Origin: a virus
Virus record (IMG/VR): IMGVR_UViG_3300033979_000092
Span: 1-21,601 of that record
Direction: 5' to 3' (one strand)
Length of the DNA stretch: 21,601 bases
Shown: positions 1-21,601 of the stretch, in pieces
How positions within the stretch are numbered: position 1 is the first letter of the stretch
How the letters are laid out: the number at the start of each line of letters is the position of its first letter
Program-made: the position numbers and the translations under genes
The notes under the pieces: model-generated
The model's database searches: none
What the model saw: the letters and a program-made list of their open reading frames with translations, nothing else
Told to the model about the DNA's origin: nothing

Positions 1-603
1 GTGCGGGTACGTCTTCTCGACTGCCACGAACACAAACCGCTCAGCGCCATGCAGTCCGGCAAGGTAATGCGCCGCTTGCACGTGGTAAGCGAATGTAGCC
101 ACGCTGCGGGCAAAGGCCTGCGGGCTCGCGTCGGTCGTGGTCTTGATGTCTACCACTGTGTCGCGTTGATACCAGTCCGGGCGGCACTTGCATCGCATCC
201 CTGTGGCGGTGTCATTCCACCAGAAGGATTGCTCGGCCTTGCCTTGGTGCAGCAATGCTGCGGCTGCCGGGTGGTTGCGGACCGCAGCGCTCATGCCAAG
301 CGCTAGCGCCATGTCGGTGCTGGTGACAGCCTCGATGCCCTCAGTAGCCATGCGCTCAGCTTGCTCTTTGCCAGCCTTGGTATTACGTGCTGCGCACACG
401 CCGTAGCGCTGCAGCAGTTCGTCCGGTTCAAGGATGGCGCAATGGGCAAGGCTGCCGAGCTTCATCGCAGCGGTTGGCTCAACCGGTTTGCGGTTGGGGT
501 TGATGTACCGGCTCCAGTAGTGGTAAGGCGACTGCATTACCGCCTTGAGATGGCTGGCGCTGACGGCTGGGTCGGCGTGGTACTGCTCGTTGGTGATGGT
601 CAC
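1..603 (-). CDS. RecE-like exonuclease (exodeoxyribonuclease VIII, PDDEXK-like), C-terminus cut off by window edge
   Basis: The frame is open from a GTG at 603-601 to the window edge, giving 201 residues with no stop. The N-terminus (ITNEQYHADPAVSASHLKA, then a segment with SPYHYW and an LGSLAHCAILEP stretch) is the pattern of phage exodeoxyribonuclease VIII-type proteins (DUF3799 PDDEXK). Visible nuclease residues are H54, D143 in CRPDW, the VDIKTT strand (D152, K154) and the QAAHY motif (Q176, Y180), as in RecB/RecE-fold nucleases. Such enzymes resect double-stranded DNA ends to start single-strand annealing recombination, usually with a RecT-like partner that would lie beyond the left edge. 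The GTG start overlaps the stop of the upstream 62-residue gene by four bases (GTGA), which supports this start. No alternative family fits as well. The missing C-terminus is a window effect, not a truncation. Confidence 0.85.
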   Translation of the reverse strand, partial: MTITNEQYHADPAVSASHLKAVMQSPYHYWSRYINPNRKPVEPTAAMKLGSLAHCAILEPDELLQRYGVCAARNTKAGKEQAERMATEGIEAVTSTDMALALGMSAAVRNHPAAAALLHQGKAEQSFWWNDTATGMRCKCRPDWYQRDTVVDIKTTTDASPQAFARSVATFAYHVQAAHYLAGLHGAERFVFVAVEKTYPH

Positions 604-788
604 TTCTGCCTCATCTGGCGGTGGATCAGGGTCTGGGGTCCGAAGCAGTGCAGCAGTTGCGGGAACGCTTGGAACAGTGCCTGCCGGTTGACCGGATCAG
701 CCACCAGCCCTGCATCAGCAAGGCGGCCAATAAAGCCGCCGCCGTGCTGCTTGGCGGTCTGGAATGTCCAGAAGTCGTCTGATGTCAT
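600..788 (-). CDS. Small hypothetical phage protein (62 aa)
   Basis: An ATG at 788 gives a 62-residue protein beginning MTSDDFWTFQTAKQHGGGF. It has no recognised domain, signal peptide or membrane segment. The content is mixed polar and aromatic, and the text LADAGLVADPVNRQALFQAF reads like a folded helical mini-protein rather than random sequence. Its stop overlaps the GTG of the RecE-like gene (GTGA), so the two are probably translationally coupled. I cannot assign a function. A role as accessory to the exonuclease is only a guess from position. No clear Shine-Dalgarno sequence precedes the ATG. Confidence 0.6.
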   Translation of the reverse strand: MTSDDFWTFQTAKQHGGGFIGRLADAGLVADPVNRQALFQAFPQLLHCFGPQTLIHRQMRQK

Positions 789-814
789 GGGTAAGATGGT
801 TGCGGTGAGATCGA

Positions 815-838
815 GGGGGCGTGGCTGCCCCCATTTTT
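815..838 (+). terminator. Hairpin with T-rich tail on the plus strand
   Basis: GGGGGC (815-820) and GCCCCC (827-832) form a perfect 6-bp stem with a 6-base loop, followed on the plus strand by ATTTTT. In that direction it looks like an intrinsic terminator, although the genes around it are on the minus strand. On the minus strand the stem follows an A-rich stretch and has no T tract, so there it would only be a hairpin between two genes. It may stop antisense transcription into the left arm. Confidence 0.4.
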
Positions 839-1018
839 CTACGCCAGTGCCTGCCTGACGCGGTAGCGGCTGATGCGCATGTGCTCCGCAATGCGGCGCT
901 GCGACCAGCCACGGCTGTGCAGCCGCTTGGCGCGTTGCCCGGTGCTCTCAGTTGCCCATAGCAGGATGATGATGGGCAGCAGCAGCAGGGCTGCGATGAA
1001 GGCGAGTGTTGTTGTCAT
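839..1018 (-). CDS. Tiny membrane-anchored helix-turn-helix protein (59 aa)
   Basis: The chosen ATG at 1018 gives 59 residues. Residues 4-22 (TLAFIAALLLLPIIILLWA) are a hydrophobic span long enough for one membrane helix. After a short basic linker, residues 37-58 (GWSQRRIAEHMRISRYRVRQ and on) have the spacing of a helix-turn-helix of the resolvase or Hin type. A longer TTG start at 1069 would add 17 residues unlike the rest and would sit on the likely promoter, so the ATG is preferred. A membrane helix joined directly to a minimal DNA-binding unit is unusual. It could tether DNA to the membrane or be a small regulator. The function is inferred from composition only. Confidence 0.6.
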   Translation of the reverse strand: MTTTLAFIAALLLLPIIILLWATESTGQRAKRLHSRGWSQRRIAEHMRISRYRVRQALA

Positions 1019-1041
1019 GGGTGGGATTTGTGGACCCCCGC

Positions 1042-1069
1042 ATCCTACACCATGGTCGGCCGTGGTCAA
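1042..1069 (-). promoter_or_regulatory. Candidate sigma-70 promoter on the minus strand
   Basis: Read on the minus strand there is TTGACC (1069-1064), a 16-base spacer and TAGGAT (1047-1042). The -35 box matches consensus at five of six positions and the -10 box at four of six. It lies in the gap between the VRR-NUC stop (1091) and the small membrane/helix-turn-helix gene (start 1018), so it could drive that gene and the RecE-like gene downstream. This rests on pattern matching only. Confidence 0.4.
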
Positions 1070-1090
1070 CCCTTGTGTTACAAAACCTAG

Positions 1091-1456
1091 TCAGTCGAGC
1101 ACGGGTGTATAGGTTTCGTCGCAAACCAGCGCCTTTGCGTCCTCCACAGACCGCGCTACGCCAGCGATCCCGCCTGCAGCCTGGACCGCATCCAGCCACT
1201 GCTGCTGCTCTGGCCTGAGCCTGCCGGTTGGGGTCTTGACCTCGATGCTGGTAAACACCGCGATGCGCTGACCGACCATCTCCTGAGTGACCGTGACCGT
1301 GCGCCAGCCGATCAGGTCAGCGCTGCCTTTGCATAGCCCAAACTGCACTGGGCGGCCGTTGGCGTCGCGCAGGGTGCCTGTGTTATTGCGGAAGACCTTG
1401 GTATCACCGTGGCTGATGGCTAGCCGGATCTCCTGCTGGATGCGCTGCTCGGTCAC
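1091..1456 (-). CDS. VRR-NUC domain nuclease (121 aa)
   Basis: A GTG start at 1456 gives 121 residues that are nearly all VRR-NUC domain, a stand-alone PD-(D/E)XK nuclease common in phages. The visible core is KGSADLIGW (D47), then IEVKTPTGRLRPEQQQWLDA with E72, K74 and Q84, then QAAGG, the usual end of the domain. Stand-alone VRR-NUC proteins cut branched or flap DNA and act as Holliday-junction-resolvase-like enzymes in recombination or replication fork repair. The gene overlaps the end of the methyltransferase by 53 bases in another frame, which suggests coupled translation. A weak GAAAG stretch is the only possible ribosome-binding site. The family call is firm; the exact DNA substrate is inferred. 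Confidence 0.9.
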   Translation of the reverse strand: MTEQRIQQEIRLAISHGDTKVFRNNTGTLRDANGRPVQFGLCKGSADLIGWRTVTVTQEMVGQRIAVFTSIEVKTPTGRLRPEQQQWLDAVQAAGGIAGVARSVEDAKALVCDETYTPVLD

Positions 1457-2189
1457 TTTCTAGCTCTAGCACTCGCGCTAATGGTATGGCGGCGACTTGT
1501 GGGACAACAGAATTGCCTAAGCATCTAATACGGTCCACCCGATTGGATAGCCCATCATCTCCTCTAAAAAGGAGGGGTTTAGATACATAGCTCCTCCATT
1601 CTGGGCTGAGCATCGTGTGACCAGAACTCCAGCTAGGCGACTTTTTTTCGCAAGTTTTTCGTAATTCACCTTCTCGCCCGAGTCCTTGTGGTCCCGAGCT
1701 GTTGGGGTAGGCAACAAGCCACCATCGGTCTCTACGGTGACAGGCTCCCAAATCCGAAGCGCGTATGCATGACCATTCAGCGTCATACCCTGCCTCGGCC
1801 AATTCTCCGAGTACGACTCCAAGTCCGTTAGTAACGATTGCTGCGACGTTTTCCAAGACGACGTATTTCGGTCGTACCAAGCGAATGACGCGGATGAGTT
1901 CATAAAAAAGTCCAGATCGAGTTCCTTGTTTAATGCCCGCTTGGCGACCAGCAAGACTGATGTCTTGGCAGGGAAAGCCCCCGCAGATTACATCAGCACT
2001 AAATGGCTTTGGGTTAAAAGTTTGAATATCGCCATGAATCGGAACACTTGGCCAATGTTGATTCAAGATCCTTTGACAGTAAGGATCCCATTCAATAAAT
2101 TGAACAGTTTCAAAGCCACAGAGAATGTGTTCAGCGGCATAAGAAAAGCCTCCGATTCCTGAAAATGTATCAAGTAAACGCAGTTTCAT
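1404..2189 (-). CDS. C5-cytosine DNA methyltransferase (Dcm-type, 261 aa)
   Basis: The ATG at 2189 starts MKLRLLDTFSGIGGFSYAAE, which is motif I for SAM binding. Next come motif IV GGFPCQDIS with the catalytic cysteine (C74), motif VI VLENVAA (113-115), motif VIII CHRRDRWWLVAYPN (150-163) and a motif X-like LGNSVVPQVA (224-233). It transfers a methyl group from SAM to carbon 5 of cytosine in a specific site. At 261 residues it is short, because the stretch between VIII and X, where target recognition normally sits, is only about 60 residues and no classical motif IX is seen in this frame. A TTG start at 2243 is possible but adds nothing family-like. Residues 79-224 are overlapped by a second open frame (see 1517-1954). 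Likely role: protecting phage DNA from host restriction, or part of a restriction-modification-like pair with the 199-aa neighbour. Confidence 0.9.
   Translation of the reverse strand: MKLRLLDTFSGIGGFSYAAEHILCGFETVQFIEWDPYCQRILNQHWPSVPIHGDIQTFNPKPFSADVICGGFPCQDISLAGRQAGIKQGTRSGLFYELIRVIRLVRPKYVVLENVAAIVTNGLGVVLGELAEAGYDAEWSCIRASDLGACHRRDRWWLVAYPNSSGPQGLGREGELRKTCEKKSPSWSSGHTMLSPEWRSYVSKPLLFRGDDGLSNRVDRIRCLGNSVVPQVAAIPLARVLELESDRAAHPAGDPASHQPR
1517..1954 (-). CDS. Alternate-frame protein embedded in the methyltransferase gene
   Basis: This frame, shifted by one base relative to the methyltransferase on the same strand, is open for 145 codons from TTG 1954; an internal ATG lies at 1903. The product is not noise. 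It contains SSWKTSQQSLL, then ENWPRQGMTLNGHAYAL, then GGLLPTPTARDHKDSG, and ends with LNPSFLEEMMGYPIGWT. I recall phage proteins with the same series of blocks (SSWKTSQ, FSETWPRSGMTRNG, LPTPTA, LNPxxVExLMGFPxGWT), often annotated loosely as methyltransferase. The final block also resembles methyltransferase motif IX (LTPxExxRLQGFPDxW). It may be a separate product, or a target-recognition segment reached by frameshifting. The coding potential is visible; translation and function are inferred. Confidence 0.55.
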   Translation of the reverse strand: MLVAKRALNKELDLDFFMNSSASFAWYDRNTSSWKTSQQSLLTDLESYSENWPRQGMTLNGHAYALRIWEPVTVETDGGLLPTPTARDHKDSGEKVNYEKLAKKSRLAGVLVTRCSAQNGGAMYLNPSFLEEMMGYPIGWTVLDA

Positions 2190-2190
2190 T

Positions 2191-2790
2191 TTAAATCCAA
2201 GGATGCATTGGGCGGCCGTAGCGCCAAGGCAAATCAAGGCCAATGGGACAAATTGTTTGAATCATTGGATGATTTGTTGGTACAAGATGAACAAGTTCTT
2301 TGCCATTATTCTTTTTTTCTTTAACAGTATAACCAAGGCCTCCCTCTATTAAATCACACAACCAAACTTTTGCTTTTTGAACATTTATGTATAAAAAAGC
2401 ATCGTCAAATCCCCAGCAATAATACAATTCTTCAATATATGATTTTTGTTGTTTTTTTCGTTCATGGATTCCATAATGCACCAATTCATTAAGTTTGCTG
2501 AGTGGCACCCAATAGCCCTTTTTGTAACGATAATCATTATGATTATTTCCTCGCTTTTTAAACTCAAATAACGCTACAGTTTCACCCATGCAATTTACAG
2601 CGGAAAAATCAATCTTGCAATGGCTGTCTTGACTAAATACCATTATATTGGTTTTAAAATGCTGCGATAAAATGTATCTAGCTCTTTGTTCATTTTCGGC
2701 ATCTATTGCATTTCTAGTTGTCCGAATACCGTTTATTTTTGGATGCTGCCTTTTTTTGTAATCTTCCATTGATGATTGAATGAAAAACAT
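2191..2790 (-). CDS. AT-rich PD-(D/E)XK-like hypothetical protein (199 aa), possible nuclease
   Basis: The ATG at 2790 is preceded at good spacing by AGAGGA, a proper Shine-Dalgarno sequence, so it is preferred over the ATG at 2769. Residues 59-78 hold KIDFSAV, a turn (NCMGET), then VALFEFKKR. With D61, E76 and K78 this is a plausible D...ExK nuclease core. It is followed by a tyrosine-rich segment ending in YWVPLSKLNELV, as in phage PD-(D/E)XK-like proteins I have seen annotated as hypothetical. The base composition is strikingly AT-rich beside its neighbours, pointing to recent acquisition. It lies between the helicase (stop at 2793) and the methyltransferase (ATG at 2189), so it might be the endonuclease partner of the methyltransferase. 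That is inference from position and the short motif only. Confidence 0.65.
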   Translation of the reverse strand: MFFIQSSMEDYKKRQHPKINGIRTTRNAIDAENEQRARYILSQHFKTNIMVFSQDSHCKIDFSAVNCMGETVALFEFKKRGNNHNDYRYKKGYWVPLSKLNELVHYGIHERKKQQKSYIEELYYCWGFDDAFLYINVQKAKVWLCDLIEGGLGYTVKEKKNNGKELVHLVPTNHPMIQTICPIGLDLPWRYGRPMHPWI

Positions 2791-2792
2791 AA

Positions 2793-4148
2793 TTATGTCC
2801 TCTTTGTGTTTCTAGCGTTGATGACGTGTTTAGCCCATGCAGCAGGGTTTCTGTAGCCTCTTTGGTGTCCTAGCGCAATCAGCTCTTGCAGCGACTGCGC
2901 ACTGCCTTGCTCGCGTTTGCGCTCGCGTGTGGTCAGCTCCTGCAGCTCACCCTCAACCACCTTTAGCTCACGGGTCTCCTGCGGGGCGAACACATGCCCG
3001 CAGCCTTGGCAGACCTGCGTGGCGCTCATGCTGGTGGTGAAGCATACCGGGCACACCTTGACGCTGGGGGCCTGCTCGCGGTCGCGTTTGCGTGCGCCGT
3101 CTAAGGTCCAGTCGCGCTCCTCTAGGTGGTGGCCAAGCCGCAGCGTATTGCCGACGTGGTCCAGCACGACAGCGGTCTTGCCGTGGCTTGGCCTCAGGCA
3201 TCGGCCGATCATTTGCAGGTGCAGGCCGACTGACTGCGTAGGCCTTAGCAGGATGCATCCTCCGACGCTTGGCACATCCACGCCTTCGCCAATCAGGCTG
3301 CAACTGGTCAGCACCTTGATCCGACCGGTTCCGAGCGCTTGCAACAGGTCCCTGCGCTGGTCGGTGGTCATGGTGCCGTCAATACTGGCGGCGGCGATGC
3401 CTTGCGACATGAATAGGGCAGCCACCGCCTCGGCATGTGCCACGCTGCAGCAGAACGCAATCGCAGTCTGGCCTGCTAGATGCTTGCGGTAGTGACTGCA
3501 GCAGTCGCCCATGATGGTGCCGACGCGCTGCTCGGCCTCTTTGGCGTCAAAGTCACCCATGCGCTTGCGTAGGCCGGTGGCATTGAACCCCGGTGGTGCC
3601 AGCACACGGGCACTGGCTAGGTAGCCGTTGTCGGTCAGCCATGCGGCTGATGGGCCTTGCACCATGGCATCGTAATGGTCACCAAGCCCACGACCGTCGC
3701 CTCGACATGGCGTTGCCGTCACGCCCAAGACATGCGCCTTATGGAAATGCTGCAGCACCGTGGACCACTGCCCGGCATTGGTGTGGTGCGCCTCATCGAC
3801 GACCAGAAGCTGGAAGAACTCCACCGGCAGCTTGTGCAGCCTGCGGGCAAGGGTCTGGACGCTGGCAACCTGCACCGCATGGCTTAGGTCCATGCTGCGG
3901 CCTGCTGCAATGCGGCCATGACTGACACCCATAGCCGTGAGGCTGCGGCTGGCCTGGTCCAGCAGCTCAGCGCGATGCACCAGGATGCAGACGCGGTTGC
4001 CCTTGCGGGCGGCGGACTGCGCGATGTAGCTAAAGCACACCGTCTTGCCGCCGCCGGTCGGCAGGACTGCCAGCACCGTTCGCTTGCCGAGCTGGTACTG
4101 CAGGCGGATGTCAGTGATGAGTTGCTGTTGGTAGGGGCGGAGGTTCAT
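2793..4148 (-). CDS. Superfamily 2 DEAH-box DNA helicase with C-terminal zinc finger (451 aa)
   Basis: The start is ATG 4148 (MNLRPYQQQLITDIR), which places the Q-motif-like YQ segment at the N-terminus as usual; an upstream TTG at 4172 is less likely. Motifs in order are PTGGGKT (Walker A, about 30-36), VVDEAHH (motif II, 118-121), GVTATP (motif III, about 143-147), GEGVDVP (motif V) and QMIGRCLRP (motif VI, 312-320), then DHVGNTLRLG, typical of phage SSL2/UvsW/RecQ-like helicases. A CPVC...CQGC zinc ribbon sits at about 366-383. The last 60 residues are charged and end in a small RNPAAWAKHVINAR unit. It would unwind branched DNA during replication or recombination using ATP. It is the first gene of the leftward arm and is transcribed from the divergent control region. 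Confidence 0.92.
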   Translation of the reverse strand: MNLRPYQQQLITDIRLQYQLGKRTVLAVLPTGGGKTVCFSYIAQSAARKGNRVCILVHRAELLDQASRSLTAMGVSHGRIAAGRSMDLSHAVQVASVQTLARRLHKLPVEFFQLLVVDEAHHTNAGQWSTVLQHFHKAHVLGVTATPCRGDGRGLGDHYDAMVQGPSAAWLTDNGYLASARVLAPPGFNATGLRKRMGDFDAKEAEQRVGTIMGDCCSHYRKHLAGQTAIAFCCSVAHAEAVAALFMSQGIAAASIDGTMTTDQRRDLLQALGTGRIKVLTSCSLIGEGVDVPSVGGCILLRPTQSVGLHLQMIGRCLRPSHGKTAVVLDHVGNTLRLGHHLEERDWTLDGARKRDREQAPSVKVCPVCFTTSMSATQVCQGCGHVFAPQETRELKVVEGELQELTTRERKREQGSAQSLQELIALGHQRGYRNPAAWAKHVINARNTKRT

Positions 4149-4166
4149 ACTGCGCTGCTGGTGGCC

Positions 4167-4200
4167 TTGCAACCTTAGCCAAACCCGCTAAGCTGCGCAA
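4167..4200. promoter_or_regulatory. Palindromic operator candidate between divergent arms
   Basis: CTTAGC (4174-4179) and GCTAAG (4187-4192) form a perfect inverted repeat around a 7-base centre, and outer half-sites TTGC (4167-4170) and GCAA (4197-4200) extend the symmetry. It sits in the 68-bp gap between the leftward helicase and the rightward ribbon-helix-helix gene. Weak promoter-like hexamers (TTGCAA then TAAGCT at 16 bp on the plus strand) overlap it, so a bound dimer could repress both directions. The neighbouring ribbon-helix-helix protein is the obvious candidate ligand, by inference. Confidence 0.5.
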
Positions 4201-4216
4201 GCCCAACGCCGAAAAC

Positions 4217-4381
4217 GTGCATCCCATCTCGGTTTTGTTCACGCCCGAGCAGGTCCGCTGGCTTGACGCCCGCCGATCCGCCGGCCTGTCCCGTAGCGCT
4301 GTTATCCGCCTTGTGGTAGATGAGGCCATGCGCCTGCACCGCAACGGCCTGTTGCCCGCTACCGGGCGCCGTGAACCATGA
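4217..4381 (+). CDS. Ribbon-helix-helix (CopG/Arc-like) DNA-binding protein (54 aa)
   Basis: From GTG 4217 the product reads MHPISVLFTPEQVRWLDARR, then SAGLSRSAVIRLVVDEAMRL and a short polar tail. A beta-strand with alternating residues (PISVLF), a first helix around EQVRWLDARR, a GLSRS turn and a second helix are the ribbon-helix-helix layout seen in small phage and plasmid repressors. Its stop overlaps the ATG of the primase-helicase gene by four bases (ATGA), good evidence that it is real and coupled. The frame stays open upstream to about 4128 and reads protein-like, but contains no ATG, GTG or TTG, so an N-terminal extension from a rare start cannot be excluded. It probably autoregulates the divergent region through the palindrome just upstream. 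Confidence 0.7.
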   Translation: MHPISVLFTPEQVRWLDARRSAGLSRSAVIRLVVDEAMRLHRNGLLPATGRREP

Positions 4382-6417
4382 CCAGTGACCTACTCGGGCA
4401 GCTAGCAGCGCTGCCGCGCCACTGGTCTTATGTGGCAGTTGACGGCCAGAAGCGTCCGTACATGGACAACTGGCAGAAAGACTTCATCACCCGCGCCAAG
4501 CTGGGGCAAGAACTCAGGTCTGGCCGCGCCAAGGCGATCGGCGTCTGCTGCGGCACGCCAAGCGGTGGCCTGCTGTTTGTGGACCACGATGGCAAGTCCG
4601 CCTCTGGGCTTTTTGACGACTGGGGCATCCCGGTCAGCTCCTTGCCGCCGTCGTGGACCGTCACCAGTGGCCGCGATGGGCGGTTTCAAATCATCTACCA
4701 AGTGCCCCAGCAGTACTGGGCAGAGATCCGCACTCGCAAATACAAGACCGGCGTTACCGACAGCGAAGGCAAGCCTGAGCAGGTTGAGCTGCGCTGGGAT
4801 GGTTGTCAGTCCATCGTTGCCGGTGCCCACCCGCTGACCAGTGGCTATAGCTGGGTGCCAGGGCGCTCGCCTGCCGACCTTGACATTGCCGAGGCACCGG
4901 CAGATTTGTTAGCACGCATGCTGCGACAGCCCGTGCAGGCGCCGTTGCCGTTGGTCAATGGTGGCACTGATGACACAGTGCGGGCGCGGTCGTTTCTCGA
5001 AGCGCTGCAGCCCAGCCGCGCTGACGATTATGACCAGTGGCTGGAAGTGGGTATGGCGCTGCACAGCGTTGATGATGCCCTGCTAGCGGATTGGATCACT
5101 TGGTCATCGCAGTCTTCCAAGTTCAAGCCCGGCGACTGCGAACACAAGTGGCGCGGCTTCAAGTCCGGTGGTGGCATCACCCTTGGCACCCTTGGTCAGC
5201 TAGCCAAGCAAGATGGCTGGCGCGGGCGGCAGCAACTGGAGCCGGTCCGCCGTGAGCGGCCTGCAAGCAAGCAGCCGCCGTCAGCGGTGAACCCGCAACT
5301 GCAGCCGATGAATGCCGCAGAGCTGCTCAACCTGCTGCGGCACGGAGACAGCGCTTACCGGTACAACACCTTCACGCAACGCATTGAGGTAGACGGCGCA
5401 CCAATCGAAGGCGCCGAGCGGTTTTACCTCACCCTGGCAGAGATGGGTTACAAGGTTTCCAAAGAGGTAGCCCTGGACTGCATCGTCCAGGTGGCCAATG
5501 AGTCGCCCTATGACCCGGTTGTCGAGTACCTCGACCGCGTTGCTGCCACGGTGGCACCTGCCTACATCGAAGCGCTGTCCACCGCCTACCTGCGGCCTGG
5601 TGATACCCCTGGCACCATTTACGACGAGATGCTTAAGCGCACTTTGATCGGTGCCGTCGCCCGTGCCTACAACCCTGGCTGCAAGCATGACTCCGCTTGC
5701 GTCATCATGGGCGATCAGGGCGCCTACAAGTCATCGTTTTGGGCGTGCCTTGGCCATGACTTTTTCAGTGATGCCTTGGGTGACATCAGCAGCAAAGACG
5801 ACCTGATGGTGCTCCACAGGTCATGGATTATGGAGTGGGCAGAACTTGACCATGTAACTAATCGCAAGCATGCAGGTCAGGTCAAAGCCTTCTTATCGCA
5901 GGCGGTTGATATGTTCCGCGTGCCATATGGTAAGGCAACTGAAGCATTCCCAAGGCGTGGAATCATCGTCGGTACAACTAACCGCACGACCGGCTTTTTA
6001 GTCGATGAAACTGGCAACCGCCGATTCTGGGTTATACCCACCACTAGGACCCAAGCAGACCAGATTGACACCGCCGCGCTATTGCTGGAACGCGATGCAA
6101 TATGGTCTGCTGCTGTTGCTGCATACCGTGCAGGTGAGACAAGTAGGCTGCCAATGCAGTATGAGCAGCAGTTAAGCAGCGAGAACGAATCATATGTGGT
6201 CGATAATCCTTGGCAAGCGGAAATTGAGGCGTGGTTGCGTAAGCACGGCGAGATTGATTTGACCACAGAGAAGTTACTTACTGAGGCCATTAAGAAGCCA
6301 GTAGAACGCCAGACCAAGGCGGACCAGATGCAGGTCGCGGATGTGCTCAAGCGGCTTGGGTACAAGCGGTACCGCAGCGGCAAAGGGTCAAGCAGGGCGT
6401 ACGTCTACCGGAAGTAG
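4378..6417 (+). CDS. Prim-Pol / PriCT / VapE-type primase-helicase (679 aa)
   Basis: Three domains are readable. Residues 1-180 are a bifunctional primase-polymerase (PF09250-like) with the catalytic LLFVDHDG (D69, D71) and a histidine in SIVAGAHP (H151). Residues about 203-281 are a PriCT segment (FLEAL...WLEVGMALHS...WRGFKSGGGITLGTL). Residues about 375-600 are a virulence-associated-E helicase/ATPase with Walker A GDQGAYKSS (445-453), Walker B WIMEWAELD (483-491), sensor GTTNRT (532-537) and the family signature GNRRFWVIP. The C-terminal tail is basic and resembles a small DNA-binding unit. The protein would make primers and unwind DNA at the phage origin. The candidate repeat-containing origin lies directly downstream. 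From about codon 480 on, codon choice looks more AT-rich than in the first half, suggesting a mosaic gene. Confidence 0.92.
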   Translation: MTSDLLGQLAALPRHWSYVAVDGQKRPYMDNWQKDFITRAKLGQELRSGRAKAIGVCCGTPSGGLLFVDHDGKSASGLFDDWGIPVSSLPPSWTVTSGRDGRFQIIYQVPQQYWAEIRTRKYKTGVTDSEGKPEQVELRWDGCQSIVAGAHPLTSGYSWVPGRSPADLDIAEAPADLLARMLRQPVQAPLPLVNGGTDDTVRARSFLEALQPSRADDYDQWLEVGMALHSVDDALLADWITWSSQSSKFKPGDCEHKWRGFKSGGGITLGTLGQLAKQDGWRGRQQLEPVRRERPASKQPPSAVNPQLQPMNAAELLNLLRHGDSAYRYNTFTQRIEVDGAPIEGAERFYLTLAEMGYKVSKEVALDCIVQVANESPYDPVVEYLDRVAATVAPAYIEALSTAYLRPGDTPGTIYDEMLKRTLIGAVARAYNPGCKHDSACVIMGDQGAYKSSFWACLGHDFFSDALGDISSKDDLMVLHRSWIMEWAELDHVTNRKHAGQVKAFLSQAVDMFRVPYGKATEAFPRRGIIVGTTNRTTGFLVDETGNRRFWVIPTTRTQADQIDTAALLLERDAIWSAAVAAYRAGETSRLPMQYEQQLSSENESYVVDNPWQAEIEAWLRKHGEIDLTTEKLLTEAIKKPVERQTKADQMQVADVLKRLGYKRYRSGKGSSRAYVYRK

Positions 6418-6692
6418 TACCCCACCTAGGTAGGACGGGTACCCCACCTCGGAATCGCCCAGATGCGCTGCGCTGCAGGCGATGTCGGGCAGGTGCCCCA
6501 CCTGTCCCACGTCCCACCTCGGTCTCAAACTTCCCTACGTTCCCCTACGCGTCTCTCTATTCCTTTATTTGTTTTGATATAAGTGGGGTTAGGTAGGGTA
6601 CGTGGGGAACTCCCGCTCTGTGACTGGGTTTTGCCGGTACCCCACCTCGTCCCACCTTGCCTTTAGGTGGGGAACTGCCTTACGGTGACTGG
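6418..6692 (+). other. Non-coding repeat cluster with AT-rich core: candidate replication origin or operator array
   Basis: TACCCCACCT occurs perfectly three times (6418-6427, 6440-6449, 6638-6647). The second and third copies share the longer GGTACCCCACCTCG. Near copies on the same strand are TGCCCCACCT (6494-6503), GTCCCACCT (6511-6519) and CGTCCCACCT (6648-6657). Inverted near copies are AAGTGGGGTT (6581-6590), AGGTAGGGTA (6591-6600) and AGGTGGGGAA (6665-6674). Between the two groups lies an AT-rich stretch at about 6559-6583. Direct repeats beside an easily melted core, just after the primase-helicase gene and before a ribbon-helix-helix gene, fit an iteron origin or a multi-site operator. 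No convincing gene is seen here. Confidence 0.55.
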
Positions 6693-6965
6693 ATGAAAGA
6701 AGTCAAAGTCCGTTTTGAGCCTGCAGACCTCATGGCGCTCGACCAGCAGGCCGCAGCGGCAGGCGTCAGCCGGGCGGAGTTGATCCGTAGCCGGGCGCTT
6801 GTTGCGAATTGCGACAGTGGGCTTACCGTGGCGCGTTATCACCGGCTAGTGTCTGACGCGCTAGCCAATGTGCGCGGGGACATCCCACGCCGCATGGTTG
6901 AGCAGCTTGTTGCTTATGTCATCACATGGATCTCATCAACATCTCAGCCAAGCAGCAACCCGTGA
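6693..6965 (+). CDS. Second ribbon-helix-helix DNA-binding protein (90 aa)
   Basis: ATG 6693 gives MKEVKVRFEPADLMALDQQA, continuing AAAGVSRAELIRSRAL. This is a CopG-like fold: a short strand (KEVKVRF), a helix, a GVSRAE turn and a second helix, with an extra helical C-terminal half of about 50 residues that may mediate oligomerisation. A GTG or TTG start upstream would run into the repeat cluster, so the ATG is preferred. It lies directly after the TACCCCACCT repeats, the usual place for a replication or copy-control protein that binds them. The next gene starts inside its end (40-base overlap). The fold is well supported; the binding site is inferred. Confidence 0.8.
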   Translation: MKEVKVRFEPADLMALDQQAAAAGVSRAELIRSRALVANCDSGLTVARYHRLVSDALANVRGDIPRRMVEQLVAYVITWISSTSQPSSNP

Positions 6966-7126
6966 TCAACCGGCTGCATGACACCATGGAGCACGCGCTT
7001 GCGTATGCCGCTGCCATCCGCGACAATGCTCAAGATGATCAGCAGCCAATCCCGGCTGAACTGGTCGCATCCTTCGCAGCCGATTACGACCGGTTGATTG
7101 CAATTCTCACCACCGCCGCCACATGA
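6926..7126 (+). CDS. Small helical hypothetical protein (66 aa)
   Basis: ATG 6926 gives a 66-residue protein rich in alanine and acidic residues, predicted helical by composition (INRLHDTMEHALAYAAAIRD, later LVASFAADYDRLIAILTTAA). No membrane segment or known motif is seen. It overlaps the ribbon-helix-helix gene by 40 bases upstream, and its stop overlaps the clamp gene start by four bases (ATGA). This tight packing argues that it is translated. Function unknown. A helper of the ribbon-helix-helix protein or the clamp is possible by position only. Confidence 0.65.
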   Translation: MDLINISAKQQPVINRLHDTMEHALAYAAAIRDNAQDDQQPIPAELVASFAADYDRLIAILTTAAT

Positions 7127-8163
7127 AACTCATCACCACGCAGGCTGACCTCAGTCATGCGCTACGCACCATTGCCCCAGCGATCAGCACCAGTAACAGC
7201 CACCCCATCTTGAGCTGTTGCCTGATCGCGGCTGATGGCGCAGCCATGACCGTCACCGGCTTTAACCTCGAACTCGGCATCACGGTCACTGTCCCCGCTG
7301 CCGTGGACACTGCTGGCACCGTGGTGCTGCCGTATCGGCTGCTGGCAGGCCTTGTGAGCCGCATGGACGACGGCGAGCCTGTGACGCTCTCAGACGGCGC
7401 TGTGAGCGCCTCCAGCGGCTCTTACGGGCTTGCGGTGCAGGATGCAGCCGATTACCTTGCCCTGCCCGTTGTGGAGGCTCCTAGCGCTGAGTTGGATCTG
7501 ACCGCTGGCGTGCGCGCCTGCATGGCAGCCGTCAGCACCGATGCCAGTAAGCAGATCCTGCAAGGCATCCACATGGCAGCCGGTTACATGGAAGCCACTG
7601 ACGGCCACCGCATGATGCGCGTGCCCGTAGCGCTGCCTGATGGCATCGACCTGGTGCTACCAGCAAGCACGATGAAGCTGCTGCAGGACCGCACGGTCAC
7701 AGTGGCTGCAACAACCGGTCAGGCGGTCATTGATGCAGGTGACGGCATCACCATCTACAGCCGCATCCTTGATGGCAAATACCCAGACGTGGCAGCGCTG
7801 GTGCCCGCCAGCTTTGAACACACCATTACCCTTGACCGGCACCGCTTTACCCGTTGCCTGGAGCGCGTTGCTCTGATCGCAGAGGCACACAACTCCTTCG
7901 TCAAGTTGGTGGCTGCCTCTGGTACCCTTGCCATCACAGCAGAAGCCGATGCCAATAACGGCAAGGAGCTGATCGCCTACGAAGGCACCGCAACCGGCAC
8001 CTGGGCGTTCAACGTGCATTACCTGCTCGATGGACTGAAAGCCATGCGGCACGCGGAAGCTGTTACACTGTCGGCCAATAGTGCAACAACGCCGGTCGTG
8101 CTAAGGCCGACTAGCATGACAGAGCAGACGTATCTCATCATGCCAATCCAACTCCGGGGGTAA
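7123..8163 (+). CDS. dnaN: DNA polymerase sliding clamp, beta-subunit type (346 aa)
   Basis: The protein starts MKLITTQADLSHALRTIAPA and shows the layout of the bacterial clamp. Typical spots are HPILSCCLIAA with TVTGFNLELGITV in domain 1, LQGIHMA...EATDGHRMMRVPV in domain 2, and DGKYPDV with a C-terminal PVVLRPTS...YLIMPIQLRG in domain 3. It is slightly shorter than the roughly 370-residue host proteins. The clamp rings DNA and holds the replicative polymerase, and also binds repair enzymes. A phage copy suggests recruitment or replacement of the host clamp during phage replication. It follows the replication block by an ATGA overlap and comes just before the packaging genes. No polymerase gene lies in this window, so it would work with a host or distant phage polymerase. 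Confidence 0.93.
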   Translation: MKLITTQADLSHALRTIAPAISTSNSHPILSCCLIAADGAAMTVTGFNLELGITVTVPAAVDTAGTVVLPYRLLAGLVSRMDDGEPVTLSDGAVSASSGSYGLAVQDAADYLALPVVEAPSAELDLTAGVRACMAAVSTDASKQILQGIHMAAGYMEATDGHRMMRVPVALPDGIDLVLPASTMKLLQDRTVTVAATTGQAVIDAGDGITIYSRILDGKYPDVAALVPASFEHTITLDRHRFTRCLERVALIAEAHNSFVKLVAASGTLAITAEADANNGKELIAYEGTATGTWAFNVHYLLDGLKAMRHAEAVTLSANSATTPVVLRPTSMTEQTYLIMPIQLRG

Positions 8164-8168
8164 TACAA

Positions 8169-8492
8169 ATGGCGCGCAAGTGCAACAATACAGAGTCGGA
8201 ACAGCGCACAAATGCTGTCTATGACTTGCTCTTGCGCGCTCATAGTAGAAAGCAAATCATACAATTTGCCGCGGAAAACTGGGGGATAGGTGATCGTCAA
8301 GTTGATTCTTATATTTCCCGCGCTCGTGAGCTTTTGTCTGCTGATGCCAAGATGGAACGCTCTCAGTGGCTTGAGGCTGCGGTTGCACGAGCGATGGAAT
8401 ACGAGCGCCGCGCTGCCGAGAAGGATCAGCTCAACACTGCGCTGATTGCACTGGACAAGCAAGCCCGGCTGCTGCGGTTTGAGATGAGCTAG
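8169..8492 (+). CDS. Probable terminase small subunit (107 aa)
   Basis: The protein has an N-terminal helix-turn-helix-like segment (NAVYDLLLRAHSRKQIIQFA, then WGIGDRQVDSYISRARELL) followed by a long charged helix (ERSQWLEAAVARAMEYERRA) that could form the oligomerisation part of a ring. This matches small DNA-binding subunits that recognise the packaging site and load the large terminase. It comes five bases after the clamp gene, 1.3 kb before the large terminase, with a basic protein and two micro-genes between. Base composition is more AT-rich at its start than in the neighbours. The role follows from domain type and position. Alternatively it is a transcriptional regulator of the late genes. 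Confidence 0.7.
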   Translation: MARKCNNTESEQRTNAVYDLLLRAHSRKQIIQFAAENWGIGDRQVDSYISRARELLSADAKMERSQWLEAAVARAMEYERRAAEKDQLNTALIALDKQARLLRFEMS

Positions 8493-8520
8493 TTAACCTG
8501 CCTGTATCGCAGCACTAGCC

Positions 8521-9486
8521 ATGGCACGCAAGTACGCACGAGATAACCGAGGCAGGTTTGCCTCTAGAGGTGGCGGCGCTACTGCTAGGGGCGGACGGCT
8601 GAAGACCGCCAGCGGCAAAAAGCGTGCAACGCAGACCATGCAGGCAGGCGGAGCCAAGTCCTCCGGCGCCATTAAGGGCAGGGTGAAGCGCGATCCTAGC
8701 GCTGCCGGGAAGATTGGGAAGGCATCGACATCAGCACCCAAGACGAGCAGACGCAAGGCAGTTGGAACAATTAGTGAAGCAAAAGCTGGACGCATCATTA
8801 GTCGCATTGATGCCAACCGCCCTGGCCTGCGGAAGGCTACAGGCTCTGCTCGTAAAACGGCAAACTCTATTAGAACGCAACGCAAAGCAACAGACTTCGC
8901 ACTCGCCGCTGGGGCTAGGGCGCGGAAGCAAGGCAAGAGCATAAGCGTTAATGAGTCATTGCAGCGGGGCGTAAAGAATGCGGCCGCCAAGAACGCAAGC
9001 CGTGCTGCTGCCGCTAAGCCAAAATCAGCGCAGGACTTGGTGAATGCCAGTGTTCGCAAGGTACAAAATCAAAAACTTCGTAAATTAAATGCCCAAATCA
9101 AAGAAGCTGGACCGAATGCCGCAGGCTTGAGACTGCAAAAATTGCAGTTGCAAAGCAATATGACATCAACTAGACCAAAGCCAACGGCAAAGCAAGCCGC
9201 AAAATCAGCCAAGCAAGACGAGAGCATTCGCGGCCGAATTGCAGAAATGCGCCGCCAAAGCGGTCGTGTACAAAGAGCCGAAGCAAATCGCCAGCGCACC
9301 GCTGATGTGCGGACTGGCGCAGCGGCAGGTTCTAAGGCATCTTTCGCCAGGCGTCCAAGCGCCAAGACAACAAGATCGAACCTGAGAGCAGAACGCGCTT
9401 TGGCTTTTTACAGCAATCCAGCAAAGGCATTGCGAGAAGTTAACAAGAAAAAGCCAGGCTTCCGCTTACCTCGTGGGATGCGCTAA
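8521..9486 (+). CDS. Very basic alanine/lysine/arginine-rich protein (321 aa), MARxYxRDxxGRFA family
   Basis: The N-terminus MARKYARDNRGRFASRGGG is followed by a long low-complexity region rich in A, K, R, S and T, with repeated helix-like stretches (KLRKLNAQIKEAG, IRGRIAEMRRQSGRVQRAE). There is no membrane segment or enzyme motif. The composition recalls histone H1-like or DNA-condensing proteins. The N-terminal motif reappears in the 156-residue protein at 14388, so the two form a small family within this phage. It lies between TerS and TerL, so a role in packaging, or as an internal virion protein bound to DNA, is plausible but unproven. Its second half is more AT-rich than its first, suggesting a mosaic origin. 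Confidence 0.8.
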   Translation: MARKYARDNRGRFASRGGGATARGGRLKTASGKKRATQTMQAGGAKSSGAIKGRVKRDPSAAGKIGKASTSAPKTSRRKAVGTISEAKAGRIISRIDANRPGLRKATGSARKTANSIRTQRKATDFALAAGARARKQGKSISVNESLQRGVKNAAAKNASRAAAAKPKSAQDLVNASVRKVQNQKLRKLNAQIKEAGPNAAGLRLQKLQLQSNMTSTRPKPTAKQAAKSAKQDESIRGRIAEMRRQSGRVQRAEANRQRTADVRTGAAAGSKASFARRPSAKTTRSNLRAERALAFYSNPAKALREVNKKKPGFRLPRGMR

Positions 9487-9511
9487 GCTCCAACCGACAC
9501 CACGTCACACC

Positions 9512-9646
9512 ATGGAAGACTTTCTTGCTGCAGTCGCTCAGGCCATGAACGACTCTGAGCTGTCAGCCGCTGAACTGATTGGCTGCCTTGAGATCGTTAA
9601 GGCTGAGCTGCTGGAAACTATTTTCGACGACGCCGATGAAGCCTGA
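9512..9646 (+). CDS. Small acidic helical protein (44 aa)
   Basis: ATG 9512 gives 44 residues beginning MEDFLAAVAQAMNDSELSAA, continuing ELIGCLEIVKAELLETIF and ending in an acidic DDADEA tail. It looks like a two-helix acidic mini-protein. The preserved amphipathic pattern and the 11-base overlap with the next micro-gene support translation. It sits between a strongly basic protein and the large terminase. An acidic partner that shields the basic protein is imaginable, but nothing in the sequence proves it. Confidence 0.6.
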   Translation: MEDFLAAVAQAMNDSELSAAELIGCLEIVKAELLETIFDDADEA

Positions 9647-9761
9647 AGTCACCGCTGTCGGCAGGTTGCTTAAACCCAAAGGCGACGAGCCGCGCATTCT
9701 GCATAGGATCGCTGTTAAGCCTGACGGCAGCGCCAAGACAACTGTCCGCAAGGTTTTGTGA
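9636..9761 (+). CDS. Small basic hypothetical protein (41 aa)
   Basis: ATG 9636 gives MKPEVTAVGRLLKPKGDEPR, continuing ILHRIAVKPDGSAKTTVRKV. Alternating hydrophobic residues suggest a small beta-rich fold. It overlaps the acidic micro-gene by 11 bases, and its stop overlaps the GTG of the large terminase by four (GTGA), so it is well embedded in a translationally coupled chain. An upstream TTG in the same frame would extend it, but only into the neighbouring gene. Function unknown. Confidence 0.6.
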   Translation: MKPEVTAVGRLLKPKGDEPRILHRIAVKPDGSAKTTVRKVL

Positions 9762-11107
9762 GCATCGTCAGCGGCATCTGCGAGCCGGTGCCGCTGCTTG
9801 CGTTCATGCAGCAGCAGACGCCAGAGGACACAGGCGGTCTGGTTGCCCGCATCCGCGCTGACCTACACCCTGGGCAGCTTGCGTTTGTGGATGACACCGC
9901 CACGCAGATCCTTGGCATCAGTGCTGGTTATGGCGCGGGCAAGACACGGGCGCTATGCGCCAAAGCTGTGATGCTGGCGGCAGTCAATCAGGGCTTTATC
10001 GGCTGCGTGATGGAGCCGACAGGTCCTCTGATCCGGGACATTTGGCAAACGGACTTTGAGGCATTCCTAGAGGCGTACGACATCCCGTACACATTCAGGG
10101 CGTCGCCGCTGCCGGAGTACATGCTGCACCTGCCGGGCGGTGATACGAAGATCCTGTGCCGCAGCTTTGAGAATTGGTCCCGCATCATCGGTCTGAACCT
10201 TGCTTGGGTGTTGGCTGACGAGATCGATACGGTGACGCCAAGCATTGCCAATAAGGCATTCCCAAAGATCCTCGGCCGCTTGCGCTCCGGCAATGTCCGG
10301 CAGTTTGGCGCGGCATCAACGCCAGAGGGGTTTCGCTGGATGTGGAACACGTTCGGCAGCGATGAGGCAAAGCAGCGACCAGACCGGCATCTAATCAAGA
10401 TGCGCACTGCTGATAACCCACACCTGCCACCTGACTTCATCGAGCGACTGCAGGCCAACTACGACCCAAGCCTGCTGCGGGCGTACCTGGACGGCGAATT
10501 CGTCAACCTGACAACCGGGCAGGTGTATGACCGTTTCGACCGGGCAAAGCATGTCACCACCACAGTGCCGGACATCAGCCGCGAGCCGGTGCGTGTTGGC
10601 ATCGACTTCAACGTGGGCAACATGTCCGCTGTCATCGCCGTGCGGCTTGGCAGTGGCCTGCTAGTCATCGATGAGATTGCAGGTGCGCATGACACCGACG
10701 CCTTGGCGCAAGAGATCCGCAGGCGGCATCCGCAGCAGCAGGTGTACATCTACCCAGACGCCAGCGGTGGCAGCCGCAGCACCAACGCAAGCCAGACCGA
10801 CATCCAGATCCTTGAGTCCTACGGCATGTCGAACCAGTCACCACGGAGCAACCCGCCAGTACGTGATCGGGTGGCTGCTGTTCAAGCTCTGCTGGAGAAC
10901 GGCAAAGGTCAGGTCAGGTTGCAGGTAGCGCAAGGCTGCAAGCGTGTCATCGAATGCCTTGAGCTGCAGTGCTACAGCGACAAAGGCGAACCAGACAAGG
11001 ACGCTGGGTTCGACCACATGAACGACGCGCTCGGGTATCTGGTCTGGCGTGAGTTCAACCCGCTGCACGCTGGCGCTGGCCGAGGCACAGGCGTCAGGCT
11101 ATATTGA
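9758..11107 (+). CDS. terL: Terminase large subunit (449 aa)
   Basis: The ATPase half shows SAGYGAGKT (Walker A, 55-63), AWVLADEID (Walker B, acidic pair 154-155) and AASTPEG (coupling motif, 185-191). The nuclease half shows VGIDFN (D283), YPDASGG (D334) and FDHMNDALGYLVW (D419, D423), the RNase H-like metal-binding acids. The enzyme powers DNA into the procapsid and cuts concatemers. The GTG start at 9758 is supported by the GTGA overlap with the preceding micro-gene; the next in-frame ATG would remove only 16 residues. Length is normal for the family. It comes before the portal, as in most phages. Confidence 0.95.
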   Translation: MSIVSGICEPVPLLAFMQQQTPEDTGGLVARIRADLHPGQLAFVDDTATQILGISAGYGAGKTRALCAKAVMLAAVNQGFIGCVMEPTGPLIRDIWQTDFEAFLEAYDIPYTFRASPLPEYMLHLPGGDTKILCRSFENWSRIIGLNLAWVLADEIDTVTPSIANKAFPKILGRLRSGNVRQFGAASTPEGFRWMWNTFGSDEAKQRPDRHLIKMRTADNPHLPPDFIERLQANYDPSLLRAYLDGEFVNLTTGQVYDRFDRAKHVTTTVPDISREPVRVGIDFNVGNMSAVIAVRLGSGLLVIDEIAGAHDTDALAQEIRRRHPQQQVYIYPDASGGSRSTNASQTDIQILESYGMSNQSPRSNPPVRDRVAAVQALLENGKGQVRLQVAQGCKRVIECLELQCYSDKGEPDKDAGFDHMNDALGYLVWREFNPLHAGAGRGTGVRLY

Positions 11108-11333
11108 TGGGGCAGCAAAGCCCCCCGCTGCATACTGCCGGAAGTCGGGAACACGCACGCCCAGCGTCCGTGCCGAGGGAAGGTTCAGGTTCACATGCGT
11201 CGGGCGAGGAAGCCCCTGCAACAGCAGGGGTTTTCCTTTATGTGTGTCAGTTTGCAACAAAGGCGCACCACGGCGGCGCTAGGTGGTATCTTGTGCTCAC
11301 GGCCGCCGAGGCCGACCCTTTACCATTCCAACC
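11108..11333 (+). other. Non-coding stretch between TerL and the next micro-gene
   Basis: These 226 bases contain no convincing gene; the short open frames here lack family-like content. Directly after the TerL stop, GGGGC (11109-11113) and GCCCC (11120-11124) can pair. Further on is the intrinsic terminator listed separately. The stretch between them could be the end of the terminase mRNA or hold a small RNA or packaging site. I see no direct evidence for any of these. Confidence 0.4.
11213..11234 (+). terminator. Intrinsic terminator downstream of TerL
   Basis: CCCCTGC (11213-11219) and GCAGGGG (11224-11230) form a perfect 7-bp GC-rich stem with an AACA loop, followed by TTTTCCTTTA. It would end transcripts coming through the replication and terminase genes and separate them from the portal operon, which then needs its own promoter. 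Confidence 0.75.
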
Positions 11334-11465
11334 ATGATTAACAATCGTTTCATGAACGCCGTTGCAGCCATCGTGCTGCTGGCAATGGTGTACGTCGCTG
11401 GTCAGGACAGCGGCTACAAGGCACACCACAATCACCCCGCGTGCCATCAGAACCTAAAACCTTAG
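11334..11465 (+). CDS. Micro membrane protein (43 aa)
   Basis: ATG 11334 gives MINNRFMNAVAAIVLLAMVY and then a polar, histidine-rich tail (GYKAHHNHPACHQ). Residues about 8-23 form one hydrophobic span, either a membrane anchor or an uncleaved signal. The histidine and cysteine residues in the tail could bind a metal. It lies between the terminator and the portal gene. Function unknown; small membrane proteins in this position are common in phages, and some act in lysis or exclusion. Translation is plausible but not proven. Confidence 0.5.
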   Translation: MINNRFMNAVAAIVLLAMVYVAGQDSGYKAHHNHPACHQNLKP

Positions 11466-11470
11466 ACTGA

Positions 11471-11493
11471 CGGCACTGTTAATGGCGGTGCCG
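11471..11493 (+). promoter_or_regulatory. Hairpin just upstream of the portal start codon
   Basis: CGGCAC (11471-11476) and GTGCCG (11488-11493) form a perfect 6-bp stem ending two bases before the portal GTG. No normal Shine-Dalgarno sequence is seen. A hairpin here would influence ribosome access, so it may limit portal synthesis, which phages need in only 12 copies per virion. Confidence 0.35.
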
Positions 11494-11495
11494 CT

Positions 11496-12941
11496 GTGTA
11501 TACCGGCTTTAATTTTTATGACCGGCCGCTTGCACAGCGCACCGTCTCCAAAGTCAACGACCCCAATACGTCTTGGTACGCCCAAGAGCCGCATTGGATC
11601 CTGATTGAAGATCTGCTACAAGGCACCTATGGGATGCGTAAAAAGCATCGCCGGTATCTGCCGCAAGAACCACGCGAGTTAGACGAGTCCTACGACAACC
11701 GCCTAGCCCGTAGCGTATGTCCGCCGTATTACATCCGCCTTGAGCGGATGCTGGCCGGGATGCTGACCCGCAAACCGGTACGGTTGGATGACACCGCCGA
11801 CGCGATCCGCGAGCAACTGTTCGACGTAGACCTGCAAGGTAATGACCTCAATGTCTGGACCTATGAAGCAGCGCGCAAAATGGTCAGGTATGGCCACATT
11901 GGTACATTGGTGGATGCACCAGCTAATGGGGGTAGACCCTATTGGGTGACCTACACACCTAGGCAGATCCTTGGCTGGCGCACCGAGACGCAAGAAGGCA
12001 GGCAGGTGCTGACGCAGCTCAGGTTGGCTGAGGTGGTCACAGTGCCAGATGGCGAGTTTGGCGAGAAGGCAGTCGAGCAGATCCGTGTGCTGACGCCTGG
12101 TGAGTACCGCATCCACCGCAAGCAAGACAGCGGTGAGTTCACCGTCGTTGATGAAGGCCGCACCAGCCTTAGCGAGATCCCATTCACGATCGCCTATGCG
12201 CAGCGGCATGGCTTCATGGAGTCACGCCCGCCGCTTGAGGACATTGCAGAGCTGAACCTGAAGACCTATCAAGTGCAGTCGGACCTTGACAACCAACTGC
12301 ACATTTCAGCCGTGCCCATGTTGGCGTTTTATGGGTTTCCGTCCAGCGCCGAAGAGGTATCAGCCGGGCCGGGCGAAGCGATTGCATTCCCAGCCGAAGG
12401 CCGCGCTGAGTACATCGAGCCCGCTGGCCGTAGCTTTGAAGCGCAGTTCCGCAGGCTTGAGCAGCTTGCGTTGCAGATCAATGAGCTAGGCCTGTCGGCC
12501 GTGCTGGGCCAGAAGCTGAGCGCCGAGACCGCTGAAGCCAAGCGCATCGACCGCAGTCAAGGCGACAGCACCATGATGGTGATTGCGCAAAATATGCAGG
12601 ACATGATCGACAACTGCCTGCAGTGGCACGCGCAGTACCTCGGCAATGCAACCGCTGCCGGTAGCGCTTACGTCAACCGCGATTTCCTCGGCGCACGCCT
12701 TGAGCCGCAGGACATCGCCGCGCTGCTGTCGCTTTACACCGCTGGCACCATCAGCCAAGAAACACTGCTGACCGAGCTTGCCGAAGGCGATGTGCTGGGC
12801 GATAACTTTGATGTAGACGAGGAGCTGGAGGCCACATCCAATGCGGGGCTTGATCTACCGTCTGCTGGACAAGCTGACAGACTGGCTAGTGGACCTGATG
12901 ATCTGGATGGAGCCGAAGAAGCCCAGGAAGCAGGAACTTGA
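11496..12941 (+). CDS. Portal protein, DUF4055 type (481 aa)
   Basis: The protein begins MYTGFNFYDRPLAQRTVSKV from a GTG and continues with a segment containing YYIRLERMLAGMLTRKP, which is typical of DUF4055 phage proteins accepted as portals. Later blocks include the PYWVTYTPRQILGW wing region, LADLKTYQ-like text (AELNLKTYQVQSDLDNQLH), and the conserved LSAETAEAKRIDRSQGDS stem segment followed by a long helix. The C-terminal 40 residues are acidic and likely disordered. The portal forms the 12-mer ring at the capsid vertex and the docking site for TerL. Its end overlaps the next gene by 101 bases. The call is strong by family and position. Confidence 0.88.
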   Translation: MYTGFNFYDRPLAQRTVSKVNDPNTSWYAQEPHWILIEDLLQGTYGMRKKHRRYLPQEPRELDESYDNRLARSVCPPYYIRLERMLAGMLTRKPVRLDDTADAIREQLFDVDLQGNDLNVWTYEAARKMVRYGHIGTLVDAPANGGRPYWVTYTPRQILGWRTETQEGRQVLTQLRLAEVVTVPDGEFGEKAVEQIRVLTPGEYRIHRKQDSGEFTVVDEGRTSLSEIPFTIAYAQRHGFMESRPPLEDIAELNLKTYQVQSDLDNQLHISAVPMLAFYGFPSSAEEVSAGPGEAIAFPAEGRAEYIEPAGRSFEAQFRRLEQLALQINELGLSAVLGQKLSAETAEAKRIDRSQGDSTMMVIAQNMQDMIDNCLQWHAQYLGNATAAGSAYVNRDFLGARLEPQDIAALLSLYTAGTISQETLLTELAEGDVLGDNFDVDEELEATSNAGLDLPSAGQADRLASGPDDLDGAEEAQEAGT

Positions 12942-13158
12942 TTACACCATGTGCAAACTGCCAGATGAAGTGCTGGCGGTGATACGACTGACGTGGTACA
13001 AAGACGGCAAAGCCGATGAAGTGGACGAGCTGCGCATTATGGAAGACGGCCAGAACGGTTACGACGCCTTCGCTGCAGCGGTGCAGGGTGCATTAAAGCG
13101 CGGCGCTAATGTCAGCATCCGGTCGCAATACAAACCTGACCAGTTAGGCATTGTCTGA
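12841..13158 (+). CDS. Small protein with amphipathic N-terminus (105 aa) overlapping the portal gene
   Basis: From ATG 12841 the first 24 residues (MRGLIYRLLDKLTDWLVDLM and on) form an amphipathic or membrane-associated helix. A charged region follows, with CKLPDEVLAVIRLTWYKDGKA and the well-formed end ALKRGANVSIRSQYKP. Starting here creates a 101-base overlap with the portal end. Internal starts at 12898 and 12907 would shorten the overlap but lose the helix. Its stop overlaps the start of the MuF gene (TGATG). The body looks like a small structured protein of phage head operons. Function unknown. A portal-MuF assembly helper is a guess from position. Confidence 0.65.
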   Translation: MRGLIYRLLDKLTDWLVDLMIWMEPKKPRKQELDYTMCKLPDEVLAVIRLTWYKDGKADEVDELRIMEDGQNGYDAFAAAVQGALKRGANVSIRSQYKPDQLGIV

Positions 13159-14366
13159 TGGAAGCGTTATACCGCAATGCCATTGACCTGAACCGCTTTA
13201 GCAATAGCGTTGCGCGGCGGATCATCAATGCTTACAACGACATCATCATCGACAGCGTTAACCAACTGCGCACGATCGACGACCTAGCCGCACCGGTCAA
13301 GGCCGCTAGGCTGCGTGGCATTTTGGCGCAACTAAAGGACTCGCTTGCAACCTGGGCAGGCGACAGCACAGAGCTGACGGCAAGGGAGCTGCAAGGCATC
13401 GCTGAGCTGCAATCTGAGTTCGTGGCAGATCAACTACGCAAGGCGCTACCGGCTGGCGCTCGTGACGCCGTAAACACCGTAGAGATCAGCCCGCAATTTG
13501 CGCAATCGGTCGTCACGACTGATCCAACGCAGCTCAACGTGGTCGCGCTAAGCGATGACCTGTTCAAGTCCGTCTATGGCGCAGAGGCACTGGCTCAACA
13601 AGCCGGCACTGGCGTATTCAATCTGACCGCTGCCAAGGGCGCAACAATCACGCTGCCCAATGGCGAGACAGTTACCAAGGCATTCAGGGGCATCGCCGTC
13701 GATCAGGCAGAGCGGTTCTCGCAAGTGGTGCGGCAAGGGCTGCTGACCGGCGAACCCACGCCTGCCATTGCTAAGCGGCTGATCGGCAGCCTTGAGTTTG
13801 GTGAGCGTGCGCGTAACGTGCGGCAGCTTGTCGCGGCAGGTGGGCAGGCAACAGCAGTGGCCGACAATCAGATCGTCACTCTGGTGCGCACCAGTATCAA
13901 CCAGGTGGCCAACAGCGCCAGCCAGCAGGTGTATGAGGCCAATCAAGACATCACCAAGAAATACAGGTACGTCGCCACGCTGGACACCCGCACCAGCGCA
14001 ATCTGCCGGGCGTTGGACGGTAAGACGTTTGAATACGGCAGGGGCCCGACACCACCGCAGCACTTCAACTGCCGCAGCACAACCATTCCGGTCATTGACT
14101 ACGACGAGCTAGGGTTTACGCCGCCACCAGCAGGCACCCGCGCTAGCCAAGGGGGACAGGTGCCTGCGAATGAATCCTACGGGCAGTGGCTGGCCAAGCA
14201 AGACCTGCCGACCAAGGCAAAAGCGCTCGGCGCTGGCAAGGTTGCCTACTTTGACAAGCTGTCACAAAAGTACGGACCGCAGAACGCGCTAGCCAAGCTG
14301 GTGCGTGATGATGGGTCGGAGCTAACCCTTGACAACCTGCGCGCTAGATATGGAGCCGTAAACTAA
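13158..14366 (+). CDS. Head morphogenesis protein, MuF / SPP1 gp7-like (402 aa)
   Basis: Residues about 245-312 contain VRTSINQVANSASQQVYEAN followed by YRYVATLDTRTSAICRALDG and PPQHFNCRSTTIPV. This is the classical MuF core with its conserved TRTSxxCxxxDG and HxxCRST parts. Such minor head proteins are carried inside the capsid in few copies, attach to the portal and help assembly or DNA ejection. The long helical N-terminal half fits portal or scaffold contact. The C-terminus (ESYGQWLAKQDLPTKAKALG, later LARKYG-like repeats and LTLDNLRARYG) is the small motif often found at the end of these proteins. ATG 13158 overlaps the previous stop (TGATG). Confidence 0.9.
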   Translation: MEALYRNAIDLNRFSNSVARRIINAYNDIIIDSVNQLRTIDDLAAPVKAARLRGILAQLKDSLATWAGDSTELTARELQGIAELQSEFVADQLRKALPAGARDAVNTVEISPQFAQSVVTTDPTQLNVVALSDDLFKSVYGAEALAQQAGTGVFNLTAAKGATITLPNGETVTKAFRGIAVDQAERFSQVVRQGLLTGEPTPAIAKRLIGSLEFGERARNVRQLVAAGGQATAVADNQIVTLVRTSINQVANSASQQVYEANQDITKKYRYVATLDTRTSAICRALDGKTFEYGRGPTPPQHFNCRSTTIPVIDYDELGFTPPPAGTRASQGGQVPANESYGQWLAKQDLPTKAKALGAGKVAYFDKLSQKYGPQNALAKLVRDDGSELTLDNLRARYGAVN

Positions 14367-14387
14367 AGTATCTACCGCGACACCGCC

Positions 14388-14858
14388 ATGGCACGCTCGT
14401 ACAAACGCGACTCCAACGGCAGGTTTGCCGGTGGCGGTGGCGGTGGCGGCAAGATTGGCAAAAGCGTAAAGAACGTAGCCGCTCGCGCTAAGTACAAGAA
14501 CGCTGCAAGCAAGCTGCGGTCGGTTGAGAAGGAGTTCGGCGGCAACAGCCCCGCCGCTGGCAGCAAGGTTGCCAAGCGAGCGATTGCAGGTGCTAAGTCG
14601 GGTTTGACTCGTGTAACCAGCAACTTGACCGGCAAGAAGGGCAAGGCACCTAAGGCTTCTGCAGCCGCCAAGCCAGCAGCTAATCAAGTCGCTGCGGGGC
14701 GCGCTGCGAAGGCCGCTTTCCAATCCAAGGCCGCAAGCAAGCGCAAGTCGGCACGGGCACGCAAAGGCGGCAGCTTTACCGAAACTAGGACCTTCAAGGA
14801 AAGCCTGAAGCCTAAGCAGGCTGCAGCGCGCAAGGCCAAAAAAGCAGCAATGAGGTGA
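14388..14858 (+). CDS. Second basic protein of the MARxYxRDxxGRFA family (156 aa)
   Basis: The N-terminus MARSYKRDSNGRFAGGGGGG matches the 321-residue protein at 8521 (MARKYARDNRGRFASRGGG). The rest is rich in A, K, R, S and G without hydrophobic core segments, ending in a run of basic alanine-lysine text. It is probably disordered and binds DNA, or acts during head assembly. It sits between the MuF protein and the scaffold, where internal head proteins often lie, and starts a run of tiny lysine-rich genes. No enzyme motif is seen. The shared N-terminal tag in two otherwise different proteins suggests a common targeting signal, for example to the procapsid. That is inference. Confidence 0.75.
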   Translation: MARSYKRDSNGRFAGGGGGGGKIGKSVKNVAARAKYKNAASKLRSVEKEFGGNSPAAGSKVAKRAIAGAKSGLTRVTSNLTGKKGKAPKASAAAKPAANQVAAGRAAKAAFQSKAASKRKSARARKGGSFTETRTFKESLKPKQAAARKAKKAAMR

Positions 14859-14864
14859 CGGGTC

Positions 14865-15008
14865 ATGCCACTTAAGAAGGGAAAATCTCAAAAGACCATC
14901 TCGGCCAACATCAAGGCTGAGATGAAAGCAGGCAAACCGCAAAAGCAAGCCATTGCCATTGCGCTGTCCAAAGCTGGCAAAGCCCGTAAACCCAAAGGTA
15001 AAAAGTGA
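14865..15008 (+). CDS. Lysine-rich micro-protein (47 aa)
   Basis: ATG 14865 gives [20 protein letters not shown] followed by [20 protein letters not shown] and a basic tail. I know this pattern (MPLKKGxSxxTISxNI...GxPxKQAxAIAxSxAG) as a widespread tiny phage protein of unknown function encoded near structural genes. It starts six bases after the 156-residue basic protein and its stop shares a base with the next ATG (TGATG). The strong family match makes it a real gene despite its size. The role is unknown; nucleic-acid binding is plausible from its charge. Confidence 0.8.
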
Positions 15009-15076
15009 TGCCTAAGTACACCGGACCAGCCAAGCCTCAAAAGCCCATGCCCAAGAAAGGCGGCAAAAAAAAATGA
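15008..15076 (+). CDS. Lysine/proline-rich micro-ORF (22 aa) ending in a nine-A run
   Basis: ATG 15008 gives [20 protein letters not shown] and two more lysines. It overlaps its neighbours at both ends (TGATG upstream, ATGA downstream), which is the only support for translation besides its similar lysine-rich style. The last lysine codons are a run of nine A residues (15065-15073) in which ribosomes can slip by one base. A -1 shift would fuse it to the following 73-residue protein. It may be just a short leader. Confidence 0.45.
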   Translation: MPKYTGPAKPQKPMPKKGGKKK

Positions 15077-15294
15077 AACGCGGCGACCGGGTTAGCTGGA
15101 ACTACCAAGGCACACGCACCTTTGGCGTGATCACCAGCATCGGCGGTGAGCGGGCGACCATACCAACGCAAGGCGGTGGTAGCGTCACACGCGTCGGCAG
15201 CATGGACGACCCGATCGTGCGCATCAAATCTGAGTCAACCGGCAACGCGGTCATCAAGAAACGGTCAGAGCTGAAACCCGCACCACGGCGATGA
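15073..15294 (+). CDS. DUF2945-like small protein (73 aa)
   Basis: The sequence MKRGDRVSWNYQGTRTFGVI, the later SMDDPIVRIKSES and the closing IKKRSELKPAPRR are the marks of the DUF2945 (HVA1, Tudor-like) family: a small beta-barrel with GDxVxW near the start, DDP in the middle and KKxSELK at the end. Members occur in bacteria and aquatic phages with unknown function. The gene is coupled to neighbours by ATGA overlaps at both ends. The family call is fairly confident; a nucleic-acid or protein-binding role is only suggested by the Tudor-like fold. Confidence 0.75.
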   Translation: MKRGDRVSWNYQGTRTFGVITSIGGERATIPTQGGGSVTRVGSMDDPIVRIKSESTGNAVIKKRSELKPAPRR

Positions 15295-15563
15295 TCACCT
15301 ATCGCGGCGAGCAGTTCGAGGGCTACAACAAACCCAAGCGCACGCCAAACCATCCGACCAAATCCCATGCGGTGCTGGCCAAAGAAGGCGACACCGTCAA
15401 ACTGATCAGATTCGGTCAGCAGGGCGTGTCTGGCTCACCAGCACGAAAAGGAGAATCGGCAGCAGACAAAGCAAGACGGGCATCATTTAAGGCACGCCAT
15501 GCGGCCAATATCGCCAAGGGTAAGCTCAGCGCTGCGTTCTGGGCGGACAAGACGAAGTGGTGA
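15291..15563 (+). CDS. DUF6321-like small basic protein (90 aa)
   Basis: After MITYRGEQFEGYNKPKRTPN, the protein contains VKLIRFGQQGVSGSPARKGE followed by ASFKARHAANIAKGKLSAAF and WADKTKW. I recognise the RFGxQ...SFKARHxxNIAKGxxSAAxWAxKxKW pattern from many aquatic phage structural regions (DUF6321). Function is unknown; conserved Arg, His and Trp and the high charge suggest nucleic-acid contact. It overlaps the stop of the DUF2945-like gene (ATGA). Its last 38 bases overlap the end of a gene on the opposite strand. Confidence 0.8.
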   Translation: MITYRGEQFEGYNKPKRTPNHPTKSHAVLAKEGDTVKLIRFGQQGVSGSPARKGESAADKARRASFKARHAANIAKGKLSAAFWADKTKW

Positions 15564-15759
15564 CACGCTCCTGCGCGTGAATCCACTCCTTAAGCTCCGC
15601 CACATACCACCGCAGGTCTTGTGCCCTAGCGGCGTGCCATCCGTTGCCGGTGCTGCGGTACAGCTCCTCATGCCGGTCCACTGCATCAAGGCACTGCTTA
15701 ATCAGCGGGTTCCACGGTTCCCGCACAGGCGTGTCCCATTCACGCTTTGACACGATCAC
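15526..15759 (-). CDS. Small antisense-oriented hypothetical protein (77 aa)
   Basis: On the minus strand, GTG 15759 (or GTG 15753) gives a protein with REWDTPVREPWNPLIKQCLD, then HEELYRSTGNGWHAARAQDL and RWYVAELKEWIHAQE. The aromatic-rich helical content with a GNGWHAxxAxxLRxYVxELKxWI pattern looks like a real small protein, and the only plus-strand alternative here is proline- and histidine-rich noise. It is the only minus-strand gene inside the rightward structural block and faces the DUF6321-like gene tail to tail with a 38-base overlap. An inverted repeat lies just upstream of its start. Function unknown. An accessory (moron) gene is possible. Confidence 0.6.
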   Translation of the reverse strand: MIVSKREWDTPVREPWNPLIKQCLDAVDRHEELYRSTGNGWHAARAQDLRWYVAELKEWIHAQERVTTSSCPPRTQR

Positions 15760-15767
15760 ACCGCGCC

Positions 15768-15786
15768 ATTACGATGGCAGCGTAAT
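15768..15786. promoter_or_regulatory. Inverted repeat between divergent genes (6-7-6)
   Basis: ATTACG (15768-15773) and CGTAAT (15781-15786) are perfect inverted copies around a 7-base centre, in the short gap between the minus-strand gene (start 15759) and the scaffold (ATG 15805). The 6-7-6 layout equals that of the palindrome at 4174-4192, although the half-site sequence differs. It could be a regulator binding site. Confidence 0.4.
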
Positions 15787-15801
15787 TAAGCCTGCGGCTT
15801 A
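15787..15801 (+). promoter_or_regulatory. Hairpin just upstream of the scaffold start codon
   Basis: TAAGCC (15787-15792) and GGCTTA (15796-15801) form a perfect 6-bp stem with a TGC loop, ending three bases before the scaffold ATG and covering the place where a ribosome-binding site would be. No Shine-Dalgarno sequence is visible. It may tune scaffold translation. Confidence 0.35.
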
Positions 15802-15804
15802 TCC

Positions 15805-16476
15805 ATGTCTGATGAAACACAAACCCAGGAGCCTGCGGCTACTGAGGTTGACTTGCAACGCAGTGTTGAAGCACTGGAGCGCAAAAACCAAGAGCTGATT
15901 GCTGAGTTGCGCGCAGCAAAATCCAAAGCACCCAAGCTGCCTGATGGCGTCAACGTCGATGAGCTGCTGGAGTTCAAGCGCAACCACGAGCAGCAGCAGC
16001 TCGAATCTCAAGGCAAATACCAAGAAGCCAGACAGGCTTTGGAGCTGCAGTTCCGTGAGGCGACGGCGGAAAAGGACCAGCGCATTGCTGAACTTGAATC
16101 CCGCGTCCGCGAACTTGAACTTGTCACGCCAGCAGTGACGGCATTGGCTGATATCGTGCACGACCCCGACATGGTGCTAAAGACTAAATTGAGCGCCGAC
16201 CAGATCGAGCGCGACCCTGATGGCACTGTCGTGGTGGTCGATGGCTACCAGCGCACACCCGTTAGCGAATGGGCTAAGACGCTGCCAAGCTGGATGCAGA
16301 AGCAACCCAAGCCGCAGGGCGGCGGTGCACCATCAGCAGGGGCTAGCACTGGAGGCATTCCTGCCGGGATGACCAATCCGTTTAACAGGGATACATTCAA
16401 CCTGACAGAACAGGCGCGGCTGTTTCGTACAGACCGCGACCTGTATGACCGCATGAAAGCAACAGCTAACCGCTAA
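15805..16476 (+). CDS. Capsid scaffolding protein (223 aa)
   Basis: Residues about 15-110 are a long charged coiled coil (VDLQRSVEALERKNQELIAE, later EKDQRIAELESRVRELEL), followed by a middle segment with PDMVLKTKLSADQIERDPDG and a C-terminal part rich in P and G. It ends in NPFNRDTFNLTEQARLFRTD, a tail that resembles the capsid-binding end of scaffolds. Length, acidic coiled coil and position just before the major capsid gene are as expected for an internal scaffold that shapes the procapsid and is then lost. No protease domain is visible, so processing would be by exit or by another enzyme. Confidence 0.85.
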   Translation: MSDETQTQEPAATEVDLQRSVEALERKNQELIAELRAAKSKAPKLPDGVNVDELLEFKRNHEQQQLESQGKYQEARQALELQFREATAEKDQRIAELESRVRELELVTPAVTALADIVHDPDMVLKTKLSADQIERDPDGTVVVVDGYQRTPVSEWAKTLPSWMQKQPKPQGGGAPSAGASTGGIPAGMTNPFNRDTFNLTEQARLFRTDRDLYDRMKATANR

Positions 16477-16498
16477 GCTATTTGCAACCGGCTGCGCT

Positions 16499-16522
16499 GG
16501 TGCATTGGGCTGCGCCCACACC
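16499..16522 (+). promoter_or_regulatory. Stem-loop in the leader of the major capsid gene
   Basis: TGGGC (16506-16510), loop TGC, GCCCA (16514-16518) form a perfect inner stem, extended by GGTG (16499-16502) pairing with CACC (16519-16522) across a 3-base bulge. There is no T tract, so it is not a terminator. It may stabilise the capsid mRNA or mark a processing site. Confidence 0.35.
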
Positions 16523-16547
16523 GTAAACCATTCCCCCGAGATGAATC

Positions 16548-17579
16548 ATGGCGACTCTTCGCTCTGACATCATCATTCCTGAAGTATTCACCCCATACGT
16601 CATTGAGGCCACTACCGCCCGCGATGCCTTTCTGGCTAGCGGTGTGGTGCAACCTCTGGCGGAGCTGAATGCTACTGAGGGTGGTGATTTTATCAACGTC
16701 CCCTTCTGGAAAGCCAACCTATCTGGCGACTTTGAAGTGCTGACCGACAGCACCTCACTGACCCCCGGCAAGATCACTGCTGACAAGCAAGTAGGAGTTG
16801 TCCTACATCGCGGGCGTGCCTTCGAAAGCAGAGACCTGGCAGCCCTGGCTGCTGGTGCCGATCCCATGGCCGCCATCGGCGCCAAGATCGCTGACTATGT
16901 CGCCAACCAGCGCCAAAAGGACCTGCTGTCCTGCCTGGCCGGTGTGTTCGGCAGCATTGGTTCTACCTCCAGCTCTGCTGCTTTCTTTGGCCTGACCATT
17001 GACGGCGAGTCTGGCGACACCCCCACCACGCTGAGCCCCCGCCACGTTGCCGAAGCCCGCAGCCTGCTGGGCGACCAAGGCGACAAACTGGCCGCTGTTG
17101 CTATGCACAGCAAGGTGTACTACGACTTAGTCGAGCGCAAGGCAATCGACTATGTGACCGAGACAGACGCACGTCTGACCTCTAGCGTCACTGACTTCGT
17201 CGGCGGCAGCATTGCTGGCGCTTACGGACCCGTGAGCGTGCCGACCTACATGGGTCTGCGCGTGATCGTGTCTGACGATGTGCAGACCGACGGCAGCGGC
17301 AGCTCGACTGAGTACGCCACTTACTTCTTCACCCAAGGAGCAGTGGCAAGCGGTGAGCAGCTCGCAATGCAGACCGAAACCGACCGTGACATCCTCGCCA
17401 AGAGCGATGCCATGTCGATCGACCTGCACTACTGCTACCACCCCGTTGGCGCCAAATGGACCACTGGAACCACCAACCCGACCCGCGCTCAACTGGAAAC
17501 CGTCGGCAACTGGTCGAAGGTGTACGAGCTGAAGAACCTCGGCATCGTGCGCGCCACCAACACCTCCAACTTTGATTGA
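16548..17579 (+). CDS. Major capsid protein (343 aa)
   Basis: The protein starts MATLRSDIIIPEVFTPYVIE and follows the coat-protein pattern of phages with an HK97 fold: an N-terminal arm, the segment GGDFINVPFWKANLSGDFEV, the ADKQVGVVLHRGRAFESRDL region, a spine helix with MAAIGAKIADYVANQRQKDL, and later MHSKVYYDLVERKAIDYVTE and MGLRVIVSDDV. The codons are strongly biased to GC-ending, common forms, as expected for a very abundant product. It lies directly after the scaffold and before a decoration-like protein. It forms the icosahedral shell. The N-terminal segment shows no protease prosequence. Confidence 0.92.
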   Translation: MATLRSDIIIPEVFTPYVIEATTARDAFLASGVVQPLAELNATEGGDFINVPFWKANLSGDFEVLTDSTSLTPGKITADKQVGVVLHRGRAFESRDLAALAAGADPMAAIGAKIADYVANQRQKDLLSCLAGVFGSIGSTSSSAAFFGLTIDGESGDTPTTLSPRHVAEARSLLGDQGDKLAAVAMHSKVYYDLVERKAIDYVTETDARLTSSVTDFVGGSIAGAYGPVSVPTYMGLRVIVSDDVQTDGSGSSTEYATYFFTQGAVASGEQLAMQTETDRDILAKSDAMSIDLHYCYHPVGAKWTTGTTNPTRAQLETVGNWSKVYELKNLGIVRATNTSNFD

Positions 17580-17590
17580 GGTAACTAACC

Positions 17591-17989
17591 ATGGCACAAC
17601 CTTCCCAGTTTGAACTGTCCACAGAGCAGTACATCGTTGCTCACCACTACATCGCCTCCTCGGTGGCTGATGTCCAGTTCTTCACCGCTCCGGTGAAGTG
17701 CCAAGTGGTCGCCGTCAGCGAGGTGCATGCCACCGCCGGTAGTGACGGCTCTGCTGTTTCTGGCACGATCCGTCGTTGCCAAGGCACCGAGGCTGCCACT
17801 GCTGGTGATGACCTGCTCAGCGCTACGATCAACTTCAAGGGTACTGCTCTGACCGAGCAAACTCCTGCTCTGACCAGCACCACCGCCAACCTGACCCTGG
17901 AGGCTGGCGATCGTCTGTCTCTGGACGTTACCGGCACCACCACCGCTCTGGCTGGTGTGATTATCACCGTGCTTCTTGAGCGCGTCTGA
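17591..17989 (+). CDS. Probable head decoration protein (132 aa)
   Basis: A GAGGT ribosome-binding site lies eight bases before the ATG. The protein is beta-rich and threonine/alanine-rich (VKCQVVAVSEVHATAGSDGS, later ALTSTTANLTLEAGDRLSLD, then VTGTTTALAGVIITVLLERV). I recall similar proteins (REVHATAGxDGxAV...LxAGDRLxLxxTGT...LAGVxxTVxLxR) encoded after capsid genes in aquatic phages. Position and codon bias like that of the capsid gene suggest an abundant capsid-surface protein. It may instead be a head fibre base. Its stop shares a base with the next ATG. Confidence 0.7.
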   Translation: MAQPSQFELSTEQYIVAHHYIASSVADVQFFTAPVKCQVVAVSEVHATAGSDGSAVSGTIRRCQGTEAATAGDDLLSATINFKGTALTEQTPALTSTTANLTLEAGDRLSLDVTGTTTALAGVIITVLLERV

Positions 17990-18183
17990 TGGGGCTGTTC
18001 GCTTTCCGGCGACTGCGTGAAAAGGAGGCTGCCTCTGCGGAGGTGGCCTCTCTTTCTATGCCAGAGCCAACTCCTACACTGGATTTAACGGAGCCTGACG
18101 ATGGCAATCACAATCGTGGCCACGCCAGGCGCGGCCGACGCAAACAGTTACCTGACGTTGGCAGCAGCGCAGGCGATCATTGA
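17989..18183 (+). CDS. Small hypothetical protein (64 aa) overlapping the adaptor gene
   Basis: ATG 17989 overlaps the previous stop by one base (TGATG). The product is MGLFAFRRLREKEAASAEVA, a proline/threonine linker, and a basic RRGRRKQLPD end. The basic end is encoded in the 83 bases that also encode the start of the adaptor gene in another frame. Translation is plausible because of the tight coupling and the sensible N-terminus, but the overlap part may be accidental. Function unknown. Confidence 0.5.
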   Translation: MGLFAFRRLREKEAASAEVASLSMPEPTPTLDLTEPDDGNHNRGHARRGRRKQLPDVGSSAGDH

Positions 18184-18664
18184 CGGTTTTGTGCAGGATG
18201 CTGATGTGACCGCATGGGCATCGGCTACCACTGACCAGAAGAACCGGGCGCTGTTTACCGCGACGCAACGGCTAGACCGCGAGCGGTTCCTTGGTGCACG
18301 AGCGACTGATACGCAGGCACTGCAGTGGCCACGCACTGGTGTGCGCAAGCCTGACACCTATATCAACACCTACGCGGTTGGGTTCCCGTTCCGCATCACG
18401 ACGGATTACTTTACTGACACCGAGATCCCAACGCAGGTGCAATATGCGCAGGTCGTGCTGGCAACGTACCTGCACAACAACCCTGATGGGCTTGGGCTGA
18501 GCGGACTGGAAGATTACAAGAATGTCAAGATTGGCAGCCTTGACGTGACACCCAACCTTGGCTATGGCGCCGTTGGTGCGGACAAGGTGCCGCCGATTAT
18601 GGAGCGTTACCTGACTGGCCTTAGAATTAGCGGACCGGGTAACGTTTCAATCCGCCGGAGCTGA
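18101..18664 (+). CDS. Head-tail connector, DnaT-like adaptor (187 aa)
   Basis: Features are ATPGAADANSYLTLAAAQAI near the start, WASATTDQKNRALFTATQRL, DRERFLGAR followed by QALQWPRTGV, and a helix with IPTQVQYAQVVLATYLH. This is the DnaT_2-like family of phage adaptor proteins, whose members sit on the portal ring and start the neck. The C-terminal residues (KVPPIMERYLTGL) match the usual last helix of such adaptors. The gene lies two genes after the capsid and upstream of other connector genes. The assignment is strong by sequence style and context. Confidence 0.85.
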   Translation: MAITIVATPGAADANSYLTLAAAQAIIDGFVQDADVTAWASATTDQKNRALFTATQRLDRERFLGARATDTQALQWPRTGVRKPDTYINTYAVGFPFRITTDYFTDTEIPTQVQYAQVVLATYLHNNPDGLGLSGLEDYKNVKIGSLDVTPNLGYGAVGADKVPPIMERYLTGLRISGPGNVSIRRS

Positions 18665-18666
18665 CC

Positions 18667-18894
18667 ATGAACGACTACAGCATTGGCTTTGAGTACATCA
18701 CCGACACGGCTGCACACACCGGCAGGTTTTATAGGCTCTACGCCGTTGCCGATGCTGTGATCAGCACGGCTACGGTGCAGAACGCAACTGGCAACGCTTT
18801 TACGTCGGTCCCGCTTGGCAAGGGCGATTTCATCGACGGCGTGTTTACCAGCGTCACGCTGGCCAGCGGCAAAGTCGTCGCTTATAGGATCTGA
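18667..18894 (+). CDS. Small beta-rich structural protein (75 aa)
   Basis: ATG 18667 gives MNDYSIGFEYITDTAAHTGR, continuing FYRLYAVADAVISTATVQNA and ending FTSVTLASGKVVAYRI. The alternating pattern and the closing LxSGxVVAYR resemble small proteins encoded among head and neck genes of many phages (text like ITDTAxHxG...FTSxxLxSGxVIAY). Possibly a capsid or neck decoration module. Its stop overlaps the next start by one base. Function unproven. Confidence 0.7.
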   Translation: MNDYSIGFEYITDTAAHTGRFYRLYAVADAVISTATVQNATGNAFTSVPLGKGDFIDGVFTSVTLASGKVVAYRI

Positions 18895-19250
18895 TGGCAC
18901 TTGCTAGCCCGCTACGGAAGGTTGCCAGCAAGCTGATGGCACGCTTTGGCGGTGTTGCAACGTTCCGCAGTGTGACCGCTGGCGCATATAACACCACCAC
19001 AGGCGCATCGGCCGAGACAACCACAGACACCACAGTGCGTGGCGTACTGGAAGACGTGCGCCGCAGCGAGGTCAACGACCTGGTGCAGCAAGGCGACAAG
19101 CGGCTAATCATTGCAGCGGCTGATGTGGCAAGTGCACCGACGACAGCCGATCGTGTCATCATCAGCAACCGCAGCCTGCAAATTATTGAGGTGCGCACGA
19201 TTGAGCAGGATAATACCGCCATCACCTACGAGTTAATCCTGAGAGACTGA
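18894..19250 (+). CDS. Head closure / head-tail joining protein (118 aa)
   Basis: The protein has a short N-terminal helix and then a beta-barrel-like pattern: ATFRSVTAGAYNTTTGASAE, TVRGVLEDVRRSEVNDLVQQ, GDKRLIIAAADV, DRVIISNRSLQIIEVRTIEQ, YELILRD. This is the pattern of SPP1 gp16/HK97 gp7-like stoppers that close the portal channel after packaging. Position between adaptor and gp10-like protein is as expected. It overlaps both neighbours by TGATG. Similar small barrels in this place are reliable head closure proteins, though the detailed family cannot be fixed by eye. Confidence 0.8.
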   Translation: MALASPLRKVASKLMARFGGVATFRSVTAGAYNTTTGASAETTTDTTVRGVLEDVRRSEVNDLVQQGDKRLIIAAADVASAPTTADRVIISNRSLQIIEVRTIEQDNTAITYELILRD

Positions 19251-19714
19251 TGGCACGCACCATACGCATTGCAGACATTGGCGACTATGCCAGCCAGCAG
19301 TATGAAAAGCTGCTGCGTTCTGCGGTGTTTGAAACAGAATTGCGGTTGAAAATGGCCAGCCCAGTTGACACTGGTAGATTCCGCGCTAGTTGGGCAACTG
19401 GTGAAAATACTGCTGGCAACTATGACGGCGCTGAACAACAGCCAGCAACCGGAGCATGGCGAGAATCAACTAAGCCCCCAAGAGACCCATCGCTTGAGCG
19501 CAGAATTAGCATTGGCTATGAACATGGTCAAGAGCGCATGGGTAACGTCTATAGCGTGCATAATAATCTGCCCTATGCAGAACGGCTTGCCACTGGATGG
19601 TCCAAACAGACTACCAATGCCCCTGGTGGCCAAGCAGGCTGGGTCCAAGGCATTGCCAAGGATATCCAAGGTTTCGTCAGGGCAAACGCAGACCGCATCG
19701 GCAGGGAATCATGA
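19250..19714 (+). CDS. HK97 gp10-like neck / tail completion protein (154 aa)
   Basis: The hallmark SPVDTGRFRASWATGENTAG sits at about residues 37-56, after a helix (YASQQYEKLLRSAVFETELR). Later NNLPYAERLATGWSKQTTNA and the final GWVQGIAKDIQGFVRAN complete the typical gp10-like layout. Such proteins join head and tail or help tail completion. The codons are more AT-rich than those of the flanking genes, suggesting a separate origin for this module. The stop overlaps the next ATG by four bases. Confidence 0.85.
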   Translation: MARTIRIADIGDYASQQYEKLLRSAVFETELRLKMASPVDTGRFRASWATGENTAGNYDGAEQQPATGAWRESTKPPRDPSLERRISIGYEHGQERMGNVYSVHNNLPYAERLATGWSKQTTNAPGGQAGWVQGIAKDIQGFVRANADRIGRES

Positions 19715-20133
19715 GCAGCACCTATAACGACGTCCGCGCTGCCATTGAAGGCCGCATCGCCACTGAGATGGCCATCGCACCGGCATACCCGGTCAGCTAC
19801 CAGAACGTCCCGTTCAGCCCGCCCAACAACACACCATGGCTGCAGGCGTTCATCCGCTTTGGCGACAACGCTTATGCAACGCTGCTGCCTACTGGTGGCG
19901 TTGGTTTCAACCGGCAGAATGGTACGCTGGTCGTGAACGTGTTCACGCCGGTCGGGCTTGGTGCTGGCGCTAATTTCACCATTGCCGAGCGCGTCAAGGA
20001 CTTGTTTGACCGTAAGACGGTGTCAGCAATCAACTTTGACGCAGCATCGGGCCCGGCGCAGGTAACGCCAGCATCGCCTGAGCCGTATTACCAGACGCAA
20101 ATAACCATAACGTTTGAAGCGTATGTAGACTGA
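19711..20133 (+). CDS. Tail terminator protein, DUF4128-like (140 aa)
   Basis: ATG 19711 (ATGA overlap) is chosen over a far upstream GTG that would run through the gp10-like gene. The text contains VPFSPPNNTPWLQAFIRFGD, then LLPTGGVGFNRQNGTLVVNV, then FTPVGLGAGANFTIAERVKD. This is the DUF4128/lambda gpU-like pattern (NxPFxPPxxxPWxxxxI, GFxRxxGxLxVxVFxPxGxG). Tail terminators cap the tail tube and form the tail side of the neck. Length and position before the tube gene fit. Confidence 0.88.
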   Translation: MSSTYNDVRAAIEGRIATEMAIAPAYPVSYQNVPFSPPNNTPWLQAFIRFGDNAYATLLPTGGVGFNRQNGTLVVNVFTPVGLGAGANFTIAERVKDLFDRKTVSAINFDAASGPAQVTPASPEPYYQTQITITFEAYVD

Positions 20134-20157
20134 CGCCAGCCAACTACCGCATCAGCA

Positions 20158-20904
20158 ATGGCCACCGTTCTGTCCGGTACGTCCGGCGCCCTTTACTACA
20201 CACCCGCAGGCACCAGCGTTACCACGCTTGCTGCAGGTGCATTCCCGTCAAGCGGTTCCAACATCACCGTTGGCACCTACCTGGGCTTTAAGGTCAACGA
20301 CCCCGTGACCCTGGCCTACCCCGCTGGCGCTACCACCACCAACGCCATTGCCGCTGGTGCTTACTTCGTTAAGACCTACGTTGCTAGCACCGGCATCATG
20401 ACCATCAGCAGCACTGCTGGTGGCGCCGCTGCAAGTGCCACTGCATCCCCCAGTGGCTTTGGCGCTAACTTTGCCAGCATCACCTACACCGCTCCCGCTG
20501 CGGTTGGCGAAGTGCGGGAATGGAGTTTTGAAATTACCCGTGAAGAAATTGACGTGACGACCATTGGCCAAGAGATTGGTCAATACGCTCCGTTCCGTTC
20601 TTACATCACCGGCTTTGCTGATGGTTCTGGAACTGCAACGGTTTACACAACCGATGACGACACAAATCTGGCCAGCCGGATGATCGAGGACGTTATCCAG
20701 CGCGAACAAGCTGGCGCCAAAATGAAACTTTATATCGACCGCGTGATCGCCAGTGGCACCGTCAACGAGACCACCAGCCGGTCAATCCTGGTTCCTGTCA
20801 TCCTGACATCAGCCAGTCTGACGGCTAATCCTGATGACGCGCAAAGCGTAGAAATTGCTTTCCGCCCATCGGCAGCGCCAACATTTGACCTGAGCAAGTC
20901 TTGA
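20158..20904 (+). CDS. Major tail tube protein (248 aa)
   Basis: The N-terminal part (MATVLSGTSGALYYTPAGTS, then an Ala/Thr/Gly-rich beta insert) leads to the tube core with EVREWSFEITREEIDVTTIG, YAPFRSYITGFADGSGTATV and the later MIEDVIQREQAGAKMKLYID. The EWSxExxREExDVTT...G.FxDGSGTxxV pattern is characteristic of siphovirus tail tube proteins of the lambda gpV/T4 gp19 fold. The small N-terminal beta insert may be an exposed Ig-like or decoration element. An efficient terminator follows immediately, consistent with a highly expressed product. Confidence 0.9.
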   Translation: MATVLSGTSGALYYTPAGTSVTTLAAGAFPSSGSNITVGTYLGFKVNDPVTLAYPAGATTTNAIAAGAYFVKTYVASTGIMTISSTAGGAAASATASPSGFGANFASITYTAPAAVGEVREWSFEITREEIDVTTIGQEIGQYAPFRSYITGFADGSGTATVYTTDDDTNLASRMIEDVIQREQAGAKMKLYIDRVIASGTVNETTSRSILVPVILTSASLTANPDDAQSVEIAFRPSAAPTFDLSKS

Positions 20905-20913
20905 TTTTCAACT

Positions 20914-20940
20914 GCCCTAGTCTTGCGCTGGGGCTTTTTT
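20914..20940 (+). terminator. Intrinsic terminator after the tail tube gene
   Basis: GCCCTAG (20914-20920) pairs with CTGGGGC (20928-20934), with one T-G wobble and a 7-base loop, followed by six T residues. It ends, or weakens, transcription after the tube gene so that the chaperone and tape measure are made at lower levels. Confidence 0.8.
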
Positions 20941-20972
20941 ATGCCTAGATTGCATTCACACATCTAAGTCAT

Positions 20973-21347
20973 ATGGCCATCAACCAGCCCGCTCGCGCAC
21001 TTGACCGGCTAAAAAAAGCAGCCAACCTGACGCCTATCAAGCGCACCGTTACCCTTAACGACGGTAGCGTGTTTGACTTTTACGCAACGCCACTGACCAT
21101 GGCAGAGCGTGAACGGGCGCAGAAGATGCCTGGCGGTGATGATGCCAATGGCTTTGCGTTGAACCTGCTGATTACCAAAGCAGTGGACGACGCAGGCCAG
21201 CGGCTGTTCCAAGCTGGCGAAATCGCTGAGCTGAAGAACGAAGTGCTGGACAGTGACCTGCAAGCCATGATGCTTGCAATCATCACCAGCCCGGAGGACA
21301 CCGAACAGGTGGACATGAAAAGCGCTAAAGGCAGAGCTAAAGCGTGA
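20973..21347 (+). CDS. Tail assembly chaperone, first part (124 aa, gpG-like)
   Basis: The protein MAINQPARALDRLKKAANLT...SVFDFYATPLTMAERERAQK, with a helical second half and a charged end (EDTEQVDMKSAKGRAKA), sits between the tube gene and the tape measure start, where siphoviruses encode the chaperone that keeps the tape measure soluble. The beta-then-helix pattern TVTLNDGSVFDFYATPLTMAE fits this class. Near its stop, a second frame continues without a start codon of its own in the overlap and encodes the usual charged helical second part (see next entry). This is the standard G/GT arrangement. It follows an intrinsic terminator, so some read-through or an unseen promoter must feed it. Confidence 0.82.
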   Translation: MAINQPARALDRLKKAANLTPIKRTVTLNDGSVFDFYATPLTMAERERAQKMPGGDDANGFALNLLITKAVDDAGQRLFQAGEIAELKNEVLDSDLQAMMLAIITSPEDTEQVDMKSAKGRAKA

Positions 21348-21507
21348 CAACCTGCTGATGCTGCAACTGGGTGTGGCCAAAGAGCTTGGCTACACCCTTA
21401 CGCGGCTTAAATCTGAGCTGACCATGGAAGAGCTACTTCTGTGGTCGGCTTATTTTGATGTGCTCAACGAGGAGCAAGAACGTAGAATGAAGCAACGCCG
21501 TCGATAA
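21343..21507 (+). CDS. Tail assembly chaperone, frameshifted C-terminal part (gpT-like)
   Basis: In the +1 (equivalently -2) frame relative to the first part, the frame is open from 21319 to TAA 21507 and reads RDNLLMLQLGVAKELGYTLT, then RLKSELTMEELLLWSAYFDV and a charged end. The helical LxxELTxEELxLWxAY text is typical of second chaperone parts in phages. The shift must happen between 21319 and 21347. The most likely spot is GCT AAA G at 21336-21342, where tRNA-Lys could move from AAA to AAG. Here the first residue after that shift is given as start. Independent translation from ATG 21358 (49 aa) is the alternative. Confidence 0.7.
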   Translation, partial: RDNLLMLQLGVAKELGYTLTRLKSELTMEELLLWSAYFDVLNEEQERRMKQRRR

Positions 21508-21510
21508 GCC

Positions 21511-21601
21511 GTGTCTGTCGTAGCAAACGTTGCCATTAACGTTGACAGTCGCGGCGCTGTTGGCAAGCTGCGTGACGTACAGAATCAAGCGCAAGCAACT
21601 G
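21511..21601 (+). CDS. Tape measure protein, N-terminal fragment cut by window edge
   Basis: GTG 21511 begins MSVVANVAINVDSRGAVGKL, continuing RDVQNQAQAT to the window edge. The beta-strand followed by a GAVxKLRxVQxQAxAT helix is the usual opening of phage tail tape measure proteins, which set tail length and lie inside the tube. It starts three bases after the chaperone second part, exactly where a tape measure gene is expected. Only 30 residues are visible. Confidence 0.75.
   Translation, partial: MSVVANVAINVDSRGAVGKLRDVQNQAQAT

Follow-up and report, generated by a model that had tools for sequence, protein, structure and literature searches.

The window analysed here is the whole 21,601-base stretch of a virus record (IMG/VR IMGVR_UViG_3300033979_000092), and on its minus strand lies a gene for a C5 cytosine DNA methyltransferase, termed frame A, within which a second open reading frame, frame B, is read in +1 relative to A (Table 1). 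An earlier note on this DNA had described both frames together with a series of blocks encoded by them, and all of these are present on the minus strand where it had placed them. Frame B is open from the codon after a TAA down to 1517 and its translation includes SFAWYDRNTSSWKTSQQ, SENWPRQGMTLNGHAYAL, GLLPTPTARD, and LNPSFLEEMMGYPIGWT, with a proposed N-terminus of MNSSASFAWYD... The base-for-base pairings of the two frames are also exact, in that GELAEAGYDAEW of frame A (codons 128–139) becomes SENWPRQGMTLNG in frame B, LVAYPN (158–163) becomes LLPTPT, and DDGLSNRVD (211–219) becomes MMGYPIGWT.

Table 1. Coordinates of frames A and B and of the sequence blocks that they encode
Feature	Positions	Strand	Description or basis
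Frame A, C5 cytosine DNA methyltransferase	1404..2189	minus	ATG at 2189, 261 aa, stop codon included
A motif IV, catalytic PCQ	1965..1973	minus	translation
A motif VI, ENV	1845..1853	minus	translation
A motif VIII, HRRDR	1725..1739	minus	translation
A motif X, LGNSVVPQ	1497..1520	minus	translation; starts where B stops; synonymous variation resumes here
Frame B, nested CDS in +1 relative to A	1517..1903	minus	128 aa and a stop codon; ATG at 1903 as proposed start
B N-terminal block, SFAWYDxxTSSWKTSQ ... SENWPRQGMTLNGHAYAL	1745..1885	minus	over A motifs VI to VIII; alignments A1 and A6; entropy below the shuffle null
B GLLPTPTARD block	1691..1720	minus	overlies the last part of A motif VIII and the variable linker
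B LNPSFLEEMMGYPIGWT block, motif IX equivalent	1532..1582	minus	in relatives this block is found in frame A, ahead of motif X; hhalign E=7.9e-15 for B 49-142
Upstream part of the ORF of the earlier note, TTG at 1954 to the ATG	1904..1954	minus	probably untranslated in frame B; variation at third positions of A is normal as far as codon 92
Proposed B start, ATG (1903-1901) and GGA (1913-1911)	1901..1913	minus	GGA seven bases upstream

Frame A is a C5 methyltransferase, as it matches PF00145 (E=9.8e-43; Pfam search) and carries motifs I, IV (PCQ), VI (ENV), VIII (RxR), and X (GN). It also matches phrog_363 (E=2.8e-70; PHROG search), and a profile of 90 A proteins aligns to residues 7–319 of M.HhaI (E=1.2e-43). 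Within motif IV, P and C are invariant in alignment A2 and Q is present in at least 90%. Motifs I to VIII and X are found in frame A, where no IX-type block is recognised; in the window the chain of frame A lacks the combination of motif IX and a TRD, the IX-type block being read in +1. Between motifs VIII and X the A protein shows little conservation, and this segment resembles a linker with a sequence dictated by B. At one of the related loci examined (L130) an IX block and a pre-X block are both in frame A, and hence the pre-X block of the window is not IX.

Two further open reading frames adjoin A on the minus strand. That at 2191–2790 encodes 199 residues with a D...E-x-K pattern and ends just before the ATG of A. 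It is weakly similar to PDDEXK_14 (E=0.048), lies upstream of A in all six close relatives (L001–L006), and was found at E<=1e-5 in none of the other loci examined, a set with many short flanks; it is possibly a nuclease partner of the methyltransferase. The other (1091–1456) encodes a VRR-NUC domain protein (E=5e-12) and overlaps the 3′ end of A.

Frame B of the window matches phrog_1008 (E=5e-19), a family labeled ‘DNA methyltransferase’ that is matched by all 93 members of the B alignment A4, and it has no match in Pfam or NCBIfam at E<=1. The 93 members gave only single-member matches to Pfam, with E values of 0.015 or worse. No PDB sequence is matched by the B profile at E<=10, so that no solved structure is matched by sequence, and the AlphaFold2 model of B is poor (pLDDT 57, pTM 0.21). 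Alignments A4 and A6 omit L009, L012, L019, L040, L058, L062, and L072, in which B is broken or atypical, L034 and L061, which are too long, and the near-copies L002, L087, L094, and L100, and A6 additionally omits L010–L025; alignment A7 omits nine near-copies, chains of more than 640 residues, L249, and L258.

Both frames are under protein-level selection. The estimate in the earlier note that 145 stop-free codons have a chance of about 0.001 is right for uniform codons (0.00095), and a stricter null was obtained by shuffling the codons of A among identical amino acids, so that the A protein and its codon usage are kept. By this measure the +1 frame over A codons 96–223 of the window is stop-free in a fraction of 0.0002 of 5000 shuffles, with 5.7 stops expected. 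Across 103 loci (80 found through A and 23 through B, with L009, L014, and L019 left out), there are 6 stops in the +1 frame over A codons 91–220 compared with 355 expected from shuffles, while the +2 frame over the same codons has 680 observed and 680 expected. In 30 control loci with PF00145, which are ordinary C5 methyltransferases taken one from each of 30 Pseudomonadota genomes, the +1 frame has 380 stops observed and 399 expected, and the B HMM finds a single weak match of 13 bits. A domain-based count gives 1 stop compared with 436 in 105 loci (L019 left out), and involves some circularity, since matches on stop-free ORFs had set the domain limits; the counts in A coordinates (103 loci and 30 control loci) are thus the ones to trust. 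The B HMM scores a mean of 123 bits on 80 held-out loci and 35 bits on their shuffles, and none of the 80 was reached by any of its own 20 shuffles. Mainly between A codons 98 and 221, B has a lower entropy than A would impose on it. At many codons (for example 131, 162, 164, 205, and 215) conservation is higher in B than in A, including several within the GLLPTPTARD block (161, 162, 164, and 168) at which the commonest residue of B is more frequent than that of A. Hence the second frame has the property of a nested overlapping gene, that of being under protein-level selection inside another gene. As observations on individual loci, L058 has one stop inside B, and in L025, L072, L073, and L101 there are stops in the B frame upstream of or in the start of the N-terminal block, so that B begins late.

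The extent of B can be read from synonymous variation in A. In the window clade, which consists of the window and L001–L006 (21 pairs, with L001 and L002 being close), fourfold-degenerate sites of A differ at a frequency of 0.560 in codons 3–94, 0.079 in codons 96–222, and 0.645 in codons 224–245. Likewise, among six clade members the third position of A is variable in 67 of 90 codons from 3 to 92, in 30 of 130 from 93 to 222, and in 23 of 25 from 223 to 247; codons 123–127 and 148–152, inside the overlap, still vary (4/5 and 3/5, respectively). The constraint in this clade is bounded by the start and stop codons of B. The earlier note had begun the frame at TTG 1954, a position that probably needs correction, as third-position variation is not reduced upstream of 1903 and the constraint begins near the ATG there. 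The drop at codon 93 fits a start at ATG 1903 and a B protein of 128 residues ending at 1517. The ATG is present in all six of the clade members shown and the GGA in five of them, and since GGA alone serves as a Shine-Dalgarno sequence, the start signal in the window itself is weak.

Two further clades have constraint edges close to their own, different starts and stops of B, with the constraint being patchy. In the L277 clade fourfold differences fall to 0/55 in the 16 codons that follow a different B methionine (codon 47), they return to 25/56 after the B stop, and variable patches occur within the overlap, for example at codons 81–88 and 217–238. In the L130 clade fourfold differences fall from about codon 110, near yet another B methionine, at 103, and rise around the B stop at 280, again with patches within. 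Some starts are preceded by better ribosome-binding sequences than that of the window. In 52 of 134 non-redundant loci (of 152, with 18 near-copies left out) the longest Shine-Dalgarno match close to a B-frame start has 5–6 bases, compared with 26 expected from shuffles that ignore stops. Matches of at least 5 bases occur at similar rates per start codon in the +2 frame (0.107) and in B (0.098), and the support that they give to independent initiation of B is therefore moderate. In several loci, such as L073, L118, and L130, a Shine-Dalgarno sequence of 5–6 bases stands just before the start that follows a B-frame stop, for example AAAGGAG before TAG-ATG in L073 and GGGGAGGG before a GTG in L118.

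Frame B is widely distributed. A tblastn search with B at E<=0.01 matched 176 of 50,697 phage records, all at less than 60% identity, and the A query matched 1,149 phage records at E<=1e-10, which indicates that at this sensitivity B is unseen in most records with a related A. The carrier phages have cyanobacteria, proteobacteria, actinobacteria, and Bacteroidota as hosts. Among 16 phage regions chosen from the B matches, B is in +1 of A in 15, the exception being that of Mycobacterium phage Llama (L019), in which an indel displaces both A and B part-way. The displaced gene of Llama is annotated as two ‘DNA methyltransferase’ genes, and other records share the two-piece match. A search of IMG/VR with the A alignment found B in +1 in 80 of 80 viral loci (the best 80 of 599), a set that is not a random sample of methyltransferases since the alignment was built from loci with B. 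In 77 of these best 80 the IX block is in +1 and motif X in frame 0, and the other three have displaced frames; taken separately, motif X is in frame 0 in 77 and the IX-type block in +1 in 78, as judged with a profile made from B proteins that would miss an unlike IX.

Prokaryotic loci found through B show the same arrangement in 33 of 34 cases (29 of 30 distinct places). Within one bacterial phylum, 27 of the 398 genomes sampled gave matches to B, one of which (L193) did not hold up. When the A gene of a Salmonella phage was used as a DNA query, four of 5426 E. coli genomes were matched, at 75% or 94.5% identity, and the one of these four that was viewed adjoins an integrase and an excisionase gene. 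In the annotation of E. coli strain PCP07014 (L227, 4001–4762), A is listed as a pseudogene that has an internal stop. None of the 53 B-selected viral and genome loci has B without an A-type region, and none of the 34 prokaryotic loci does, with L193 showing neither A nor B; a truncated locus, L140, has A and no B. In a later frame survey no catalytic match was obtained for L117, L123, L192, and L193, the first two of which start inside the gene and had earlier been matched to the C-terminal part of A, as L192 had also been matched. Wherever it is detected in an unbroken locus, the N-terminal block of B is in +1 to an A-type catalytic region. The earlier note had suggested that a second protein is embedded in the gene and that the overlap is conserved in other phages, and it had named three observations that would speak against this, namely frequent alternate-frame stops in homologues, normal synonymous variation over the overlap, and matches limited to close copies of this gene. 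None of the three is seen. The low number of +1 stops, the strongly reduced synonymous change, and a constraint bounded by the start and stop of B bear out the embedded protein, and matches far beyond close copies, together with the 80 of 80 A-selected loci (best 80 of 599), bear out its conservation in distant phages.

What B might contribute is suggested by relatives in which its segments are found in the other frame. In L001, phrog_1008 matches the N-terminal and TPTA parts of B, then IX, and then motif X of A. A block of the LNPDWVEWLMGYP type is in frame A just before motif X in L130–L132, L134–L136, L138, L139, and L158, and in L145, L146, L148–L153, and L155 a B-like stretch from TPTA to IX follows in frame A near the end of the B ORF. 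The arrangement in Streptomyces phage Samy (L012) is different, as A ends after motif VIII and B, which overlaps A in +1 by about 300 bases, extends with TPTA repeats, IX, and X. Of the 40 loci L231–L270, 29 have a detected N-terminal block, in each case in +1 relative to the catalytic frame. The block went undetected in +1 in L234, L239, L256, and L272, which have a P.SGM..G.AY-like segment and TPTA in frame A after motif VIII, followed there by IX and X where the contig reaches them. The N-terminal profile matches L239 modestly (E=0.00016 among 267 segments), and with L234, L256, and L272 no match passed 0.1.

A comparison by hhalign of the B profile with 35 chains that have the blocks in frame A, five of which come from loci where no N-terminal block was detected, gives a probability of 98.4 (E=7.9e-15) and aligns B residues 49–142 to the VIII-to-IX region of the in-frame chains. 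Judged by sequence, the in-frame chains have a homologue of the second half of B between their motifs VIII and X. The first 48 residues of B have no counterpart in the in-frame chains, and the first half of the N-terminal block, with SSWKTSQ, is unaligned. The chain profile places LNPxF..MGxP and GN opposite residues 270–309 of M.HhaI (the IX–X region) in a weak stretch of 1.5 bits that is not significant alone. The similarity of the last block of B to motif IX that the earlier note had remarked on is strengthened by these results, since in relatives this block is encoded in frame A ahead of motif X, and it lies within the hhalign alignment. The predicted structure of L234 (pLDDT 76, pTM 0.77, with residues 161–169 and 204–259 below 50) has M.HhaI as its best match (E=2.9e-14, TM 0.53, rmsd 12.5), the recognition region not being resolved in the model. 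From the homology of the in-frame chains and this likeness in fold, A is most likely the equivalent of the large domain of a C5 methyltransferase, and B that of its small, target-recognising domain. The N-terminal block of B is nevertheless kept where IX and X are both present in A alone, as in L130, L145, and others. A model in which B does nothing except supply IX does not need that block in such loci, and hence the N-terminal and TPTA parts of B must matter by themselves. Two kinds of variation in B were also observed. In L061 (2059–4470) and L099 (2125–4887) its open frame of 804 and 921 codons, respectively, runs past the end of A (3089 and 2906) to the end of the DNA, a possible fusion of B to a downstream protein. 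In L059 and L070 a TPTA-type segment, PTI(K/N)GNYNKAGLSAKSGDGLATAV, is upstream of the N-terminal block of B, and A is longer there too in L070, as if recognition repeats move within the overlap.

We propose, with a probability of about 80%, that both subunits of a C5 methyltransferase are encoded by this single phage gene, in frames that overlap, with B being made from its own ATG and paired with A. Frame A would provide the catalytic large domain with motifs I–VIII and X, and frame B would be a 128-residue small-domain protein that supplies the recognition segments (WPRSGM..NG..Y and LLPTPTARD) and motif IX. Translation of B may begin at the internal ATG at 1903 on the mRNA of A, the two proteins would bind each other to form a single enzyme for which both are needed, and the assembled enzyme would be expected to methylate cytosine at a specific target site, probably thereby protecting the phage DNA from host restriction. 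By an alternative route of expression, B would be joined to motifs I–IV of A by a +1 ribosomal frameshift or by transcriptional slippage near codon 95. The six-T run (CTT TTT T) before the ATG is invariant in the six sequences shown and permits +1 re-pairing, and the Shine-Dalgarno sequence of the window is weak, but such a fusion product would be without motifs VI and VIII. Moreover, L008 and L010 do not have the ATG and B is still conserved, with S-F-T in place of F-F-M implying that the T run is broken too. The N-terminal part of B overlaps motifs VI–VIII of A base for base, and one polypeptide therefore cannot carry both. Starts of B that differ between lineages, with constraint edges near each, favor a separate polypeptide, and the ribosome-binding sequences that follow B-frame stops in L073, L118, and L130 also argue against a frameshift, which we consider very unlikely. 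Of the proposal in the earlier note that a shifted product supplies the recognition part, the supply by B as a separate polypeptide with its own start is what would stand, and the frameshifted fusion is not retained.

It is also unlikely, if somewhat less so, that B, although a genuine nested protein, has a different task, for example that of a regulator or an anti-restriction protein, and is not a subunit of the methyltransferase. Such a task would account for its first 48 residues, which are absent from the in-frame chains, and for the persistence of its N-terminal block where A already has IX and X. It would not explain the homology of the second half of B to the VIII–X region of the in-frame chains, the switching of the IX and TPTA segments between frames in relatives, or that B does not occur apart from an A-type region in the loci examined. 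There remains the view that the open frame is a shadow of the conservation of A, of base composition, or of RNA structure, and that B is not a protein. Some blocks of B are indeed forced by A, such as G at codon 139 and xSPAKTS under GGFPCQDIS of motif IV, the conservation of which we discount as evidence for B. However, a shadow, or chance, is ruled out for practical purposes by the codon-shuffle, +2-frame, and ordinary-methyltransferase controls, as all 80 held-out loci exceed their own 20 shuffles, conservation at codons such as 131, 162, 205, and 215 is greater in B than in A, stops are not depleted in the +2 frame or in ordinary C5 methyltransferases, and the constraint follows the start and stop of B. 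The two-subunit methyltransferase is thus the reading that we prefer.

As to its origin, one tentative and rather doubtful scenario is that the recognition part arose when the catalytic domain was overprinted in its +1 frame, became a nested subunit in phages of many hosts, and later escaped into single-chain enzymes, in which P.SGM..G.AY.LP and then LLPTPTA follow motif VIII (clearly in L239 and more loosely in L234, L256, and L272), with segments moving between frames by frame-changing indels.

In most of the records examined, annotation covers only half of the arrangement. Among 16 phage records, picked for diversity and not at random, the annotated CDS correspond only to A in 11 (in two pieces in one of them), only to B in three (L014, L017, and L021), to both frames in one (L012), and to neither in one (L025). 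Since only one of the two frames is annotated in 14 of the 16, the ‘DNA methylases’ of phages may be recorded as half an enzyme, and cloning of A alone may give an inactive protein or one with the wrong specificity. More generally, this is a same-strand gene within a gene, of about 130 codons or more, that is kept in phages of diverse hosts. Its frame-switching relatives offer a way to ask how an overprinted domain arises and whether an overlap can be left, and natural pairs of large-domain and small-domain proteins could help work on split methyltransferases.

M.EcoHK31I is a restriction-modification enzyme whose two genes overlap in different frames, whereas the carriers found here are mostly phages. 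M.AquI and M.EcoHK31I are described as natural C5 enzymes made of two polypeptides. In M.EcoHK31I (YGGCCR) one chain has motifs I–VIII, X, and a predicted TRD while the other has IX alone (PMC3404938). By this description the division of motifs is the same as in the window, with I–VIII and X on the large and IX on the small subunit, here as read from the reading frames alone, and an apparent difference is that the predicted TRD of M.EcoHK31I is in the large subunit while the TRD-like TPTARD and WPRSGM segments of the window are in B. Its small subunit is compared with B here by description. M.AquI (CYCGRG), as described in the same source, is also a C5 methyltransferase in two polypeptides, alpha and beta, and is split after motif VIII so that the small subunit has IX, X, and half of the variable region (PMC3404938). 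The window is not of this type, as its motif X is in frame A; Streptomyces phage Samy, the B of which carries both IX and X, is closer to M.AquI as so described. In M.HhaI and the other single-chain C5 enzymes (PF00145) both domains are in one frame, with no conservation of the +1 frame in the 30 loci tested; the A profile aligns over M.HhaI 7–319, and the IX-type block falls, weakly (1.5 bits), opposite its motif IX region. The label of phrog_1008 is silent on members that are nested in +1 of another methyltransferase, and no mention of this family was found in the open-licence literature, the sole string match being to a longer phrog number. The ShiLan domain, an out-of-frame HNH endonuclease in a phage methylase gene, figures in a 2025 study of hidden reading frames (PMC11855218), and in the available part of that study B is not described. 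It is likewise an alternate-frame protein inside a phage methylase gene, and differs, as far as that part describes it, in being an inserted homing element, while B overlaps the catalytic motifs themselves and, in the window, has no Pfam match at E<=1. An overlapping frame like B in phage methyltransferases was not found in those parts of the open-licence literature to which we had access. On the available descriptions M.EcoHK31I is hence the closest known case, and what is different or new here compared with it is the breadth of the distribution, the nested +1 coding, and the switching of recognition segments between frames.

Follow-up and report, generated by a model that had tools for sequence, protein, structure and literature searches.

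A putative iteron-type replication origin in cyanophages, with repeats whose spelling co-varies with the C-terminal domain of the adjacent primase-helicase

The Rep protein of SaPIs and Cch2 of SCCmec use a C-terminal domain to recognize iterons situated just downstream of their own genes (PMC7581432). The alpha protein of P4 is a primase-helicase whose C-terminal winged helix binds origin repeats, as stated in the study of pRN1, which proposed that PrimPol-SF3-winged-helix initiators, including that of phage BIP-1, assemble at a stem-loop and gave no bound motif for them (PMC4234260). In the PLE replicons, which are Vibrio satellites, the iterons vary in step with the DNA-binding domain of RepA, and the two are exchanged together as one module (PMC8263062).

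The window analyzed here is a stretch of 21,601 nucleotides of viral DNA, for which the only phage-database match is Synechococcus phage S-LBS1. It contains a 275-bp gap (6418-6692) that constitutes the whole space between a primase-helicase gene and the gene for a 90-amino-acid ribbon-helix-helix (RHH) protein. Comparison with relatives suggests that this gap is very probably an iteron-type replication origin, recognized by the primase-helicase as its initiator through the C-terminal domain of that protein. The features of the region are as follows.

4378-6417, plus strand: PrimPol-PriCT-2-VapE-like (SF3-type) primase-helicase, 679 aa, the proposed initiator (domains from Pfam)
6193-6414, plus strand: C-terminal domain (aa 606-679), predicted winged helix and proposed box reader, wing at about aa 667-674
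6418-6427, plus strand: box 1, TACCCCACCT, beginning right behind the primase stop codon
6440-6449, plus strand: box 2, TACCCCACCT
6494-6503, plus strand: box 3, TGCCCCACCT
6510-6519, plus strand: box 4, CGTCCCACCT
6530-6557, minus strand (pyrimidine-rich on the plus strand): G-rich part of the purine tract, in a conserved arrangement of boxes, AT-rich purine tract and G-rich tract
6558-6582: AT-rich core, candidate DNA unwinding element, 84% A+T, 97% conserved in 22 relatives
6581-6590, minus strand: box 5, AACCCCACTT, which opens a run of three inverted boxes in tandem beside the AT core
6591-6600, minus strand: box 6, TACCCTACCT, after a 10-bp step
6600-6609, minus strand: box 7, TTCCCCACGT, after a 9-bp step
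6638-6647, plus strand: box 8, TACCCCACCT
6648-6657, plus strand: box 9, CGTCCCACCT, after a 10-bp step
6665-6674, minus strand: box 10, TTCCCCACCT, 18 bp before the RHH start codon
6693-6965, plus strand: 90-aa RHH protein (NikA/CopG-like), with NikA-like just above and RHH_1 just below the cut-off

As in iteron origins, several copies of a short direct repeat crowd together in the gap, and an AT-rich candidate unwinding region adjoins them. A sequence-only reading had noted three perfect copies, two of them within a shared 14-mer, and this is what is found: TACCCCACCT occurs exactly three times (6418-6427, 6440-6449, and 6638-6647; 0.02 expected per window, with none of 100 shuffles reaching three), and the 14-mer GGTACCCCACCTCG occurs twice (6438-6451 and 6636-6649). 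The same reading placed degenerate copies in both orientations, which is correct, and counted six, which is too few, as there are seven good copies and a weak one at 6428-6437. With at most one mismatch, CCCCACCT is present 10 times on the two strands of the gap, against a mean of 0.9 and a maximum of 5 in 1,000 dinucleotide shuffles. Over the whole window, boxes of this type with up to two mismatches number 19 against 12.5 expected; because this excess is weak, the signal lies in the clustering. The AT-rich core, anticipated at about 6559-6583, coincides with a 25-mer at 6558-6582 that only 0.12% of the window's 25-mers equal in A+T content, and the three inverted boxes, spaced at 9- to 10-bp steps, directly adjoin it. 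The flanking genes proposed earlier agree with the Pfam domains, the RHH gene starting at 6693. A search of Rfam gave no match.

Prim-Pol, PriCT_2, and VapE-like_dom all score above the Pfam cut-off in the 679-aa protein, and among solved chains the one closest in sequence is that of PriRep1 (7pds; E value of 1.7e-26 over residues 395 to 561). The AlphaFold2 model of residues 606 to 679 shows an H-H-H-E-E order of elements at medium confidence (mean pLDDT of 77.5), and Foldseek matched it to winged helix-turn-helix proteins and to SaPI PriRep1 (7pds), none of these matches being significant. The predicted topology of the domain is that of a winged helix. In one relative (L019:7329-7580), the array is separated from the following gene by a stand-alone ORF of 83 aa that resembles this domain, and similar ORFs are present in L012, L013, L182, and L206, at least three separate lineages being represented. 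These ORFs are possible origin regulators or blockers.

Relatives were collected as primase-helicase matches from four scans of a viral collection, which gave 153 loci after removal of duplicates; 152 of these have a recognizable primase C-terminal domain, and they fall into 47 clusters. The same gap architecture is present in all 152, the cultured phage S-LBS1 included. The majority of the loci are on metagenomic contigs, and apart from the host of S-LBS1 the hosts are therefore presumed. In most clusters the core follows a set order, with two to four tandem boxes at 8- to 10-bp steps, then the AT-rich purine tract, and last the G-rich tract. In 42 of the 47 clusters, the 40 nt that precede the purine tract on its 5′ side contain at least one box, compared with 33% for random placement. 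In S-LBS1 and its relatives the core has the opposite orientation to the gene with the arrangement intact, and it is therefore independent of the direction of neighboring transcription.

Conservation of the boxes in related phages, on which the sequence-only reading had made its proposal depend, is seen in 22 close relatives, where boxes are 97.3% and the AT core 97.1% conserved, against 87.2% for the spacers; none of 238 circular shifts of the box mask matches the conservation of the true mask. In five near-full-length group A relatives of 37 to 42 kb (G001 and G003 to G006), CCCCACCT occurs four to six times in the gap and nowhere else. The GC-skew switch that had been predicted did not appear consistently at the array in the eight long relatives examined, and a skew minimum near it is seen in S-LBS1 only, whose record is linearized there. 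The S-LBS1 record (L084) also carries a perfect 127-bp direct repeat (34261-34387 and 34515-34641) that copies part of its box array, lies at the record end, and is either a true duplication or an assembly artifact. The 73-kb contig of L039 (G010) has one primase-helicase gene at 3133 and a different one at 49529 and is probably two joined phages or a mixed assembly.

The spelling of the repeat differs among lineages, while the copies within one locus largely agree, as observed across the 152 relatives. Spellings include CCCCACCT, CCCTACCT, GTCCTACCT, GCCTAACCT, TGCCAACCT, and GTCCTATCT, among others, and boxes of differing spelling occupy equivalent places in other lineages. Examples are given below.

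Loci L029 and L049: ACCCTACCT
Loci L032 to L039 and L048: GTCCTACCT
Loci L040 to L042: TGCCCTACCT
S-LBS1: TGCCTAACCT
Locus L176: TTGCCAACC
Locus L213: GTCCTATCT

This concerted change within loci points to a single trans-acting reader. Because an unsupervised motif search over all loci was noisy, resolving 71 of the 152, spellings were compared through a box code defined by a CC-N-A-N-C frame that was picked by eye after viewing the sequences. Locus L182 falls outside this frame, its boxes downstream of the primase being TGCCTCTCC and TGCCCCTCC (CCTCTCC type), and it combines these off-frame boxes with a stand-alone winged-helix ORF.

The box code correlates with residues 606 to 679 when residues 1 to 600 are controlled for (partial r of 0.43, P ≤ 0.001, the permutation P values here and below being only partly corrected for shared ancestry), whereas the rest of the primase-helicase shows no residual correlation (−0.11) once the C terminus is controlled for. 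Nearest-neighbor prediction of the code is exact in a fraction of 0.67 with the C terminus, 0.54 to 0.56 with other segments, and 0.07 by chance. When alignment columns are ranked by how informative they are, 19 of the top 40 lie in residues 606 to 679, where 4.4 are expected, and the region beyond residue 656 is the strongest; K669, R673, and S667 of the wing are among these columns. In a test that includes the RHH protein, the partial correlation between box spelling and the primase C terminus is 0.20 (P = 0.001). Relative to group A, group B has C replaced by T in virtually all boxes, and the few C-terminal differences include K669 to A in its wing. The adjacent gene and this computed co-variation suggest that a matched cognate initiator is encoded alongside the repeats, as in iteron origins.

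Groups C and A (L035 and L032 versus the window and L025) differ unevenly along the region, with nucleotide identities of approximately 0.85 to 0.88 in the primase body, 0.74 to 0.76 in the C terminus, 0.55 to 0.59 in the gap, and 0.82 to 0.89 in the RHH gene. For L035 against the window, the corresponding values are 0.85, 0.74 (for a C-terminal stretch of 222 nt), 0.59, and 0.89. The pattern in this one lineage looks like an exchange of the C-terminal domain together with the gap, as a cassette between conserved flanks, which would not be the sole breakpoint because some of the C-versus-A pairs also diverge further downstream of the RHH gene. Across the relatives, the spelling of the repeats follows the C-terminal domain of the primase-helicase and not its other domains, the RHH protein, or a protein resembling a small terminase subunit (TerS).

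RHH proteins often bind tandem short repeats. The sequence-only reading had proposed either an iteron origin or an array to which an RHH repressor binds cooperatively, and its origin half is upheld by the conserved boxes and AT core, the spread over 47 clusters, and the confinement to the gap in group A. The other half found no support. The array lies directly upstream of the RHH gene, with box 10 just ahead of the start codon, as it would if RHH dimers bound the boxes cooperatively and repressed their own operon, but box spelling does not correlate independently with the RHH protein (partial r of 0.00, P = 0.47). The residues of this protein predicted to make contact, the triad E-K-R, assigned by eye from an alignment to Arc and CopG, are constant over nine box codes. 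Moreover, group C RHH proteins are 85 to 94% identical to that of the window although the boxes differ, the S-LBS1 clade keeps an inverted array with no RHH gene annotated beside it in S-LBS1, and a search for a sigma-70-like promoter found none. An operator array is very unlikely and was rejected, as the spelling does not track the RHH protein, which on this comparison is a neighbor not coupled to the boxes. The boxes could instead be a pac or cos site for the small terminase subunit, given that in S-LBS1 this subunit is encoded by the next gene across the record ends and that an ORF of the window at 8169, in a PHROG of unknown function, is TerS-like by our own reading. However, this protein is 30 to 99% identical among loci with the same boxes and 91% identical in one locus with different boxes, and the box code follows the primase C terminus instead; a packaging site was thus likewise rejected as extremely unlikely.

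That the primase-helicase assembles on a large hairpin, with the boxes secondary, is suggested by pRN1 and BIP-1, where the same protein architecture occurs with the origin at the same position downstream of the gene (PMC4234260), and by clear terminator-like hairpins in the gap of some relatives. It is nonetheless scarcely probable: the segments beside the tandem boxes are no more foldable than random control segments (mean z of −0.38 versus −0.20, for folded 55-nt segments), several hairpins there that are convincing by eye have z scores like those of the controls, and conservation sits in the boxes and AT core rather than in pairing spacers. No large conserved stem-loop downstream of the gene was recovered from these 55-nt segments. 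Plasmid iterons also work in copy control, and the C-terminal domain might read boxes that titrate or limit the initiator, in a partition or copy-control site that does not start replication. Stand-alone winged-helix ORFs adjoin the array in L012, L013, L019, L182, and L206, in keeping with such a role, but the AT-rich tract is fixed to the tandem boxes and therefore points to melting. Copy control in place of an origin has a very low probability, and the two roles could coexist.

The array, its conservation and confinement to the gap, the concerted box change, and the way in which the boxes co-vary with the C-terminal domain and seem to be exchanged with it as a cassette were all computed here. 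From them we infer that the protein binds the boxes directly, that helicase rings load, that melting and priming follow, and that the site is active as an origin. In an iteron origin of this kind, several copies of the primase-helicase would bind the boxes through their C-terminal winged-helix domains, and the tandem boxes at 8- to 10-bp steps would place the VapE/SF3 helicase rings over the AT-rich purine tract. The tract would melt under the rings, and the PrimPol domain would prime on the exposed strand, after which host enzymes and a sliding clamp encoded by the phage itself (gene at 7123) would carry out extension. Because the reader would be part of the initiator, the boxes and the C-terminal domain would evolve as a matched pair, which may give every phage lineage its own origin address. 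More tentatively, and with some doubt, these phages might represent a viral family with an open-ended origin address system, in which winged helix and iterons form an exchangeable specificity cassette with many dialects. The dialects would then probably keep co-infecting relatives or satellites off each other's origins, and the stand-alone domain copies would act as origin blockers or regulators.

Two further features of the window were observed. A 54-aa RHH-like ORF (4217-4378), without a match in Pfam or PHROGs, lies directly upstream of the primase-helicase gene and recalls orf56 before orf904 in pRN1. At about 2001-2500 the GC content falls to 36%, and the region at 2001-2790, beside a C5 cytosine methylase gene, includes a 199-aa ORF (2191-2790) with no PHROG match; it is possibly a recently acquired restriction-modification-like unit.

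The text of the S-LBS1 genome paper contains neither “origin of replication” nor “repeat” (PMC6157547), and a search of the open-licence literature for cyanophage, iteron, and origin of replication retrieved only the PLE paper (PMC8263062), so that earlier reports may exist elsewhere. The analysis provides a candidate origin, a named putative reader domain, and candidate specificity residues for widespread uncultured cyanophages and for the cultured S-LBS1. It also bears on PrimPol-helicase-winged-helix initiators, for which stem-loop assembly was suggested in pRN1 and an iteron motif is proposed here, and the many natural pairs of box and domain already supply the data from which a recognition code of winged helices could be worked out.

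Among the known systems, pRN1 ORF904 and Bordetella phage BIP-1 share with this locus the combination of PrimPol, SF3 helicase, and winged helix and an origin region just 3′ of the gene, and the small repressor gene orf56 of pRN1 has a counterpart in position in the 54-aa RHH-like ORF. They differ in that a large stem-loop without iterons was proposed there, whereas iterons and no conserved hairpin are found here. Satellite phage P4 alpha, compared from its description, is similar in having a primase-helicase, a C-terminal winged helix, and origin repeats, but its primase is of the Toprim type. PLE RepA resembles the proposed initiator in that its DNA-binding domain and iterons co-vary and are exchanged together, although it belongs to the RepA_N family and has neither helicase nor primase. 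SaPI Rep and SCCmec Cch2 are self-loading helicases that read short iterons directly 3′ of their own genes through a C-terminal domain; the present locus is similar in its helicase and short iterons and, as the co-variation suggests, probably in its C-terminal reader, and on the SaPI side PriRep1 (7pds) is the closest solved relative by sequence. As in these islands, the array of the candidate origin is positioned directly 3′ of the helicase gene. Here, in contrast, the element is a full-length phage of cyanobacterial hosts, PrimPol, PriCT-2, and VapE are joined in one protein, and the boxes are stepped at 8 to 10 bp beside a purine AT/G tract.
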